Positions 1-64,000 of a DNA stretch of 64,000 bases are shown piece by piece. A program made the translations under genes and the position numbers. Origin of the DNA: Halobellus clavatus (GTDB lineage Archaea > Halobacteriota > Halobacteria > Halobacteriales > Haloferacaceae); the NCBI RefSeq assembly GCF_900107195.1, contig NZ_FNPB01000013.1, positions 1-64,000 on the forward strand. The letters run 5' to 3'. Under the pieces are notes generated by a model. That model was not told the origin of the DNA. It searched no databases and was given only the letters and a program-made list of their open reading frames with translations. How positions within the stretch are numbered: position 1 is the first letter of the stretch; each line of letters begins with the position of its first letter.

Positions 1-533
1 TCGGTCAGCTCCTGGCCGTCCTCGAAACGCCGGTACAATTTTTCGATGTCGGGGTTGTACTCAACCGAGATCGAGACGTCCACGTTGGTCGCCCGCCCCG
101 ACGACTGAAAGAGTTTGTCGACGTTCGCTCCCTGGAGGACGCCGTGCTCGATACACGCTTCGAGCCGGAGGCGATCCCTGTCGAGCCCGAGGTAGCCGAA
201 CGCGACCATCGCAGCGAGCGTGTCGTCGGTCTCCTCGGAGCCAAGTTCTGCGAAGATCTTCTCGCGCTCATCCGATCCCAAGAACAAACTCAGTAGCACG
301 AAGTCCTGGAGCCCGTTGACGACCCGCTCGCGGATCTCCTGCCGCCGGTTCGCGTCCGTCTGCGGTTGGGCGTACTCCTTGAGCCCACAGAGGTACTCTC
401 GGTCGGTCGGAGTGAGTATCCCCCGTGGTCGATCCTCGGGCGTGAGCACCGGCTCACGTTCGCTGTCGTCATCTGTGACGTCGTCGACGCCGGTGAACAG
501 TTCGTCGGTCCGTCCGTTCGAGTCCTCAACCAT
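1..533 (-). CDS. Haloarchaeal protein of unknown function, 3' end beyond window
   Basis: Reading the minus strand from an ATG at 531-533 gives an open frame of about 177 codons that leaves the window at base 1 without a stop. The first 35 residues are acidic and disordered; a segment around residues 38-75 (GILTPTDREYLCGLKEY, then basic RRQEIRERV) resembles a domain I recall from haloarchaeal proviral and plasmid proteins. No catalytic motif is visible. An AT-rich box near 563-571 on the minus strand could be its promoter. The link to mobile DNA is inferred from the neighbouring integrases. The stop codon and full length cannot be seen. Confidence 0.7.
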   Translation of the reverse strand, partial: MVEDSNGRTDELFTGVDDVTDDDSEREPVLTPEDRPRGILTPTDREYLCGLKEYAQPQTDANRRQEIRERVVNGLQDFVLLSLFLGSDEREKIFAELGSEETDDTLAAMVAFGYLGLDRDRLRLEACIEHGVLQGANVDKLFQSSGRATNVDVSISVEYNPDIEKLYRRFEDGQELT

Positions 534-779
534 ACTTAGGCTATTATCGACTAATTCTAAATAACTTTTCACCCGTTAATACTTTGTTGGGCCGAGCCGA
601 ATACCGTACCTGGACGGAGAAGATGACGATCATATTCACACGCAAAACGGTTCCTCGACCAACTTCTGCACAACCGAGGTCGGTCGGGAGGCGACTGGCA
701 CCGAACTCGGAGATACATCCGAATAATCAGTTCCGGAGTCGCCGAGTAACCTTCATTTACAGGCTCTATACTGGTAGAA

Positions 780-1090
780 TGCGCTCCACGATCCCACTCA
801 ACGATTACCAATTCCCCGACCAACATCCGTCGTCATCGACGGGCGATCTGGGATGGAATTGGTGGGCCAATTCCGAAAAATTGGTCGGAGAATGGACGAC
901 TGGAACCGTCGAACTGGCTGTTCGGGGGAAACAGACTACGCGTGATTTGGAACCCTCCGAAGCCACCCCGATAACAGACGCCCCCGGCTCCGAAATTGAT
1001 CGGGCCGCCCAAGGCGATACCGGAGTAACGACTCGCCTGGTCCCCATTTCGGGGAGTGCGAAATCCCGCACTGGAGGGATCGGCGCGTGA
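780..1090 (+). CDS. Possible small gene coupled to integrase 1
   Basis: This 103-codon frame starts at an ATG at 780, with an AT-rich stretch about 25 nt upstream that would suit a leaderless transcript, and ends in a TGA that overlaps the GTG start of the integrase (GTGA at 1087-1090). That overlap is typical of translationally coupled genes. The product has no recognised domain. Third-position GC is only moderate, and the frame contains a perfect inverted repeat (855-874), so the stretch may instead be a regulatory region. I cannot decide between a gene and a cis-acting leader. Confidence 0.35.
855..874. repeat. Perfect inverted repeat in the integrase upstream region
   Basis: GGAATTGG (855-862) and CCAATTCC (867-874) are perfect reverse complements separated by TGGG. 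A further AATTGGTCGG follows at 879-888. The half site CCAATT belongs to a family of near-identical motifs repeated through the integrase 5' region. It may be a recombinase or repressor binding site; this is inference. Confidence 0.6.
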
Positions 1091-2451
1091 CCGACCCGAC
1101 CGAGACTCCCGACGACGCCGACGACGCAGACCAATTAGCGGAAGCCCCCGACCAATTACAGGAGGATCCCGACCAATCGAACACGGACCCCAACAGCAAA
1201 AGCCGAGAACTGCGGACCGACGGCGGGACGGTCGCCACCGGATCGGCCAATCTCGACCAATCCACTCGGATCGAAACACCGGAGAATCCGGCCAATCAGG
1301 GAACACCCAGCGTCGACACGACCTCGGCCCCGCAAACAGGTTCCAGTCACGACCGTACCGCAACTCCGCCGACAAACGATCCCGAAGAGCCGACCAATTC
1401 CGAGTCCAACGGGGTCCGAGACGGAGACGAGTTGTTCTCGGGGCCTGCCCCGGTGAACGACGTCCTCGATTTCTATCTCGAAACCAACCCGTGGGGCGTG
1501 TCGCAGGGAACCATCAGTTCTTATCGTTCGCGACTGGGACACTTCCGCCAATTCTGCGCGGAGGAAGACATCGAGAACCTTCGAGAGCTCCAGCCGTCCC
1601 ATATGGACGAGTACCACAACTACCTCCGCAAGCAACCCCAGCTCGAAGCCCGCTCCTCGATCAAGGGCTGTCTGTCGGCGCTTCGGAAGTTCATCCGGTA
1701 CTGCGAGCGGCGCGGCGTGGTCGACGGTGGCTTCCACAAGCTCATCATCCTCCCGACGCTCTCCAATGGCGGGGGGAAGGACGAAACGTGGCTCTCTCAC
1801 GACGACGCCAAGGAGATTATCGACTACCTGGGGAAGTTCGAACCGTTCTCGAAGGCCCACGTGATCTGGACCCTCCTCGCCGAAACGGGGATTCGGCAGT
1901 CCACGCTGTACGCCTTCGACCTCGACGATTACGACGCGACCGACCGGTACATCGAGGCGGTCAACCGCGAGGACACGGGCACGCGATTGAAGAACGGCGC
2001 CAAGGGAGAACGCGAAATCACAATATCGAGTGAGGCGGCCCAGGTTCTCGATGGATACATCCAGGCGAATCGGAACGCTGTAACCGACGAATACGGCAGG
2101 GAACCACTACTAACGACCAAGAATGGCCGTCTCCAAAAGAGTACGATTCGCAAGTACGCGTACGCCTGGTCCCGGCCGTGTGCGATTGGGAAGGACTGCC
2201 CGGTCGGGGAGCACCCAGAGACGTGTGAGGCGGCACAGACGAACAATGACGCGTACAAGTGTCCGGAGTCGGTTTCACCACATCCGATCCGTCGGGGCTA
2301 TATTACTCACCTCCGAGCCAACGGCGTCCCCACCGAGGACGTGATCTCGAAACGGTGTGACGCCAATCCGGATACGATCGAACAGTGGTACGATATGAGT
2401 ACGAAAGCAGAACGTCGTGAGGCGCGGCGTGCCTTCGTTGAGGACCTCTAA
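1087..2451 (+). CDS. Tyrosine recombinase/integrase (integrase 1)
   Basis: Site-specific recombinase of the phage integrase (XerC/D-like) family. Residues 1-110 are an acidic, Gln/Asn-rich extension. A SAM-like core-binding domain follows (about 120-215), then the catalytic domain, with Arg270 in TGIRQS, the HxxR box as His399-Arg402 in SPHPIRRG, and nucleophile Tyr435. Between the first Arg and the HxxR box lies a four-cysteine cluster, Cys365-x5-Cys371-x8-Cys380-x11-Cys392, also present in integrase 2 at 3762. The GTG start is the first start in frame and overlaps the stop of the preceding small ORF; the acidic tail makes the exact start uncertain. The gene probably served integration of the element at this end of the window. 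Confidence 0.88.
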   Translation: MTDPTETPDDADDADQLAEAPDQLQEDPDQSNTDPNSKSRELRTDGGTVATGSANLDQSTRIETPENPANQGTPSVDTTSAPQTGSSHDRTATPPTNDPEEPTNSESNGVRDGDELFSGPAPVNDVLDFYLETNPWGVSQGTISSYRSRLGHFRQFCAEEDIENLRELQPSHMDEYHNYLRKQPQLEARSSIKGCLSALRKFIRYCERRGVVDGGFHKLIILPTLSNGGGKDETWLSHDDAKEIIDYLGKFEPFSKAHVIWTLLAETGIRQSTLYAFDLDDYDATDRYIEAVNREDTGTRLKNGAKGEREITISSEAAQVLDGYIQANRNAVTDEYGREPLLTTKNGRLQKSTIRKYAYAWSRPCAIGKDCPVGEHPETCEAAQTNNDAYKCPESVSPHPIRRGYITHLRANGVPTEDVISKRCDANPDTIEQWYDMSTKAERREARRAFVEDL

Positions 2452-2656
2452 CGGTCGCCGGGACGGGTTCGTTGTCACCGTGAGGAGGTGAATTCCATCT
2501 TCGAATAGCCGATCGAGCGCTGTCCAGAGTATCTCCGTTGGAATTCAGTTCTCGAACTCGGCGTGTTGATGATTGCAAAGAGGTAGGCTAATCAAGCAAC
2601 CATAGAACGGGCCGAATTATATCATCTAACCTACTATTTGTCCCGTATTCGCCAAG

Positions 2657-2668
2657 GTATTTAAATAC
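2657..2668 (+). promoter_or_regulatory. Palindromic TATA box of the wHTH gene
   Basis: GTATTTAAATAC is a perfect 12-bp palindrome centred about 29 nt before the ATG at 2692, the position expected for a TATA element of a leaderless haloarchaeal transcript. The symmetry would let an autoregulator bind over the TATA box, but no direct evidence of that is visible. Confidence 0.6.
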
Positions 2669-2691
2669 TAAACGGGCGATTATGAGACAAT

Positions 2692-3618
2692 ATGATAAGA
2701 GAACGAGAGCTCCGGGTTCTCATAGCACTTGACACCCCAAAGGGTCGTCAGGAGCTGGCGGACGAACTAGATTACCGAGAGGACACAGTATCGGCTGCTC
2801 TCAACGACTTGGCTCAGCGTGATCTCATCGACAAAGAGCGGGAGGGAAACAGAATCATTGCCAAACCGAGTAATGCGCGCTGTGTTGAGGTGTTTCAGTC
2901 CCTCACACAATCGAATCCGCACGTTGATTTCCCGGATTTGCTCACCCCTTCGATGGTGAATATCTTGTACTATTTGAGTAGTGACGATGCGTGGACGGCA
3001 ACCGAACTGGCAGAGCAAACAGGCCACGCACGGGCAACGATCTATCGCGGACTCAGGACGCTCACGAATCGAGCGATGGCTGTCAAGCAGCATAGTCGAT
3101 ACAGGCTTACCGATGCGTTCAACGATCTCCACGTCTTTGCATACGAACTCCAGCATCACACCCACCTCGTCCGAATTAGACAAGATGTTGGAAGCGGAAC
3201 GATCGTATGGGAGTCACACGAGGAGTTTCTCGTTCGCACCGATACTGATGTCGAACACCCTGACTACTACCGGACAGGTCTCGATGCCTTTGCCGAGTAC
3301 GGACTCCAATTTTTCACGACATCCGAACGGTACTACTTCTATTCAGAGGATCGTGAATCGCTGGGGCCGGAAGACCTGTTCTGCCACCTGCTCCTCATCG
3401 AAAATGACTCTCGCCACCGGAAATACGTCTTCTTGCTCGCGGCGAAGATGGAACTCTCACCAGAGCGTCTGCAAACGACCGCGGGTGACTACGGGATCAC
3501 GGAAACCGTCGAATCGCTGGTGGAGTTTCTGGAGACAGAAGGCGAGAAGTCGTCTCCAGCAACGCCTCAGTGGGCAGAATTCGAAGCACTGGCCGATGAG
3601 TACGAAGTCGAGCTATGA
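2692..3618 (+). CDS. Two-winged-helix transcriptional regulator-like protein
   Basis: The 308-residue protein starts with a winged helix (about 5-58, with KGRQELADELDYREDTVSAA as the recognition region). A second winged helix lies near 85-145 (TATELAEQTGHARATIYRGL). The C-terminal half (about 150-305) is unrecognised and may bind a partner or ligand. GC and codon use differ from the core chromosome further right, supporting foreign origin. An ATG at 3615 overlaps its stop codon (ATGA), so it once had a co-translated partner, now apparently a remnant. A regulator or antitoxin of a two-gene accessory module is plausible but unproven. Confidence 0.75.
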   Translation: MIRERELRVLIALDTPKGRQELADELDYREDTVSAALNDLAQRDLIDKEREGNRIIAKPSNARCVEVFQSLTQSNPHVDFPDLLTPSMVNILYYLSSDDAWTATELAEQTGHARATIYRGLRTLTNRAMAVKQHSRYRLTDAFNDLHVFAYELQHHTHLVRIRQDVGSGTIVWESHEEFLVRTDTDVEHPDYYRTGLDAFAEYGLQFFTTSERYYFYSEDRESLGPEDLFCHLLLIENDSRHRKYVFLLAAKMELSPERLQTTAGDYGITETVESLVEFLETEGEKSSPATPQWAEFEALADEYEVEL

Positions 3619-3734
3619 CCAGAGAAGCCACTCTCGGCGGAGATGCGATTCGGGGTGTCAGAGAAGGCACCCCACACGCCAATAGGCTCAACTCGGACGA
3701 TTGCTATCCTTCTCGTCTCACTATTTGCGGGTGA
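3615..3734 (+). pseudogene. Short remnant of a gene coupled to the wHTH regulator
   Basis: An ATG overlapping the regulator's stop opens a 39-codon frame beginning MTREATL and ending at a TGA at 3732-3734. The overlap suggests a second operon gene. The frame is too short for a toxin or enzyme, and the remaining bases up to the convergent integrase hold no continuation I can identify. I read it as the 5' stub of a gene lost by recombination or frameshift; it could also be chance. From memory, such two-wHTH genes in haloarchaea can precede a nucleotidyltransferase-like gene, which would need a homology search. Confidence 0.35.
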
Positions 3735-3761
3735 TGCAACGAAAACCGCGCAGCACGACAG

Positions 3762-4775
3762 CTAGATATTCCCCAGATACGACCGCCGCTGTTCCATTCG
3801 CTCCCGTTCGGACCGCTCGTCGTAATGCTTCTCAATCACTCGTTCGGAGACGTCAGCACGACCTGAAACGGCCTGCGACGGGACGTCCGACCGTAGCCAG
3901 TGAGTGATCGATCCGCGCCGGAACGGGTGGGGTGAGACCGATTCGGGACAGGTACTGACCCGACTGTGATCGGTCGCGTCACAAGTCTTCGGATCTCGCC
4001 CGAGCGGACACGTTCCGTCGTGCCGACACGGTTGTGTCCACTTGTACGCATACCTCGAGATCGTGCTCCCAGCGATACGCCCCTTCGAGGTCGTAATGAG
4101 CGGCTCTCGGCCGTAGTCGTCCGTGACGTCGGGACGTTTGTGCTCGATCCAGTCGTCGAGAAGATCGGCGATCGACTCCGAGATGGCGACGTGACGCTGG
4201 GACTTCGTCTTGTTCTTGAGCGGCGTGTCGGTGTCGGGTCGGTGTTTGAACTGCAGATACCGCTCGTCAGCATCGTAATCCTGAAGATCGAGAGATCGGA
4301 CGGCCCCCTTCCGAGCCATCGTGTGCCACATTACTGCGAGCGTCACGTGTGCCCGGCTGCAGTAGTGGTATCGTTCGAGGTTATTCAGGACCGATTGGGC
4401 GGTCTGAGAGTCGAGTTGCTCGTGTCGCGCCATATCCGTGTCTTTGACAGCGGGCGACTGAACGCGCTGGGAGAGTCCACTCTCGACGGCCTCGATGCTC
4501 TCACACCAGCGGATGAAGACGCGAGTGGTGTCCATCATCCCCTTCTCCGTCGCTGGCGCCCAGTCACTGTCCTTGCGACCCTCGATCTGGTACTCCTTGA
4601 TGAGGCGGCCCGTGAGTTCGTTCAGGTTGGTGATCTCCCGCTCGTCGAGCCACTCGACGAACGAAGAGAGGCGCGACCGGTGGTTGATGATGGTGCCCCG
4701 AGAGAGGTTTCCTCTGCGATCTTCGAGGTACAATTCGAGTGCTTTGCTCGGGTCGATAGGTTCTAACTCCGACAT
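3762..4775 (-). CDS. Tyrosine recombinase/integrase (integrase 2)
   Basis: A 337-residue recombinase related to integrase 1 but without the acidic N-terminal extension. The core-binding domain is about residues 8-100 (SRGTIINHRSRLSSFVEWL). Catalytic residues are Arg155 in HTMARKG, His283-Arg286 in SPHPFRRG and Tyr318. Cys250-x5-Cys256-x8-Cys265-x10-Cys276 matches the cluster in integrase 1. The ATG at 4775 is preferred over an in-frame GTG at 4784 because an AT-rich box lies about 25 nt upstream on the minus strand. It converges on the wHTH gene and marks the right side of the accessory segment. Confidence 0.87.
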   Translation of the reverse strand: MSELEPIDPSKALELYLEDRRGNLSRGTIINHRSRLSSFVEWLDEREITNLNELTGRLIKEYQIEGRKDSDWAPATEKGMMDTTRVFIRWCESIEAVESGLSQRVQSPAVKDTDMARHEQLDSQTAQSVLNNLERYHYCSRAHVTLAVMWHTMARKGAVRSLDLQDYDADERYLQFKHRPDTDTPLKNKTKSQRHVAISESIADLLDDWIEHKRPDVTDDYGREPLITTSKGRIAGSTISRYAYKWTQPCRHDGTCPLGRDPKTCDATDHSRVSTCPESVSPHPFRRGSITHWLRSDVPSQAVSGRADVSERVIEKHYDERSERERMEQRRSYLGNI

Positions 4776-4979
4776 ATATATCACTTTTCTTATCTTAGCA
4801 AATCACCAGACAACACCGGAGTAACGGATCGTATTGTCAAGGCCAGAGCCCTGCAGATACTCTCACGCTTCATCACGAACTGAATACGGGGGGATGGCGT
4901 CGCCCGGCGCGTGATTCTGCGACCCCGCGGTGTCCCATCGTACTACATAATTGAACCGAAACGTTTGCAAGGGGAGAGA

Positions 4980-6227
4980 ATGAAGAGGAGCAGGAGCAGA
5001 GTCCCTCCGCGAAAGACGCCCTACAAGACGATGAACTGGTCCTCCATCCCCAGAGTGCTAGTCGTACTGTCCCTCCTCATCAGCGGTGCCGGTGCCGCGA
5101 TCACGCCGGTCGCTGCCGCACCGGCGATCCAGGTGTCGTCGGTCACGGTGACGCCCGACGATCCCAACACCGGCGAACAGGTCACGATCGAGACCGAAAT
5201 CTCGAATCTCCAAGAGAGTGACACCACGGTCACGATAACCGACATCTACGTCCGGAAACCCGGCACGACGACCGAGTACGCACGCGTCGAGGATCTTGGC
5301 TCGGTTGCGCCCGGCGGATCGGTCTCGATCCCGATGTCGACGACATTCGAGACGTCCGGCCAGAAACGCCTCACTGTCAGTGTCGCTGTGCGGTACAACA
5401 ACGGCAACAGCTTCCAGCGATACAACTACCCGATCTACATCGACGTGAGTGAACCGAACGTGAAGGCCGAGCTGACAGCCGGGCCCGGGGCCAATGGGTC
5501 CGGCACCAGTGTCTCGCTCACGAACTACGGGAACGCAAACCTCACTGACGTGGAACTCACGGCGAGCGTCGACGGTGAGCAGATCGATCGGAACTTCCTG
5601 TTCGACGTCGAACCCGGTGCGAGCCAGTCGACCACCTTCGACACCGACGACCTCGCGAGCGATCAGCTGACGGTCACCGCACAGTACGAAGCCGCCGGTG
5701 GGTCTCACAACACCACGCTGGCCGTCGATCTCGACGAGAACGCGCCGGTCCGCGGCGACGTTCGCCTGACGAGCGTCGAGGCGACACAGACCGGAAGCGG
5801 CCTCCGGATCGAGGGCGACGCCGCCAACCTCGGGACCACGGACGCGGAGTCGGTCCTCGTCCGGATTCCGGAGACGGACACGGTGCGACCGGTCGCCCCG
5901 TCCGGCGAGTACTTCGTCGGTGCGGTCGAGGGCAGCGAATTCGCCACGTTCGAACTCACTGCGTCGACCCCGCCAAATACGTCGGTGTCCGAAGTTCCCG
6001 TCGAGATCACCTACGTCGTCGACGACGAGCGCGTGACGAAGACCCAGCAGTTACAGGTGGACCCCGCGCCCGCGATGTCGCTCGGAGCCGGTCAAGCCGC
6101 CGGTGGAAGCGGACCGGGTGGTGCCGGACCGCCGGGAGGCTCCGGCGGCCTGCCGCTCACGCTGATCGGCGGTGCCGTCGTGGTTCTCGTCCTCGTTGGA
6201 GCCGGGGTCTACCGCTGGCGACAATGA
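4980..6227 (+). CDS. Secreted, C-terminally anchored CARDB/NEW3-type protein of an ABC exporter operon
   Basis: The frame encodes an N-terminal signal sequence (hydrophobic VLVVLSLLISGAGAA, with an Ala-rich cleavage region), several beta-sandwich repeats with CARDB/COG1361-like phrasing (VTVTPDDPNTGEQVTIE near the N-terminus), a Gly/Pro-rich linker and one C-terminal membrane helix ending YRWRQ. It is thus exported and anchored facing outward. I place the start at ATG 4980 because an AT box (about 4943-4950) fits a short leader; ATG 5031, directly before the signal peptide, is the alternative. Its stop overlaps the ABC ATPase start (ATGA), so the three genes form one operon. It is probably the extracytoplasmic partner of the MacB-like transporter; substrate unknown. 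Confidence 0.82.
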   Translation: MKRSRSRVPPRKTPYKTMNWSSIPRVLVVLSLLISGAGAAITPVAAAPAIQVSSVTVTPDDPNTGEQVTIETEISNLQESDTTVTITDIYVRKPGTTTEYARVEDLGSVAPGGSVSIPMSTTFETSGQKRLTVSVAVRYNNGNSFQRYNYPIYIDVSEPNVKAELTAGPGANGSGTSVSLTNYGNANLTDVELTASVDGEQIDRNFLFDVEPGASQSTTFDTDDLASDQLTVTAQYEAAGGSHNTTLAVDLDENAPVRGDVRLTSVEATQTGSGLRIEGDAANLGTTDAESVLVRIPETDTVRPVAPSGEYFVGAVEGSEFATFELTASTPPNTSVSEVPVEITYVVDDERVTKTQQLQVDPAPAMSLGAGQAAGGSGPGGAGPPGGSGGLPLTLIGGAVVVLVLVGAGVYRWRQ

Positions 6228-6895
6228 GCACGAGCGTCATCGAACTCGATGGCGTCGTGAAGCGCTACCAGAGCGGTGAGGAGACGATCGAGGCGCTGAA
6301 GGGCGTCGACTTTACCGCAAACCGCGGCGAGATGGTGACCGTGATCGGGCCCTCCGGTTCGGGCAAGAGCACGATGCTCAATATGATCGGCCTGCTCGAT
6401 ACGCCGAGCGAAGGGAGCGTCCACCTCGACGGCCGCGACGTGACGGACTTCAGCGAGGACGAACTCACCGAGGAACGCCGCTCGGGGATCGGCTTCGTCT
6501 TCCAGGCGTTTCACCTGCTTCCGATGCTGACCGCGACCGAGAACGTCGAACTCCCCTCGATGTGGGACACCGACGTCGACCGGCGTGACCGGGCGATCGA
6601 TCTCCTCGGACGCGTCGGTCTCAGCGATCGGTTGAGTCACACGCCGGATCAGCTATCGGGGGGACAACAACAGCGCGTCGCCATCGCGCGGGCGCTGATC
6701 AACGAACCCGACATTCTGCTCGCCGACGAGCCGACTGGCAACCTCGATCAGGACACCGGCGCGACCATCCTCGACGAACTCACGCGTCTCAAAGAGGAGG
6801 AAGACATCGCCATCGTGGCGGTCACCCACGACGAGCAGTTGGTCGAGTACGCCGATCGCGAAGTCAACCTCGTCGATGGGGAGATCGGAGAATGA
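6224..6895 (+). CDS. ABC transporter ATP-binding protein, LolD/MacB type
   Basis: The 223-residue nucleotide-binding subunit has Walker A GPSGSGKS (about 42-49), signature LSGGQQQR (144-151), and Walker B ILLADEP followed by TGNLD. Length and motifs fit the LolD/FtsE/MacB class, which powers mechanotransmission rather than classical import. The gene overlaps the preceding secreted-protein gene and the following permease gene by four bases each (ATGA), so they are translationally coupled. It acts on the inner face of the membrane with the FtsX-type permease. Confidence 0.95.
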
Positions 6896-8037
6896 GCATC
6901 AGGGACCTGCTGTGGCAACTGCCGAGCGTCGGAATGGCCTGGCGGAACCTCGGGCGGAGCCGGGTCCGCACGGCGCTGGCGACGCTCGGCATCATCATCG
7001 GCGTCGTCGCGATCGCCTCGCTCGGGATGGCTGGCGTCGCGATCCAGCAGCAGGCGACGTCGAATCTCGGCGGGATCGCCGACGAGGTGACGATCAGGTC
7101 CGGCACGGACAGCACCACCGACGGCGTCACCCAGGAGCAGGTGGATCGCATCCGAGACGTCGCCGGCGACGCCACCGTCATCCCCGAGAAGACGAACAGC
7201 ACCACGCTGACGGCGCGTGACGGGAGTGAGCGGTTCGTGAGCGTCACCGGATTGACGCGTGCGAGCACCCTGTATGAGGTCTCTTCGGGCGACAACCCCG
7301 ATCGGCTCCGGTCCGGGGCGTTGCTCACGAACAGCACCGCACGACAGCTCGGGCTCGAAATCGGCGACCCCGTCGAGTACGACGGCCAACTCTATCGGAT
7401 CAGGGGGCTGATCGAGTCCGGCGGCGGCGGCTTCGGTGGGGGCAGCGAACTCGTCCTCCCGCTCTCAGCGCTCAGAGACCAGAACTACTACGACTCGGTG
7501 ACGATCGTCGCGTCCGACGGCGACGAGGCGCAGCGGATCTCCGACGCGGTCGAAACGCGGTTCAACGAGGGCGACGAGGAGATCCTGAGCGTCACCAGTT
7601 TCGCGAGCATCCAGGAGAACGTCGGGTCGTTTCTGGATACGCTGAACCTCGCGCTGCTCGGGATCGGCTCGATTTCGCTGATCGTCGCGAGCGTCGCGAT
7701 TCTCAACGTGATGTTGATGAGTACGATCGAACGCCGCGGCGAAATCGGCGTCCTCCGCGCAGTCGGTATCCGCCGTGGGGAAGTCTTGCGGATGATCCTC
7801 GCCGAGGCCGCGTTTCTGGGCATCATCGGCGGGTTCGTCGGCGCAGCGCTCTCGCTGGGCGTCGGCCTCGTCGCTTTCGAGGTCCTCGCCGGGGACGCGA
7901 CGCTCGTGTTCGGCTGGGCGAGCGTCCGCTACCTCCTGCTCGGCTTCGGCTTCGCGGTCGTCGCCAGCCTGCTGAGCGGGCTCTACCCGGCGTGGAAGGC
8001 CGCGAACGACCCACCCGTCGAGGCACTTCGGAGCTGA
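6892..8037 (+). CDS. ABC transporter permease, FtsX/MacB type
   Basis: The 381-residue protein has the MacB topology: one membrane helix near residues 24-46 (TALATLGIIIGVVAIASLGM), a large extracytoplasmic domain of roughly 200 residues, then three membrane helices in the C-terminal FtsX domain (from about 255). The segment ERRGEIGVLRAVGIRRGEV is the typical cytoplasmic loop of this family. With the upstream ATPase and secreted protein it should form an outward-facing transporter or envelope-remodelling complex. The substrate cannot be read from sequence. Confidence 0.93.
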   Translation: MSIRDLLWQLPSVGMAWRNLGRSRVRTALATLGIIIGVVAIASLGMAGVAIQQQATSNLGGIADEVTIRSGTDSTTDGVTQEQVDRIRDVAGDATVIPEKTNSTTLTARDGSERFVSVTGLTRASTLYEVSSGDNPDRLRSGALLTNSTARQLGLEIGDPVEYDGQLYRIRGLIESGGGGFGGGSELVLPLSALRDQNYYDSVTIVASDGDEAQRISDAVETRFNEGDEEILSVTSFASIQENVGSFLDTLNLALLGIGSISLIVASVAILNVMLMSTIERRGEIGVLRAVGIRRGEVLRMILAEAAFLGIIGGFVGAALSLGVGLVAFEVLAGDATLVFGWASVRYLLLGFGFAVVASLLSGLYPAWKAANDPPVEALRS

Positions 8038-8113
8038 GGTGTGAGAACTGGCTCCAGTCGTCGGCCGAACCGTCGCGCTTTTGCCCGCAGATCCGGTAAC
8101 TGAGAGCGACTGG

Positions 8114-9367
8114 ATGGCCCGATACCACATCGAGACGTACGGTTGTACCTCCAACCGCGGTGAGAGCCGGCAGATAGAGAGTGCGCTCCGAGACGCCGGC
8201 CACTACCCCGTCGATGGCCCGGAGGCGGCCGACGTCGCCATTATGAACACCTGCACGGTGGTCGAGAAGACGGAGCGCAATATGCTCCGCCGGGCCAAAG
8301 AACTCGAAGCAGAGACAGCGGATCTCATCATCACGGGCTGTATGGCGCTCGCACAGGGCGAGGAGTTCCGCGACGAGGAGATCGACGCGCAGATCCTCCA
8401 CTGGGACGACGTCCCCGCGGCGGTCACGAACGGCGAGTGCCCCACGCCCGGTCCGGGCACCGAACCGGTTCTCGATGGCGTCGTCGGCATCCTGCCGATC
8501 GCCCGGGGCTGCCTGTCGAACTGCTCGTACTGCATCACGAAGTTCGCGACCGGCCGCGTCGACTCCCCGTCGGTCGAGGAGAACGTCGAGAAGGCCCGCG
8601 CGCTGGTTCACGCCGGGGCGAACGAACTCCGAATCACGGGCCAAGACACCGGCGTCTACGGCTGGGACGACGGCGAGCGCGAACTCCCCGAACTCCTGGA
8701 TCGGATCTGTACGGAGATCGATGGCGAGTTCAGAGTTCGGCTGGGGATGGCGAACCCCGGTGGAATCCACGGCATCCGCGACGAACTGGCCGACGTGTTC
8801 GCGCGTCACGACGAACTGTACAACTTCATCCACCTGCCCGTACAGTCCGGTTCTGATACGGTGCTCGAAGAGATGCGCCGCCAGCACCGCGTCGAGAAGT
8901 TCACCGAGATCGTCGAGACGTTCGACGAGACGTTAGACTACTGGACGCTCTCGACCGACTTCATCGTCGGCTTCCCCACGGAAACGGCGGAGGACCACGC
9001 CCAGAGCATAGCGCTCTTCCGTGAGGTGCGCCCGGAGAAGGTGAACGTCACCCGCTTCTCGAAGCGACCCGGTACCGACGCCGCCGAGTTGAAGGGGCTC
9101 GGCGGGACGGTCAAGAAGGAGCGCTCGAAGGAGATGTCCGAACTGAAGCACGAAATCGTCGCGGAAGCCTACGAGTCAATGGTCGGCGAGACCCGCGAAG
9201 TGATGGCCGTCAGGGAGGGAACCGGCGACTCGATGAAGTGCCGCGACGACGCCTATCGGCAGATCATCGTGCAGAACGCCTCCGAGAGGGGCATCGAACC
9301 CGGAATGACGTTCGAGGTGGACGTGACGAGCCACCAGACCGTCTACGCGTTCGGCGATCCGATCTGA
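8114..9367 (+). CDS. tRNA threonylcarbamoyladenosine methylthiotransferase (MtaB/CDKAL1 type)
   Basis: A 417-residue radical-SAM methylthiotransferase that would convert t6A37 to ms2t6A37 in tRNAs. The N-terminal UPF0004 domain contributes three iron-sulfur cysteines (Cys11 in ETYGCTSN, then MNTCTV and TGCMA). The radical-SAM CxxxCxxC motif is in ARGCLSNCSYC, and a C-terminal TRAM domain ends the protein. The ATG at 8114 gives the expected MARYHIETYGC start; the longer TTG frame from 8081 is not needed. It is monocistronic, with a T6 tract at 9411-9416 after it. Archaeal members fall with CDKAL1 rather than bacterial MiaB. Confidence 0.92.
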   Translation: MARYHIETYGCTSNRGESRQIESALRDAGHYPVDGPEAADVAIMNTCTVVEKTERNMLRRAKELEAETADLIITGCMALAQGEEFRDEEIDAQILHWDDVPAAVTNGECPTPGPGTEPVLDGVVGILPIARGCLSNCSYCITKFATGRVDSPSVEENVEKARALVHAGANELRITGQDTGVYGWDDGERELPELLDRICTEIDGEFRVRLGMANPGGIHGIRDELADVFARHDELYNFIHLPVQSGSDTVLEEMRRQHRVEKFTEIVETFDETLDYWTLSTDFIVGFPTETAEDHAQSIALFREVRPEKVNVTRFSKRPGTDAAELKGLGGTVKKERSKEMSELKHEIVAEAYESMVGETREVMAVREGTGDSMKCRDDAYRQIIVQNASERGIEPGMTFEVDVTSHQTVYAFGDPI

Positions 9368-9410
9368 GTCGACGACGACACGGCCGGAGCCGAGCCCGCT
9401 GATCGGTTGC

Positions 9411-9416
9411 TTTTTT
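9411..9416 (+). terminator. T-tract after the methylthiotransferase gene
   Basis: Six consecutive T residues follow the upstream gene by 44 nt in an otherwise GC-rich gap. Archaeal RNA polymerase terminates at such U-runs. The tract is also about 28 nt before the next ATG, so it could instead serve as a weak promoter element of the signal peptidase gene. Confidence 0.4.
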
Positions 9417-9441
9417 CGCGTCGGTCCCGGACGGGACACCG

Positions 9442-10029
9442 ATGAGTCGGCCGCGTGCGATACTGTACCTCCGCGACGTCGCCGTCGTCGTGGGCTCCGT
9501 CTTGGTCGTGGGAGCCGTGCTCTTTGCCGCGGCCGGCGTGTGGCCGCCGCTCGTTGCGATCGAGAGCCCGAGTATGGAGCCGTCCGTCGAGCGCGGCGAT
9601 ATGGTCGCGATCTCGGACCCAGATCGGTTCAGCGAGACAGCCGCCGACGATCGCGGGGTCGTCACCGCCGCGGCGGCCGACGGATACGGCCGGCTGGGTG
9701 GTGCCGGCGACGTGATCGTCTTCGACCCGCCCGGACGGACCGGCGCGCCGATCATCCACCGGGCGCAGCTCCGTGTCGAGGCGGGCGAGAACTGGTACGG
9801 CGAGGCCAACGCCTCGTACCTCGGAGACGCCGATAGCTGCGCAGAGTTGAGCGCCTGTCCGGCGCCCTACGACGGCTACGTCACGAAGGGGGACAACAAC
9901 GGCGAGTACGACCAGGCCACCGGGATCGCACCGGTCGTGCGGCCGTCGTGGATCGAAGCGAAGGCGCAGTTCCGCATCCCCGAGTTAGGCTGGATCCGAT
10001 TGCTCATCACCGGGAAGGCGTTCGCGTAG
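9442..10029 (+). CDS. Signal peptidase I, archaeal Sec11 type
   Basis: A 195-residue membrane serine protease of the S26B family that removes signal peptides from secreted proteins. One N-terminal membrane helix (about 13-36) is followed by the nucleophile Ser44 in ESPSMEPSVERGD. The archaeal general-base His is His106 in PIIHRAQ, replacing the bacterial Lys, and the conserved GYVTKGDNN box follows. The DxVDQ-type C-terminal box reads GEYDQATG. It may process secreted proteins such as the CARDB protein encoded nearby, but it is not operon-linked to it. Confidence 0.93.
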   Translation: MSRPRAILYLRDVAVVVGSVLVVGAVLFAAAGVWPPLVAIESPSMEPSVERGDMVAISDPDRFSETAADDRGVVTAAAADGYGRLGGAGDVIVFDPPGRTGAPIIHRAQLRVEAGENWYGEANASYLGDADSCAELSACPAPYDGYVTKGDNNGEYDQATGIAPVVRPSWIEAKAQFRIPELGWIRLLITGKAFA

Positions 10030-10033
10030 CCGA

Positions 10034-11140
10034 TCAGACCGACGAACGGTCTTCAGCGGCCCCGACCGAGCGGTCGCGTGCATCGTCGTCGTCGGGGCTC
10101 GACTCGTCGTCGTCACCATCGGATCTCGACTCGTCGTCGCTGTCAGAATCATCGTCGGCGTGGCTGCCGGATTCGGTTCTACCACCGCCACCACCGTCTC
10201 CGTCGCGGCCGGACAGTTCGGACTCGGACTCGACGAGTCGATCCGCCTCGTCGTCGGGCTTCCACTCGCCGAGTTCCTTCGGATCGACGTGGACGAATAC
10301 GTCGTCGACCTCCGGCATCGCGCGCACGGCTTCGACGACTTCGGATTCGATGTCGTGCGCCTCGAAGAGCGTCATCTGACCCTCGACCTCGATGTGGAGG
10401 CTCACGTCGATCTCGGGGCCGACGTAGTGCGCCACGACGTCGTGTGCGCCGCGGACCTGCGGATGTTCGAGCGCACGTTCGAGGATCTCACGGCGGAGTT
10501 CCTCCGGGGGAGCGGCCCCGACGAGGTAGTTCACGTTGTCGCGGACGATCTCGTACCCGGTGTAGAAGATCCCGATCGAGACGACGGCCCCGGCGATCGG
10601 ATCGAGGACCGGGACGCCGGCGGACGCGCCGAGCACGCCGACGAGCGCCGCACCGGCGGTGAGGATGTCGTTCCGGTTGTCGAGCGCCGCGGCGACGATG
10701 GCGGGGGAGTGTCGCTCCTCGCCGATCCGGAGGCAGTAGCGGTAGAGGCCGTACTTCGCGCCGGCGGTGGCGACGAGGACCGCGACCGCCGCGGTTCCCC
10801 CGTTGACGCCGTACGATCCCGAGAGGATCGAGGTGGCGGCGTTCCAGAGGACCGCGCCGCCGGCGACGAAGACGCCGACGGCGACGAACAGCGAGACGAA
10901 CGGCTCGATCCGTTCGTGGCCGTGGGGATGCTCGAAATCCGGCGGCTGGGTCGTCAGATAGAGCCCGGCGAGGACGACGAGGCTGTAGACGCTGTCGGCG
11001 AGGCTGTTGACGGCCTCCGATCCGACGGCGAGGCTGCCGGTCCCCCACCAGACGCTGCCCTTCGCCAGCACGAGCGCGAGGTTGACCCCGAGGACGACCG
11101 CCCCGACCCGGCGGACGACGCGTCTGCGGTCCTCGCTCAT
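10034..11140 (-). CDS. Cation diffusion facilitator (CDF) metal efflux transporter
   Basis: The protein has about six membrane helices, the metal-site residues expected for CDF proteins (SLADSVYSL in helix 2, ALDNRNDIL in helix 5), the histidine-containing EHPHGHERIEP loop and a C-terminal cytoplasmic ferredoxin-like domain (EGQMTLFEAHDIES, VFVHVDP). It should export divalent cations such as Zn, Fe or Mn. The last 75 residues are an Asp/Ser-rich tail. ATG 11140 is preferred; ATG 11149 adds three residues. Three 10-bp direct repeats spaced exactly 30 bp lie in its upstream region, so metal-responsive control is possible. Confidence 0.92.
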   Translation of the reverse strand: MSEDRRRVVRRVGAVVLGVNLALVLAKGSVWWGTGSLAVGSEAVNSLADSVYSLVVLAGLYLTTQPPDFEHPHGHERIEPFVSLFVAVGVFVAGGAVLWNAATSILSGSYGVNGGTAAVAVLVATAGAKYGLYRYCLRIGEERHSPAIVAAALDNRNDILTAGAALVGVLGASAGVPVLDPIAGAVVSIGIFYTGYEIVRDNVNYLVGAAPPEELRREILERALEHPQVRGAHDVVAHYVGPEIDVSLHIEVEGQMTLFEAHDIESEVVEAVRAMPEVDDVFVHVDPKELGEWKPDDEADRLVESESELSGRDGDGGGGGRTESGSHADDDSDSDDESRSDGDDDESSPDDDDARDRSVGAAEDRSSV

Positions 11141-11186
11141 TGGTCGCATCTTCCCGTGTGACGGCTAAGTCGCTTCGGTCCCGAAC

Positions 11187-11256
11187 GACAGCGCAGAGGG
11201 AAACGACGCGAGCAGAGACAGCGCAGAATTTGATGATGCGAACCGAGACAGCGCAG
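11187..11256. repeat. Three GACAGCGCAG direct repeats with 30-bp period
   Basis: GACAGCGCAG occurs at 11187-11196, 11217-11226 and 11247-11256, exactly 30 bp apart. The first two units also agree at many positions between the cores. They fill the gap between the HIT gene stop and the CDF transporter start and lie upstream of the presumed CDF TATA box, on one face of the helix. A multi-site operator is the simplest reading. Confidence 0.8.
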
Positions 11257-11263
11257 TGGACGA

Positions 11264-11857
11264 TCAGGTCTCGAAACTGAGCCGGACCGCACGATCGGGG
11301 TCTGCGTCGTGGGCTGCCCCCTGATCGTCTCGTCCGTCCCCGTCGCGGGGCGCTGCCGCCGGCAACGACGCGAAGGCCTCGTGGAGCCGATCGTAGGTGT
11401 CGTCCAGCGCCTCGACGAGCACCTTCGTGTCGCCGATCACGGGCATAAAGTTCGTATCGCCGCTCCAGCGCGGCACGAGGTGCGTGTGGACGTGATCGGC
11501 GATCGAACCGCCCGCGGCCGATCCGCCCAGATTCTCGCCGGCGTTGACCCCGTCGGGGCCGAGGGCGGCCTCGAGCGCGTCGATGGTCGCGACCTTGAGA
11601 CGGGCGTGATCCAGCAGTTCCGCGTCGGAGAGCGCGCCCCACTCGCCGGTGTGGCGATCGGGGATGACCATCACGTGACCGGGGTTGTACGGGTAGTTGT
11701 TCAGGATGACGAACGAGTGGTCGGTGCGCGCCACGATCCGGCTGTCTCTGTCCTCGTCGCGCTCGGGGAGCACGCAGAACGGACAGCCGTCGACGTCGTC
11801 TTCGTGGTCGTCGCGTTCGACCCACTCGATCCGCCAGGGGGCGAAGACCTGATCCAT
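11264..11857 (-). CDS. HIT-family nucleotide hydrolase/transferase
   Basis: A histidine-triad protein with the catalytic HVHTHLVPRW motif (HxHxH). An upstream CPFC pair may bind zinc together with other residues, as in some HIT proteins, and NNYPYNPGHVMVIP is the typical substrate-binding segment. HIT enzymes cleave nucleotide phosphoramidates or dinucleoside polyphosphates. I use the ATG at 11857; a GTG at 11866 would overlap the stop of map (GTGA) and is also plausible. It follows map in the same direction and is probably co-transcribed. The C-terminal 40 residues are acidic and not conserved-looking. Confidence 0.9.
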   Translation of the reverse strand: MDQVFAPWRIEWVERDDHEDDVDGCPFCVLPERDEDRDSRIVARTDHSFVILNNYPYNPGHVMVIPDRHTGEWGALSDAELLDHARLKVATIDALEAALGPDGVNAGENLGGSAAGGSIADHVHTHLVPRWSGDTNFMPVIGDTKVLVEALDDTYDRLHEAFASLPAAAPRDGDGRDDQGAAHDADPDRAVRLSFET

Positions 11858-11862
11858 CTCGC

Positions 11863-12753
11863 TCACGCCGTGATGATCTCGCAGCCGTCCTCGGTGACGA
11901 CGACAGTGTGCTCGGCTTGGCTGATCAGTTCCCCGTCGTCTTCTTTCAGCACCGGATAGCCGTGGAGCACGCCCTGTTGTTCCAACCGGCGGACCGCCAT
12001 CTCCGAGCGGGAGCCCTCCAGCCAGCGCGCCGCGAAGGGCAGCGTCTTGTACTCGTCTTTCACCTGATCGAGGACCTGCCGGGCGGCGCGATTCCGGACC
12101 GAGCGGTCGTTCTCTAAGCTGTAAATTTCCGCGTTCGTGCCCTCGGAGACCTTTCCGCTCCCGGTTGTCGCGAACGGCTCGATGGCGACGACGTCGCCGA
12201 CCTCGAGTTCGACGCCGCGCTCGGTGCCGCGGTTCGGGATCGTCGGCCCGGTGTGGGCGTCCCACTGGGCGACGCCGTGCCCCGAGAGGTTCAACACGGG
12301 GGTGTAGCCGTAGCCGCGGATCACGTCTTCGATCTCCGCTCCGACTTCGCCGGTCTCGACGCCCGGCCCGACGGCGTCGAGCGCGGCGTCGAGAGCCTCC
12401 TCGGCCGCCTCGACGAGTTCGGGCGTCCCGGAGAGATCGACCGTCACCGCGGCGTCGGCGATGTAGCCGTCGACGTGGACGCCGCAGTCGAGACAGACCA
12501 TCTCCTCGCCGAACTCGGTGTCGTCGTCGCGGCCGGGACTGGCGTGGGAGGCTTCCTCGTCGACGCTGATGTTCGCGGGGAAGGCGCACCCGTCGGCGAG
12601 TTCCCGGATGCGGTCCTCGGCGAATTCGGCGACCGACAGTTGGGTCACGCCCGGTTCGACTTTTTCGGCCGCCTCGTCGAGCACCTGTCGGAGGACCGAC
12701 CCCGCCTCCCGGTACTTCTCCATCGTCTCGTCGTCGAGAGATCCGTGGCTCAT
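11863..12753 (-). CDS. map: Methionine aminopeptidase, type II
   Basis: The 296-residue enzyme removes the initiator methionine from nascent proteins. The pita-bread fold residues are visible: the metal-binding Asp pair in GVHVDGYIADAAVTVD, His in LSGHGVAQ, Glu in AIEPFAT and the last Glu in QAEHTVVV. The insert between them (about 185-250) is typical of type II enzymes. The start MSHGSLDD at 12753 is chosen because residues encoded further upstream are low-complexity and not conserved in character. It is followed at once by the HIT gene. Confidence 0.95.
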   Translation of the reverse strand: MSHGSLDDETMEKYREAGSVLRQVLDEAAEKVEPGVTQLSVAEFAEDRIRELADGCAFPANISVDEEASHASPGRDDDTEFGEEMVCLDCGVHVDGYIADAAVTVDLSGTPELVEAAEEALDAALDAVGPGVETGEVGAEIEDVIRGYGYTPVLNLSGHGVAQWDAHTGPTIPNRGTERGVELEVGDVVAIEPFATTGSGKVSEGTNAEIYSLENDRSVRNRAARQVLDQVKDEYKTLPFAARWLEGSRSEMAVRRLEQQGVLHGYPVLKEDDGELISQAEHTVVVTEDGCEIITA

Positions 12754-12826
12754 AGAAGGACTGTCGGCCGAAGATGCAAAAGAGGTTCCGAACCCGACGG
12801 TCGACGCGGTCGCCCGGTCGGGTGGT

Positions 12827-13474
12827 CTACTCGTCGACGACGGCGTCGAGGGCGTCGCCGAGGTACTCGATCTCCTCGGTGAAGATGCCGTGTCCACGAC
12901 CGTGATAGCGGTCGAACCGCACGTCGGCGTTCAGCGCCTCGAAGACGTCGACGGTCGCTTCGGCGCGGGACATCGGGATGTGTGGGTCGTCGTCGCTCAC
13001 GCCGAGGAAGAACGGCATCCCGTCGACGTCGCCCGTGAAGTCGAACTCGGTGCCCTCCTTGCCGATCAGGCCCCCAGAGAGCAGCGTCAGGCCGCCGTAG
13101 CGCTTCGGTTCGCGCGCGACGAAGTGAGAGACGAGACACGCTCCCTGCGAGAACCCGACGAGGAGGACCTTCTCCGCCGGGAGGCCGCCAGACTGCGCTG
13201 CGTCGACCGCGCGGCCGAGGTGGGCGAGTGCGGAGTCGAGGTGCGGCTGATTCTGTTCGATCGGCGCGAGAAAGCGGTTGGGATACCACGTGCCGCGCTG
13301 CGCCTGTGGCGCGACGTAGTGAACGTCGTCGCGACCGAACTCCTGTGCGAACTGGAGCATACCGTCGGCGCGCGCACCCCGGCCGTGGACGAGGACCACC
13401 GCCGCGTCGGCCGCCTCGGGCGAGACACCCGCGGTCCGGAGCGGCTGGTCGCCGTGGGGATCGGCACGGCTCAT
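12827..13474 (-). CDS. Alpha/beta-hydrolase, phospholipase/carboxylesterase family (MhqD-like)
   Basis: A 215-residue serine hydrolase with the oxyanion region VLVHGRGARADGM, nucleophile Ser109 in GFSQGA, Asp in GVSDDDPHIP and His in RGHGIFTEE. Its start overlaps the end of the ring-cleaving dioxygenase gene by four bases. The same pair (dioxygenase + carboxylesterase) occurs in the Bacillus mhqNOD operon for quinone and catechol resistance, and a divergent HxlR regulator adds to the parallel. The role is thus probably hydrolysis of a ring-opened or glutathione-independent electrophile product; this is inferred from context. Confidence 0.88.
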   Translation of the reverse strand: MSRADPHGDQPLRTAGVSPEAADAAVVLVHGRGARADGMLQFAQEFGRDDVHYVAPQAQRGTWYPNRFLAPIEQNQPHLDSALAHLGRAVDAAQSGGLPAEKVLLVGFSQGACLVSHFVAREPKRYGGLTLLSGGLIGKEGTEFDFTGDVDGMPFFLGVSDDDPHIPMSRAEATVDVFEALNADVRFDRYHGRGHGIFTEEIEYLGDALDAVVDE

Positions 13475-14457
13475 TCCTCGTCACCTCCGTCAGCCGCGGC
13501 GGCCTTGGGCTCGGGACTGGCCTCGGCAGTGAGCGGCGGGAGCGACGCTTCGATCTGATCGCGTTCGTCTTCGAGCCACGCGGGCAGTTTGAGTTCCGAA
13601 CCCAGTTCTGCGACCGATTCGTCGGCCGTGAATCCGGGACCATCGGTCGCGATCTCGAAGAGGATGCCGCCCGGTTCGCGGAAGTAGATCGATCTGAAGT
13701 ACTGGCGGTCCTTCTGCGGCGTCACGAACTGGCCCGCGTCCGTGAGTTCGTCGCGCCAGGCCAACTGCGTGTCCTCGTCGGGGGCACGGAAGGCCACGTG
13801 GTGGACGGTGCCGACCCCGGGGCGGCCGCGCGGCGGACCGCGATGGACCACGTCGACGACGGTCGCGTGCTCGCCCTCGGTGGTGTATCGAACGCGGTCG
13901 GCGCCGTCGTCGGGTTCGGTCTCCGAGCCGACCCGGCTGAATCCGAGGAGGTCCAAGACGTTCGCGGTCGCGTCCGGGTCCGCGGAGTGCAGCGTGACGC
14001 CGAAGAAGCCGCGGATCCCGTACGCCTCGGGGACGGGCCCCTCCGACCAGGGGTCGATCGGAGCGTCGGCCGTGACGAGTTCGAGCGGTTGGCCGTCCGG
14101 ATCGGTGAACGAGAGCACGTCCGTCCCGAATCGGGTGTGTCGGCCGTCGACCGTCGCGTCGGTGTCGGCGAGGCGGTCAGCCCAGTAGTCGAGGCTCCCC
14201 TCGGGGACGGCGAAGGCGGTCGCGACCGCCTGACCGCGCCCCGGACGCCCGGCGCGTGCGCCGTCGAACGGGAAGAACGTGAGCGCAGTGCCCGGCGTTC
14301 CCGTCTCGTCGCCGTAGTACAGGTGATACGTCGCCGTGTCGTCGAAGTTGACCGTGCGCTTGACGAACCGCAGCCCCAGGACCCCGGTGTAGAACGCGAG
14401 GTTCGCCTCGGGGTCGCCCGCGACGGCCGTGACGTGGTGGATTCCGTTTGTTTGCAT
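13471..14457 (-). CDS. VOC-family ring-cleaving dioxygenase (MhqO/LinE-like)
   Basis: The 328-residue protein has two vicinal-oxygen-chelate modules (about 4-130 and 148-280). The metal ligands are seen as GIHHVT, VHHVAFR and the Glu in GGILFEIATD. This is the architecture of extradiol-type hydroquinone dioxygenases. It starts at ATG 14457, about 13 nt after a likely start site set by the shared AT box at 14493-14500. It is co-transcribed with the esterase and divergent from the HxlR regulator, which probably represses it until an electrophile is sensed. The substrate is not known. Confidence 0.88.
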   Translation of the reverse strand: MQTNGIHHVTAVAGDPEANLAFYTGVLGLRFVKRTVNFDDTATYHLYYGDETGTPGTALTFFPFDGARAGRPGRGQAVATAFAVPEGSLDYWADRLADTDATVDGRHTRFGTDVLSFTDPDGQPLELVTADAPIDPWSEGPVPEAYGIRGFFGVTLHSADPDATANVLDLLGFSRVGSETEPDDGADRVRYTTEGEHATVVDVVHRGPPRGRPGVGTVHHVAFRAPDEDTQLAWRDELTDAGQFVTPQKDRQYFRSIYFREPGGILFEIATDGPGFTADESVAELGSELKLPAWLEDERDQIEASLPPLTAEASPEPKAAAADGGDEE

Positions 14458-14466
14458 AGGTGAAGC

Positions 14467-14498
14467 GTAGGTAGTATCGCTCTGTTACCTACTATAAA
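14467..14498. promoter_or_regulatory. Inverted-repeat operator overlapping a divergent TATA box
   Basis: GTAGGTA (14467-14473) pairs with TACCTAC (14486-14492), and nested within this TAGTA (14472-14476) pairs with TACTA (14490-14494). The right arm runs into ACTATAAA (14491-14498), which can serve as TATA box for the HxlR gene and, on the other strand, for the dioxygenase. A dimer of the neighbouring HxlR protein bound here would block both promoters. Confidence 0.7.
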
Positions 14499-14539
14499 GC
14501 CGAAAGGGTTTGTACCTTCGCGGACGAACGGGTGACCAG

Positions 14540-14965
14540 GTGACGTTCGTGTCCCCAGAACCCGACGAGAAATCCGACGAGGAACCGTGCTCGGTGATCG
14601 ACTCGCTCGAACAGATCGGCTCGCAGTGGCGACTGATCGTCCTCCACGACCTCCAGGACGGAGAGAAGCGGTTCAACGAACTCAAACGATCGACCGACGC
14701 CAGTTCGCGGACGCTCTCGCGCGTCCTCGACGACCTCCAGGAACTGGGGTTCGTCAACCGGCGGCTCGAAGAGGACGCGCCGGTCGCGACGTTCTACTCG
14801 CTGACCCCGAAGGGCCGTTCGCTGTGTCCCGTCTTCGACGAGATCGAGGCGTGGGCCGACGAGTGGCTGCACGCGACGCCGACGGGTGCTGACCCGGCGA
14901 CGGTGGCCGCTGATGGCGGTTCGTCGAACGTCGAGGACGGACAGCCCGACGAGGCGGCGGAGTAG
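14540..14965 (+). CDS. HxlR (DUF24)-family winged-helix regulator with N-terminal Cys
   Basis: The protein carries the HxlR hallmarks: C-S-V-I-D-x-L-E-Q-I-G-x-Q-W-R at the N-terminus, a winged helix (KRFNELKRSTDASSRTLSRVL) and the wing LTPKGRSL. Cys17 sits where Bacillus YodB/CatR/HypR carry the redox-sensing cysteine. In those proteins the cysteine is thiolated or disulfide-linked by quinones, releasing repression. GTG 14540 is the most likely start; GTG 14549 is possible. It is divergent from the dioxygenase/esterase operon, with an inverted repeat between. The last 25 residues are an acidic tail. Confidence 0.88.
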   Translation: MTFVSPEPDEKSDEEPCSVIDSLEQIGSQWRLIVLHDLQDGEKRFNELKRSTDASSRTLSRVLDDLQELGFVNRRLEEDAPVATFYSLTPKGRSLCPVFDEIEAWADEWLHATPTGADPATVAADGGSSNVEDGQPDEAAE

Positions 14966-15093
14966 GCGGTCCACGCCTCGGTCACTGCGGCGGCGACACG
15001 CTTCGGTGTCACCGGCGACAACTCCACGCTCGACGGGCAGACTCACGGGACGACCGCCACGACCGTTTTTGTCGTTGCCACCGTTCACCGGGT

Positions 15094-15870
15094 ATGTCGA
15101 GCGACGAGCATCAGGAGCCGAACACAGCCGTTCGGGGGACTGAATCGACCGCACAGGAGCCCGTGACCATCTCGACCGGTCACAGGGTCGAACTGCCAGT
15201 CAGGCTCCAGGCGACGATGCTGGGAGCGACGTTCGCCGCGCCGAAAACCGCGGTCTCGGCGTTGCTGCCGGATCGACTGGAGCCGATTCGGGCCACCCTG
15301 GCGGGCGACGCGGCGGTGACACTGCTCAGCGTCGAGTACCACGCGGTCGACGTTCCCGGACTGGACCCCTACGACGAGTTCGCCGTCATCATCCCGGCGA
15401 GTCGGACGACACGGTCGAGCGTGCCCTACGTGTCTGCGCTGCTGGAGGCGACGAACGGGTACGTCTGGACGATGCCGGTCACGACCGAGCCGGCGACGGC
15501 GTTCGGCGTCGACATCTGGGGCTTCCCCAAGGCGGTCGCAGCGATCGACCACGCCGACAGGGGGTCCGTCCGCGAGACGACCGTTCGGCTCGACGGCGAG
15601 CGGTTCGTCAGCCTCGCAGTCGATCGACCGCCCACGACAGCCGTCCGACGCGACGGACGGTCGTACACGCACCAAGACGGTGAACTCCTCGAGGTCCCGA
15701 GCGAGGTCGACGCCGAGATCGGTGGCTGGCCGTTCAGCGATCGCGTCTCGGTGTCGTTCGGGCCACACCCGAAGGCCGAGCCGTTGCAGTCGCTCGATCT
15801 CGGGGCGAGGGCGCTCGGGCGATTCCGTCTCGAGGGCGACGTGCTCTTCCACGCGGGCAAGCCGGTGTGA
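15094..15870 (+). CDS. Acetoacetate decarboxylase-family protein
   Basis: The 258-residue protein has the ADC-family core, including IWGFPKAVAAID, where Lys146 aligns with the Schiff-base lysine region of clostridial acetoacetate decarboxylase, and the end FEG-like DVLFHAGKPV. Many members of this superfamily are not decarboxylases but hydrolyases or aldolases, so the reaction is uncertain. Its N-terminal 25 residues are a disordered leader. It stands alone on the plus strand between the HxlR gene and a convergent DsbA-like gene. Confidence 0.85.
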   Translation: MSSDEHQEPNTAVRGTESTAQEPVTISTGHRVELPVRLQATMLGATFAAPKTAVSALLPDRLEPIRATLAGDAAVTLLSVEYHAVDVPGLDPYDEFAVIIPASRTTRSSVPYVSALLEATNGYVWTMPVTTEPATAFGVDIWGFPKAVAAIDHADRGSVRETTVRLDGERFVSLAVDRPPTTAVRRDGRSYTHQDGELLEVPSEVDAEIGGWPFSDRVSVSFGPHPKAEPLQSLDLGARALGRFRLEGDVLFHAGKPV

Positions 15871-15909
15871 GTGCCGGATTGGCGCCTGGCTCTATCGGCC
15901 CGGCGTCCC

Positions 15910-16572
15910 TTACGCGCCCTCGACCAGCCGTTCGAGTTGCTCCGGCGGGACCGCGCCGCGGGCGGCGTGGCCGTCGTAGACGAACGTCGGCACGCCCGTG
16001 ACGCCGCGCTGGCTGGCCGCTCGGAACTGTTCGCGGAGGGCACTCCGTCGGTCGTCGTCAGCGAGCGTCTCGCGGACGACGTCGGCGTCGACGCCGACGT
16101 CCGTCGCGAGGTCGACCAGCACGTCCTCGGAGCCGATGTCGCGACCCGCCTCCCAGAGCGCCGCGAAGACGGCCTCGTCGAAGTCGAGCCACCGTTCGTA
16201 CCCCTCGCGCTCCCGGATCGCGACCGAGACGAGCTGGGCGGGGAGCGAGTCGACGTCCGTCGCGAGATCCAGTTCCATCTCGTCGGCTCCGTACTGTTCC
16301 TGGAGGCGTCGAACGTTCTCTCTGGCCTGCTCGTAGTACGCGTCGTCCTTGCCGTCGTCGGCATCGTGGTCGATCGAGCCGTCGGGGTTCCGCTTCCCCG
16401 AGCGGAGGTCGAACGGTCGCCAGTCGATCTGCAGTTCGACCTCGCGCGTCTCCTGAAAGTTGTCGAGTGACTGGCGGCCGAGATAACAGAATGGACAGAC
16501 GTAATCGGAGTAGACCGTGATGACTTCCTCCTCGGGGCGACTGTCAGTCTCGGCGTCGGATGCGTTGGACAT
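15910..16572 (-). CDS. DsbA/FrnE-family thiol oxidoreductase
   Basis: A thioredoxin-fold protein with the active site Cys26-Pro-Phe-Cys29 in YSDYVCPFCYLG, a long helical insertion, and the cis-Pro loop GVTGVPTFVYDG. This is the FrnE subgroup, which is cytoplasmic; no signal peptide is present. The start MSNASD at 16572 is preferred to the longer frame. Bacterial FrnE members act as oxidative-stress disulfide oxidoreductases, consistent with the redox-related genes just to the left, although they are not in one operon. Confidence 0.9.
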   Translation of the reverse strand: MSNASDAETDSRPEEEVITVYSDYVCPFCYLGRQSLDNFQETREVELQIDWRPFDLRSGKRNPDGSIDHDADDGKDDAYYEQARENVRRLQEQYGADEMELDLATDVDSLPAQLVSVAIREREGYERWLDFDEAVFAALWEAGRDIGSEDVLVDLATDVGVDADVVRETLADDDRRSALREQFRAASQRGVTGVPTFVYDGHAARGAVPPEQLERLVEGA

Positions 16573-16728
16573 CGTGTGTCCGAGAAGACGGTCTGGACAC
16601 AAGAAGCCGTCCCGTCGGTGCGGGCGTGAGGGTGGTGCCGTCCGGGGTTCTCGGAGCGACGCGGCGAACGGCCGAGTCGACCGGCAACAATTGCGATTCG
16701 GCCGGTTCGCTCGGACTGATAACGGCAG

Positions 16729-16735
16729 TAATTTA
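16729..16735 (+). promoter_or_regulatory. TATA box of icd
   Basis: TAATTTA lies 26-29 nt before the ATG codons at 16758/16764, in an otherwise GC-rich gap. This fits a leaderless or near-leaderless transcript. Confidence 0.55.
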
Positions 16736-16763
16736 GGCTCGGTACGGAAAGTTCCGGATGTTT

Positions 16764-18026
<1,263 letters not shown>

Positions 18027-18062
18027 GCGGCCGCGACCTCGGGACCGAACCGCATCCTTTTT

Positions 18063-18082
18063 GATTTAGGGTTGCCTAAATC
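18063..18082. promoter_or_regulatory. DtxR-like palindrome before a small CxxC protein gene
   Basis: GATTTAGG and CCTAAATC are perfect 8-bp inverted arms around GTTG. The TTAGG...CCTAA form resembles operators of DtxR/IdeR-type metal repressors, which haloarchaea possess (Idr, SirR, TroR). It ends 3 nt before the ATG at 18086, downstream of a T-rich stretch that may be the promoter, so binding would block transcription. Confidence 0.65.
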
Positions 18083-18085
18083 GTT

Positions 18086-18256
18086 ATGATGGCCGCTGGT
18101 ACCCGCTCGCACGGCGATCCGTCGCCGGAGTCGGAGTCGCATCGGAACCCGGAGATCACCGTCTGTGAGAGTTGTCCGGGGAGATCGGTGTTTCTCGAAT
18201 CGGGGAACACCGACGGCTGGATCGCGAGCGACCTGACGATCGAGGTGCGCCGGTAG
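18086..18256 (+). CDS. Small CxxC protein, unknown function
   Basis: A 56-codon frame right after the palindrome. The N-terminal 25 residues are polar. A compact C-terminal half has CESCPGRSVFLESGNTDGW, with a CxxC pair, and ends TIEVRR. I recall very similar small proteins throughout haloarchaea but no function. The gap to the amphi-Trp gene is five bases, so they are probably an operon under the same palindrome. A single CxxC could bind metal in a dimer or act as a thiol pair. Confidence 0.7.
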   Translation: MMAAGTRSHGDPSPESESHRNPEITVCESCPGRSVFLESGNTDGWIASDLTIEVRR

Positions 18257-18261
18257 CGACG

Positions 18262-18600
18262 ATGACCGACGCAGATATCGAGGCCGACGCGGACGCCGAA
18301 GCCGACGTGGAACCCGGATCGGACGACAGGACGGAGCGCACGACGATCCGGACGGGCCGAGACTTCGAGGAGGAGTACCGCCTCGACGCCGAGGAGGCGG
18401 GTCGGTTCCTGATCGAACTGGGCGAACAGCTTCGGGACGGAGACGAGCTGACGATCGCCACCGACGAGTGGGAGCTGCCCTTCGCCTTCGGCGAACCCGT
18501 CGGGCTGGAGATCGACTTCGAGGGCGTGGGCGAGCCCGAACTGGAGATCGAACTGGAGCTGCCGGGACGCACCGACGAGACCGCGCCCGACGTCGAGTGA
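18262..18600 (+). CDS. Amphi-Trp domain protein
   Basis: Residues 30-110 match the amphi-Trp domain seen in haloarchaea and some bacteria: a helix with AGRFLIELGEQLRDGDELTI, then alternating beta strands (WELPFAFGEPVGLEIDFEG, LEIELELP). The first 30 residues are acidic. The ATG at 18262 follows the preceding small gene by 5 nt; an upstream in-frame start at 18172 would lie inside that gene and is rejected. The biochemical role of this domain is unknown. Confidence 0.82.
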   Translation: MTDADIEADADAEADVEPGSDDRTERTTIRTGRDFEEEYRLDAEEAGRFLIELGEQLRDGDELTIATDEWELPFAFGEPVGLEIDFEGVGEPELEIELELPGRTDETAPDVE

Positions 18601-18671
18601 GCGGCGGTCGGCCGCGACCCCGCCGACGCCGGAGCCGAAGGTTCAAATCCGATCGCGCGGAACTCGGGAGT

Positions 18672-19205
18672 ATGTACGCCGTCGTGGGCTGTACCGACTG
18701 CGAGCACCTCTGGCTGCTGAAGGACGCGCGGACGGCCGAGACCGCCACGTGCCCACAGTGTGGGCGGACCCATCAGACGAAGAAACTCCGCCGGTTCGTC
18801 GAGGAGGACGACCGCGAGGCCGCCCGACAGGCACGCTCGGCGCTGCTCGCGAAACGGGGCGGCAACAGTGAATCGTTCGCGGAGACGGCCCACGTCGCCG
18901 AGATGGAACGCGAGATCGACGAGCGCGGCGTCGACGATCGGGAGTACCTCGAGGGATCGGGCCTCGACGCCGACGCGGTTGCGGCGGCGGGCGAGCGGGC
19001 GTCGACAGGTTCGGGTGGATCGGGGTCGAACCGCCTCGACGTCGTTCGTGACGCCCTCCGGACCCTCGATCAACCGACCGCCGAGGAGGTCGCGGAGTAC
19101 GCCGAGGAACGCGGCGTTCCGAGCGACCAATCGCGCGAACTGCTGGAGAAACTCGCACGGCGGGGTGACGCCTCCGAGTCCCGAGGGCGCTACCGCCTCC
19201 TCTGA
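18672..19205 (+). CDS. Zinc-ribbon protein of a haloarchaeal family (DUF5817-like)
   Basis: The 177-residue protein opens with a four-cysteine zinc ribbon (MYAVVGCTDCEHLW, then CPQCGRTH), continues with a charged helical region (about 40-95), and ends with a winged-helix-like domain (TAEEVAEYAEERGVPSDQSRELLEKLARRG). The C-terminal part resembles replication-factor or regulator wHTH modules, suggesting nucleic-acid binding. The ATG at 18672 has TTCAAA about 32 nt upstream. The family number is from memory. It is followed after 2 nt by a membrane-protein gene. Confidence 0.82.
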   Translation: MYAVVGCTDCEHLWLLKDARTAETATCPQCGRTHQTKKLRRFVEEDDREAARQARSALLAKRGGNSESFAETAHVAEMEREIDERGVDDREYLEGSGLDADAVAAAGERASTGSGGSGSNRLDVVRDALRTLDQPTAEEVAEYAEERGVPSDQSRELLEKLARRGDASESRGRYRLL

Positions 19206-19207
19206 GA

Positions 19208-19561
19208 ATGTCGGAAACAGGAGCGGCCGCAGGGGCGGGGATCGTCGGGACCGCCCTGCGGATCGTCGTCGGTGCCTGTTTCGTCGGGGGCGCTGTCGCA
19301 GCGCTCACCGGCCGACTCGTCCTGGCTGGGGGCGGCTTCCTCGCCGGACACACGATGTTGGCCGCGGCGGCAGTGATCCAGGGGCAGCGGCGGCGGAGCG
19401 TCGGGCTCTCGTTCTCGGGTGTCGGCTGGCTCCTGACCTCGCTGGGGCTGGCACTCGGACAGCAGGGCGCCGGCTCGTCGCTTGAGACGCCCCTGCTCGT
19501 CGGCGGTCTCGGGCTCGTGGCCGCCGGCACGCTGCTGCTCGTCGGACCGTTCGGCGGCTGA
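19208..19561 (+). CDS. Small four-helix membrane protein
   Basis: The 117-residue product is almost entirely hydrophobic, with four likely membrane helices (about 10-32, 36-56, 64-84, 92-114) and short Gly-rich turns. No family is recognised. It starts 2 nt after the zinc-ribbon gene, so the two are co-transcribed; a functional link is not evident. Confidence 0.75.
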   Translation: MSETGAAAGAGIVGTALRIVVGACFVGGAVAALTGRLVLAGGGFLAGHTMLAAAAVIQGQRRRSVGLSFSGVGWLLTSLGLALGQQGAGSSLETPLLVGGLGLVAAGTLLLVGPFGG

Positions 19562-19590
19562 ACCGCGACGGAGACGTCGAAACGGGTCGA

Positions 19591-20820
19591 CTACCGGCCC
19601 AGTTCGGCGTGCGCGCTGGAGAGGTGTCGGGAGGCCAGCGCCGAGAGCAGCGAGAGTTCGCCCGCGAGTGCGCCGACCGCGACGTACTCCGCGAGGGCGT
19701 CCGCGTTCGAGCCCGCGGGGTCGCCGCCGCCGCGGATGCCGAGGATATCGAGCGCCTCCGCCTGCGTGGGAAGCTTCGTCCCGCCGCCGACAGTGCCGAC
19801 TTCGAGCGAGGCGAGCGAGACGGAGAGATAGAGGTCGCCGTCGCGCTCCTCAGCGGTCGTGATGGCGTTCGCGCCCTCGACGACCTGGGCCTCGTCCTGC
19901 CCGGTCGCGAGGAACATCGCGGCGACGACGTTGGCGACGTGGGCGTTGAATCCGAGGCTGCCGGCCTTCGCCGACCCGACCAGGTTCTTCCGCACGTTGA
20001 GTTCGGCGATGTCGCCGGGCGTCGTGTGGAGACGGTTCTCGACGACCTCGCGGGGGATCGTCACGTCGGCCGTCACGGTGCGGCCGCGCCCCTCGACCGC
20101 GTTGATCGCGGCTGGCTTCTTGTCAGTACAGAGGTTGCCCGACAGGGCCACGAGTTCGGCCTCGGTCTCCGTCTCGACGACGTCGCAGGCGGCTTCGGTC
20201 GCGATCGTGGCCATGTTCATCCCCATCGCGTCCTTGGTGTCGTACCGGAAGCGCAGGTACACCGAGTTACCGACGACGTACGGCGTCACGTCGTCGAGTT
20301 CGCCGTGGCTCGTCGTCGACTCGGCGGCCTCGGTCAGCCGATCGACGTTGTCGCGGACCCACGAGACGAGGGCTTCGGCCTCGACGACGTCGGTCACGCG
20401 GAAGACGGGGGCGCGAGTCATCCCCGATTTGAGGACGCGGGCGTTCGCGCCGCCGGCCTGGGAGAGCACTGAGCAGCCGCGGTTGACGCTCGCGAGCAGC
20501 GCGCCCTCGGTAGTCGCGAGCGGCAGATACCCCTCGCCGTCGGCCGCCCCACCGTTCACGTCGACCGGGCCGGCGACGCCGACCGGGATCTGGACGGTCC
20601 CGAGCATATTCTCGATGTTCGACTCGGCGCGCTCGGCCGGGAAGCCGTAGTTGCCGACCGTCTCGAGCGACGCGCCCGTGTCGGCGTCGACGACGAGGCG
20701 TCGGGCCGCCGTCGCCGTGTCGGCGTCGGCGTGCTCGTCGAGTTCGTGCAGCGCGAGGTCCCCGTCGCGGACCCGTTCGGCGAGCGATTCCGCGTCCGGG
20801 TCGTCGGCGGCGTCGGTCAT
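19591..20820 (-). CDS. hmgA: HMG-CoA reductase, class I
   Basis: Rate-limiting enzyme of the mevalonate pathway, giving isoprenoids for archaeal ether lipids, carotenoids and quinones. The sequence shows ENMLGTVQIPVGVAGP, the DAMGMNM motif, and the C-terminal GTVGGGTKLPTQ, with the final His region near LSSAHAEL. The length of 409 residues is normal for Halobacteria. The gene is the same family as the mevinolin-resistance determinant of haloarchaeal vectors. It is divergent from the small membrane protein gene at 20965. Confidence 0.97.
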   Translation of the reverse strand: MTDAADDPDAESLAERVRDGDLALHELDEHADADTATAARRLVVDADTGASLETVGNYGFPAERAESNIENMLGTVQIPVGVAGPVDVNGGAADGEGYLPLATTEGALLASVNRGCSVLSQAGGANARVLKSGMTRAPVFRVTDVVEAEALVSWVRDNVDRLTEAAESTTSHGELDDVTPYVVGNSVYLRFRYDTKDAMGMNMATIATEAACDVVETETEAELVALSGNLCTDKKPAAINAVEGRGRTVTADVTIPREVVENRLHTTPGDIAELNVRKNLVGSAKAGSLGFNAHVANVVAAMFLATGQDEAQVVEGANAITTAEERDGDLYLSVSLASLEVGTVGGGTKLPTQAEALDILGIRGGGDPAGSNADALAEYVAVGALAGELSLLSALASRHLSSAHAELGR

Positions 20821-20964
20821 ACGCGCTCATTCTGCGGGGCATCCCTAACGCGTTCCGGTTCCGCACGTCGCCCCCGCCGGTCCACCGACCGCACAGGCTG
20901 TGCCCTCGGGGACCGCAAACCGGCTTCCGCACCACACATATACGATGGGTCCGAAGTGGGTCGT

Positions 20965-21210
20965 ATGGTCTCGATACTCGGCTTCGTCGTGCAGTTGGTC
21001 ACGAGCGTCGTCGATCTCGTCAGGATTTTCCTCTTCGAGGTCTTCCTCGGGGTCGATCCGCTCAGTGCGATCTCGTTCCTGGTCGGGGCGGGGCTGACGA
21101 CCGCGACGGTCGCGTACTTCGCGTACCTCGTCGTGGGCGCGGTCGTGAATCAGTTCACCGGCCTCGGATCGAGCGCGCGGGAGTCCGAACCGAAGCACCC
21201 GACGAAGTAA
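20965..21210 (+). CDS. Small membrane protein, two helices
   Basis: An 81-residue protein with two hydrophobic helices (about 3-27 and 35-60) and a charged C-terminal tail. The ATG is 23 nt after CATATAC (20937-20943), so a leaderless start fits better than the longer upstream frame. No family recognised. It converges with cofE. Confidence 0.72.
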   Translation: MVSILGFVVQLVTSVVDLVRIFLFEVFLGVDPLSAISFLVGAGLTTATVAYFAYLVVGAVVNQFTGLGSSARESEPKHPTK

Positions 21211-21242
21211 GCAACGACGGCTGTGGACCCGGATCGCACCCC

Positions 21243-21998
21243 TCAAGCGTCGAACGACCAGTCACGGATCGCCTGTCGAACGAAATCGGTCTCGATCTCC
21301 CGGAAGTGCGCGTCGCTCTCGTCGTGGTCGCCCCACTCGAAGTCGCGGACGACCACGACCGGGGTGCCCCCGTCGCCCTCACCGGCGATGAGGTTCGCGG
21401 CCGCGGCCAGTTCGTCGGCGACGTTCTCTACGGCGACGCCCAACTCGCGGCCGTCCCTGTCGGTCTCGCCTCGCCAGTCGCGGCCGGGCGCGAGGCCGTC
21501 CCAGCCGATCGCGACCCCGCGTTGGCCGTGTCGGAACGGGCGACCGCACGTGTCGGTGACGATCACCCGGTCGACCGCGAGGCCCGATCGGAGGCGAGCC
21601 GCGCTCTCTGCGGGCCGTTTCGGGAGCAACAGTAGGTCCCCGTCGGGGACGTTCGAGCGGTCGATGCCGGCGTTGACGCCGACGTGACCGAAACGCGTCT
21701 CCGTGAGGAGAAACGGCGATTCGATCAGGATCTCGACGCTCTCTTCGAGGACCGCCTGCGCGAATCGCGGATCCTTCGTCTCGCCCGTCGCCTGTTCGAG
21801 CGTCGCGGCGATCTCGCGGGCCCGAGGGCCCGCCGGGAAGTCCGCGAGATCGGCGCTTCGACCCTCGGCTTTCGAGACGACCGTGGACGCGACGCAGACG
21901 ACGTCGTCCGGACGGAGGTCGACCCGCTGGCGGATCAACGCCGCGAGATCGTCGTCCGGGCGGATCTCCGGGAGGTCGGGGACGGCGAACAGTTCCAT
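21243..21998 (-). CDS. cofE: Coenzyme F420-0:L-glutamate ligase
   Basis: The 251-residue enzyme adds the gamma-linked glutamates to F420-0 using GTP. Family hallmarks are visible: CVASTVVSKAEGR near residue 40, the ETRFGHVGVNAGIDRSN segment, and VTDTCGRPFRHGQRGVAIG. The ATG at 21998 (MELFAVPDLPEI) is the conserved start; the longer frame is a GC-rich extension. Haloarchaea make F420. It is divergent from the NUDIX/IF2B-like gene. Confidence 0.95.
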   Translation of the reverse strand: MELFAVPDLPEIRPDDDLAALIRQRVDLRPDDVVCVASTVVSKAEGRSADLADFPAGPRAREIAATLEQATGETKDPRFAQAVLEESVEILIESPFLLTETRFGHVGVNAGIDRSNVPDGDLLLLPKRPAESAARLRSGLAVDRVIVTDTCGRPFRHGQRGVAIGWDGLAPGRDWRGETDRDGRELGVAVENVADELAAAANLIAGEGDGGTPVVVVRDFEWGDHDESDAHFREIETDFVRQAIRDWSFDA

Positions 21999-22092
21999 AT
22001 CGAAAGCGCGCGCCGGTCCGTGAAAAGCGTCGCGACGGCGGCCGACGGCCGGACCCCAAGAGTCGTTTCCGCCCGGCGTGAAGGGACCGGCG

Positions 22093-23361
22093 ATGGCACA
22101 CGTGGTCACGTGTTTCGTCCGGGAGCGTGGACAGATCCTCCTGACTCGGCGGAGCGACGCCGTCGGGACCTACCGGGGGCACTGGGCCGGCGTCTCGGGC
22201 TACGTCGAGGGTGGTCCGGCGGCTGCCGAACGCGACGCGTGGCGCGAACTCCGCGAGGAGACGGGGCTCACTCGCGAGGACCTCGAGCTCGTTCGGGCGG
22301 GTGACTCGCTCACGGTGGACGACGAGGAGGGCTCGTTCACGGTGCATCCGTTTCTCTTCGAGAGCGACACCCGCGAGGTGCGGACGAACGAGGAACTCGC
22401 GGCCGTCGAGTGGGTCGATCCGACGGCGATCCGCTCGCGACGGACGGTGCCGCGCCTCTGGGACACCTGGCGGCGCGTCGGGCCGACGGTCGAAACCGTC
22501 CGGAGCGATCGCACCCACGGGTCGGCCTGGATCGCGGCCCGGGCACTCGAAGCGCTCCGCGATGCGGCCGCCGACGCCGACGAGTGGGCGACGATCGCCG
22601 CGGTCGCACGCGACCTCCGCGACGCTCGGTCGGGGATGGCTGCGGTGCGCAACCGCGTGAACCGGGTGATGAGCGCGGCGTCGCGATCGCCCGATTCGGT
22701 GGTGAAGCGAGCGATCAGTGCGCGCGACGCGGCGTTGGACGCAGACAGCGATGCGGCACAGACAGCCGCGGACCGGTTGCGCGCCGACGGCGCGACCCGT
22801 GTCGCGACCCTCTCGCGATCGGGAACCGTGCGAGAGGCACTCGAAACGTGCGATCCCGAAGCGGTCGTCGTCGCCGAGTCCCGCCCCGAGCGCGAGGGCA
22901 TCGAGGTGGCTGAGTGGGCCGCCGACGCAACGAATTCGGACGTGACGGTGACGACGGAGGCGGCGCTCCCGAGCGCGCTTGCAGCCCGCGACGTCGACGC
23001 CGCACTCGTCGGGGCCGACGCCGTGCTGCCCGACGGGACCGTCGTCAACAAGACCGGGACCAGGGTCCTCGGACTCGCGGCGCAAGCGCAAGGAGTCCCG
23101 GTGTTCGTCGTGAGTGCGCGCGACAAGGTTGTGGCCGCAGACAGCGACTCCGAGACCGGGCGGTCCGCCACAACTGAACAGTCACGGCCGGAGAGCGTCT
23201 ACGACGGCGACGCCGACGTCGAGGTGCACGCGCCGACGTTCGAGTTCGTCCCGGGGGAACTCGTCGACGGGATTGCGACCGAGGGCGGGTTCCTTCACCG
23301 CGAGGAGGTCAGCCAGATCGCCGAGCGGTACGCGGCGGACGCACAGTGGGCCGTCGAGTGA
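22093..23361 (+). CDS. NUDIX domain fused to an eIF2B-alpha-like domain
   Basis: Residues 1-130 form a NUDIX domain: the RELREETGL half of the box (51-59) is intact, but the Glu that normally follows GX5 is replaced (GGP). Residues about 160-422 form an eIF2B-alpha/MtnA/ribose-1,5-bisphosphate isomerase fold. There, VATLSRSGTV (237-246) has no Cys where isomerases have THC, while the Asp of VGADAV (Asp309) is kept. The fusion suggests a nucleotide- or sugar-phosphate-related role, possibly regulatory. I recall the same fusion in other haloarchaea, annotated as translation initiation factor 2B; that name should not be taken as function. Confidence 0.87.
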   Translation: MAHVVTCFVRERGQILLTRRSDAVGTYRGHWAGVSGYVEGGPAAAERDAWRELREETGLTREDLELVRAGDSLTVDDEEGSFTVHPFLFESDTREVRTNEELAAVEWVDPTAIRSRRTVPRLWDTWRRVGPTVETVRSDRTHGSAWIAARALEALRDAAADADEWATIAAVARDLRDARSGMAAVRNRVNRVMSAASRSPDSVVKRAISARDAALDADSDAAQTAADRLRADGATRVATLSRSGTVREALETCDPEAVVVAESRPEREGIEVAEWAADATNSDVTVTTEAALPSALAARDVDAALVGADAVLPDGTVVNKTGTRVLGLAAQAQGVPVFVVSARDKVVAADSDSETGRSATTEQSRPESVYDGDADVEVHAPTFEFVPGELVDGIATEGGFLHREEVSQIAERYAADAQWAVE

Positions 23362-23541
23362 CCGCGGCGGGAGCGGCCAGCGACGGGTCGACGTCGGACC
23401 CGCAAGCGAGGGATTCTTGCCCCGGGCGCGTCGACGAGGAAACGGTGGCGATGACGAGGGTTACCCCCACTCAGCCCCGTGTGATGACACCTTCTCGCCG
23501 AGCCACCTTCTGCTCGTCTCGGGAGCAGCGTCGGCCGCCAC

Positions 23542-24162
23542 TCAGGTGACGAACTTCAGCAAGTCGTCGCGCTTCTGCTCGTGGAAGTGCGTCTGAAGCG
23601 CTTCGTTGAGCGACTCGATGTCACCGCGCTTCGCGCTGATCGGCGCAATCGTGTTCTGCCACTGTTTCCACGGCGGATGGAGGCCGAGGCGGTCACAGAG
23701 GTCGTCGAGGCGTTCGTCGCGGTTGTCGACTTTGTCCATCTTGTTGACGGCGACGACCGTCGGCACGTCGAGTTCCCACAGGAAGTGAAACAGTTCGACG
23801 TCGTGGGGGATCTCGTCGGGGCCGGAGTGCCGATCGATGATGTCGATCACGCTCTTGCCGTCGACGACGAGTACGGCTGCGAGGATGTCCTCGGCGTTGC
23901 CTTCGATGTACCGCACGACGTCGGTCTTGATCTGCTCGCGGCGTCCCTCCTCGACACCGGACATAAACCCGAAGCCCGGGAGGTCCGTGAACATAAATCC
24001 CTCCGCGTTCCAATCGAAGTGGTTCGGCGATCGGGTCACGCCGGGCTTCTGGCCCGTGGTAAACTTCGAGTGGCCGGTCAGCTCCCGCATCAGCGTCGAC
24101 TTCCCGACGTTCGACCGGCCGGCGAGGACGACTTCCTCTCGGTCCGGGCGCTCTTCAAACAT
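23542..24162 (-). CDS. engB: GTP-binding protein EngB (YihA family)
   Basis: A small Ras-like GTPase with G1 [10 protein letters not shown]2 region KPGVTRSP, G3 DLPGFGF, G4 NKMDKV and G5 ISAKRGD. EngB proteins assist large-subunit ribosome assembly in bacteria; the archaeal role is inferred. ATG 24162 (MFEERPD) is preferred over ATG 24174. It is followed on the same strand by nothing close; the 180-nt gap to its left (23362-23541) shows no gene. Confidence 0.93.
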
Positions 24163-24231
24163 AGCAGGAGCCACGCCGTGGGCGGGGTTAACGGTGACGT
24201 TCTGCGGGGTTTCGCCTCGACGCTCGGTGAC

Positions 24232-24798
24232 TCACAACACCCCGTCTTCACGGGCTAAGAGCAGCGCTTCGAGGGTCGCGTCGTTCGGCGTGCCGTCGCC
24301 GCGAACCGTCTCGATCGCATCGCCCACGGGAACCGATCGGACGGAGAGGAACTCGTTCTCGTCGAGGTCGCGCTCGACGGGCGTGAGGTCAGTCGCGAGC
24401 ACGTAGCCGCGCAGGTGGCGCAGGACGCCCGTCGAGCACCAGACGCTCTGCAGGAGCGCGAGGCTGTCGGCGGCGAAGCCGGTCTCCTCGCGGAGTTCGC
24501 GCTCGGCGGCAGTCGTGAACGACTCGCCGGCCTCGACGATGCCGGCCGGCAGTTCCAGTTGCGTCTGGCGGATCGTCGGTCGGTACTGCTCGACGAACAC
24601 GACCGAATCGTCCTCGACGGCGACGACGACGACCGCGGTCGCGAGTTCCGCCCAGTAGTACTGCTTGGTGGTCCCGTTGGGCTGTTCGACGAGGTCGTAG
24701 CCGCCGGTGTACCAGCCGGTCTCGTACTCGGTTGCCGATTCGCGGACGGGCCACTCGGGATCCGGGAGCGGTTCGTGTCTCCGGCCGTCGTCGGTCAT
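24232..24798 (-). CDS. NUDIX hydrolase, ADP-ribose pyrophosphatase type
   Basis: The protein contains a complete Nudix box, GX5EX7REUXEEXGU, within GIVEAGESFTTAAERELREE, preceded by the strand VVFVEQYRPTIRQTQLELPA typical of ADP-sugar pyrophosphatases. It likely hydrolyses ADP-ribose or a related nucleoside diphosphate sugar. The start overlaps the stop of the neighbouring DUF5809-like gene by four bases, so they are co-translated. Confidence 0.92.
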   Translation of the reverse strand: MTDDGRRHEPLPDPEWPVRESATEYETGWYTGGYDLVEQPNGTTKQYYWAELATAVVVVAVEDDSVVFVEQYRPTIRQTQLELPAGIVEAGESFTTAAERELREETGFAADSLALLQSVWCSTGVLRHLRGYVLATDLTPVERDLDENEFLSVRSVPVGDAIETVRGDGTPNDATLEALLLAREDGVL

Positions 24799-25271
24799 TC
24801 GTCGCCCGCCCCCGCGCTGTGAGCCCCGGAGTCATCGCCCGGTTCCGATCCGTCCTCGAACCGAGGTTGGTAGAGCTGCCCGAAGGCCTGCCGTCGGACC
24901 GTTCCGACTGCGGCGTCGGGCTCGTTCTGAAACGTCGCCGCGACGACCGTCTCGGCGAAGGGGGCAGGGTGCCAGACGATCCGCTCGACGTCGTCGCTGC
25001 CCTGGCGTTCGACGTCGTACGCCGGGTGGGACTCCCGCCACGTCTCGAACTCCGTGCGGGAGCCGATCGTGACCAGCAGTCGCTCGGCGAATATGACGTT
25101 CCGCGCCCGTTCGATCACGTCACTGGTCACTCGCTCGCGGTACTCCTCGCGGTCGAACGCCATCGCTTTCGCCGCCTCGCGGACCACCTGCTGGGCGGTC
25201 GGACCGACAGCCTCGAAGACCTCTCGGGCCTCCTCGAACGTTTCCGGCGATAGCGTACCCTCCGTTTCCAT
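24795..25271 (-). CDS. Haloarchaeal conserved protein (DUF5809-like)
   Basis: A 158-residue acidic protein starting METEGTLSPETFEEAREV, with a helical N-terminal half (GPTAQQVVREAAKAMAFDREEYRERVT) and a beta-rich middle (RIVWHPAPFAETVVAATFQNE). The upstream TTTATATAC region (about 25327-25335) is a good TATA box on the minus strand. It overlaps the NUDIX gene and lies just downstream of a DUF5810-like gene. Function unknown; family number from memory. Confidence 0.82.
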   Translation of the reverse strand: METEGTLSPETFEEAREVFEAVGPTAQQVVREAAKAMAFDREEYRERVTSDVIERARNVIFAERLLVTIGSRTEFETWRESHPAYDVERQGSDDVERIVWHPAPFAETVVAATFQNEPDAAVGTVRRQAFGQLYQPRFEDGSEPGDDSGAHSAGAGDE

Positions 25272-25554
25272 ACGCGTCCGTCGGCGACTCGCGCACAAAC
25301 GTTTTCGGGCTCTCGCGGGCGAGCGTTTATATACGAACCCGCGGCCATCCGGCGTGTGCGGTGAGAATCCTCCCGCGCCGGAACGCGGTCGTCCGGCACG
25401 ACGGCGTGGGCACCGGACCGGAGACAGTCGTGTCGGTTGTTCGCCATCGGTCGGGCGTCTCGTCAACCTCTGCGAGACGCTCGATCACACCACCGTTCCT
25501 GATACAGAGAATCGGTGGTCTCTGGGCCGTCGCCGTCCGAGACGTCGGGGCCCC

Positions 25555-26073
25555 TCACCGATCGTTCGCAGCCCCGCCGTCAGCGGCGTCGTCCCCAGGG
25601 TCGTTCTCATCCTCGGCGTCGTCCGTAGGTCCGCCATCACCCTCGGCTTCGTCCGTAGGTCCGTCCTCACCCTCGGCGTCGGCCGCGTCCGCGAACATCT
25701 CAGCGGTCATCTCGCGCGCCTCGGCGATGATCTGCTGGGTTTCCTCGTCGAGCGACCCGTTTCCGGCGGCCGCAGCGGTCTCTGGATCCACGCCGCCGGG
25801 CGGCCCGCCGGAGCCGGTGTGCCGGTGCTGATGATCGTGGCCCGCGTGCGCGTTTGCGGTGTCCTCGAAGACTTGCTCGTAGTCCGCGTCCGGAGCCAGC
25901 GCCGCCACCTCGGGGGCGAGTTCTGCCTCTCCCAACGTCTCCCACTCGGGGACGTGGTCGTCCAACCAACCCTCGTGTTCGTCGCCGTGCACCATCGCGG
26001 TGAACGCCAGGTGGTTCGCGAGGTGCGTTGCGTCCTGTTGCGGGGTCTCACACACCGGACAGGCGAAGCCCAT
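25555..26073 (-). CDS. Haloarchaeal zinc-finger-like protein (DUF5810-like)
   Basis: The N-terminus MGFACPVCETPQQDATHLANH looks like a C2H2-type zinc site (CPVC plus H17/H21), followed by a conserved region ending near residue 80 and a His-rich stretch (AGHDHQHRHTG). A long acidic disordered tail follows. The ATG at 26073 is chosen because it puts CPVC at the N-terminus. The 283-nt gap to the DUF5809-like gene contains only a promoter-like TATA element. Function unknown. Confidence 0.82.
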   Translation of the reverse strand: MGFACPVCETPQQDATHLANHLAFTAMVHGDEHEGWLDDHVPEWETLGEAELAPEVAALAPDADYEQVFEDTANAHAGHDHQHRHTGSGGPPGGVDPETAAAAGNGSLDEETQQIIAEAREMTAEMFADAADAEGEDGPTDEAEGDGGPTDDAEDENDPGDDAADGGAANDR

Positions 26074-26146
26074 TGTCGGCGACGATAGGGCCTCACCGTA
26101 CAAGGGCGTGTGGTTCTCTCCTCACCAGTCTGGCATCTGGGATCGG

Positions 26147-26704
26147 TCAGCTATCCAGATTGACGACCAGGAGCAGCGCGTCCTCGCCGTCGTCGTAGTA
26201 GTTCGGCATCCGCCGCGTTGGCTCGAACCCCTCGTCACGGTACAGCGACAGCGCGCGCTCGTTGCTCTCTCGGGCCTCCAGTTTTACGACGACCGCACCA
26301 GCCAGCGACAGCGAGAAGAGGGCTTCGCGGAGCAGTCGCCGGCCGAGGCCCTCACCGCGGGCGTCGGGTCGCACCGCGAGGTCTTTGATGTGGCCGATGT
26401 CGCGGCCGTGGTTTGGCATCACGTCGCCGACGACGTAGCCGACGATGTCGCCACCCTCCCGGTCTGTGGGCCGGATCGCGACGAGGAACGCCGGTGCGTC
26501 GAGCACCGATTCGAAGGCCGCGTACGGCCACGGCTCCGAGAAGGAGGCGCGCTCGATGCTGAGAACGTCGAGGAGGTCCGCGCGCTCGACGGGCCGAATC
26601 CACACGTCGGCCGGGCCGCCGCTCGGCGCATCGCCGTCCGCCGCCGATTGGGCCTCCTCGGGGTCCGAGTCGCTCACAAAGGCTGCTTCGACGCTGACGG
26701 TCAA
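26147..26704 (-). CDS. rimI: GNAT N-acetyltransferase, RimI/Ard1 type
   Basis: The GNAT fold is visible from about residue 34: the substrate loop SIERASFSEPWPYAAFE, the acetyl-CoA pyrophosphate loop VRPDARGEGLGRRLL (R/QxxGxG/A), and the C-terminal YRDEGFEPTRRMPNYYDDGE typical of archaeal Nat/RimI enzymes that acetylate protein N-termini. The first 33 residues are an acidic extension. It lies between the DUF5810-like gene and aconitase, all on the minus strand. Confidence 0.9.
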   Translation of the reverse strand: MTVSVEAAFVSDSDPEEAQSAADGDAPSGGPADVWIRPVERADLLDVLSIERASFSEPWPYAAFESVLDAPAFLVAIRPTDREGGDIVGYVVGDVMPNHGRDIGHIKDLAVRPDARGEGLGRRLLREALFSLSLAGAVVVKLEARESNERALSLYRDEGFEPTRRMPNYYDDGEDALLLVVNLDS

Positions 26705-26786
26705 AAAGCCGCTGGCTCACGAGACGTCACCAGCGCTCTGCGATCAGCAAAAAAGCCGAACGGCGAGGGGTCGGAGGCGACCGCGC

Positions 26787-28763
26787 TCAGTCGTCGGCGG
26801 GAGCCGCGCCGCCGCTGTCGCTCCGGTTCTGTTCCTTGGTGAGGCGGAGTTTGCCGCCGGCCTCGAGGATGCGGCGCTCGCGCTCGGAGGCGTCGAGTTC
26901 GGCGGTGGCCTCCCAGTCGTCGTTCACGCGGACGGTGAACTCGGTCTCGCCGGAGGCGACAGCCTCGGCGACGTCCGTGACGATCTCGACGTCGTCGCCC
27001 TGCTCGATCTGCTCGTAGGTCTCCTCGTCGATCGCGAGCGGGAGGATCCCGAAGTTGAACAGATTCGCCTTGTGGATGCGGGCGAACGACTCCGCGAGGA
27101 CGGCCTCGATGCCCAGGAACTGCGGACACATCGCGGCGTGCTCACGCGAGGAGCCCTGGCCGTAGTTCTCACCGGCGACGAGGACGCCGCCGTCAGCGTC
27201 GAGCGACCGCTGTGCGAACGTGTCGTCGACGCGCGAGAGCGTGAACTCCGAGAGCTTCTCGATGTTCGAGCGGTACTTGAGGATGTCCGACGTCGCGGGG
27301 ATGATGTGGTCGGTCGTGATGTTGTCCGCCATCTTCAGGAGGACTTCACCCTCGATGTCGGCCTCGAGCGGCTCGCCGATCGGCGCGGAGCCGATGTTCG
27401 GCCCCTTGACGAGTTCTTCGTCGACGGCCTCGTCGGGCTCGATGATGTCGGTCTTCGAGCCGTCGTACTGCTCGGGGAGCTCGAAGCCGGGCGCCTCGAG
27501 GTCGCCGAGTTCTTCAGCGAGGTCGCGGGGGTCGACCAGTTCGCCCTTGATCGCCGCGGCGGCGGCGACCTCCGGCGAGGCGAGGAAGACGGAGTCGTCC
27601 TCGATGCCCGAGCGGCCCTCGAAGTTGCGGTTGAACGTCCGGACGGAAACCGAATCCGAGGAGGGGACGTGACCGATGCCGATACAGGCACCGCAGGTCG
27701 CCTCCGAGAAGTTGACGCCGGCCGCCATCATCTCCGCGGTCCAGCCTTCGCGAGCGAGGATCTCCGACGCCTGCTTCGAGCCGGGCGCGACGATCATCTC
27801 GGTCTTCATATCGACCTCGCGACCCTCGAGCATCTTCGCGGCCGGAAGGATGTCCTCGTAGCCGCCGTTGGTACAGGACCCGACCATCACCTGCTCGACG
27901 GACTCGCCGGCGACCTCGCGGACGGGCACGACGTTGTCCGGCATCGACGGTTTCGCGACGAGCGGCTCGATCTCCGAGAGATCGACGACGATCTCGTCGG
28001 CGTACTCGGCGTCCTCGTCGGGTGCGAGCTCGACGTACTCGTCGGCGCGACCCTGCCGATCGAGGTAGTCTTTCGTCTTCTCGTCGGTCGGGAAGATCGA
28101 GGACGTCGCACCGAGTTCCGTCCCCATATTGGTGATCGTCGTTCGCTCCGGTACGGAGAGCGTCTCGACGCCGGGGCCGGTGTACTCGAAGACCTTGCCG
28201 ACGCCGCCCTTCACCGAGAGCCGGCGGAGCATCTCGAGGATGACGTCCTTCGCGCTCGACCACTCCGGCAGTTCGCCTTCCAGTCGCACGTTGACGACTT
28301 CGGGCATCTCGACGTAGTACGGCCCGCCGCCCATCGCGACGGAGATGTCGAGGCCACCAGCGCCGATCGCGAGCTGGCCGAGGCCACCCGGCGTCGGGGT
28401 GTGCGAGTCAGAGCCCAGCAGCGTCTTGCCGGGGGCGGCGAAGTTCTCCTTGTGGACGTTGTGGCAGATGCCGTTGCCCGGACGGGAGAAGTACGCGCCG
28501 TACGTCCCGGCCGCGGATCGCAGGAAGCGGTGGTCGTCGGTGTTCTTGAAGTCGAACTGGTACGTCTGATGATCGCAGTACTGCGCTGCCAGTTCGGTCT
28601 GGACTTCGTCCAGTTCGAGCGCCTCGAACTGGAGCCATACCATCGTTCCAGTCGTGTCTTGGGCGAGAACCTGATCGATCTCGATCCCGATCTCCTCTCC
28701 GGGTTCGAGATCGCCTTCGACGAGGTGGTCGTCGAGAATTTTTTCCGTGAGCGTCTGTCCCAT
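26787..28763 (-). CDS. acn: Aconitate hydratase
   Basis: A 658-residue TCA-cycle enzyme isomerising citrate and isocitrate. The [4Fe-4S] ligands lie in VGSCTNGGYEDI and ATCGACIGIGH; DSHTPTPGGLG near residue 125 and the swivel-domain GENYGQGSSREHAA are the substrate-binding motifs. The length matches the shorter mitochondrial-type/archaeal aconitases, not the 890-residue AcnA. ATG 28763 has TTTATAATC about 30 nt upstream on the minus strand. An antisense frame of 799 codons over this gene is a codon-bias shadow. Confidence 0.95.
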   Translation of the reverse strand: MGQTLTEKILDDHLVEGDLEPGEEIGIEIDQVLAQDTTGTMVWLQFEALELDEVQTELAAQYCDHQTYQFDFKNTDDHRFLRSAAGTYGAYFSRPGNGICHNVHKENFAAPGKTLLGSDSHTPTPGGLGQLAIGAGGLDISVAMGGGPYYVEMPEVVNVRLEGELPEWSSAKDVILEMLRRLSVKGGVGKVFEYTGPGVETLSVPERTTITNMGTELGATSSIFPTDEKTKDYLDRQGRADEYVELAPDEDAEYADEIVVDLSEIEPLVAKPSMPDNVVPVREVAGESVEQVMVGSCTNGGYEDILPAAKMLEGREVDMKTEMIVAPGSKQASEILAREGWTAEMMAAGVNFSEATCGACIGIGHVPSSDSVSVRTFNRNFEGRSGIEDDSVFLASPEVAAAAAIKGELVDPRDLAEELGDLEAPGFELPEQYDGSKTDIIEPDEAVDEELVKGPNIGSAPIGEPLEADIEGEVLLKMADNITTDHIIPATSDILKYRSNIEKLSEFTLSRVDDTFAQRSLDADGGVLVAGENYGQGSSREHAAMCPQFLGIEAVLAESFARIHKANLFNFGILPLAIDEETYEQIEQGDDVEIVTDVAEAVASGETEFTVRVNDDWEATAELDASERERRILEAGGKLRLTKEQNRSDSGGAAPADD

Positions 28764-28931
28764 AACAGCCGAGAATCGACCGTCTACGATTATAAATCCC
28801 GCGTGTTTGAGGTCAGAGATATGTCCCTTATACACATAGTTTGACCTAATTCGATACGGACAACCAGTGACGCGGCGACCGCTTAATTCGGAGAGCGACA
28901 CCCATTTGTCGTCCGCCGCGGGTCCTCCGAT

Positions 28932-29417
28932 ATGTTCCGTGCAGGTGCGTTCGTCGCCGAGCAGATCAACCCCGTCGACGACGAGCAAGTGCAACCGAAC
29001 GGTGTCGACCTCACGCTCGGTGGCGTCCTCAAACAGACCGAACCGGGCGTCGTGGGCGTCGACGGGAAGCGCGTCGGTGCACGCGAACCCGTCGACACCG
29101 TCCGGGCCGATGACTCGGACGCCGACGTCTACGCGCTCGATCCCGGTGGGTACATACTGCAGTACGCGGAGACGATCTCGATCCCCGCCGACCACGTCGG
29201 GTTCCTCTACCCGCGGTCGACGCTGATGCGCAACTCCTGTATGCTGAACACGGCGGTCTGGGACGCCGGCTACGAAGGGAAGGGCGAGGGACTGCTGCAG
29301 GTTCACCATCCGGTTCGGCTCGAAGCGGGCGCCCGCGTGGCACAGCTCGTCCTCGCTGAGGCCGAGCACGACGGCGTCTACGACGGCACGTACCAGCGCG
29401 AGCGACTCGAGGAGTAG
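28932..29417 (+). CDS. dut: dUTP diphosphatase (DCD/DUT family)
   Basis: A 161-residue trimeric-type dUTPase. Motifs are PNGVDLTLGGV (motif 1), GFLYPRSTLMRNSCML (motif 2), AVWDAGYEGKGEGLLQV (motif 3) and ARVAQLVLAEAE (motif 4); the DAGYEG loop is the DCD/DUT hallmark. It could have some dCTP deaminase activity, but the residues favour dUTP hydrolysis. It is divergent from aconitase and followed by pan in the same orientation. Confidence 0.93.
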   Translation: MFRAGAFVAEQINPVDDEQVQPNGVDLTLGGVLKQTEPGVVGVDGKRVGAREPVDTVRADDSDADVYALDPGGYILQYAETISIPADHVGFLYPRSTLMRNSCMLNTAVWDAGYEGKGEGLLQVHHPVRLEAGARVAQLVLAEAEHDGVYDGTYQRERLEE

Positions 29418-29484
29418 CCGAAACCGACAGGAACCGGGCGTACCCAAAAGCACATTTACGCCCACCTCTAAGTGCGGTCGACTG

Positions 29485-30714
29485 ATGTCCCGGAGTCCGT
29501 CTCTCCCAGACCGGCCGCGTCTGGATCTAGACCCAGAGATGTCCGAGGCCGAGCGCCTGGCGGCCATCCGTCAGCATTACGAACGGCTCGTCTCGGTCAA
29601 CGACGAGCTCGACCAGCGGCTCTCGGAGGCCACCGACCGCCGGGAGGAACTACGCGAGGAGGTCGAACAGCTGAAGCGCCGTAACGAGACGCTGAAGACC
29701 TCGTCACTGTATCTCGCAACGGTCGAAGAACTCACCGACGACGGCGTCGTTATCAAGCAACACGGCAACAACCAGGAGGTGCTCACGGAGGCGTCGCCAC
29801 ACCTCGAAAGCGACCTCGAAGCGGGCGATCGCGTCGCGATCAACGACTCCTTCGCCATCCAGCAACTGCTCGACGACGAGACCGACTCGCGTGCGCAGGC
29901 GATGGAGATCGACGCCTCACCCGAGATCGTCTACGACGACATCGGCGGGATCGACGAGCAGGTCCGAGAGGTCCGCGAGGCCGTCGAGGACCCGCTCACA
30001 AACCCCGAGATGTTCGAGACAGTCGGCGTCGAACCGCCGTCCGGCGTGCTGCTCTACGGCCCGCCGGGGACCGGGAAGACGATGCTCGCGAAAGCCGTCG
30101 CCAACGAGACGGATGCGACCTTCATCAAGATGGCCGGCTCCGAGCTCGTTCGCAAGTTCATCGGCGAGGGCTCCAGGCTGGTCCGGGACCTCTTCGATCT
30201 GGCCGCCGAGCGCGAGCCCGCGGTCATCTTCATCGACGAGATCGACGCCGTCGCCTCCAAACGGACGGACTCGAAGACCTCCGGGGACGCCGAAGTCCAG
30301 CGGACGATGATGCAACTCCTCTCGGAGATGGACGGCTTCGAGGACCGCGGCGAAGTGCGCATCATCGCCGCGACGAACCGCTTCGATATGCTCGACGAGG
30401 CGATCCTCCGTCCCGGTCGCTTCGACCGGCTCATCGAGGTCCCCAAGCCCAACGTCGAGGGTCGCGAGCACATCCTCAAGATCCACACGCGCAATATGAA
30501 CGTCGACGACGACGTCGACTTCGCGGACATCGCGACGTCGCTCGACGACTACTCCGGAGCCGACATCGCCGCGCTCGCGACCGAGGCGGGGATGTTCGCC
30601 ATCCGCGACGAGCGCACCGAGATCCGCCGAGCCGACTTCGACGCCGCCTACGCGAAGGTCGAAGACGCCGACGAACAGACGACGATTCCCGGGCCGACGA
30701 CCTACCAGTACTGA
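29485..30714 (+). CDS. pan: Proteasome-activating nucleotidase (PAN)
   Basis: AAA+ ATPase that unfolds proteins for the 20S proteasome. It has an N-terminal coiled coil (about 20-72), an OB domain (75-135), Walker A GPPGTGKT (192-199), Walker B VIFIDEIDA and the second region of homology ATNRFDMLDEAILRPGRFDR. The C-terminus ends TYQY: aromatic, but with Gln in the penultimate place where the canonical HbYX motif has Tyr. Haloarchaea often have two PAN paralogues; which one this is cannot be told. Confidence 0.95.
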   Translation: MSRSPSLPDRPRLDLDPEMSEAERLAAIRQHYERLVSVNDELDQRLSEATDRREELREEVEQLKRRNETLKTSSLYLATVEELTDDGVVIKQHGNNQEVLTEASPHLESDLEAGDRVAINDSFAIQQLLDDETDSRAQAMEIDASPEIVYDDIGGIDEQVREVREAVEDPLTNPEMFETVGVEPPSGVLLYGPPGTGKTMLAKAVANETDATFIKMAGSELVRKFIGEGSRLVRDLFDLAAEREPAVIFIDEIDAVASKRTDSKTSGDAEVQRTMMQLLSEMDGFEDRGEVRIIAATNRFDMLDEAILRPGRFDRLIEVPKPNVEGREHILKIHTRNMNVDDDVDFADIATSLDDYSGADIAALATEAGMFAIRDERTEIRRADFDAAYAKVEDADEQTTIPGPTTYQY

Positions 30715-30781
30715 GGCCGTCGGAAGCCGTCTGCCGTCCCCGATCCGTAACCGCTTATTCGCCGCGCCGGTGTGTATTCGT

Positions 30782-31252
30782 ATGAACACGATTCGGGTCG
30801 TCCACGGCGTGGGTGAGGCGGCCACGAAGATGGCCTCCTACGACGCCGCGCTCGCGGACGCGAACGTTCACAACTACAACCTCGTGACCGTCTCGTCGGT
30901 AATCCCCAGCGACGCGACCGTCGAAGCGGTCGGAACCGCGCCCGATCTGGGGCCGGCGGGCGAGCGTCTCACCGTCGTGGAGGCCCGCGCGACGACCGGT
31001 GGCGTCGGGACCGTCTCGGCGGCGCTCGGCTGGACGACCGGACCCGGACCGGGGCTGTTCTATGAGGCCTCGGGCGAGGACCCGACGGCCGTCCGTCGGA
31101 GCGTCGCCGTCGGCCTCGAGGCCGGCCGGAGTCTGCGGGACTGGGAGTTCGTCGACGAACAGATCACGGTCACGACTGCCGACGCCGACGGCGACGGCTA
31201 CGCCACGGCGGTCGTCCTCGCCGTCTACGGCGAGAGTGCGTCGATCTTCTGA
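30782..31252 (+). CDS. pdaD: Pyruvoyl-dependent arginine decarboxylase
   Basis: A 156-residue proenzyme that cleaves itself at a Ser-Ser pair in LVTVSSVIPSDA to make the pyruvoyl group, then decarboxylates arginine to agmatine. In archaea agmatine is used for agmatidine in tRNA-Ile2 and for polyamines. NVHNYNLV, GGVGTVSAALGW and YEASGEDP match the family. The ATG at 30782 is used rather than the GTG four codons before. Confidence 0.93.
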   Translation: MNTIRVVHGVGEAATKMASYDAALADANVHNYNLVTVSSVIPSDATVEAVGTAPDLGPAGERLTVVEARATTGGVGTVSAALGWTTGPGPGLFYEASGEDPTAVRRSVAVGLEAGRSLRDWEFVDEQITVTTADADGDGYATAVVLAVYGESASIF

Positions 31253-31337
31253 CGCGGCGCGCGAGGCGGAAGACGAACGTTTTGAGGGTGCCGACGGCTT
31301 TATACCGCCTGTGCCCCTATTGAATTCTATTCATCGT

Positions 31338-31718
31338 ATGAACGGTAACAACCCTTACGCGGGCGCTCCAGGTGTCGTGGACGCGGGCCGCCCCGAAGAC
31401 GTCGAACTCTCGGCGACGGAAGTACGCCAACTTCGGAGTGCGGTCGCCGGCATCGTCTCCCGGACGGAGGCGTACCTTCCCGAAGGCTACGCGGTCGGGT
31501 CCGAACTCTCCTACGGCGCGAACGGGCCCCAGGCGACAGTGGCTGTCCGCCCGCCCGCCGGACGCCCGGTGAGCGCCGGCTTCACTCCCGACGAGGAGGA
31601 CCTCGAATCCGGCCTCACCGACGAGGACCGCGACGAGGTGGCCCGCGGCCTCGCGGCCTCGGCGGCGTTGCAGGTGATGAACACCGTCGGTGACGGACTG
31701 ACGCCGACGGCGCGCTGA
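31338..31718 (+). CDS. Haloarchaeal conserved protein (DUF5811-like)
   Basis: The 126-residue acidic protein begins MNGNNPYAGAPGVVD and has a central alternating region (LPEGYAVGSELSYGANGPQATVAVRPPAGRPVSAG is the conserved-looking part in sections) and a helical C-terminus. CTTTATAC near 31297 gives a good TATA box with a short leader. It converges with infB. No function is known to me; family number from memory. Confidence 0.8.
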   Translation: MNGNNPYAGAPGVVDAGRPEDVELSATEVRQLRSAVAGIVSRTEAYLPEGYAVGSELSYGANGPQATVAVRPPAGRPVSAGFTPDEEDLESGLTDEDRDEVARGLAASAALQVMNTVGDGLTPTAR

Positions 31719-31745
31719 GACCCGCGAACGCGACTCCTGACGGAG

Positions 31746-33560
31746 CTATTTGCCCCAGAAGGGATCCCGACTCCGGTGTTTGTCGAGGTAGCTGGTCAGC
31801 GCCTCCAGTTCGTCGGCCGGAATGTCGTCGGACAGTTCCTGTTCGAGGATCTTCGCGTGCTTCTCCGGCAGTTCGATCCACAACTCGTCGCCCTCCTCGA
31901 TCTGGCGGCCCACCGTGGGGCCGTCGATAGCGACCGAGACGCGCGACCCCGAACGGGCTTCGGAGACGTCTTCGCCCTGCTCTTGGATCCCCGAGAGCTG
32001 TCCGACGCGGGTCGGCTCGTTGCCCTCCCACTTCACGGCGCGCTGATTGTTCTTCAGCGTCCCGGACAGGACTTCGACGCCGACAACCGCCGGATCCGAC
32101 TGCCGGAAGACGTGGTCTTCGAGGATGCGGAAGCGACACGGTCGGACGATCTTGTCCAGCACTGTCTCCTGCTGTGCGCGTTCGATCTCCTCGACGTACC
32201 CCTCGTACTCCTCGACCAACTGGTAGATGACGTCGTCGTCGAACAGTCGGACCTCGCTCTCCTCCAGTTCGGATTCGGCGTTCTGGAGGACGTCGACGTT
32301 GAAGCCGAGGATCACCCGGTGCGTCTCTTCGTTCGCGGTGGAGGCGACCGCGACGTCTCGGGGGGCGACGTCGCCGACCTCCGCGCGGAGGATCGGGATC
32401 TCCGACTCCCGGAGGGCGTTGGCCATCGCTTCGAGGCTCCCGAGCGTATCGGCCTTGACGACGACGCCCTCCTCTTCGGTCGAGACCTGGATCTCGGCGA
32501 GTTCGGCCTCGACTTCGTCGATGACGGCCTCGCGGTTCTGATCTCTCACGACGCGGATCGGCGCGCCCGCCATCGCGTCGTCGAGTTCGGGCGCGGCGAC
32601 TTTGATGCCCGCCGCGGCGCGGACCTCGTCGACCTTGTCGAAACGCTTCTCGACTCGGATCTCGGCGTTGGGACGGGGCTGCAGCAGGGCGCGGACCTCG
32701 GTGATGATCGGGCCATCGAGTCCGCCGACGACGATCTCGTCGTCAGCGCGGATGCTCCCGTCGTAGAGCACGACGTCGACGGTCGCCCCGAAGCCGCGTT
32801 CGTCTTTCACTTCGAGCACCGTCCCCGCGCCAGGGCCGGTGACGTCGACAGCCATCTGCTCTTTCATGTACCGCTGTGAGAGGCCCATCAGGACGGCGAG
32901 CAGGTCGGGGATGCCCTCGCTCGTGATCGCCGAGAGGGGGACGACGCCCACGTTCTTCGTGAAGTTCTGGACGCGCCAGTACAGATCGGCCGAGAAGCCC
33001 TCGTCGGAGAGGTCGCCGATGATCTCATAGAGGTTCTCGTCCAGGCGGCTCGTCGCGCTGTCGGACTGCTTCTCGTAGGTCGTCTGGATCGGCAGTCCGT
33101 CGTTGGGGTTCCACCCGGGCGTCGTGTCGATCTTGTTGGCGGCGACGACGAACGGGGTGCCGGTGCGCTGGAGGATCTCGAGCGCCTCGATCGTCTGCGG
33201 CTGAAATCCGTCGTTGACGTCGACGACGACGACCGCGATGTCCGCGAGGGCCCCTCCGCGGGAGCGCAGCGTCGTGAACGAGTGGTGTCCGGGCGTGTCG
33301 ATGAACAGCAGCCCCGGGAGGTCGAAGTCAGTCGGGTCGACGAGGTCGCCCGCCATCTCCGAGACGGTGTCTAAGGGCACGGCCGTCGCGCCGATGTGCT
33401 GCGTGATGGCGCCGGCCTCACCCTCGCTCACCGCCGAGCCGCGAATCGTGTCCAGTAGCGTCGTCTTGCCGTGATCGACGTGGCCGAGGACGGCGACGAT
33501 CGGCGTCCGCAGTCCGCCCGGTTCGGCCCCGTCGACGGCGTCGGAGTCGGTGTCAGACAT
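31746..33560 (-). CDS. infB: Translation initiation factor aIF5B/IF-2
   Basis: The 604-residue GTPase directs subunit joining. G1 is GHVDHGKTTLLD near residue 25, G3 DTPGHHSF, and G4 NKID (AANKIDTTPG); archaeal domain II, III and IV follow, without the long bacterial N-terminal extension. TAVPLDTVSEMAGDL lies in the switch I region. The gene stands alone on the minus strand, with a divergent PRC-barrel gene upstream. Confidence 0.96.
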   Translation of the reverse strand: MSDTDSDAVDGAEPGGLRTPIVAVLGHVDHGKTTLLDTIRGSAVSEGEAGAITQHIGATAVPLDTVSEMAGDLVDPTDFDLPGLLFIDTPGHHSFTTLRSRGGALADIAVVVVDVNDGFQPQTIEALEILQRTGTPFVVAANKIDTTPGWNPNDGLPIQTTYEKQSDSATSRLDENLYEIIGDLSDEGFSADLYWRVQNFTKNVGVVPLSAITSEGIPDLLAVLMGLSQRYMKEQMAVDVTGPGAGTVLEVKDERGFGATVDVVLYDGSIRADDEIVVGGLDGPIITEVRALLQPRPNAEIRVEKRFDKVDEVRAAAGIKVAAPELDDAMAGAPIRVVRDQNREAVIDEVEAELAEIQVSTEEEGVVVKADTLGSLEAMANALRESEIPILRAEVGDVAPRDVAVASTANEETHRVILGFNVDVLQNAESELEESEVRLFDDDVIYQLVEEYEGYVEEIERAQQETVLDKIVRPCRFRILEDHVFRQSDPAVVGVEVLSGTLKNNQRAVKWEGNEPTRVGQLSGIQEQGEDVSEARSGSRVSVAIDGPTVGRQIEEGDELWIELPEKHAKILEQELSDDIPADELEALTSYLDKHRSRDPFWGK

Positions 33561-33735
33561 AGAGAATCACCCCGGAGAAGTTCCTTACCTATAGGTGACT
33601 GCTGGACTGTAGTTAAGTCCATCGTCATCCGGGGACAGAAGCAGGCGCGTCGGCGGTCGCGGGCCTGAGAACCGTGCCAACCGTCGCGTCAGACGGCCCG
33701 TGGCGTTTATGTAGACGTGCGCAGTAGCGTGGGGT

Positions 33736-33990
33736 ATGCCGAACGAACTCGCGGAGAACCTCTCCGGGAAGGAAGTGATGACGTCGAACGGGACGTACAT
33801 CGGCGAGCTGCACAACATCCAGATGGACGTCAAGACGGGCACGATCGGCGACCTCTACGTCTCGCCGTTCGAGAACGTCCGACCGGAACAGCATCGGTTC
33901 GAGACGACGACCGACGAGGGCCAACAGAAGTTCGCGATCCCGGTCTCTCGCGTGAAGAGCGTCGATGACTGCGTCGTGGTCCAACAGTAA
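33736..33990 (+). CDS. PRC-barrel domain protein
   Basis: An 84-residue protein that is essentially one PRC-barrel: LSGKEVMTSNGTYIGELHNI, then VKTGTIGDLYVSPF, and FAIPVSRVKSVDDCVVV. Small archaeal PRC-barrel proteins are linked by phylogeny and context with RNA metabolism and, for CdpB-type members, with cell division; this one is too short to assign. It lies 21 nt before nob1 and is probably co-transcribed, which leans toward rRNA processing. Confidence 0.87.
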   Translation: MPNELAENLSGKEVMTSNGTYIGELHNIQMDVKTGTIGDLYVSPFENVRPEQHRFETTTDEGQQKFAIPVSRVKSVDDCVVVQQ

Positions 33991-34011
33991 TTTCCGCGAA
34001 CGGAGATTCAG

Positions 34012-34470
34012 ATGCAGGTTCTCGATTCTTCCGCGTTCATCCACGAGTACCACACCACTGACGAGATTGCGTCCATCCCGATGGTTCGCGAGGAACTGGA
34101 GGGAGAGGCGTCGTACCGCTACGACGCCGACGAAGGGTCCGGAATGCACGTGCACATTCCGGCCGCCGGGACCGTCGAGAAGATCCAGCGGGCGGCCAGA
34201 GAGACCGGCGACGCCGATGAGCTCTCTGAGACCGACGTTCGACTCCTCGCGGCGGCTTTCGAACTCGACGCCACGCTCGTCACCGACGACTACGCGATGC
34301 AGAACGTCGCGGATCACGTCGACGTCGCCGTGAAGATCATCGCTCGCGAGGGCATCTCAGAGACCCGCGAGTGGACCTTCCAATGTCAGGGTTGCGGTCG
34401 AGAGTTCGAGGAGAACCGCGATCGCTGCCCGGTCTGCGGCACGGAACTGGCGCGGAAGAACCCGGCCTGA
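34012..34470 (+). CDS. nob1: Ribosome-maturation endoribonuclease Nob1
   Basis: A 152-residue PIN-domain plus zinc-ribbon protein. Acidic residues of the PIN site are seen as Asp5 in QVLDSSAFI, Glu in MVREELEG, and SETDVRLLAAAFE with DATLVTDDYAMQNVA. The zinc ribbon is CQGCGREF...CPVCGTEL at the C-terminus. Nob1 makes the 3' end of 16S rRNA in archaea. Confidence 0.94.
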   Translation: MQVLDSSAFIHEYHTTDEIASIPMVREELEGEASYRYDADEGSGMHVHIPAAGTVEKIQRAARETGDADELSETDVRLLAAAFELDATLVTDDYAMQNVADHVDVAVKIIAREGISETREWTFQCQGCGREFEENRDRCPVCGTELARKNPA

Positions 34471-34483
34471 CGCCCGACGACCG

Positions 34484-35230
34484 TCAGAAGCCGCTGACGA
34501 GCCCCGTCGAGGTCGCGTAGACGGCCACGAACTGGACCGTGTTGAACAGTCCGTGGACGATCGCGGGGACCACCAGGTTCCGACTCTTCTCGTAGATGAC
34601 GCCCAAGACGCCTCCGAGCACCAGCACCGTGGCGAGCGTCGCGAGCAGCCCCTGCCCGCTGTAGGAGGTCACGTGGACCGCCGCGAACACCGCGCTCGCG
34701 CCCGCGACGGCGACCACCGAGCCGTAAGCCCGGCGGAACAGCCCCTGGACGACGCCGCGGAAGATCAGTTCCTCGGTCGGGCCGACGAGGAAGATCGTCA
34801 CGGGGACCAGATACAGGAAGTAGATCGGCTGGTCGCTGCCCTGCTGGACGATGGCGCTTTCGGCTCCCTCGATTCCGAACACGGAGAGCAGCGACGTCAC
34901 GCCCAGATACAGCGCGAGGAGGGCCACGAACCCACCGGCGAGCCACTTCGCGTCCTCCCGGGTCGGCGTCCGGACGGTCACGAGTTCGGTCTGGTCGGTG
35001 GCGACGAGGTAGCCGACGCCTGCGACGCCGAACCCGACGAACTGGAAGGCGCTCCGCAGCGCCAGGCCGAGTGCACTCTCGCGGGCGATGCCCGCAGCGT
35101 CGAGAAGCGGATAGCCGAGCGAAACGAAGACCGCCGCGAGCAACACCACGAGCACGACGACGAGGAGCGTGCCGCCGAGCGCCCGGAGGTGCGTGCGCGG
35201 GTCGTCTAGCGAGCGGGCCGGTGATGCCAT
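34484..35230 (-). CDS. CPBP-family intramembrane metalloprotease
   Basis: The protein has eight or so membrane helices. The CPBP (Abi/CAAX protease-like) motifs are EExxxR in GPTEELIFRGVVQGLFRR, FxxxH in FAAVHVTSYSG, and HxxxN in HGLFNTVQF, together giving the Glu/His metal site within the membrane. Archaeal members include probable processing enzymes, but substrates are unknown. It is convergent with nob1 and divergent from the DUF6276-like gene. Confidence 0.92.
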   Translation of the reverse strand: MASPARSLDDPRTHLRALGGTLLVVVLVVLLAAVFVSLGYPLLDAAGIARESALGLALRSAFQFVGFGVAGVGYLVATDQTELVTVRTPTREDAKWLAGGFVALLALYLGVTSLLSVFGIEGAESAIVQQGSDQPIYFLYLVPVTIFLVGPTEELIFRGVVQGLFRRAYGSVVAVAGASAVFAAVHVTSYSGQGLLATLATVLVLGGVLGVIYEKSRNLVVPAIVHGLFNTVQFVAVYATSTGLVSGF

Positions 35231-35336
35231 TCTCGCCGCACGCTACGGTGTCGGCGTGAATATGGGTACCGATCCAGTGCGTGCAGATTGCCGGGGGACC
35301 GACAGCATCTTTCCGATCCGCGGTCGTAGCCCCGGT

Positions 35337-35744
35337 ATGGCCCCGTACTGTCAGCACTGTGATCGCCCGCTCGTCCCCCTGGACGTGCCGCCGCCACTCA
35401 GGGAGTTTGCGCCCGGAGCGTCCGCGGTCGTCGGGAGTTGCCCGCGCTGTCTGCGGACGAGCGCAGTCGCGGCGGAGACAGCCGACGCGGTCGAGAGCGA
35501 CGACGCCACCCTCCCCGAGGCGGTTCCCGACGGCGACGGACGGGTCGCCGTCGCGCTCGTGCTCGGACACCTCGACTCGCTAGCGACGAACCGCGCGGCG
35601 ATCGAAGCGTTCGTCGAACACGCCGAGCGTGGCGGCGCGGACGTCTTCCTGACGCTCGATCGGCTCGCGGCCGACGACGCCGTCGACCCGCACGCTGAGT
35701 TGGCGCGTCGACGTCGACAACTCGAATCGCTGCTCGATTACTGA
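35337..35744 (+). CDS. Haloarchaeal zinc-binding conserved protein (DUF6276-like)
   Basis: A 135-residue protein starting MAPYCQHCDRPLVPLDVP, with a second CxxC pair in GSCPRCLRTS, giving a four-cysteine zinc site. A helical C-terminal domain (LVLGHLDSLATNRAAIEAFVEHAE) follows. The start at 35337 places the first CxxC at the N-terminus. The function is unknown and the family number is from memory. Confidence 0.82.
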   Translation: MAPYCQHCDRPLVPLDVPPPLREFAPGASAVVGSCPRCLRTSAVAAETADAVESDDATLPEAVPDGDGRVAVALVLGHLDSLATNRAAIEAFVEHAERGGADVFLTLDRLAADDAVDPHAELARRRRQLESLLDY

Positions 35745-35880
35745 GCGGATAGACGGATGGGAACTGAAACAGGTCTCGGCGGTACGTGACTCGAACCGGT
35801 CAGGATGGGTTGAGTCCCGAGCAGTGTGAGAGAGCCGATCGATCCCACCGAACGACCGGAGACGGACACGTCCCGCAGAG

Positions 35881-36072
35881 CTACTCTTCAGAGGTGGTGT
35901 CGTTGACGAACAGCACTACCTGCTCTCCGGGCGTCAGATCATCGATGAGAAGCCCGAACTCGTCGCGTTCCGCGAACGACCGAATACTCGGTGCGGGGGC
36001 CTCTTTGTCGGCCCGCTCACAGACGAGTTCGAGGGTGCCCGTATCGTCAGCTCGGAGGGTGAACTCTCGCAT
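35881..36072 (-). CDS. Small acidic protein, unknown
   Basis: A 63-residue frame, MREFTLRADDTGTLELVCERADKE onward, with alternating strand-like segments and TPGEQVVLFVNDTTSEE at the end. TTCTATAC (about 36094-36101, minus strand) is at the right distance for a leaderless ATG at 36072. Codon use is chromosomal. The longer frame to 36414 runs backward over the prf1 3' end and is not credible. It looks like a single-domain beta protein; no family is recalled. Confidence 0.68.
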   Translation of the reverse strand: MREFTLRADDTGTLELVCERADKEAPAPSIRSFAERDEFGLLIDDLTPGEQVVLFVNDTTSEE

Positions 36073-36236
36073 AGGGGACACGACGACGGTCCCACGTATA
36101 GAAGTACGCACGAACGCGTACGAACGGACCCGAGCCGGGGGCAAGCAGTCTGCACGCACGTGTCTCGGGCCATTCTGTCGAGGCGCGAACTGCGTGTGAA
36201 AGGACGCAACGTGGCGAAGACAGCAAGAGGTGCGCC

Positions 36237-37487
36237 TTAGACGCCGGTCGAGTACCGCAGGATGCCCGCGACGCCGCCGAAGGCGTCGTAGAGCTGTTCG
36301 CCCTTCTCGAAGTCCGTAGAGATGAATTTCGTCTCGGTCCCGCGCTGTTCGGCGATGTCCATCAGGTGCTCGATCACGTCCTCGCGATCGGTCTTCTCGG
36401 CCTCCTCGCCGCACTCGCTACAGACGTGTCCGGGATCGTCGTGTCGGCTGTCGATGACTTCGTACTCCTCGTGATCGTTCGGACACTCGTAGACCACGAC
36501 GTCCGAACGGAGATCCTCCGAGAGGAGGAGGCGATCCACCGCGCCCATCATCAGGTTCTGACGCGTCGGACCGAATCCGTAGGTGGCTTTCTCGCCGGTG
36601 TGAAGCTGCTCGAAGAACTCCTCCATCTGGGATTTATCCTTCATCACCTCCTGGTCGGCGAGGACGTCCTGGGCCGCGTCGACGAGGTCGTAGAGGCCGG
36701 ACTCGTCGGTGTAAGAGACGTCGAACTTCCCGACGACGTGGTCCTGCAGTTCGTGGTGGAGATAGTCGCCGTCGAGGAACTCGTCTTTCGTCGGCGAGGG
36801 GCCGCCCACGAGGATGCCGTCGAGTTCGTGGCGCTTCGGGACCATCAGGTCGTCGGCCATCCCCGCGACCTCCTGATAGAAGTTGTCGATGGCTTCGAGT
36901 CGGAGGCGGGCGAACCGCTGGGCTGACTGACCACCCTTCCGCTGCTTCCCGGGGACGAGCGACGAGGCGGACTTGACAGGCTCGACGCGCTTGCCCTTCA
37001 GCCACCCGACGTTCGCCTCACGGCGATCGAGGACGATCAGGCCGAAGAGGCCCTTGTCGGTCAGCATCTCCTCTAGGGGCTCGGTGAGGAAGTTCGAGTC
37101 GCAGTGATAGCGGAACGACTGGATGGGTTCGGGCGGACTGTCGAGCACGCGCGTCACCATATCCGTCTGGCCCCCGCCGGCGTCGACCGCGCCGGAGAAC
37201 AGAACGGTGCCGTTCTTGGGCGGGTACGTGTCGTAGTAGCGGAGTCGGTCCTTGATCGACGTGAGTGCATCCTGGACGTTCGTCCGAGTCTGCTTGGACT
37301 TGATGTTGGACGCCTCCGAGTGCTCCTGGGTGACGTGGGCGACGACGTCGGAGACCTGCCTGTCCTCGGGGATGTAAATGGTGACGAGTTGGGTCCCGGA
37401 ACCCTCGTACTCTTTGAGTTCCTCGATGACCTTCCGGAACTCGTACTTCCGACGGTCCTCGTTTACTTCTTCGGCGTCGGTACTCAT
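36237..37487 (-). CDS. prf1: Peptide chain release factor aRF1
   Basis: The 416-residue class-1 release factor recognises all three stop codons. NIKS (in ASNIKSKQTRTNVQ) in domain 1 reads the stop codon, GGQ (RKGGQSAQRF) in domain 2 triggers hydrolysis, and domain 3 has a CxxC...CxxC-like insertion (YECPNDHEEYEV, CSECGEE). It is divergent from minD4, an order I recall from Haloferax volcanii. Confidence 0.97.
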   Translation of the reverse strand: MSTDAEEVNEDRRKYEFRKVIEELKEYEGSGTQLVTIYIPEDRQVSDVVAHVTQEHSEASNIKSKQTRTNVQDALTSIKDRLRYYDTYPPKNGTVLFSGAVDAGGGQTDMVTRVLDSPPEPIQSFRYHCDSNFLTEPLEEMLTDKGLFGLIVLDRREANVGWLKGKRVEPVKSASSLVPGKQRKGGQSAQRFARLRLEAIDNFYQEVAGMADDLMVPKRHELDGILVGGPSPTKDEFLDGDYLHHELQDHVVGKFDVSYTDESGLYDLVDAAQDVLADQEVMKDKSQMEEFFEQLHTGEKATYGFGPTRQNLMMGAVDRLLLSEDLRSDVVVYECPNDHEEYEVIDSRHDDPGHVCSECGEEAEKTDREDVIEHLMDIAEQRGTETKFISTDFEKGEQLYDAFGGVAGILRYSTGV

Positions 37488-37588
37488 TACTATTAATAGA
37501 CCTTCCAGCGGGTAAGTAACCTGCGACTACGGGATGTACTCCGGTTCGCACCGGATCTGTCCGCCAGACGGCCACATCCCCGGACAGA

Positions 37589-37597
37589 TTTATAACC
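37589..37597 (+). promoter_or_regulatory. TATA box of minD4
   Basis: TTTATAACC, about 30 nt before the ATG at 37624, gives a start site a few bases upstream of the coding sequence. Confidence 0.55.
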
Positions 37598-37623
37598 CCG
37601 ACGCGGGAGTCTCAGATAAGACA

Positions 37624-39261
37624 ATGGGCCGTGTGTACGCAGTCGTCAGTGCGAAAGGGGGTGTCGGTAAGACGACGACGGCGGCAAATCTCGCGGCGAC
37701 GCTCGCCGCCGCGGGATCGAGCGTCGCCGTCGTGGACGGTGATCTGGGGATGGCGAACCTCACGGCGACGCTCGGCGTCTCCGTCGGCGAGGTGACGCTC
37801 CACGACGTCCTCGCCGGCGACGCACAGAGCGCCTCGGACGACGCGGGGGACTCCGACGGAGCCGAGATCGAGGAGGCGATCCGGGAGGGGCCCCACGGGC
37901 TGGCGGTCGTCCCCGGATCGCCCGACCTCGACGCGTTCTCACGTGCCGATCCCGAGGGACTGGAGGCGGTGCTGGATACGCTCGCCGACCAGTACAAGTA
38001 CGTCGTCCTCGACACCGGCGCGGGGTTGAGCAACGACACCGTCCTTCCGCTGACCTACGTCGACGAGGTGCTGCTCGTCTCGACGCCGAACCGGGACGCG
38101 CTCGGCGACACGGACAAGACTCGCCAGGTCGCCGAGCAACTCGACGTGGACATCGCAGGTGCCGTCCTCACGCGGGCCAGTCTGGGCGACGCGGACGCGG
38201 TGGCCGTGGCCGACCGCCTCGACGCGACGGTGCTGGGCACGATCCCCGACGCCGCCGCGATCCGGGAGGCCTCCGACGCCGGCGAGGCGGTCACGACGTT
38301 CGCGCCCGGGAGCGAGGCGGCCGCGGCGTTCCGCTCGCTCGCGACGGCGCTGACCGGCGAAACGATCGACGACGGCGCCACGGCACCCGGTTCGGTGTCG
38401 GCCGACGCGACCGACGACCCCGCCGAGACCGACGCCGAAGCGGGGGAAGCCACGGGAGAGGGCCCCGACAGCGTAGCCACGGAGTCCGAGACGCCCGAGT
38501 CGGATGCGATCGACTCGGATGCGGCGGGATCAAATGGGGCCGAGTCTGATACGACTGAGCCGGATGCGGCCGAATCGGATACGGCCGGATCTGATACGAC
38601 TGAGCCGGATGCGGCCGAATCGGATACGGCCGGGTCTGATACGACTGAGCCAGATGCGGCCGAGACAGGCGCCACCGAATCGGACGGAGTGGAGCCGGAC
38701 GAGGTGGAGTCGGGCGCGGCGTCGGCCGGCGCTCAGGAGGCCCCCACCGACGGCGACGACACACAGACCGCAGGCACCGATGCGCCCGCGGTCGACACCG
38801 GAGAGGAAGACATCGTCGTCGCCGGCTCCCACGAGTCCGATCTCGATCCGGAAACGGTCGAAGCGATGGAGGAGGCGGGTGCTGCGGACAGTCCCGACGA
38901 AGCGGAGCCGTCCAACGGCGACGATGTGGCGCGCGCTGTGTCCGAGCCCCTCGTCGAACCCGCCGAACCCGAGGAGATCGAGTCGGGCAGCGAGGCCGCT
39001 GCGGCTGACAGTCCCGACAGCGGCGTCTACACGACCTCGCTGGCCGACGAGGACGGTTCCGAGGAGGCGAGTGCCGACGCGAGCGACGAGGCGGTCGAGG
39101 GCACGGCCGCGCCGGACGCGACCAGTGACGCGGCGTCCGACGCAGTCGACGCGGACGAGCAACAGGGCCCTGAGGGCGACACCTCCCCGTCTGTGGATGA
39201 CAACGACGAGGAGTCAGACGACGAGGGTGCGAGCGGCCTGTTCAGCCGGTTCTTCGGATGA
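37624..39261 (+). CDS. minD4: MinD/ParA-family ATPase with long acidic tail (MinD4-like)
   Basis: Residues 1-250 are a complete MinD-type ATPase: deviant Walker A SAKGGVGKTT (9-18), Walker A' VVDGDLGMANLT and Walker B-like VVLDTGAGLS. From about residue 255 to the end (about 290 residues) the protein is Asp/Glu/Ala/Thr-rich and disordered, with 15-residue tandem repeats, and finishes with an amphipathic LFSRFFG that could dock on membrane. The same architecture and position between prf1 and argS are what I recall of Haloferax MinD4, an oscillating protein that positions archaella and chemosensory arrays at the poles. The start MGRVYAV is chosen because it puts Walker A at the usual place; a longer frame from 37534 crosses the promoter. 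Confidence 0.9.
   Translation: MGRVYAVVSAKGGVGKTTTAANLAATLAAAGSSVAVVDGDLGMANLTATLGVSVGEVTLHDVLAGDAQSASDDAGDSDGAEIEEAIREGPHGLAVVPGSPDLDAFSRADPEGLEAVLDTLADQYKYVVLDTGAGLSNDTVLPLTYVDEVLLVSTPNRDALGDTDKTRQVAEQLDVDIAGAVLTRASLGDADAVAVADRLDATVLGTIPDAAAIREASDAGEAVTTFAPGSEAAAAFRSLATALTGETIDDGATAPGSVSADATDDPAETDAEAGEATGEGPDSVATESETPESDAIDSDAAGSNGAESDTTEPDAAESDTAGSDTTEPDAAESDTAGSDTTEPDAAETGATESDGVEPDEVESGAASAGAQEAPTDGDDTQTAGTDAPAVDTGEEDIVVAGSHESDLDPETVEAMEEAGAADSPDEAEPSNGDDVARAVSEPLVEPAEPEEIESGSEAAAADSPDSGVYTTSLADEDGSEEASADASDEAVEGTAAPDATSDAASDAVDADEQQGPEGDTSPSVDDNDEESDDEGASGLFSRFFG
38545..38664 (+). repeat. 45-bp coding tandem repeat in the minD4 tail
   Basis: Units begin at 38545, 38590 and 38635, the last one partial. 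Each encodes SDTTEPDAAESDTAG. The three copies differ at only a few bases, so they arose recently and may vary in number between strains. They elongate the disordered linker. Confidence 0.85.
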
Positions 39262-39329
39262 AGTGTCGTTCGTCGACGCCGCGCGGCGAAGCGGGACCTT
39301 CTTTTATGCGGGTGCGGTGAGTCGTCGGT

Positions 39330-39473
39330 ATGGCAGAGAAAAATTCGGGTGTTCCCTTCTGGTGGGTCGTCGTATTCCTACTGTTGGCGTTGGGTGCGGG
39401 GGCCGCGACGGTGTTCGCCGTCGGCGGCTCGCTGCTTCCGGCCACGGTCGGCCCGGTCGCACCGCTCCTGTAG
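39330..39473 (+). CDS. Small single-helix membrane protein
   Basis: A 47-residue frame starting MAEKNSGVPFWWVVVFLLL, with one strong membrane helix (about 9-31) and a short Pro/Val-rich C-terminus. TTTTATGCGG about 25-30 nt upstream could be the TATA box. It occupies the gap between minD4 and argS, where I recall a small ORF in Haloferax too. A role beside MinD4 is only a guess. Confidence 0.72.
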   Translation: MAEKNSGVPFWWVVVFLLLALGAGAATVFAVGGSLLPATVGPVAPLL

Positions 39474-39503
39474 TCGCATCGAGCGGCCCCGGACGGGCCC
39501 GTG

Positions 39504-41258
39504 CTACATCGACTCCGGGGCCTCGATTCCGAGGACGTCGAGCGCGTTGGCCACCGTGTGGCGGGCGGCCTCGACCAGGCCGAGTCGGGCAGCCGCGACC
39601 GCGTCGTCCTCGGCGTTGAGCACCGAACACTCGCGGTAGAAGGTGTTGAACGTCTCTGCGAACTCCCGGGCGAACGTCGCGACGACGTGCGGTTCCAGGT
39701 CGGCTGCGGCGCGCTCGATCACGACCGGGAACCGCGCCACGTCTTCGAGGAGCGCCAGTTCGGCATCGCTGTCGAGGACCGAGACGTCGGCCGAGGGCTC
39801 GATGCCCGCGTCAGCGGCTTCGCCCTCGATACCGCAACAGCGCGCGTGGACGTACTGGACGTACGGGGCCGACTGGGCCTCGAAGTCGAGCGCGCGCTCC
39901 CACTCGAAGGTGATCCCCTTGGTGGGCTGTTTCGAGACGATGTCGTAGCGGACTGCCCCGAGCCCGACCTGTCGAGCGATCCGATCGATGTCTGCTTCGT
40001 CGAGTTCGTCGTTCCTGATCCGCGAGTCGAGACGGTCTTCGACTTCCTCGCGAGCGCGCTGCACCGACTCGTCGAGGAGGTCGTCGAGATCCACGCCGGT
40101 CCCCTCGCGGGTCGACATTCCGCCTTCGGGGAGGTTCACCCACGAGTAGAACGTCTGTCGCAACTGGTCGGTGTCGTTGCCGAGGATCTCCAGTGCGGCT
40201 TCGAGTTGTTCGGCCTGGAGTTTGTGGTCCTCGCCGAGCACGGTGACCGCTTCGTCGAAGTGTTCGAACTTCCACTCGTGGTGTGCGAGGTCGCGGGTCG
40301 TATAGAGCGTGGTGTCGTCCGAGCGGAGGAAGACGAGGTTCTTCTCGAGATCGAACGCGGAGAGATCCAGTTGCCAGGCGTCCTCCTCGTAGACGGCGTG
40401 GTCGGACTCCTTCAGGCGCGCGACGATCTCGTCGGCGTCGCCGTTTCGGATGAACGTGGTCTCTTTGACGAACTCGTCGAACGTCGCGGGCAGGCGTTCG
40501 AGCGACGTCCGCATCCCGCCGAGCACCTGATCGACGACGGTCGCGACCCGCTCGTAGGTGTCTTCGTCGCCCGCCTCGAGTCCCTGCATAATCTCGGCGA
40601 TCTCCGCCTCGGCGGCCGCGACGTCCGCCTCGTCGGCAGACTCGAGGAAGGCGTTGCCCTCGCGGTAGTACCGGACGAGGTCGTAGTCGGCCCGGTCACG
40701 CTCCGGTTCGGGGAGTTCCGACTCGTCGAACGTCTCGTAGGCCCACGTGAACACCGCGATTTGTCGGCCAGCGTCGTTGACGTAGTAGTGCGTCTCCACG
40801 TCGTTGCCCGCGTACTCGAGCAGCCGGGCGACAGCGTCGCCGAAGATCGGATTGCGCGCACGTCCGACGTGGACCGGGCCGGTCGGGTTCGCACTGGTGT
40901 GTTCGACGACCACGGACTTCCCCGTCGCGGGGAGTTCGCCGTACGCCTCGTCTCGTCCGGCGGTCAGCGTATCCGCGTAGTACGCCTCCGAGACGTAGAA
41001 GTTCACGTACGGGCCCTGCGTGTCGACGTGGGCGACGTACTCGTAGTCGTCGGCATCGATCTCAGCGGCGACGTCTTCGGCGACCGACGGCGGGGGCGCA
41101 CCCACCTCGCTGGCGAGGCGGAACGCGACGCTCGAGGCCAGCGTCGCCGGCATCTCCGCCGGCGGTTCCTCGACGCCGAGGTCGTCGGTCGGGAGGTCGA
41201 GCGCAGTCAGCGCCGACTCGACCGCGGCCGCGACCTCGGAGCGGAAGGCTCTGAACAT
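39504..41258 (-). CDS. argS: Arginyl-tRNA synthetase
   Basis: Class I synthetase of 584 residues. The HIGH signature is HVGR in [13 protein letters not shown], and the KMSKS-like loop is [11 protein letters not shown]. An N-terminal Add1 domain (about 1-85) and the C-terminal DALR anticodon domain ([12 protein letters not shown] onward) complete the enzyme. ATG 41258 (MFRAFRSEV) is the only good start. The long antisense frame 39501-41393 is a shadow. Confidence 0.96.
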
Positions 41259-41426
41259 ACCCGCCGTTGTCGAACGGCGACTAAAGGCCTTTCCGAACGC
41301 TTCGCGGAGGGCGACGGCCGCGAGCCTCACCGGCTTCCGCGGAGACCGCTGCACCGACGCTTTTACCACCGGCCTGGTGCAAGCCTGAACTAAGTCTCGA
41401 ATCCGGGATTCACTGATGCCGCTCGT

Positions 41427-41442
41427 GTAACGATTCTGTTAC
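41427..41442. promoter_or_regulatory. Inverted repeat upstream of the riboflavin kinase/regulator gene
   Basis: GTAAC (41427-41431) and GTTAC (41438-41442) are perfect inverted arms separated by 6 nt; two further bases on each side nearly pair. The site lies 50-65 nt before the ATG at 41492, upstream of the TTATTCTTAA box (about 41457-41466). It is a candidate RbkR operator. Confidence 0.5.
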
Positions 41443-41491
41443 GCTTCTCAAAGCCGTTATTCTTAACAGGGGCCACTCCCAAGTACCGATA

Positions 41492-42202
41492 ATGTCAGAA
41501 TCGGCAGTCTCCACCGTCGGCCACGACGAGTTGGCGGCGCTGAAATTCGTCGCGCTCGAAGGCGGTCGGTCGGAGCCGGTCAAGATCTCCTGTTCCAGCC
41601 TCGCGTCGCGGCTCGACGCGTCGAGTCAGACCGCTTCGCGACGGCTTCAGCGCCTCGAAGAAGCCGGACACGTCGAACGCGACGTCGTCGCCGACGGGCA
41701 GTGGGTATCGCTCACGGAATCGGGCGAAGCCGCCCTGCACCGCGAATATTCTCACTACCGGCGAATCTTCGAGGGGACGGACCCCTCGACGGTCGAACTC
41801 GAGGGGACGGTCACGAGCGGGATGGGCGAGGGGCGACACTACATTTCGCTGCCGGGCTATATGGAGCAGTTCACAGAGCGCCTCGGCTACGAGCCCTTCC
41901 CCGGCACGCTCAACGTCGATCTCACGGAGGACAGCATCCGATCGCGCTCGGCGATGGCGTCGCTGTCGGGGGTTCCGATCGACGGCTGGGAGGACGAGGA
42001 ACGGACGTTTGGCCCCGCGACCTGTTACGCCGCGACCGTCGCTGCCGAGGACGGAACCGCCGAGCCGACCCACATCATCGTCCCCGAGCGCACGCATCAC
42101 GACGAGACCCAACTGGAGATCATCGCTCCGGTCCGACTCCGCGACGATCTGGACCTCGCGGACGGCGACACGGTGACGGTCGACGTGGAGGCGGTCGAAT
42201 GA
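41492..42202 (+). CDS. ribK: CTP-dependent riboflavin kinase with N-terminal wHTH (RbkR)
   Basis: Residues 1-95 are a winged helix ([22 protein letters not shown]) and residues 100-236 the DUF120 riboflavin kinase domain, with [14 protein letters not shown] and [10 protein letters not shown] as binding motifs. This family phosphorylates riboflavin to FMN with CTP and, in the fused form, is the RbkR regulator of flavin genes. It overlaps ribB by four bases (ATGA), so the kinase/regulator and the enzyme making the ribityl-side precursor are one operon. An inverted repeat upstream suggests autoregulation. Confidence 0.93.
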
Positions 42203-42906
42203 CGCGGACGACGACCGACGTCACGAGCGACGCCGAGGGCGACGGCGCGAGCGCTGTCGATCGGGCCATCGACGCGTTCCGTCGCGGCGAACCGGTGCTC
42301 GTCCACGACGCTGCCGATCGCGAAGGCGAGACCGACATCATCTATCCGGGCGGCGCGGTCGACGCCGAGGCTATCGTCCACCTCCGGGCCGACGCGGGCG
42401 GACTGATCTGTGCGGCCGTCTCTCACGACGTCGCGGAGACGATCGAACTTCCGTTCCTGGAGGACGAACTCGATCACCCGGCGGCCGCGGATCACGAACT
42501 CGGCTACGACGATCGCTCGTCGTTCTCGCTGCCGGTGAACCACCGGGAGACCTTCACCGGCATCACTGACGACGACCGTGCGCTCACGATCCGTCGGCTC
42601 GCGGGGGTCGCAAAGCAGGCGAGTACCGGCAACTACGACGCCGAGGACTTCGCGGCCGACTTCCGGACGCCCGGCCACGTGCACGTGCTCCGAGGCGCGC
42701 CCGACCTGTTGTCGGACCGCCGCGGGCACACCGAACTGGGCCTCGCGCTCGCGGACGCCGCGGGGCTCCCTCCCGCGGTCGTCGTCTGTGAGATGCTGGA
42801 CGAGGAGTCCGGCGGTGCGCGGACGCCGGCCGCCGCGCGCGAGTACGCGCGTCGTAACGATTTCGTCTACGTCGAGGGCGCGGCACTGATCGAGCGGTTG
42901 GAGTAA
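42199..42906 (+). CDS. ribB: 3,4-dihydroxy-2-butanone-4-phosphate synthase
   Basis: The 235-residue enzyme converts ribulose 5-phosphate to the four-carbon precursor of riboflavin. Catalytic acidic residues are in [25 protein letters not shown] and the RRGHTEL site near residue 175 ([12 protein letters not shown]) complete the active site. It carries no RibA fusion. It is translationally coupled to ribK. Confidence 0.95.
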
Positions 42907-43000
42907 CTGAGGACGGTGCGCCCGTGACCCGGGCGTGACCGAACACCGCGGTGCCGCACCCGTACCGACGCTGAACCCCCAGCGCCTCGTTCGCTTACTG

Positions 43001-43008
43001 TTATATAC
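43001..43008 (+). promoter_or_regulatory. TATA box of ilvE
   Basis: TTATATAC lies 24-31 nt before the ATG at 43032, in a GC-rich gap. The strong match to the archaeal TATA consensus suggests a highly expressed, near-leaderless gene. Confidence 0.65.
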
Positions 43009-43031
43009 CCCAGGGTGCAATTCGGGAGTAT

Positions 43032-43961
43032 ATGGGATTCGACGAGATGGACGTCGATACGATCTGGCAGGACGGTTCGTTCGTCGACTGGGACGACGCG
43101 ACGGTTCACGTTCTCACGCACGGTCTCCACTACGGGAGCGGCGTCTTCGAGGGCGTCCGCTGCTACGACACCGAGAACGGTCCAGCGCTCTTCCGCTGGG
43201 AGGAGCACCTCGATCGCTTCTTCGAGTCGACGAAGCCGTACGATATGGAGTTACCGTACTCCCGTGAGGAACTCACCCAGGCGACACTCGAACTCGTCCG
43301 TCGCGAGGAACTGGAGTCGTGTTACATTCGCCCGGTGGCCTTCTACGGGTACGGATCGCTCGGCGTCAGCCCGAAGGACAACCCCGTGAACGTCGCGATC
43401 GCGGCGTGGCCGTGGGGTACGTACCTGGGTGAAGCCGCGCTCGAAGAGGGCGTCGAAGTGATGATCTCCTCGTGGCGCAAGCACGCCTCCAGTCAGATCC
43501 CCACGAACGCGAAGACGACCGGTCTCTACGTCAACTCGATGCTCGCCGGCGAGGAGGCCCGCCGAAACGGCTACACCGAGGCGATCGTCCTCAACAAGGA
43601 GGGCAACGTCGCCGAGGGCCCCGGCGAGAACATCTTCCTCGTCCGCGACGGGGAAATCTACACCCCTGGCCTCGCCCAGAGCATCCTCGACGGCATCACC
43701 CGGAACACCGTGATCGAACTGGCTCGCGAGCGGGGCTACACGGTCCACGACCAGGCGACGATCTCCCGCGGCGAACTCAACACGGCGGACGAACTGTTCT
43801 TCTCGGGCACCGCGGCGGAGGTGACGCCGATCCGCAAGGTCGACAACGTCGAGATCGGCAACGGATCGCGCGGCCCCGTTACCGAGGAACTCCAGCAGGC
43901 GTTCTTCGATCTGGTCGAGCGGCGGAATGACGACCACGACGAGTGGTTCACCTACGTCTGA
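43032..43961 (+). CDS. ilvE: Branched-chain amino acid aminotransferase
   Basis: A 309-residue fold-type IV PLP enzyme that interconverts branched-chain amino acids and 2-oxo acids. THGLHYGSGVFEGVRCYDTE is the family N-terminal motif, the catalytic Lys is in SQIPTNAKTTGLYVNS, and the cofactor-binding EGPGENIFLVRDGE and SGTAAEVTPIRKVD follow. Length and motifs match archaeal and bacterial IlvE. Confidence 0.95.
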   Translation: MGFDEMDVDTIWQDGSFVDWDDATVHVLTHGLHYGSGVFEGVRCYDTENGPALFRWEEHLDRFFESTKPYDMELPYSREELTQATLELVRREELESCYIRPVAFYGYGSLGVSPKDNPVNVAIAAWPWGTYLGEAALEEGVEVMISSWRKHASSQIPTNAKTTGLYVNSMLAGEEARRNGYTEAIVLNKEGNVAEGPGENIFLVRDGEIYTPGLAQSILDGITRNTVIELARERGYTVHDQATISRGELNTADELFFSGTAAEVTPIRKVDNVEIGNGSRGPVTEELQQAFFDLVERRNDDHDEWFTYV

Positions 43962-44030
43962 GTCGGACTCCCGACGCTAGCGCGATCGGCGTCCAGCACA
44001 ACGGGCCGACGGCGACCGCTGTGTGGTGTG

Positions 44031-44204
44031 CTACGCCGCCTGTTTCAGAATCTGGGGAGTGACCACGAGTTCGAGGGCCGCAATCCCGAGCGCGACCCAG
44101 CGTATCGTGCCGTCGAGAAACGCAAACGCGACAACCGCGACCGCAGCGGCACTCATCAGACTCATTCCGTAGCGAACCACCGGACTGTCGAGCGGGGAGG
44201 GCAT
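44031..44204 (-). CDS. Small membrane protein, two helices
   Basis: A 57-residue frame, MPSPLDSPVVRYGMSLMSAA at the start and PQILKQAA at the end. Two hydrophobic helices (about 15-31 and 35-50) are separated by a short DGT loop. Codon use has the strong GC bias expected. No family recognised. It lies between ilvE and the DUF502 gene on the minus strand. Confidence 0.7.
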   Translation of the reverse strand: MPSPLDSPVVRYGMSLMSAAAVAVVAFAFLDGTIRWVALGIAALELVVTPQILKQAA

Positions 44205-44257
44205 ACAGGTGTCTCTTTGAGCCGAATCAAATAATTGTAGCTTTTCGTCGCGGACGG

Positions 44258-44845
44258 CTAGTCCTCAGAGCGGGTGTCGATATCGATCGGTGGGGTGCGC
44301 TCTTCTTCGCCGAAACCGGCAGACAGCACTCGGGTGAGGGCCTCCTCGACGCGTTCGTCGGTCTCGGTGATGTCCGCGGGATCGACTTCCATCACGAATC
44401 CAGTCGTGATGTTCGGCGCGGTCGGCATAAACAGCACCACGCGCCCGTCGTCGGTGGTCTTGCCCGTCTTGAACGCCGTCATTCGCATCCCGTCCCAGGG
44501 TTCGACTTTCACCGGCTTCTGGAGGTCTTCGGTACCGGAGACGGCCGTTTCGACGGCCAGTTTCGACGCGTTGTACAGCACGCGAATGAGCGGAACCCGG
44601 TTCATCGCCGCGTCGAGATACGACTCGAACAACCGTCCCACGGTGGTCCGCATCAGGTAGCCGACGGAGAACACGAGCATCACGAACACCGTGACGGCGA
44701 CGACGAACCCGATCGGACCCGGGAGCTGTTGAATGACGGGGAGGTCGACGATCCGCGAGTAGAAGTAATTCAGGACGAACAGGATGACGAGTACCGGTGC
44801 CAGGACGATCAGCCCGCTTGCGAAATCACGCCTCCACGAAGACAT
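44258..44845 (-). CDS. DUF502 family membrane protein
   Basis: A 195-residue protein with two N-terminal membrane helices (FASGLIVLAPVLVILFVLN and GPIGFVVAVTVFVMLVFSVG) and a soluble C-terminal domain containing NRVPLIRVLYNASK and VVLFMPTAPNITTGFVMEV, typical of DUF502. The start MSSWRRDF at 44845 is the conserved one. Family function unknown. A GC palindrome (44862-44873) sits just upstream. Confidence 0.9.
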   Translation of the reverse strand: MSSWRRDFASGLIVLAPVLVILFVLNYFYSRIVDLPVIQQLPGPIGFVVAVTVFVMLVFSVGYLMRTTVGRLFESYLDAAMNRVPLIRVLYNASKLAVETAVSGTEDLQKPVKVEPWDGMRMTAFKTGKTTDDGRVVLFMPTAPNITTGFVMEVDPADITETDERVEEALTRVLSAGFGEEERTPPIDIDTRSED

Positions 44846-45026
44846 CTGTCGACTGTAACTGCCCCCGCGGGGGTAAAGAGGCTGCCGCCCTGCGGAGGCC
44901 AGACCGTGTCTCGTCGAACAGGCCACGGCCGATGGCGGTGCCCGACACGTGCCGGACGACCTCGTTCGCGACCGACGAGATCGTCTGTTTCCCACGCTTG
45001 CGACGTCGTGATCGGCTCCCCGTCAT
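44826..45026 (-). CDS. Possible small basic protein overlapping DUF502 start
   Basis: A 66-codon frame with GC-biased third positions in its central part (TISSVANEVVRHVSGTAIG) and an arginine-rich N-terminus. Its end overlaps the first codons of the DUF502 gene in another frame. No family, promoter or start context clearly supports it; it may be a shadow in a 258-nt gap that otherwise shows no gene. Confidence 0.25.
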   Translation of the reverse strand: MTGSRSRRRKRGKQTISSVANEVVRHVSGTAIGRGLFDETRSGLRRAAASLPPRGQLQSTDVFVEA

Positions 45027-45103
45027 ATCGCGGCGCTCGTCGAGTAATCGCAGAGCCGTGGCGCGGCCTGAACACTTTTGCGTGACCACGTCCAACGACG
45101 GCT

Positions 45104-45265
45104 ATGCCCGTGATGTCGACCGACGACTTTTCCATCCACACCGACGGGTGCGAACGCTACGGCGATGGGATGCCGATCTCTGACCTCCCCGACGAGGTCG
45201 ATTCCCTGGAAGATCTCGACTGTCAATGCTGGGACGGATTCGACTCGCTCGAGGAGGCGACCTGA
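45104..45265 (+). CDS. Small acidic Cys-containing protein
   Basis: A 53-residue, strongly acidic frame, starting MPVMSTDDFSIHTDGCERY and ending FDSLEEAT, with Cys16 and a CQC pair near residues 40-42. CACTTTTGCG about 30 nt upstream could be the promoter. ATG 45113 is an alternative start. The composition and Cys spacing (C...CxC) suggest a haloarchaeal microprotein, possibly metal-binding; unknown function. Confidence 0.68.
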   Translation: MPVMSTDDFSIHTDGCERYGDGMPISDLPDEVDSLEDLDCQCWDGFDSLEEAT

Positions 45266-45376
45266 CGCGACCGGTCGAGCGGAAGCACCCCGATTCCGTC
45301 GACGGTCGACACGGGATCGGCGGACGCGACGCGCGAACCGTGGACACTTTTGTGGTCGCCCGCTGGACGCGGTACT

Positions 45377-45919
45377 ATGCTGCTCGAGCTGGTGGCCGTC
45401 GCGTTCTGGGCGATGTTGCCCGCGTACGTTCCCAACAACGTCGCCGTCCTCGCCGGCGGGGGCACGCCGATCGACAGCGGTCGGACGATGGGCGGTCGCC
45501 GCCTCCTGGGCGATGGAAAGACCTGGCGCGGGACGGCGGTCGGCACCCTCGCCGGCTTCGTCCTCGCACAGGCTCTCACCGCCCTCGCGCCGGTCGTCCT
45601 CCGAACGACGGGAGTCGCCGTCCCGACGTTTCCGGTCACGGCGGCGTTCGGCCTCGCGTTCGGCGCGATGCTCGGCGACATCACGGCCTCGTTCCTCAAG
45701 CGCCGGACCGGCCGCGAACGCGGGGCGTCGTTCCCGGTCGTCGATCAACTCGATTTCGTCGCCGGCGCGCTCGGCTGCGCCGCACTCTTGGATTTCGCGT
45801 GGTTCAGTACGACGTTCTCCCTCCCCGTGCTCGGCGTCGTCGTCGTCCTCACACCGGTGTTGCACGTCGCCACCAACGTCGTCGCGTACGTGCTCGGGCT
45901 GAAAGACGAGCCCTACTAA
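45377..45919 (+). CDS. carS: CDP-archaeol synthase
   Basis: The 180-residue membrane enzyme activates unsaturated archaetidic acid with CTP in polar lipid synthesis. It has about five helices; [18 protein letters not shown] is the family motif, with [21 protein letters not shown] and PVVDQLDF as the catalytic C-terminal motif. ATG 45377 puts the first helix at the N-terminus. It precedes pyrE, the order I recall from Haloferax. HMG-CoA reductase, 25 kb to the left, feeds the same lipids. Confidence 0.95.
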
Positions 45920-45925
45920 CCCACC

Positions 45926-45979
45926 TTTTTCTCGGGGGTCCTCGGCCGCGCGAAGCGCGGCCTCGAACCCCCGACAAAA
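45926..45979. terminator. Two-stage hairpin flanked by T and A tracts
   Basis: TCGGGGGT (45932-45939) pairs with ACCCCCGA (45967-45974), and within it GGCCGCGC (45944-45951) pairs with GCGCGGCC (45955-45962) around a GAA loop. TTTTT lies before the 5' arm and AAAAA after the 3' arm, so it reads the same way on both strands. It lies in the 301-nt gap between carS and pyrE; it could be a terminator of carS or a repetitive palindromic element. The rest of the gap has no gene. Confidence 0.55.
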
Positions 45980-46188
45980 ACCTGGAGGGAAAAAGGCCGC
46001 TCGGCTCGCTCTGCGTGCCTCGCGGTCTGCCACCTAGCGACTCCGCTTCCGCTACCGCCACCGCTCCGCTTCCGCACTCCGGCCGCACCGCGATAGTGTG
46101 GCCTTCTGTGGGGACTGCCTGTGACGCCGCTGTTCGTTTCTGTGTGGCTCGACGGCTGGCTGGGTCCGCCGCTGACCCGAACCGTCCC

Positions 46189-46196
46189 GTTTAAAC
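46189..46196 (+). promoter_or_regulatory. TATA box of pyrE
   Basis: GTTTAAAC is a palindromic AT box 25-32 nt before the ATG at 46221 and fits a leaderless transcript. Confidence 0.6.
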
Positions 46197-46220
46197 GCCT
46201 CCCACGCGCTCTTGTGGCTA

Positions 46221-46748
46221 ATGACGAACGACGAACTCATCGCCGCGCTCCGCGACGCGGACGCTGTCAAGTTCGGAGAGTTCGAACTCTCGCACGGCGG
46301 CACCTCGGAGTACTACGTCGACAAGTACCTCTTCGAGACCGACCCGCACTGCCTCGACCTCATCGCCGAGGCGTTCGCGGCGGAGCTCACCGAGGAGAAG
46401 CTCGCCGGCGTCGCCCTCGGTGCCGTCCCGCTCGTCGCCGTCACGAGCGTCGAGACGGGGAAGCCCTACGTCATCGCGCGGAAGCAAGCCAAAGAGTACG
46501 GCACCGGCAACCGTATCGAAGGCCGACTCGCCGACGGCGAGGAGGTCGTCGTCCTCGAAGACATCGCCACGACCGGCAAGAGCGCGCTCGATGCGGTCGA
46601 AGCGCTGCGCGAGGCGGGCGCAGTCGTGGATCGCGTCTGCGTCGTCGTCGACCGACAGGAGGGCGCAGCGGAGCGACTCGCCGAGGCCGACGTGGCACTC
46701 GACGCGCTCGTCACGGCCGAGGATCTGCTGGCCGACGAGTCGAACTGA
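46221..46748 (+). CDS. pyrE: Orotate phosphoribosyltransferase
   Basis: The 175-residue enzyme makes OMP from orotate and [24 protein letters not shown] is the OPRT N-terminal motif, and [19 protein letters not shown] is the PRPP-binding loop. It corresponds to the gene known as pyrE2 in Haloferax volcanii, judging from position after carS. The alternative start three codons upstream (46212) is a weak TTG/GTG-type codon. Confidence 0.94.
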
Positions 46749-46851
46749 GTAGTCGAGGCCCCAGCCGCGCGGTGTCTGACCACGTTCGTGGTTATTTCGC
46801 GGGCGTTCCGTATCGACGTATTCATACTTGCGTACCTTCGCACATCGTGAT

Positions 46852-47571
46852 ATGAACAGAGCGGAGAAAGCGGCCTTCCAACTGCAGGCTGTCGCCGTCC
46901 TTCGGATGCTCAAGGAGACCCGGACGTACGACGAACTCGCCGAACTCACCGAGCTTCCCCCCGGTGATCTCAACCGGTACGTCAACGGGCACGTCCTCCC
47001 GGGCATCGAGCGCGCCCGCGACGTCGTCGACGGCGTCGGTCGCGACGCACTCGCCGCAGAACTGCGCGCCCGCGTCGAGTTCGACGACGAGGGATACGTC
47101 GACAACTCCAGTATCGTCTTCGATCAGTCCTTCCTCGATCTCGTCGCTCCGGTCGCCGCCAACGCGCTCGGTTTCGAGCGCCCCGACGTCGTCCTGACCG
47201 CCGCGACAGACGGCATCACGCTCGGCGCGGCGATGGCCGGCTACTTCGACGCCCGCGTCGCGTACGCGAAGAAATCCAAGGAGACGGCCGTCGAAGAGTT
47301 CATCGAGTCGCGCCAGCGCCTCGCCTCCGGGATCGAACTCACCTACTACCTCCCGAGCCGGGCCATCGCCCGCGGAGAGAACGTCCTCGTCGTCGACGAC
47401 CTCATCCGTTCGGGTGAGACACAGGAACTGCTCCTCGACATCGTGGCGCAGGCGGGAGCCGACGTCACGGGCGTCTTCGCGCTCATCGCGGTCGGAGACG
47501 AGGGGACCGGGCGAGCGCGTGAACTCACCGACGCTCCGGTGGGTGCGCTCTCGACGTTCGACGCCGAGTGA
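46852..47571 (+). CDS. HTH-phosphoribosyltransferase, purine-type regulator
   Basis: Residues 1-55 form a helix-turn-helix (LRMLKETRTYDELAELTELPPGDLNRYVNG), and residues 80-239 a type I PRTase fold with the PRPP loop NVLVVDDLIRSGETQELLL. This is the arrangement of PurR/GfcR-type proteins, where PRPP or a nucleotide modulates DNA binding. The ATG at 46852 fits TATTCATAC about 30 nt upstream. The next gene is an NCS2 nucleobase permease with an inverted repeat across its TATA box, so this protein probably controls purine uptake. Enzymatic activity cannot be ruled out. Confidence 0.85.
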   Translation: MNRAEKAAFQLQAVAVLRMLKETRTYDELAELTELPPGDLNRYVNGHVLPGIERARDVVDGVGRDALAAELRARVEFDDEGYVDNSSIVFDQSFLDLVAPVAANALGFERPDVVLTAATDGITLGAAMAGYFDARVAYAKKSKETAVEEFIESRQRLASGIELTYYLPSRAIARGENVLVVDDLIRSGETQELLLDIVAQAGADVTGVFALIAVGDEGTGRARELTDAPVGALSTFDAE

Positions 47572-47594
47572 GCGGCCTGAGCGGCTGTCGATCC

Positions 47595-47621
47595 CGATAG
47601 AAACCCTTATCGGTTTCATCG
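47595..47621. promoter_or_regulatory. Inverted repeat across the permease TATA box
   Basis: CGATAGAAACC (47595-47605) and GGTTTCATCG (47612-47621) pair over ten bases with one bulged A, separated by CTTATC. That central element is about 35 nt before the ATG at 47644 and can act as TATA box. A dimer bound here would block transcription. Confidence 0.65.
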
Positions 47622-47643
47622 AAGGTATGCTCAGACGTGCATT

Positions 47644-49056
47644 ATGGGAGTCTCTGAATCCCTCGAACGTTTCTTTGATGTGCAAGAACACGGATCGTCG
47701 GTCCGGACCGAGATTCTCGCCGGGGTGACGACGTTCCTGACGATGTCGTACATCGTCGTCGTCAACCCCTCGATCCTGACTGATCAACCGGGGATCCCCG
47801 GCCCCGACGGCATCGCGATCGCTGGGATGTCGGCGGGGGAGGTCCAGTCGATGATCGCGGTGGTCACGATCATCGCGGCCGCGACGGCGACGTTCGTCAT
47901 GGCGGTCTACGCCAACCGCCCGTTCGCACAGGCCCCGGGGCTCGGTCTCAACGCGTTCTTCGCGTTCACGGTCGTCGGCGCACTCGGCATCCCCTGGCAG
48001 ACGGCGCTCGCTGCCGTCGTCGTCGAAGGAATCATCTTCATCATCCTGACCGCGATCGGTGCCCGAGAGTACGTCATCGGCCTGTTCCCGGAACCGGTCA
48101 AGTTCGCCGTCGGAACCGGCATCGGGCTCTTTCTGGCGATCATCGGCCTCCAGGCGATGGGCATCGTCGTCGACGACGGCACGACGCTCGTGACGCTGGG
48201 TTCGGTCGCGTCGGACCCGGTCGCGATCATCTCCGTCGTCGGACTGTTCTTCACGTTCGCGCTCTACGCCCGGAACGTCCCGGGGTCGATCATCCTCGGG
48301 ATCCTCGGGACGACGGTCGTCGGGTGGGCGATCACCACGTTCGGCCCGATCACGCCGGAGGCCGGTCTCGTGGCCGGGTCGACGTCGGTCACCTACGACA
48401 TCACGCCGCTGGCCGGGGCGTTCGTCTCGGGACTCGCGCAGGTCGAGGCGTTCACGTTCGCCCTCGTGGTCTTCACGTTCTTCTTCGTCGATTTCTTCGA
48501 CACTGCGGGCACGCTCGTCGGAGTCGGTCAGGCCGGCGGCTTCCTAGACGAAGACGGAAATCTCCCCGACATCGACAAACCGCTGATGGCTGACGCTATC
48601 GGCACCACCGTCGGGGGGATGCTCGGGACCTCGACGGTCACGACGTACATCGAGTCCGCTACCGGCGTCGAGGAAGGCGGTCGAACCGGACTGACCGCGC
48701 TCACCGTCGCCGTGCTGTTCGTCCTCTCGCTGGCGATCGTGCCGCTCGCGGCGGCGATCCCGCAGTACGCCTCCCACATCGCCCTGGTCGTCATCGGCGT
48801 CGTGATGCTCAGGAACGTCGTCGACATCGCGTGGAACGACCTCACGCAGGCGATCCCGGCCGGGATGACCATCCTCGTGATGCCCTTCGCGTACTCTATC
48901 GCGTACGGCATCGCCGCGGGGATCGTCTCATACCCCCTGATCAAACTCGCCGCCGGCGAACGCAGGGACGTTCGACTCGGCCACTGGGCGCTGGCGGGCG
49001 CGTTCGTCGTCTACTTCGTCGTGCGGACCGGCGGGATCCTCACCGCGCAGGTGTAA
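47644..49056 (+). CDS. NCS2-family nucleobase permease (AzgA-like)
   Basis: A 470-residue permease with about 13 membrane helices. GVTTFLTMSYIVVVNPSIL and APGLGLNAFFAF are AzgA/PbuG motifs, and FFFVDFFDTAGTLVGVG is the substrate-site helix; GTSTVTTYIESATGVEEGGRTGLTAL closes the transport core in two neighbouring helices. It likely imports hypoxanthine, guanine or adenine with protons or sodium. It follows the PRTase-HTH gene directly. Confidence 0.92.
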   Translation: MGVSESLERFFDVQEHGSSVRTEILAGVTTFLTMSYIVVVNPSILTDQPGIPGPDGIAIAGMSAGEVQSMIAVVTIIAAATATFVMAVYANRPFAQAPGLGLNAFFAFTVVGALGIPWQTALAAVVVEGIIFIILTAIGAREYVIGLFPEPVKFAVGTGIGLFLAIIGLQAMGIVVDDGTTLVTLGSVASDPVAIISVVGLFFTFALYARNVPGSIILGILGTTVVGWAITTFGPITPEAGLVAGSTSVTYDITPLAGAFVSGLAQVEAFTFALVVFTFFFVDFFDTAGTLVGVGQAGGFLDEDGNLPDIDKPLMADAIGTTVGGMLGTSTVTTYIESATGVEEGGRTGLTALTVAVLFVLSLAIVPLAAAIPQYASHIALVVIGVVMLRNVVDIAWNDLTQAIPAGMTILVMPFAYSIAYGIAAGIVSYPLIKLAAGERRDVRLGHWALAGAFVVYFVVRTGGILTAQV

Positions 49057-49127
49057 CGGCGATCCGCCCGGGCCGCTGCGGGCTGCGGACCGCAAGAGAT
49101 TCAGGAGCCACATCCCGAATCGCTCGT

Positions 49128-50519
49128 GTGACTCCGCTCTCGATCTCTCGGACGACTGCGGTGCGCGCCGTTGCGTTGCTGCTCGTTCTCGGACTCCTCG
49201 CGCCGTCTGCGGTCTCCGCACTGACCTACGACCCCGCCGAAGAGACGAGTCTGGAGCAAGGCACGATCACGAGCCCCGCGAACGACTCGACCGTCATCAG
49301 TACCCAGGGATACACGTTCCAGGGCAACACCAACCCGAAGAAGCCCGCGCGGGTGATCTCGGTGGGTCGACGTGGTGACCTCGAGTGGACGCACGACGAC
49401 GAGGTCGGCGGCGACGCGTGGTTCTTCGACGTCGACCCGCTGCCGAACGGCAATCTGCTTGTCTCCTCGCCGCGCGCCGGCGACACGCTCGTCTTCGAGT
49501 TGGATCCCGACACCCAAGAGCGCGTCTGGGAGAAGCGGTTCAACATGACCGATACCCACGACGTGACTGCCATCGGAGAGAACCGCATCGCGATCGCGAA
49601 TATGCGGGAGTGGAACGAATCCGCAGGGGTGAGCGACGACCGAGTCGTCGTCTACAACCGCTCGACCGACGAGATCACGTGGGAGTGGTACTTCAAGAAC
49701 CACTTCCCGGCGAGCACCGACGGCGGCTACAACGACGACTGGTCGCACGTCAACGACGTCGATCCCGTCGGCGAGAACCGCCTGTTGCTGTCGCCGCGCA
49801 ACTTCGATCAGGCGATCGTCGTCGATATGGAGAGCAAAGAGATCGTCGAGCGACTCGGCTCCGACGACGAGTACGACGTGATGCGCGAGCAGCACAACCC
49901 CGACTGGCTCGTGAGCGAGAACGGCACGCCGACGATCCTGGTCGCAGACAGCGGCAACAACCGGGTCGTCGAGTACGCCAAAGAGAACGGCGAGTGGGTG
50001 CGGACCTGGGAAGTCGGCACCGACTCGCTGAACTGGCCACGGGACGCCGACCGGCTTCCGAACGGCAACACGCTCGTCACCGATACGCTGAACCACCGCG
50101 TGATAGAGATCACCCCGACCGGGGAGGTCGTCTGGGAGTACTACGCCACCTGGGGCCCCTACGACGCCGAACGGATCGGGACCGGACCGGAGTCCTCCGG
50201 GCCGACCATCCGGGACCTGAACGCGAGCGGGAAGTACGCCATTACCGGCAGCGCCAATCTCACGGCGGGCGGAAGCGACAGCGTCGGCTTCGCGGGGCGG
50301 ATCCGCGCCACCTTCTCGGGCACGCTACTGGAGGGACCGATGACCGAGTTCGCGACGCGCTGGGCACACGTGACGCCGTGGCTTCGCCCGATCTGGATGT
50401 CGGGCTGGGAGTTCGTCTGGGCCATCGGTGCCGGGCTCGTCGGACTGGCCTGGGCGAGCGGCGAACTGGTGGCTCGTCGAGGCCGGATCGCCGCCGGAGC
50501 GAAGCGACTCATTGACTGA
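49128..50519 (+). CDS. Arylsulfotransferase-like beta-propeller protein, secreted and anchored
   Basis: The 463-residue protein has an N-terminal signal helix (VRAVALLLVLGLLAPSAVSAL), a beta-propeller with repeated aromatic/GN motifs (PNGNLLVSS, PNGNTLVTDTLNHRVIEI, VVWEYYA) as in the Arylsulfotran family, and one C-terminal membrane helix (VWAIGAGLVGLAWASGELV). The GTG at 49128 begins the signal peptide. The catalytic His residues of bacterial ASST cannot be confirmed by eye, so sulfotransfer is unproven; HDVTAIGENR and HVNDVDPVGENRLL hold candidates. Confidence 0.85.
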   Translation: MTPLSISRTTAVRAVALLLVLGLLAPSAVSALTYDPAEETSLEQGTITSPANDSTVISTQGYTFQGNTNPKKPARVISVGRRGDLEWTHDDEVGGDAWFFDVDPLPNGNLLVSSPRAGDTLVFELDPDTQERVWEKRFNMTDTHDVTAIGENRIAIANMREWNESAGVSDDRVVVYNRSTDEITWEWYFKNHFPASTDGGYNDDWSHVNDVDPVGENRLLLSPRNFDQAIVVDMESKEIVERLGSDDEYDVMREQHNPDWLVSENGTPTILVADSGNNRVVEYAKENGEWVRTWEVGTDSLNWPRDADRLPNGNTLVTDTLNHRVIEITPTGEVVWEYYATWGPYDAERIGTGPESSGPTIRDLNASGKYAITGSANLTAGGSDSVGFAGRIRATFSGTLLEGPMTEFATRWAHVTPWLRPIWMSGWEFVWAIGAGLVGLAWASGELVARRGRIAAGAKRLID

Positions 50520-50593
50520 CTGCGGCGGCTCACGTGCGCATCCGGCGCACGGGACCGGGCGACTCATTAGCGGGGCCCCCATAGCGGATACCG

Positions 50594-50848
50594 ATGTCAG
50601 ATCTCGTCCTGTACGAACTCGAAGGCTGTCCGTACTGCGCGAAGGTGAAGGACAAACTCGCCGACCTCGACCTCGAATACGAGTCGGTGATGGTACCCTC
50701 GGCGCACGCGGAACGGACCGAAGTCGAGGAGATCAGCGGCCAGACCGGCGTTCCGGTCTTAGTCGATGAGGCGAACGACGTCGACGGGATGCCGGAGAGC
50801 GACGACATTGTCGCCTATCTGGAGAAGACGTACGGCGAGGCGTCCTGA
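50594..50848 (+). CDS. Glutaredoxin-like protein
   Basis: An 84-residue thioredoxin-fold protein with the CPYC active site (LYELEGCPYCAKVKD), the TGVPVLVDEAN cis-Pro loop and ESDDIVAYLEKTYG at the end. Haloarchaea use gamma-glutamylcysteine rather than glutathione, so the reductant probably differs from bacterial glutaredoxin. Confidence 0.93.
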   Translation: MSDLVLYELEGCPYCAKVKDKLADLDLEYESVMVPSAHAERTEVEEISGQTGVPVLVDEANDVDGMPESDDIVAYLEKTYGEAS

Positions 50849-50892
50849 GCGCTACGCTCCCGACTTCCGAAAACAGCATCCCGACCCGGCCG

Positions 50893-51870
50893 TCAGGCCT
50901 CGCTCGGTTCCTGTGAGCGGTCCCGAATCAGTTCTCGGATCCGTTCGGGATCGTCCATCGCGGCCAACTCCTCACAGCTGACCAGCGCCGTCCCCTCGAC
51001 GGAGTCGCGCTTGGATTGATCCTCGGTGAAGTAGACCGATCGCGTCCGGGTGACCTCGCCGAGCGAGGACATAATCCGGGCGCGCTTCTCTGCGCTGCGC
51101 GTGAACGAGGAGTGACCCGTGAGCATCGGCGTGAAGTCCCGCCGGCGCCCGTCGTCCTCGCTGACGGCTTTGAACGGCGCGCGGGCAGTCGGGTGGACCG
51201 TGAAGCCCGCCCGGGTCAACACGTGTACGACGTGCTGGTCGTCCGACTCGGGGTCGGGGTCGTCCGGCATCGGGTCGGCGTCTCGCACCTCTTCGGCCCC
51301 GTCCATCACTTCGACGGGGCTGGAGAACGGCTGGTCGAACATCTCTTCCAACTGGATGGCCACCTCGATGCTGGCGTTCATCCCGTCCTCGTACTTCGAG
51401 ACGGTGCGCCGCGAGACGCCGAGTTCGGTCGCCAACTGCCCGAGACTCCACCCGCGTTCTTCGCGTTCGTCGGCGAGGAGGTCGCCGTCGATGTTGACGT
51501 AGAGCCCGCCCGGCGCGGCGTAGATGAGCGGCGGCACGCCCTCGACGAAGAGGTCGAGCGCGGTATCGGGGTTCAACACCGGGACGCCGTGACGGAAGTA
51601 GACGACGCCCGGTTCGAGGTCCTCGTCGCGAGTTCGAAGTCCGATCACCATCGGCGTCGCCTCGAGGTAGGTCCCGAGCCGTCGCATCTCCTCGCCGGTG
51701 GTGCCGTCGAACGCGTCGATGTTCCCCAGGACCTTCAACAGAAGCAGGTCCTCGCCCCGCCTCGCGGCGACGTCGAAACTCTTTGGCCGGATCGCACAGC
51801 GGTCGCTCACGAGGAACCCGGCGTCCTCGAGCATCGACGTGACGTTTCCGACTAGCGCGGACCGCGACAT
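50893..51870 (-). CDS. Archaeal HTH regulator with nuclease-like N-terminal domain
   Basis: The N-terminal 125 residues look like a restriction-endonuclease-like fold ([21 protein letters not shown]), in which the usual Glu before the Lys is replaced, so catalysis is unlikely. A Cro/cI-type HTH follows ([22 protein letters not shown]), then a C-terminal domain with [21 protein letters not shown]. This matches the archaeal family called putative HTH-type transcriptional regulatory protein. ATG 51870 (MSRSALVGN) is preceded by CATATATGC at about 51893-51901. Targets unknown. Confidence 0.88.
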
Positions 51871-52021
51871 ACCCGTATATAGGTATTTCACCGCATATAT
51901 GCGTTGTGCCGTCGGATACTGCCGTCACGTCCGGCGATTCTGGGGGAGGACGAGCGCCCGATTTATATACTAAGTCAGGTTCCTCGTGATAACTTCGGCG
52001 GCCCGACGAGCCCCGGTGCGC

Positions 52022-53557
52022 TCACCGCGTGCGGATCTCGAACCGGGCGCCGTCGTCGCTGTCACCGATCTCGATCGACCACCCGTGAGCGTCGACGATC
52101 TCGCTCACGATCGCCAGCCCGTACCCGGTGCCGTCCTCGTCGGTCGTGTAACCCAGCTCGAAGACCTGCTGACGGTCTGACTCGGGAACGCCCGGGCCGT
52201 CGTCTGCGACGAAGAACCCGTCGTCGAGTGACCCGATCGTGACCGTCACGGTCTCGCCGGCGTGCTCGACGGCGTTTCGAAAGAGGTTCTCGAAGAGCCG
52301 CTTGAGCCGGTTGCGCTCGGCCATCACGGCGTAGTCGGTTTCGATCTGGAGCGTCGCTTCGGCCGTCGCGACGTGGTCCCAGGACTCCTCGGCCACCGCG
52401 GCCAGATCGACCCACGCTGTCTCGGTCACGGTCCGGCCCTCCCGGGCGAGGTCGAGGACGTCTTCGATCAGTACCTCCATCCGGGCGACCGACTGGCCGA
52501 TGGGTGCCAAGTGCTCGCTATCGCACTCCGCTCGCGCCAGTTCGAGCCGGCCGTCGACGACGTTCAACGGATTCCGGAGGTCGTGCGCGAGGACGCTCGC
52601 GAAGTCCTCGAGACGCTCGTTCTGCCGTTCGAGTTCGGACGTCACGCGGTCGTGTTCGAGTTCGTAACTCGCCCACTTGCTCATCAGGCGGATGAGCGTC
52701 CGCTCGGCGTCGGTGAACGCTGCGCCGCGGGGATCCGTCGACGCGAAGCAGAGCGTTCCGTAGAGTTCGTCGCTGACGATCACCTTCCCTCCGATGTAAC
52801 TGCCGAGTTCGAAGACGTCGTAGGCCGGGTCATCGGCCCAGCCCTCTCTGAGCGCGTCCGAGACCGCAAGCAGGCCGTCGCTCTGGATCGTCTTCCGACA
52901 GTACGCCTCCGAAAGCGGACACGACGAGCCCGGCTGAAGCAGGGTGTGGTCGCCGTGTGACAGCACGATTCGTTGGGTGCCGTCGGTCTCGTCTCCGTCC
53001 CCGGGATCGATCTTCGAGAGGAACCCGTACGCGAGCCCGAGCCGATCGCAGCCCAGTCCCAGCAGCCGTGTGATCTTCTCCTCGAACGTGAGTTCGGTAT
53101 CGGTGGTGACCGCATAGAGGTCACTGAGCAGTTCGATCGTCGTCTGGCCTTCCAGGCCGGGGCCCACGCTGCCGCGGACCCGATCGACGCTCTCTTCGAT
53201 CCGCGCAGCGAGCGTCTGGTAGGTGTCCGGATCCTCGGACTTCGGCAGATAGCCGGTCGCGCCGGCGGCGACGGCCGCCCCGGCGAGCTGCTCGGAACCG
53301 TCGTCGGTGAACAGCACGAACGGCACCTGAGGGTGTGAGTCTCGGACCGCCTCCAGAAACGCCAACCCGTCGTACCCCGGGAGGTCGTAGTCGGCGACGA
53401 CACAGTCGACCTCCGACGTCGACAGGTGTTCGATCGCGTCGGCTACCGGCTCTGTCGTCACTTCGATACAGTCGCTCGCACGCGCTAACCGGTCCGGACC
53501 GCTCGGGTCGGCTCCCGGATCTTCGACAACGAACAGCGTCCGGATCGGATCGTCCAT
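52022..53557 (-). CDS. Hybrid sensor histidine kinase: REC-GAF-HisKA-HATPase
   Basis: The 511-residue protein begins with a receiver domain (about 6-125, phospho-acceptor Asp in DCVVADYDLPGYDGL, Lys in GYLPKSED), then a GAF domain (about 145-295, RLGLAYGFLSKID, ELGSYIGGKVIVSD), the histidine box ASVLAHDLRNPLN (His at the phosphorylation site) and an HATPase (FENLFRNAVEHAG, FVADDGPGVP, TGYGLAIVSEIVDAHGW). It has no membrane segments, so it senses a cytoplasmic signal. No cognate response regulator gene is adjacent. Confidence 0.93.
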   Translation of the reverse strand: MDDPIRTLFVVEDPGADPSGPDRLARASDCIEVTTEPVADAIEHLSTSEVDCVVADYDLPGYDGLAFLEAVRDSHPQVPFVLFTDDGSEQLAGAAVAAGATGYLPKSEDPDTYQTLAARIEESVDRVRGSVGPGLEGQTTIELLSDLYAVTTDTELTFEEKITRLLGLGCDRLGLAYGFLSKIDPGDGDETDGTQRIVLSHGDHTLLQPGSSCPLSEAYCRKTIQSDGLLAVSDALREGWADDPAYDVFELGSYIGGKVIVSDELYGTLCFASTDPRGAAFTDAERTLIRLMSKWASYELEHDRVTSELERQNERLEDFASVLAHDLRNPLNVVDGRLELARAECDSEHLAPIGQSVARMEVLIEDVLDLAREGRTVTETAWVDLAAVAEESWDHVATAEATLQIETDYAVMAERNRLKRLFENLFRNAVEHAGETVTVTIGSLDDGFFVADDGPGVPESDRQQVFELGYTTDEDGTGYGLAIVSEIVDAHGWSIEIGDSDDGARFEIRTR

Positions 53558-53697
53558 ATCGGGTACAATCCCAACGGAGGCAAAAAACTATTCGCCGGCG
53601 ACGACCGGCCGCCGGTGGTGGTCAGTGACTGCTCGACGCCCGTGGCGGGGGAGGATCCGTCCGGGCGCGACAGCAACGGGAGTGGCAGCCGGCGCGA

Positions 53698-54843
53698 TCA
53701 GAAGAGCCGCTCGGTCGCGACCGCCGCGCCCTCGACGAGCGCGTCGAGTTTCTTCCAGGCGATGTCGGGGTGCACCATCGCGAGGCCCGCCTGCGTGTCG
53801 AATCCGCAGTCCGGCGCGGCGACGATCCGGGAGGGGTCCTCGACTGCGTCGGCGACGCGCTCTAGGCGGTCGGCGATCACCTCCGGGTGCTCGACGACGT
53901 TGGTCTTCACGTCGACGACGCCGGGGATGAGCGTCCAGTCCTCGGGGAGGGGGTGCTCGCGGAAGACGCGGTACTCGTGCTGGTGGCGGGGGTTGGCCTC
54001 TTCGATCGAGAGCCCGCCGATGTTCATGTCGTAGAGGATCGGTAAGACCGCCTCGAGCGGCTTATCGCGGTGGTGCGGCCCCTCGTAACTCCCCCAGCAG
54101 GTGTGGACCCGGATTTGCTCGTCGGGGATCGATTCAGTGGCCTCGTTGAGGGCGTCGACGTGCATCCGCACGACGGGTTTGAGCTTCTCGATGGGGCGGT
54201 CGCCGAAGCCGCGGTGCCCGGTCGTCAGCAGATCGGGCGCGTCGAGTTGGAGCGTCGCGCCGGTCTCCGCGATGAGTTCGTACTCCTGCTTGAGGGCGTC
54301 GCCGACGACCGAGAGGAACTCCTCGTGGGAGCCGTAGTGGTCGTCGACGAGCGTCGCCGCCGCGACGCCGGGTGACGCGGCGGTGATAAATGTCCCCTCG
54401 AAGTCGGCCTCGGACTCCGCCAAGCAGTCGTAGAACGTGTCGATCTCCTCGCGGGCGGCCGCCTCACCGTCGTACTCGACGGGGCCCACCACTGACGGCT
54501 GCTTCGTGAGGTCGATCCCCTCCGCAGAGAACGCGTCATCGGCGTAGCCGGGGAAGTCAGCGAGGTCGTCCCACAGCGGCGCGTCGCGTTCGTCTCCGAT
54601 GCCCGTCAGGCGATTGGCGACGTACCAGTTGAACGAGACGCGCGGCTGCTCGCCGTTGTTCACGATATCGAGGCCGATGTCGGCCTGCTTCTGGATGGTG
54701 TGTTCGGTGGCCTCGACGACCGTCTCGTGCCACTGGTCTTCGTCGACGTCCTCCCCTTCCTGGCGACGCTTCAGCAGTTCGAGCAGGTCCGGCGCTCGCG
54801 GGAGACTTCCGATGTGCGTCGTCAGAATTCGGTCCTCAGTCAT
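53698..54843 (-). CDS. Cobalamin-independent methionine synthase-family protein (MetE C-terminal type)
   Basis: The 381-residue TIM-barrel protein begins TTHIGSLPRAPDL and shows zinc-ligand motifs of the MetE catalytic domain: His and Cys in RVHTCWGSYEG, the Glu region GGLSIEEANPRHQHE, and the Cys in AAPDCGFDTQAG. It lacks the N-terminal half of bacterial MetE, as do archaeal homologues, so its methyl donor may be a corrinoid protein rather than folate. Some relatives are alkyl-CoM transferase-like; substrate is not certain. Confidence 0.9.
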   Translation of the reverse strand: MTEDRILTTHIGSLPRAPDLLELLKRRQEGEDVDEDQWHETVVEATEHTIQKQADIGLDIVNNGEQPRVSFNWYVANRLTGIGDERDAPLWDDLADFPGYADDAFSAEGIDLTKQPSVVGPVEYDGEAAAREEIDTFYDCLAESEADFEGTFITAASPGVAAATLVDDHYGSHEEFLSVVGDALKQEYELIAETGATLQLDAPDLLTTGHRGFGDRPIEKLKPVVRMHVDALNEATESIPDEQIRVHTCWGSYEGPHHRDKPLEAVLPILYDMNIGGLSIEEANPRHQHEYRVFREHPLPEDWTLIPGVVDVKTNVVEHPEVIADRLERVADAVEDPSRIVAAPDCGFDTQAGLAMVHPDIAWKKLDALVEGAAVATERLF

Positions 54844-54916
54844 TTGTCGTCTTGACAGTCGATTTCGCCCCTAATATGACTTATGGTAGTAAATTCTCAG
54901 AATATATGCTCTATAG

Positions 54917-56440
54917 TTATTTTACGGTCGGTTGCGGGCGATCAGCAGCCCGTGGATATTCCTCCAGGAGCGCTTCAGCGGCGTGTTCGCCGCTGATGAG
55001 ACACATCGGCATCCCGATGCCCGGTGCGGTGTAGGCGCCGGCGTAAAAGAGTCCGTCCAGTCCGGCCCGGTGAGCCGGCCGGAACGGCCCGGTCTGTGAG
55101 AGCGTGTGCGCCAGTCCCATCGCCGACCCGCGCGGATCGTCGTACCGCGCCGCGAAGTCGCTGACGCAGGCCGCCTCCTCGACGACGATCCGATCGCGGA
55201 GGTCGACCCCGGTGGTCGCTGCGAGATCGTCGAGTATCGTGTCGCGAACGCGCTCGCGGATCTCCGGCCCGTCGTCGAGTCCGGGAGCGATGGGGACGAG
55301 AACGACGACGGCGTGATGCCCGTCGGGCGCGACGTCGTCGTCGGTCTGAGAGGTCACAGAGAGGTAATAGGCCGGATCGTCCGGCCAGCGCGGTTCCTCG
55401 AAGATGGCCTCGAAGTGGTCGTCCCAGTCGGTGGGGAAGACGAGCGTGTGGTGCGCAAGCGGGTCGACATCGCCCTCGACGCCGAGATACAGGAGGTACG
55501 CCGAGGGCGCGTAGGTCCGCGACTCCCAGTAGTCGGCGTCGTGCGACCGGGCCGTCGGCGGGAGTAACTCCCGCTCCGTGTAGGCCGGGTTCGCGTTGCT
55601 GACGACGAGTTCGGACTCGCAGGGGCCCGCGTCCGTCTGGAGCACGAAGTCGCCGGCGGCGCCCGTGATCGCCTGGACCTCGACTCCGGTCTCGATCTCG
55701 ACCCCCTGCTCTCGCGCGAGGTCGGCGAGGCCGTCGACCACGCCCGCGATGCCGCCCCCGGGGTAGAACACGTTCAGGTTCAGATCGACGTGGCTCATAA
55801 TGCTGTACAGCGCCGGCGTGTTGTGCGGTGAGCCACCTAAGAAAACGAGCGTGTATTCGAGGAGTTGCCGCAGTTTCGGGTGCTCGACGTACCGGGAGAC
55901 GTAGTCGTCCATCGTGCCGAACAGCCGGATTCGGGGAGCCAGCGGGAGCAGGTCGGGATCCACGAAGTCGCGGAGGCGCTCGCGGCGCTCGTAGACGACC
56001 CGGTCCATCGCCAGTTCGTAGTTTCGTTCGGCCCGGTCGAGATACGTCCGGAGTGCCTCGCCTGCGCCGGACTCGTAGGACTCGAACACCTCGTGAACGT
56101 TCTCGCGGTTCGGGCGGATCGTCACCCGGTCGCCGTCCTTCCAGAAGACGCGATACTGCGGATCCAGCCGTTCCAGGTCGTAGTAGTCTGTCGGGTCGCT
56201 GTCGAAGTGCCCGAAGAAGCGCTCGAAGGCGTCCGGCATCAGATACCAGGAGGGCCCGGTGTCGAACCGGAACCCCTCGCGTTCCAGGACGCCGGCGTGC
56301 CCGCCGAGGTGATCGTGCTGTTCGAGGAGTCGCACGTCGGCCCCGTTCGCAGCGAGGTACGCGGCCGCCGAGAGCCCCCCGAACCCGCCGCCGACGACGG
56401 TGATCGTCGCATCCGCTGGAAGCCGATCAGACGGTGCCAT
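54917..56440 (-). CDS. CrtI-family carotenoid desaturase/oxidoreductase
   Basis: A 507-residue FAD enzyme of the phytoene desaturase family. The FAD-binding fold is TVVGGGFGGLSAAAYLAANG; HLGGHAGVLEREGFRFDTGPS and the C-terminal DGLFYAGAYTAPGIGMPMCL are CrtI signatures. It could be phytoene desaturase or a haloarchaeal carotenoid 3,4-desaturase; I cannot distinguish these by eye. It is divergent from the Brp-like gene with only about 100 nt between starts, so both may be co-regulated in carotenoid or retinal metabolism. Confidence 0.9.
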   Translation of the reverse strand: MAPSDRLPADATITVVGGGFGGLSAAAYLAANGADVRLLEQHDHLGGHAGVLEREGFRFDTGPSWYLMPDAFERFFGHFDSDPTDYYDLERLDPQYRVFWKDGDRVTIRPNRENVHEVFESYESGAGEALRTYLDRAERNYELAMDRVVYERRERLRDFVDPDLLPLAPRIRLFGTMDDYVSRYVEHPKLRQLLEYTLVFLGGSPHNTPALYSIMSHVDLNLNVFYPGGGIAGVVDGLADLAREQGVEIETGVEVQAITGAAGDFVLQTDAGPCESELVVSNANPAYTERELLPPTARSHDADYWESRTYAPSAYLLYLGVEGDVDPLAHHTLVFPTDWDDHFEAIFEEPRWPDDPAYYLSVTSQTDDDVAPDGHHAVVVLVPIAPGLDDGPEIRERVRDTILDDLAATTGVDLRDRIVVEEAACVSDFAARYDDPRGSAMGLAHTLSQTGPFRPAHRAGLDGLFYAGAYTAPGIGMPMCLISGEHAAEALLEEYPRAADRPQPTVK

Positions 56441-56541
56441 ACCCGATTCAACGGACGCGACCGCCTTCGGCCTCACCGCGGTTCCCAGTCACTTGGATTC
56501 TCGTCGGTCGTTTATGTGTGGTACATCCTAACGATTCCACG

Positions 56542-57606
56542 ATGAGCGCGATCGGACTCGGTGCGGTGCGTCGACGGCTGGTGTACAGTGACGCACACCC
56601 CTCGCTCGGCCTCTCCCGGGCCGCGCTCTTCGTATTGCTCGTCGGGTTTGCGGCAACGACCGCGGCCGGCGTGACGATCCCGTTCAGAGCCCAGATGGTC
56701 GTCTACCTGGTGGGGATGGTGGCGCTGAACCTCCCGCACGGCGGCTACGAGCACTTCGAGAACCTTCGCCGGCGACGGCCGTCGTTCCGCTGGCGGTACG
56801 TCGCCGTCTATCTGGCTGTCGTCGCGGGGTTCGTCGCCCTCCTGCTCGCGGCCCCGGTCGCCGGCGTGGCGCTCGCTATCGGCGTCGCGATGGCGAAAGG
56901 TGGCCTCGGCGGGCTGAAAGTCCTCGAGGCGACGTCCGGCACGGAGCACCTCGAGACGCGAACGCAGCGCTTCCTGGCGATTGCCGTCCGAGGGGGAGCC
57001 GTGATGCTCGTCCCGTTAGTGTTCCATCCGGACACCTTCCACACGTTCAGCTCGCTGATGGTCGGGCTGGTCGAATCCGGGGCGCTCGAACCGTACGCCG
57101 CGCACTTCGAGACCACCCGGATGCTCGCCGCGGGGGGATACGGACTCGCGTTGGCGGCCCACGTGGGCCTCGGGTACGTCCGTGGCGGGGGTCGGTCGTG
57201 GCTGATCGACGCCGGGGAGAGCCTGCTGCTGGCGGCGTACTTCGCCGTCGTGCCGGTGCTTGTGGCGGTCGGTCTCTACTTCCCGTTCTGGTACTCGGCC
57301 CGCCAGGTGGCCCGGACGGTGACCGTCGACGACGACGCCGTTGGGGACGCCGAGTGGGACATCGTCGGCGGGGCGTCCGCATCACGGGTGGCGCTGCGGG
57401 CGTGGGCCATCCTCGTCGCCGGGGCGTTCGCGACCTTCGCCGTGCTGGGGGCGGTCTACTGGGCCGTCCCGAATCCGCTGGCGAACGCCGGGATCCTCCC
57501 GGGAGCGGTGGCCTTTTGGAGCGTCTTCATCAGCGTCATCGCACTCCCGCACGTCGTCGTCGGGTCGGTCCTCGACACCGAGCGGGGCATCTGGTATGTG
57601 CCCTGA
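56542..57606 (+). CDS. Brp/Blh-like membrane protein lacking two conserved His
   Basis: A 354-residue membrane protein with about eight helices, resembling beta-carotene 15,15'-dioxygenase (Brp/Blh) that makes retinal. The first motif NLPHGGYEH (His66, His71) and GTEHLETR (His136) are present. The later HSxRH-type motif, whose two His are predicted iron ligands in Blh, reads WYSARQ here, with Tyr251 and Gln255. So retinal formation is doubtful. It lies divergently next to a CrtI-like gene; TTTATG about 30 nt upstream is a likely TATA element. No rhodopsin gene is in the window. Confidence 0.82.
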   Translation: MSAIGLGAVRRRLVYSDAHPSLGLSRAALFVLLVGFAATTAAGVTIPFRAQMVVYLVGMVALNLPHGGYEHFENLRRRRPSFRWRYVAVYLAVVAGFVALLLAAPVAGVALAIGVAMAKGGLGGLKVLEATSGTEHLETRTQRFLAIAVRGGAVMLVPLVFHPDTFHTFSSLMVGLVESGALEPYAAHFETTRMLAAGGYGLALAAHVGLGYVRGGGRSWLIDAGESLLLAAYFAVVPVLVAVGLYFPFWYSARQVARTVTVDDDAVGDAEWDIVGGASASRVALRAWAILVAGAFATFAVLGAVYWAVPNPLANAGILPGAVAFWSVFISVIALPHVVVGSVLDTERGIWYVP

Positions 57607-57672
57607 GCGAATCCGGTCCGCAGCGAGGATCCGGCCGGTGCGTTCACCACCGTTCGGTTCCCACTACCGGAC

Positions 57673-58299
57673 GTGTCCGATCCCCCGGCTATCGACGCTG
57701 CGCCCTGGACGCAAACCGAGGAGTGGACAGAGACGGCGTTCCAGAACCGCTTCGTCACCGTCGAGGCGACGAACGCCGTCTACGAGGACCCCGAGTTCCT
57801 CGATGCCGTCGAGGAACTCGTCCCCACAGGCATCGATCAGACGCCGCGGGCGATGTTCACCACCGGCCTCGCCTTCGACCCGCCCCCGCCGGGAGACAAG
57901 ACCCCCGAGCGCCTGCTCCCGATCGCGGCGAAGTACGCCAGCCGCGAGTTCGAGCGGAGTCTCGCCGAGGACGGCCTCCGGAACGTCCGACAGGCCGACT
58001 CACAGGACCTGCGGCTCCGCGGCCGCCGGACGGCGAGTGCCTTCCAGTACGACGCCGACTACCCGCTCGACGGCGCGGCGGTCGGCAGGCCGGACGCGAC
58101 GCCAACGCTCGCCGTGCGCGTGTGGGCCGCCATCTGGCCGACCGCGGATTCCTTCGAGATGGCCGGTGGAATCTACCCGCTGGAGGACCTCGAAGCGGCG
58201 GTCGAACGCGTCGACGGCACGACCGACGTGACCATCGAGGCCCGCCCCGGTGGCGACAGACGGGTCGTCTTAGACCGGATCAGGGACGCCGCGAGATAG
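57673..58299 (+). CDS. Haloarchaeal conserved protein, unknown function
   Basis: The 208-residue protein from GTG 57673 has an N-terminal region with many aromatic and acidic residues (WTQTEEWTETAFQNRFV), a proline-rich turn (AFDPPPPGDKTPERLL) and a mixed alpha/beta C-terminal part (LAVRVWAAIWPTADSFEMAGGIYPLED). No signal peptide or catalytic motif is visible, and no family is recalled with confidence. It follows the Brp-like gene by 66 nt in the same direction, so co-transcription is possible. Confidence 0.72.
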   Translation: MSDPPAIDAAPWTQTEEWTETAFQNRFVTVEATNAVYEDPEFLDAVEELVPTGIDQTPRAMFTTGLAFDPPPPGDKTPERLLPIAAKYASREFERSLAEDGLRNVRQADSQDLRLRGRRTASAFQYDADYPLDGAAVGRPDATPTLAVRVWAAIWPTADSFEMAGGIYPLEDLEAAVERVDGTTDVTIEARPGGDRRVVLDRIRDAAR

Positions 58300-58397
58300 C
58301 GGGAGCGCCCGCGTCGACGAGACGCGCGGTCTGACTCGGAACGCGTCGCCTTCGCGGCGACACCGCCGTGGACGAATCCGGCAGGTGTGGCGGTCCG

Positions 58398-59165
58398 TTA
58401 CGCCCCCGTCGTCGACTCGGCGTCGGAGTCGCTGTTGTCGTCGGTGCCGCTGTCGTCGTCGGTGTCGGCAGGTCCATCGCCCGCATCGTCCCGCGAGTCG
58501 CCGTCACCGGCCTCGCTGCCGCCGTCGTCGTGCATCGCCTCGTCGATCTCCTGACTGACGGTCTCCTCGACGGTCTCGGTGACTTCTTCGGTGACCTCCT
58601 CAGTCACCGTCTCACCGACCTTCTCGGCGACCTGATCGACTTCCTCGCTCACGGTGTCTTCGACCGTCTTTTCGACTTCTTCACTCACCGTCTCGCCCAC
58701 TGTCTTTTCGACTTCCTCGCTCACCGTCTCACCGACCGTCTTCTCCACCTCTTCGCTCACCGTCTCACCCACCGTCTTTTCCACCTCTTCGCTCACCGTC
58801 TCACCGACCGTCTTTTCCACCTCTTCGCTCACCGTCTCGCCGACCGTCTTCTCGACTTCCTCACTCACTGTCTCGCCGACCGTCTTTTCGACTTCCTCAC
58901 TCACCGTCTCGCCGACCGTCTTTTCGACCTCCTCGGTCACCGTCTCGCCCACGGTATCCTCGATCTTCTCGGCCACCTCTCGCGTCATCCAGTCGGGGTC
59001 GAACCGGGACATCTTCCACCCGATGTGGATGATGTACGAGAGCAGTACGCCCAGACCGAACGCGATCCCGACGGCCGTCTCGACGAGGAGAATGAGGCCG
59101 ATCGCGATGAAGATCGTGATCCCGTACGCGAGATCGACAATGAAGTCGGCGCGGGCCGGCGTCAT
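58398..59165 (-). CDS. Membrane protein with eight 12-residue coiled-coil repeats
   Basis: The 255-residue protein begins with two membrane helices (about 6-47, IVDLAYGITIFIAIGLILLV and GIAFGLGVLLSYIIHIGW), a short WMTREVAEKIE linker, and then eight consecutive copies of VGETVSEEVEKT (the first with T for S), followed by degenerate related units to about residue 190 and a disordered acidic tail. The pattern of hydrophobic V/T every 3-4 residues gives a long amphipathic helix or coiled coil projecting into the cytoplasm or outside. No family is recognised. Confidence 0.8.
   Translation of the reverse strand: MTPARADFIVDLAYGITIFIAIGLILLVETAVGIAFGLGVLLSYIIHIGWKMSRFDPDWMTREVAEKIEDTVGETVTEEVEKTVGETVSEEVEKTVGETVSEEVEKTVGETVSEEVEKTVGETVSEEVEKTVGETVSEEVEKTVGETVSEEVEKTVGETVSEEVEKTVEDTVSEEVDQVAEKVGETVTEEVTEEVTETVEETVSQEIDEAMHDDGGSEAGDGDSRDDAGDGPADTDDDSGTDDNSDSDAESTTGA
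58644..58967. repeat. 36-bp coding tandem repeats
   Basis: Units start every 36 bp (for example the CACCGTCTC core recurs near 58684, 58720, 58756, 58792, 58828, 58864, 58900 and 58936). Copies differ at synonymous positions and at a few bases, so they have existed for some time; the coding frame is kept throughout. The period resembles CRISPR repeat length, but there are no unique spacers. Confidence 0.88.
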
Positions 59166-59308
59166 CGGTACTCCGTCACTGTCGGGTCGAAAGGCTGGTT
59201 TCTGACGTCCATATCGGCTATTCGAACCCGAGACGGGTATACCGTCCGTTCTCCGGAGGGGCGTACCTCAGTCCGGTTGCTTAAGCGATTGCGCTGTCTC
59301 ACATCGGT

Positions 59309-60481
59309 ATGGTCGAACTTCTTCTTCTGGTCGGGGTGGGCGTCGCGCTGTTCGTCGGCTTCAACATCGGCGGGTCGACGACCGGACCGGCGTTCGGACC
59401 GGCGGTCGGCTCGGACGCGATCTCGAAGACGGGCGCGGCAGCCTTGATGTCGGTATTCTTCCTGGTGGGCGCGTGGACCATCGGGCGACGGGTCGTCGAC
59501 ACGCTCGGGACGGAACTGGTGACCGATCCCGGCGTCTTCAGCATCGAAGCCAGCATCGTCGTACTCTTTTTCATCGGCGGCGCGCTGTTCGTCGGGAACT
59601 ACTACGGCGTCCCCGCGTCGACGTCGATGACCGCTGTCGGCGCCATCGCCGGTCTCGGAGTCGCGGCCGGGGAACTGGACTGGGCGGTGATGGGCGAGAT
59701 CGCGATCTGGTGGATCGTCGCCCCGATCGTCGGCTTCTGGGTGTCCGGGATGATCGGCCGGTATCTCTACCCGCGGATCAACCGCTGGGTCGCGATCGTC
59801 AGTACGCCCGGGCCGCTCCTCGAGTTCGACCGCTCCGGGACTCTCCCCAGACCCAGAGCCGGGCCGAACACCACGCGCAGGGAATTGACTGGCGCGGCCG
59901 TGGTCGTCGCCATCGGCTGTCTGATGGCGTTCTCCTCGGGAACCTCGAACATCGCGAACGCGATCGCACCGCTCGTGGGCGTCGGGATCGACATCGACGT
60001 GCTGATCCTGCTCGGCTGCGCCGCGGTCGCGGTCGGTGCATTCACCATCGCTCGCCGGACGCTCGACACGCTCGGCAGCGACATCACCGACCTCCCGCTG
60101 ACGGCCGCTATCATCGTCGCGATCGTCTCGTCGGTGATCGTCGTCGGGCTCTCGGCGATCGGCATTCCCGCCTCGTTCGTCATCATCGCCACGACGTCCA
60201 TCGTCGGCCTCGGGTGGGGGCGGGCAACCCGGACCGCCACGCTCGCGGAGGTCGCTCGGGGCGATCAGTCGCCGAACGTCTCCGTCGGGGCACTCACGGC
60301 CGAAGAACCGGGTGACGCGGCCCCTCCGATCGGCGAGGAAGAGGACGACGCGATTCCTTCGGCCGCCGATCTCTTCGACCCGACGACGACCGGCCGCGTG
60401 ATCGTGATGCAGAACGTCGTCCCGATCCTCTCGACCCTCGGGGCGTACCTCGCCTTCACCGCGCTGTTCTACGTCTGGTAA
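59309..60481 (+). CDS. pit: PiT-family inorganic phosphate transporter
   Basis: A 390-residue permease with about ten helices in two inverted halves. The PiT signatures are GFNIGGSTTGPAFGPAVGS near the N-terminus and GTSNIANAIAPLVG in the second half, with a central loop (about 170-190). It transports phosphate with sodium or protons, independent of ATP. TGCTTAAGC (about 59278-59286) is a likely TATA box. It converges with the CNNM/CorC gene. Confidence 0.93.
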   Translation: MVELLLLVGVGVALFVGFNIGGSTTGPAFGPAVGSDAISKTGAAALMSVFFLVGAWTIGRRVVDTLGTELVTDPGVFSIEASIVVLFFIGGALFVGNYYGVPASTSMTAVGAIAGLGVAAGELDWAVMGEIAIWWIVAPIVGFWVSGMIGRYLYPRINRWVAIVSTPGPLLEFDRSGTLPRPRAGPNTTRRELTGAAVVVAIGCLMAFSSGTSNIANAIAPLVGVGIDIDVLILLGCAAVAVGAFTIARRTLDTLGSDITDLPLTAAIIVAIVSSVIVVGLSAIGIPASFVIIATTSIVGLGWGRATRTATLAEVARGDQSPNVSVGALTAEEPGDAAPPIGEEEDDAIPSAADLFDPTTTGRVIVMQNVVPILSTLGAYLAFTALFYVW

Positions 60482-60526
60482 TTCCGCAGCCCGCTCCGCG
60501 CTCTCTTCGTCTGCTGCTTCCGAAAT

Positions 60527-61879
60527 CTACTCGCCGCTCTCCTCGTCTGCTGCTTCTGCGTCTGCTTCCGCTTCGGGACGGACTCGGACCGTCAAGATAC
60601 GCGTGCCCTCGACCGCGGTCACTTCGACGGTGTGCCCGGCGACGGTGACGGTATCGCCGGCCGCCGGCGCGCGGTCGAGTCGGCTGAGCACGAGGCCGCC
60701 GATCGTTTCGACCTCGTCGCTCTGGAAGTCGGCACCGATCGCGTCGTTGACGTCCGAGATCGGGACGCTCCCGTCGACGTCGGAGGAGCCGTCGCTGCGC
60801 TGATGGATCGTCGGTTCGCGCTCGTCGACGTCGAACCCGTCGCGGAGGTCGCCGACGACCGCTTCGACGACGTCTTCGACCGTCGCGATTCCCTCGAAAG
60901 AGCCCCACTCGTCGATGACGGCGGCCATCTGTCGCCGCTCGTCGCTGAACTGCAACAGGAGCGTGTCTGTCGCCGTCGTCTCGGGGACGACTAAGATCTC
61001 GTGAGCGATGTCGCCCGCAGTCGTCGTGGCGTGCTCGTCCTCGTGACTCGCTCGCAGCACGTCTTTGACGTCGATGAATCCGATCACCTGGTCGCTATCG
61101 TCGGCGTCGAGCACGGGATAGCGCGTGTGTCCCGACTCGAAGACGAGCGATCTGATGTCGGCGAGCGACGCGTCCGCGGGTACGCTCACGACGTCCGGCC
61201 GCGGGACCATTACTTCACGCACGGGCGTGTCGTCGAGGTCGAAGACCCGCTCGATCATCGCGACCTCCGACGCGTCGATGGCGCCCTCATCGCCGGACTG
61301 TGCGAGCACCCGGCGGATCTCCCGCTCGCCGAGCGTCTCGTCGGTCTCGGAGGCGGGCGGGACGCCGAGCAGTTGCGTGAACGCGTTCGCTGTCCCGTTG
61401 AATACGACGATTCCGGGGTAAAACAGGTAATAGAAGAACTGCATCGGCGGCGCGAGCAGCAGCGAGATCCGCTCGGTCTGGGCGATCGCGAACGTCTTCG
61501 GTGCGAGTTCGCCGAAGACCACGTGGAGGAACGTGATGATCCCGAATCCGACCGCGAACGCGACCGCGTGGATGAGACTCGACGGAAGGACCGAGGCCAA
61601 CACCGGTTCGAGAAGCGACGCCACGGCGGGTTCACCGACCCACCCCAGCCCCAGCGAGGCCAGCGTGATGCCCAGTTGTGTCACCGCGAGGTAGTTGTCC
61701 AGATCTGTCATCACCGCCTGGAGCGACCCCGATCCCGGTCGCCCCTCCTCGGCGAGCTGGTCGACCGACGTCCCGCGCACTCGAACGAAGGCGAACTCGG
61801 CGGCGACGAACAGGCCGTTCAGCAGGACGAGCAGCAGGGCGACGACGAGTTGTCCAACGGAGAGCGCGACGTTTACCAT
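60527..61879 (-). CDS. CNNM/CorC-family membrane protein (hemolysin-like)
   Basis: The 450-residue protein has a DUF21 membrane domain (about 1-190, LVVALLLVLLNGLFVAAEFAF and GELAPKTFAIAQTERI), a pair of CBS domains (about 215-335, MVPRPDVVSVPADASLADI), and a CorC_HlyC domain (about 350-435). Homologues transport or regulate Mg2+ and Co2+. An acidic tail ends the protein. The 294-nt gap up to 62173 contains no gene. Confidence 0.93.
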   Translation of the reverse strand: MVNVALSVGQLVVALLLVLLNGLFVAAEFAFVRVRGTSVDQLAEEGRPGSGSLQAVMTDLDNYLAVTQLGITLASLGLGWVGEPAVASLLEPVLASVLPSSLIHAVAFAVGFGIITFLHVVFGELAPKTFAIAQTERISLLLAPPMQFFYYLFYPGIVVFNGTANAFTQLLGVPPASETDETLGEREIRRVLAQSGDEGAIDASEVAMIERVFDLDDTPVREVMVPRPDVVSVPADASLADIRSLVFESGHTRYPVLDADDSDQVIGFIDVKDVLRASHEDEHATTTAGDIAHEILVVPETTATDTLLLQFSDERRQMAAVIDEWGSFEGIATVEDVVEAVVGDLRDGFDVDEREPTIHQRSDGSSDVDGSVPISDVNDAIGADFQSDEVETIGGLVLSRLDRAPAAGDTVTVAGHTVEVTAVEGTRILTVRVRPEAEADAEAADEESGE

Positions 61880-62173
61880 CGCGGCGGGGAGGGGTGACGG
61901 TGTGTTCGTACTGTATCCATACGCTCATCTGACGATGCTCCTACAAAAATGCTCGACTACCGACGAGCGGCCGCATCCAGTGCACGCCGCTGACGCTGGC
62001 CCGTACACTGCCGCCTGATTCATCTGTCGCCCGACGGATTCGAGCGGCCGAAAGCATACACACCCGAGGGTGGTATCGGAGGGGCGAAGGGGCTATTATC
62101 TCCGATAACCGGACCCGAACAGTCAATAGAGCGTGAACCGTCTGTGGCTAGTATTCCAAGGAGATCTGACGAC

Positions 62174-64000
62174 GTGAGTACGGATCAGTTTTCTTCGACA
62201 GCGCCACCCGACGACGTGTTGCGAAGCCTCGACGAACCGCTGTTCGCGCTCGACGGTGCGGGGACCACCGTGTTCGTCAACGACCGAGGGGCGGACCTGC
62301 TAGAGGCGGATCGTGCGGCACTTACCGGCGAGCCGCTCTTAGGGCGGCTCAGCGACCGGTTGGGCTCGTACGTCCAGGACAAACTCGACCAGGCGATAGC
62401 GGCCGGAGAAGAGACCGGATTCGAGACGTACGCCGATCCGCTCGGGTCGTGGATTCGGGTCACAGCGTTCCCGTTTCGCGACGGTCTCACCGTCCGAGTG
62501 CGTGAGTACGCCGAGCAGACGGGGGCGCTTGCGCCGAGCGCAGTCACCGAGGGTGTAGACGGGATCGCGGTGCTCGACGACGGGGAGTTCGTCCACGTGG
62601 ACCGCGACTACGCGAGCGCGTTCGGATTCGACTCGGACGACCTGGTCGGCCACGACTGGCGGCGACTGTACGACGACGCGACGACCGCACGCATCGAGAC
62701 CGAGGTACTGCCGGCCGTCGCCCAGCGTGGTCGATGGCAGGGAGAACTCGTCGGTGAGAGCCGGGACGGTGAGTCGGTCGAGCAAGCGGTCACCGTCTCG
62801 GAGGTAGCCGACGGCCGCGTGGTCTGGACGGGCCGAGAAATCACCTCGCGGAAGCAGTACGGGCGAGAGCTCGCACAGCAGCGCACGCGGATTCGCGCGC
62901 TGTTCGATAAGTCGCCCGACGGCATCGTCGTCCACGACGCCGACGGCAACGTGTTGGACGCGAACGACACCGAGTGCGAGACCCTCGGAATCGACCGAGA
63001 GGAACTCCTCTCGAAGAACGTCGCCGAGTTCGAGGTCGGCTACGACCGCGAGGACCTCAAAGCGATGTGGGCCGAGATGGACGAGGGAGAAGTGCTCAAA
63101 GTCGAGGGCGAGCACCGCCGATCCGACGGGGAAGTGTTCCCCGTCGAGATCTGGGTCAACAAGGTGATCGTCGACGGGACCGAGCAGTACATCGCGCTGG
63201 ATCGCGACATCACGGATCGGAAGACGCGCGAGCGGGAACTCAGGCGGACCCGAGAGTTCATCGAGAAGGCACAGGAGACCGCGTCGATCGGCGGGTGGGA
63301 GGTAGACGTTCGGGACGACACCCTCCGCTGGACGGACGAGGTCTACCGAATCCACGGGGTGACACCGGACACCGACGTCTCAGTGACGGACTCGTTCGGG
63401 TTCTACCATCCCGACGACCGACAGGAGATGGCCGAGGCGTTCGAGCGACTACAGTCCGAGGGGGAGTCCTTCGACCGCGAACTGCGGATCCAGACGACGA
63501 GCGAGCAGACCCGCTGGATCCGGGCCGTCGGCGAACCTCAGTTCGACGGAGACGACACAGTGGTCGGCGCCCTGGGCATCTTTCAGGACGTGACCGAGCG
63601 CAAGGAGAGAGAACAGGAGTTGCGTGAGACGAAAGAACGCCTCGATCTCGCGGTGGAAGGCGCGAATCTCGGGATCTGGGACTGGAACCTCGAGACCGAC
63701 GCCGTCACGTTCAACGATCGGTGGGCGACGATGCTCGGACTGTCGCCGAATGAGATCGAACCGCACCTCGACTCGTGGGAAGAGCGGGTCCACCCGGACG
63801 ATATGGCTCACGTCGAGGCGAGCCTCACGGCGCATCTGGAGGGCGAGGCCGAACTGTACGACTGCGAACATCGGATGCGTACCGCCGACGGCGATTGGAA
63901 GTGGATCAGGGACGTCGGGCGGGTCGTCGAGCGCGACGCCGACGGGACTCCGGTTCGGGCCGTCGGCATCCATCTGGACATCGATCAGCGCAAGCAGTAC
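62174..64000 (+). CDS. Multi-PAS sensor protein, probably histidine kinase, 3' end beyond window
   Basis: The GTG at 62174 opens a frame that runs through base 64000 (609 codons) without a stop. Four or five PAS/PAC modules follow each other: residues about 15-110, 120-230, 232-350 (FDKSPDGIVVHDADGNVLDAN), 355-480 (ASIGGWEVDVRDDTLRWTDE) and 485-609 (GANLGIWDWNLETDAVTFND), each ending in a DITxRK-type PAC motif. No membrane helices appear, so it is cytoplasmic. The output domain is outside the window; a histidine kinase is the usual partner in haloarchaea. Confidence 0.85.
   Translation, partial: MSTDQFSSTAPPDDVLRSLDEPLFALDGAGTTVFVNDRGADLLEADRAALTGEPLLGRLSDRLGSYVQDKLDQAIAAGEETGFETYADPLGSWIRVTAFPFRDGLTVRVREYAEQTGALAPSAVTEGVDGIAVLDDGEFVHVDRDYASAFGFDSDDLVGHDWRRLYDDATTARIETEVLPAVAQRGRWQGELVGESRDGESVEQAVTVSEVADGRVVWTGREITSRKQYGRELAQQRTRIRALFDKSPDGIVVHDADGNVLDANDTECETLGIDREELLSKNVAEFEVGYDREDLKAMWAEMDEGEVLKVEGEHRRSDGEVFPVEIWVNKVIVDGTEQYIALDRDITDRKTRERELRRTREFIEKAQETASIGGWEVDVRDDTLRWTDEVYRIHGVTPDTDVSVTDSFGFYHPDDRQEMAEAFERLQSEGESFDRELRIQTTSEQTRWIRAVGEPQFDGDDTVVGALGIFQDVTERKEREQELRETKERLDLAVEGANLGIWDWNLETDAVTFNDRWATMLGLSPNEIEPHLDSWEERVHPDDMAHVEASLTAHLEGEAELYDCEHRMRTADGDWKWIRDVGRVVERDADGTPVRAVGIHLDIDQRKQY

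Follow-up and report, generated by a model that had tools for sequence, protein, structure and literature searches.

A 14-bp palindrome, TTAGGN4CCTAA, precedes the genes of a haloarchaeal microprotein family and is probably the operator of a DtxR-family, metal-dependent (most likely iron-dependent) repressor that is relieved in metal starvation. The first-pass annotation of the locus proposed an iron or manganese response and named in advance the absence of the palindrome upstream of homologues as grounds for rejecting that proposal; the core is found, with at most one mismatch, at 92 of 94 homologue loci versus 0.18 expected. At the level of sequence, the metal-response reading is strongly supported by the comparison of loci, sites and neighbours, which would place inside a metal response a family that occurs at 94 places in 83 of the 99 haloarchaeal genomes searched (the source genome included). 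The family appears to add a widespread new member to a type of regulon already known, and its operator geometry is notable.

The palindrome and its genes in the window

The window is the whole stretch analysed, 64,000 nt from Halobellus clavatus. The relevant features are:

18063..18082, no strand: palindrome GATTTAGG-GTTG-CCTAAATC (sequence reading)
18066..18079, no strand: core TTAGGGTTGCCTAA, 14 bp, proposed DtxR-family operator (consensus match and homologue conservation)
18058..18068, + strand: T-rich, TATA-like stretch TTTTTGATTTA (by eye; overlaps the left arm of the palindrome)
18089..18256, + strand: microprotein gene, 55 aa, stop included (ORF; start from homologue spacing)
18262..18600, + strand: amphi-Trp domain gene, 112 aa (TIGR04354 match)

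The reported layout is confirmed: the palindrome is perfect at 18063-18082 and separated by GTT from ATG 18086, which opens a microprotein ORF of 56 codons (56 aa), and five bases (18257-18261) lie between the end of this ORF at 18256 and the amphi-Trp ATG at 18262. The second ATG, at 18089 (55 aa), is the likely start, as it lies 23 nt from the first base of the site, compared to 20 nt for ATG 18086, and the spacing among homologues is mostly 22-23 nt. The TATA-like stretch, about 26 nt before ATG 18086, is taken here to fit the haloarchaeal TATA position, and the promoter is of the class with a proximal site only (below the TATA box). Next to the gene pair are icd and a gene for DUF5817, an arrangement that recurs at only one other locus (L033).

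The 16-base pattern of the palindrome, with up to three mismatches, is matched once in the window versus 0.04 expected per shuffle, and at six sites in the whole source genome versus three for the reversed pattern. In that genome, TTAGGN4CCTAA with up to one mismatch is rarer (18 matches) than its reversed control (42); thus, the loose raw count is no evidence for an operator. The exact form TTTAGGN4CCTAAA has seven matches versus none for the control in the source genome and 84 versus three over 17 genomes of the same genus.

The core TTAGGgttgCCTAA (18066-18079) is an exact match to the 14-bp DtxR/IdeR consensus of PMC8464063, where TTAGGNNNNCCTAA is proposed to replace a 19-bp consensus. 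The iron operators of Actinobacteria described there share with the haloarchaeal sites the identical consensus TTAGGNNNNCCTAA and a location at uptake-type and ferritin-type genes. The window site differs in its archaeal promoter with a TATA box, and its DtxR-family binder is putative. While the haloarchaeal sites are single 14-bp elements or two such elements 26 bp apart, the actinobacterial site is a 19-bp double-dimer site.

Conservation and position of the core around the TATA box

The homologues, which range down to 32% identity, carry within 200 nt upstream an exact TTAGGN4CCTAA (67 of 94) or a form with one mismatch (25 of 94), and two have no core with up to one mismatch in this interval; first-order Markov resampling gives, per 94 loci, 0.00 exact matches and the 0.18 above for up to one mismatch. 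In control intervals of 220 nt downstream, exact cores number zero and cores with up to one mismatch occur at one of 93 loci. Conservation is limited to the 14-bp core: among 68 exact proximal sites the outer GA..TC is not conserved, and the palindrome does not hold at its full reported length.

A second set, termed the named loci, is the best 80 of 184 from another collection and represents 74 distinct proteins. The set shares 18 protein sequences with the 94-locus set, such that the two overlap, and many of its loci are from related species and are not independent events. All but one of these best 80 of 184 loci (79 of 80) have a proximal-band or distal-band site: 41 are proximal only, 31 have both sites and seven are distal, of which one carries an additional site at -65; the remaining locus is an outlier. 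The exact motif occurs 71 times in the 4,160 positions at -60 to -9 of these best 80 of 184 loci and 33 times in 621,815 positions elsewhere in them. Row set A1 includes 60 of the 94 homologues, while row set A2 includes the window and 72 of the 80 named loci, with eight near-copies or doubtful starts left out.

The promoters fall into three classes, in which the site is below the TATA box, above the TATA box, or both. With up to one mismatch, 40 of the 94 loci are proximal only, 29 have both sites, 23 are distal only and two have neither. Of 68 exact proximal sites in the 94-locus set, 58 begin 22-23 nt before the ATG, a figure that is biased toward tight site-to-ATG spacing by the script, which takes as start the ATG that first follows the most proximal site; by eye, these sites are just below a T-rich, TATA-like stretch. 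Of 45 exact distal sites (TTAGGN4CC[AG]AA), 44 begin 45-52 nt before the ATG; by eye, they are located immediately above the TATA-like stretch, and their right half could double as a BRE. The BRE assignment at distal sites and the leaderless starts are presumptive. In 22 of 22 pairs with both sites exact, the proximal and distal sites are 26 bp apart, a site-to-site spacing toward which the script's choice of start is not biased. Proximal sites are predicted to repress when iron is plentiful, and distal sites may act otherwise. These loci provide a precise promoter rule for microprotein genes that is testable in Haloferax, and three natural promoter designs around the archaeal TATA box with which the effect of repressor position on transcription is directly testable. 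Pairs of sites 34-38 bp apart (exact or near-exact) are present at many uptake-type genes (L126:11764-11813; L172, L190, L191; G013, G004, G015), whereas the pairs at microprotein genes are 26 bp apart.

Genes that share the motif and neighbours of the microprotein gene

Exact sites of the source genome are next to two Peripla_BP_2 lipoprotein genes and one SBP_bac_6 gene, as well as genes for DUF5059, RGP and gluconate-2-dehydrogenase-subunit-3 proteins; sites with one mismatch are near a ZIP transporter gene and the second microprotein copy. The motif is at a similar distance before Peripla_BP_2 and SBP_bac_6 genes in the source genome and across the genus, and the operator appears common to presumed iron-homeostasis genes, with iron as their putative substrate. 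A further 56 sites from 13 same-genus genomes, among the matches listed, were considered, a set that excludes seven own-genome sites, seven microprotein sites, five second members of close pairs and nine sites of G008, G010 and G012. At 42 of these 56 sites (among the matches listed), a gene-like ORF starts 13-57 nt after the first TTAGG base, and 37 of 47 ORFs start at 15-27 nt. Pfam assignments for 46 of the 47 ORFs (again among the matches listed) are SBP_bac_6 (11), RGP (11), Peripla_BP_2 (9), DUF7260 (4), DUF5059 (2), DUF7551 (2) and Fe_dep_repress (1). Of the 33 exact sites elsewhere in the named loci (best 80 of 184), 19 were read and 10 proteins were scanned; these include Peripla_BP_2 proteins (three), a ferritin-like DpsA, a DtxR-family protein, a Rieske protein, an RGP protein and others. 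DtxR-family genes are downstream of the motif in L203 and L261. Peripla_BP_2, SBP_bac_6, DtxR-family and ferritin-like DpsA genes at the sites fit a metal response and favour iron. No paper that combines haloarchaea and TTAGG was found in a literature search that lay outside the primary archaeal DtxR regulon papers.

Certain other genes recur with the operator. The RGP (reversibly glycosylated polypeptide) family has no obvious metal role, and its genes repeatedly carry the operator, at 27 nt in most genus cases (L011:1519-2700, L150:1-1020, L206:123-911 and 11 of 46 genus proteins among the matches listed). In several same-genus genomes, the operator is between a DUF7260(-like) gene and a divergent zinc-alcohol-dehydrogenase-like gene (L126:7617-7632; L228, L244, L262, L264). 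Genes for Rieske-domain proteins (L133:5600-6181, L181:4492-5064) have an exact motif about 20-25 nt before the start.

The recurring neighbour of the microprotein gene is dpsA, which encodes an iron-storing mini-ferritin (NF041388, 297 bits vs. a cut-off of 170). Among the best 80 of 184 named loci, 63 have dpsA within 4 kb on the opposite strand, and at 54 the two genes are tail to tail, with stop codons -4 to 425 nt apart; an amphi-Trp gene lies between the microprotein and dpsA stops in some. With the shorter flanks of the 94-locus set, dpsA is seen at 61 loci, on the opposite strand at 60 and on the same strand at L050. The second microprotein copy of the source genome adjoins dpsA (L121; L014), and the window copy has neither dpsA nor a DtxR gene adjacent. 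The dpsA promoters have a TTAGG half at -69 to -71 in 27 of 62 cases, and TTAGG is absent from the 80 nt examined upstream in 33 of 62. Certain dpsA genes without TTAGG (e.g., L141, L138 and L147) instead have a palindrome such as TTTTTGGAAAACCAAAAA or TTTTTGAAATCAAAAA in the corresponding position, about 70 nt before the start.

DtxR-like genes are within 4 kb of the microprotein gene at 11 of the best 80 of 184 named loci, and DtxR-family genes are encoded by the source genome. On annotated plasmids, a metal-dependent regulator is next to or near the microprotein gene in four of the four regions opened, and dpsA is present in three of the four. The order is substrate-binding protein, hypothetical, metal-dependent regulator, microprotein, amphi-Trp and dpsA in Halobellus limi; regulator, microprotein (unannotated) and dpsA in Natrinema versiforme; regulator, hypothetical, microprotein and dpsA in Halostagnicola larsenii; and regulator, microprotein and ABC transporter in Haladaptatus halobius, where the annotation assigns iron to a permease of the transporter. 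In the Haloferax loci, the DtxR, microprotein and dpsA genes are consecutive. Idr of Hfx. volcanii is HVO_0538, according to PMC11349517, and the microprotein homologue of this species may be HVO_0537, a guess from gene numbering. In literature outside the primary archaeal DtxR regulon papers, no paper on HVO_0537 was found, and one was found for HVO_0536 or HVO_0538. The haloarchaeal iron regulators Idr, SirR and TroR are named in PMC11349517 and PMC6978704, and are paralleled here by the DtxR-family genes of the source genome and those beside several microprotein homologues. The FeoA-containing DtxR-family gene of the source genome has its own palindrome, TTAGAgtggTCTAA (L021:1480-1493), 21 nt before its ATG, which is perhaps an operator of a second specificity.

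Proposed mechanism and the proteins involved

The proposed mechanism takes as presumed the protein that binds, iron as its metal, the direction of the response, the leaderless start and co-transcription. When iron is sufficient, a metal-loaded repressor would occupy TTAGGN4CCTAA, between the TATA box and start codon, and block transcription. When iron is scarce, the repressor would release the operator, and the freed promoter would yield a single, probably leaderless, mRNA that encodes both the microprotein and the amphi-Trp protein, made together with metal-uptake proteins. Several observations count against this reading: the loose motif is not in excess over its reversed control, two of 94 homologues have no site, the window copy is away from dpsA and DtxR genes, the distal-only promoters (23 of 94) need another rule, and some genus sites are beside genes with no known metal link (e.g., RGP).

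The cue read by a DtxR-family protein may instead be manganese or divalent metals generally, as for MntR/SirR-like regulators, an alternative that is unlikely. In its favour, L020, L021 and the Halobellus regulator score higher against the NCBIfam MntR models than against the DtxR model, though all scores are below cut-off, and a ZIP transporter gene is near a one-mismatch site of the source genome. By contrast, the sites are found at genes for binding proteins of the Peripla_BP_2 and SBP_bac_6 types, and the best matches of the ABC genes near one site of the source genome are FecE (ATPase, 262 vs. a cut-off of 375) and BtuC/FecD. The DpsA neighbourhood also favours iron over manganese. For none of the transport proteins tested did a substrate-naming NCBIfam model score above its cut-off, and iron is thus favoured, not proven, as the metal. 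Many winged-helix proteins bind palindromes of such size, which leaves some room for a regulator outside the DtxR family. Such a binder is improbable given the exact agreement of the core with the 14-bp DtxR/IdeR consensus of PMC8464063, the occurrence of the motif before DtxR-family genes in L203 and L261, and the DtxR-like genes beside the microprotein at the 11 named loci (best 80 of 184).

That the palindrome is an AT-rich by-product of the promoter, with no regulatory meaning, is hardly credible: while the loose motif count of the source genome falls below the reversed control, the comparison already contradicts this explanation, with a core conserved at near-fixed position in diverged loci and a spacing of exactly 26 bp in all 22 pairs of exact sites. 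The short ORF could also be envisioned as a regulatory leader that sets amphi-Trp translation and encodes no protein, given the 5-nt gap between the two window ORFs. This too is very improbable, since 83 of the 94 homologues have no amphi-Trp gene behind the microprotein within the flanking DNA examined, Asn and Trp (in the context ExGNxDGWIAxD) are, besides the start Met, invariant in all 94, and pN/pS is 0.27 over 181 pairs, though these were picked for at least 70% identity.

The homologues are 46-66 aa in length (median of 55, n = 94). Of the 196 genomes of the phylum, 27 match the family profile, and every one of these belongs to the order, in which six listed genomes have no profile match. 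The initial label of "CxxC microprotein" is apt for the window protein, which has one CxxC, and not for the family: just 11 of the 94 homologues share the CxxC and 36 share its first Cys, and the 94 have no conserved cysteine column. CxxC zinc-finger microproteins are defined by a conserved pair of CxxC motifs. With CxxC in only 11 of 94, both its role as a family metal site and membership in this class are rejected. DUF7331 (PF24018), for which no paper was found, is of similar length and aligns over most of the microprotein, but none of the scores reaches the gathering cut-off (27 bits): the window protein scores 13.9 bits and six of seven relatives score 14.2-26.4 bits, with no match for the remaining relative. 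The structure model has only a beta hairpin (mean pLDDT 66.3), and the profile has no match to solved structures up to an E of 5.

Tentatively, the microprotein may, as a small factor, target DpsA or the DtxR regulator and so shift iron between storage and use. Somewhat more speculative is a broader proposal, in which the microproteins of the haloarchaeal iron regulon are partners of DpsA (or the DtxR regulator), cysteine-free, non-redox counterparts of Bfd, and the place of the operator sets the response. If so, an operator below the TATA box would lead to synthesis in iron starvation, as for uptake genes; an operator above the TATA box that overlaps the BRE would give dpsA-like synthesis in iron plenty; and two operators exactly 26 bp apart would restrict synthesis to an intermediate band of iron. 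Bfd (bacterioferritin-associated ferredoxin) binds an Fe-S cluster with four cysteines and is made in iron starvation. The microprotein is similarly small, mostly encoded beside a ferritin-type gene and predicted to be made in iron starvation; however, the family has no conserved cysteine and, thus, lacks the four of Bfd, and the putative ferritin partnership is represented here by the adjacency of the gene to dpsA.

The amphi-Trp protein scores 48.9 bits against TIGR04354 (curated cut-off of 31) but 24.1 bits against PF20068, under the cut-off of 27. Its structure model is poor (pLDDT 46.7), no match to solved structures was found up to an E of 5, and the literature search found no paper on amphi-Trp. 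The amphi-Trp gene is probably co-transcribed with the microprotein gene. It follows the microprotein gene at 11 of 94 loci, the window included, all with proximal-only promoters, and at 12 of the best 80 of 184 named loci (two in one genome). Control by the palindrome, as suggested for the window, would concern amphi-Trp in this subset of loci, behind the microprotein. Of 13 plasmid records with amphi-Trp, five regions were opened: the one with amphi-Trp beside the microprotein carries the site of the latter, and no site was found before amphi-Trp in the four from records without a microprotein match. These four stand-alone genes without a site are the ground for rejecting amphi-Trp as an independent member of the regulon. 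In Natronorubrum bangense, amphi-Trp is tail to tail with dpsA, with no microprotein.

Follow-up and report, generated by a model that had tools for sequence, protein, structure and literature searches.

The locus described here raises the question of what a protein of the Brp/Blh family does when most of the residues thought to bind its iron have been replaced. The ligands published for Blh are His21, His78, His188 and His192, as given in the portion of PMC10991881 that cites Kim et al. 2009. The window (the whole stretch of 64,000 nucleotides that was analysed, from a 3.75-Mb haloarchaeal genome) encodes a protein that the first-pass annotation had recognised as a Brp/Blh homologue, and profile scores bear this out, with 242.6 bits against PF15461 (cut-off 28, whole domain) and 231.7 bits against TIGR03753 (cut-off 95.25). 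The CrtI-like enzyme noticed beside it is encoded by a divergent crtI/crtD gene, the counterpart of d1086 in Haloarcula japonica (Table 1).

At the four Blh ligand columns the window protein has His66, Lys119, Tyr251 and Gln255, in the family alignment and in the profile-profile alignment alike, and it thus lacks the Blh-type set of histidines at all four proposed iron ligand columns. The first-pass annotation had taken His66 and His136 for the retained histidine motifs, with Tyr251 and Gln255 in place of the HxxxH pair. His66, within LPHGGYEH, is indeed at the first-ligand column, and Tyr251 and Gln255 do occupy the HxxxH columns; alignment with haloarchaeal Brp and Blh placed no His pair elsewhere, and a misalignment of HxxxH was ruled out by the two independent alignments. 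The second motif was misassigned, however: the segment AMAK119GGLGG aligns onto TWFH145WGQGD of the four-His type in both alignments, so that the true column holds Lys119. The first and second ligands are 57 residues apart in the published Blh, 56-58 in four-His proteins and 57 in most bacterial rows; in the Brp clade, 53 residues separate the first column from the Lys, and His66 and His136 are 70 apart. His136 was ruled out as the second ligand by alignment register and spacing. The third and fourth ligands are 4 apart in the published Blh and in the four-His columns alike, and Asp92 of the four-His first motif corresponds to Glu70. In sum, Blh has four His and an Asp where Brp has His, Lys, Tyr and Gln and a Glu. 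The proposed loss of two ligands is correct for the HxxxH pair, but the count is three with Lys119, and the loss extends over the whole clade.

Table 1 Features of the brp locus in the window and the residues discussed in the text
Feature	Position	Strand	Description and basis
brp orthologue, 354 aa	56542..57606	+	intact ORF; multi-helix membrane protein, Brp/Blh family
crtI/crtD, bifunctional phytoene desaturase/3,4-desaturase	54917..56476	-	NF058655, 705 bits; divergent from brp
Motif PHGGYEH, Pro65 to His71, with His66 and Glu70	56734..56754	+	alignment; Blh equivalent is PHGAVDH
Lys119 codon, second-ligand column (His78 in Blh 66A03)	56896..56898	+	alignment, spacing, profile-profile alignment
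His136 codon, not a ligand column; conserved in Brp (106/107)	56947..56949	+	alignment
Tyr251 codon, third-ligand column	57292..57294	+	alignment
Gln255 codon, fourth-ligand column	57304..57306	+	alignment
His337 codon (LPH), the only His invariant in both clades (107/107 and 81/81)	57550..57552	+	alignment

Family members were collected from 118 related genomes, and 100 were aligned. The four-His type, with PHGA(V/I/L)D, HWG, WHxxRH and LPH or APH, accounts for 68 of them, and the other 32 share the PHGGYEH, AKGG, WYSxRQ and LPH of the window protein with minor variants. When the haloarchaeal set was extended with named genomes and bacteria, the Lys/Tyr/Gln trio was present in 107 of 109 non-identical Brp-type relatives (Lys/Tyr/Gly in the other two) and His/His/His in 81 sequences; two very distant, poorly aligned bacterial rows have His/His/Asn or Ser, and five further rows are incompletely aligned. 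Where the motif set was complete, no Brp- or Blh-type sequence was an intermediate with one or two replacements. Lys119, Tyr251, Glu70, Arg150, His337 and Asp345 are invariant in all 107 Lys/Tyr/Gln sequences. Synonymous codons vary at the tallied invariant positions, with Lys and Tyr each using both of theirs, which indicates that the replacement is held by purifying constraint and did not arise by chance. If a bare motif loss in one sequence were all there was, it could reflect a decaying duplicate or histidines misaligned and lying elsewhere. Such decay or artefact is scarcely credible here and is refuted by the clade-wide invariance of the replacements together with the synonymous variation; moreover, the ORF is intact, synteny is conserved and the independent profile alignment agrees on the register. 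The window protein had been presented as a lone homologue with lost residues, and it is instead one of a conserved and widely distributed subfamily, of which the Brp of Halobacterium salinarum is also a member.

The Lys/Tyr/Gln proteins formed one clade apart from the four-His proteins (SH-aLRT 100, tree of 100 sequences), and the clade was recovered again with a support of 100 when the motif columns were left out and bacterial Blh served as the outgroup. The Bacteroidota Blh proteins that we found are of the four-His type, and this state is probably ancestral, judging from such bacterial sequences. Within Brp, His66 is replaced by Tyr in three Natronomonas-type loci (LPYGGYEH), which leaves none of the four proposed ligands. 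Four Salinibacteraceae loci (Salinivenus and others) have a Lys/Tyr/Gln Brp beside crtI, plus a four-His Blh; the nesting of these Brp sequences inside the haloarchaeal clade suggests a transfer from haloarchaea.

This clade is Brp, because it contains a gene of H. salinarum DSM 3754 (L162:634-1713) that has a 4-bp overlap with a gene for a 674-aa Bat-like protein and is matched exactly by both the forward and the reverse NRC-1 brp primers of PMC3160355. The blh primer of the same study matches the H. salinarum four-His gene beside CrtY, and these two are the only family genes in that species, one of each type. The blh expression primer (NRC-1) begins inside the gene at L214:1480-2835 (-), at the Met that precedes PHGA. 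The Blh expressed in E. coli therefore lacked its N-terminal stretch and was still reported to be active (PMC3160355).

The window gene is the orthologue of H. salinarum brp and thus an ordinary brp. The two proteins are 55% identical over 319 aa, belong to the same clade, and have in common LPHGGYEH, AKGG, WYSxRQ, ALPHVVVG and the RGIWYVP end; linkage to rhodopsin genes is likewise found within the clade. They differ in their surroundings, as brp overlaps bat near bop in H. salinarum, whereas the window brp has the divergent crtI/crtD as its neighbour and neither opsin nor bat adjoining it. No upstream site above chance was found before the window brp with a Bat-type consensus. The window arrangement resembles that of c1158/d1086 in Haloarcula japonica, where the d1086 primer exactly matches a crtI with a Lys/Tyr/Gln brp divergent to it (74% identity). 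These genes have been proposed for retinal synthesis as a "retinal cluster" (PMC11946383); in the accessible portion of that paper, the role rests on homology and position, and the ligand replacement is unmentioned.

In beta-carotene-producing E. coli, NRC-1 brp yielded 0.8 mg/L of retinal and blh 2.2 mg/L, and none was formed with neither gene (PMC3160355). Deletion of brp led to accumulation of beta-carotene and loss of retinal, according to the passage of PMC2253796 that cites Peck et al. 2001, and blh is described as able to perform the same function as brp in the lines of PMC1447603 on those deletions. In view of the alignment, these data are most simply read as retinal formation by Brp without a four-His site. 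The first-pass annotation had suggested a new role, such as carotenoid binding or action without oxygen cleavage, and this is disfavoured by the retinal formed by an orthologue 55% identical to the window protein and by the loss of retinal upon brp deletion. Retinal production, named there as evidence against the idea, is on record for the H. salinarum orthologue and not for the window protein.

Overall, we consider it probable, though well short of certain, that the window gene is a rhodopsin-linked paralogue of Blh, most likely forming retinal from beta-carotene, with a rebuilt centre that is not of the four-His kind. Brp would form retinal within the membrane, close to where opsin is made, and the window protein itself most likely cleaves beta-carotene, as reported for its H. 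salinarum orthologue. Its centre would differ from the four-His iron site proposed for Blh, as the whole subfamily has Glu70, Lys119, Tyr251 and Gln255 at these positions; His337, Asp345 and Arg150 are retained. On the simplest reading, cleavage proceeds without the four-His site, and the residues replacing it may supply another ligand set (candidates are Glu70, Tyr251, Gln255 and His337) or a centre without iron. Several points speak against this explanation: the E. coli result comes from a single experiment that included neither site mutants nor purified protein; Blh is present in nearly every Brp genome, as expected for a Blh-dependent partner; even His66 is lost in the three Natronomonas-type loci; and the structural evidence (below) is limited by a less confident model of the Brp motif loop and by the lack of a solved homologue.

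A Brp-type gene was present in 111 of 391 genomes of the class, with a second family match in 110 of these, and a four-His Blh was identified in 31 of 32 fully read Brp genomes. Among the genomes tested, rhodopsin genes were detected in all 33 with Brp, in 29 of 33 with Blh only and in none of 10 without a family member. At least one of opsin, Bat and CrtI lies near brp at 59 of 71 loci (in the window it is crtI/crtD), with crtI near 45, bat near 23 and opsin near at least 13, the opsins being a lower bound from a simple pattern. Blh adjoins crtY instead, which was found near 59 of 63 blh loci. The first-pass annotation had raised the search for a second, intact family copy, and we found exactly one other member in the window genome, an intact four-His Blh at C17:78679-79524 beside a lycopene cyclase-domain (CrtY-type) gene, with an opsin at C17:76738-77412. 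The crtY of this genome is thus beside the C17 copy and not beside the window brp, which lacks the linkage typical of Blh genes. A second CrtI/CrtD copy, on C18, precedes a prenyltransferase, as in the bacterioruberin cluster.

One Brp genome, G081, has a run of genes that are transducer-like, sensory rhodopsin-like, brp and bat-like (the frame of the bat-like gene is split), and it has crtI. Its Brp has Gln at the position of His66 and Asn at that of His71. Neither another family member nor a match to CrtY turned up in its assembly of 120 contigs, in which absence is not proven.

These patterns leave some room for a Brp that is a non-catalytic partner of Blh, binding beta-carotene or retinal, stabilising Blh, or handing retinal to nascent opsin; its four-His site would have decayed once Blh did the catalysis, and Lys119, Glu70, Tyr251 and Gln255 would have become fixed for binding. 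We regard this, the chief alternative, as possible but doubtful. It is consistent with the replacement of three ligand columns in every Brp member and of the fourth in the Natronomonas type, with a second family member in 110 of the 111 Brp genomes, with the linkage of brp to opsin and bat and not to crtY, and with the one Brp-only genome, G081, where brp is beside a sensory rhodopsin and no CrtY was matched. Transport or binding had also been envisaged initially, as PMC7734400 notes. In liquid culture, however, Peck's blh deletion strain of 2001 reportedly had near-normal retinal, and the brp blh double deletion is said to have abolished it. In addition, brp alone gave retinal in E. coli, a host without Blh (PMC3160355).

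It is unlikely that Brp catalyses a different reaction of the same pathway, cleaving another carotenoid or apocarotenoid or isomerising a carotenoid or retinal, with the trace cleavage of beta-carotene as a side activity. The coherently different active-site columns could be read in this way, as could the proximity of crtI to brp at 45 of 71 loci and the brp, opsin and crtI of G081 in the absence of a detectable crtY. On the other hand, the rise of beta-carotene and the fall of retinal upon brp deletion, as related in the passage of PMC2253796 mentioned above, fit beta-carotene as the substrate, and direct evidence of another reaction was not found.

Brp and Blh (the four-His beta-carotene 15,15'-dioxygenase, including the marine 66A03 protein and the C17 copy) belong to the same family in profile-profile comparison (hhalign probability 100, E 1.8e-50) and have a similar helical layout and helix order, with AlphaFold pLDDT of 84.1 for Brp and 89.6 for Blh. 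Confidence at the motif loop is lower in the Brp model (65 and 71 for the blocks at 61-80) than in the Blh model (81 and 90 at 81-100). The top viral structure match is the same ChoanoV1 protein for both (E 0.22 and probability 0.96 for Brp, E 0.15 and 0.99 for Blh) and is suggestive only; no relative with a solved structure was detected by sequence or fold search. In a further and very improbable scenario, Lys119 would lie buried at the position of the Blh iron, bind retinal (whether produced by Brp or by Blh) as a Schiff base, and deliver it to opsin. Brp would then be a retinal chaperone or transferase dedicated to a microbial rhodopsin, and the first of its kind.

Brp and Blh have been treated as interchangeable, and the replaced residues separate them cleanly: the founding member of the family is without three of the four ligands that underlie the accepted iron model. 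It follows that the family's iron site has been wrongly assigned, that carotenoid cleavage can run on a different centre, or that Brp serves rhodopsins in another way. The finding also bears on annotation (the "retinal cluster" of Haloarcula japonica, for example) and on the choice of enzyme for retinal production. We found no description of the subfamily-wide loss of three proposed ligands in the searchable literature, which is mostly without subscription journals. The conflict of Brp as a whole with the four-His iron model appears to be undescribed, a provisional judgement since a remark on it in Kim 2009 is possible.

Two further genes follow brp in the window. The one directly 3' of it, at 57673-58299 (+), encodes a 208-aa protein of no known family that adjoins brp elsewhere only at the corresponding locus of a sister genome. 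The next, at 58398-59165 (-), encodes a protein with an apparent hydrophobic stretch close to its N-terminus and about nine tandem 12-aa repeats (VGETVSEEVEKT); the underlying DNA is a tandem array of 36-bp units at 58636-58949.
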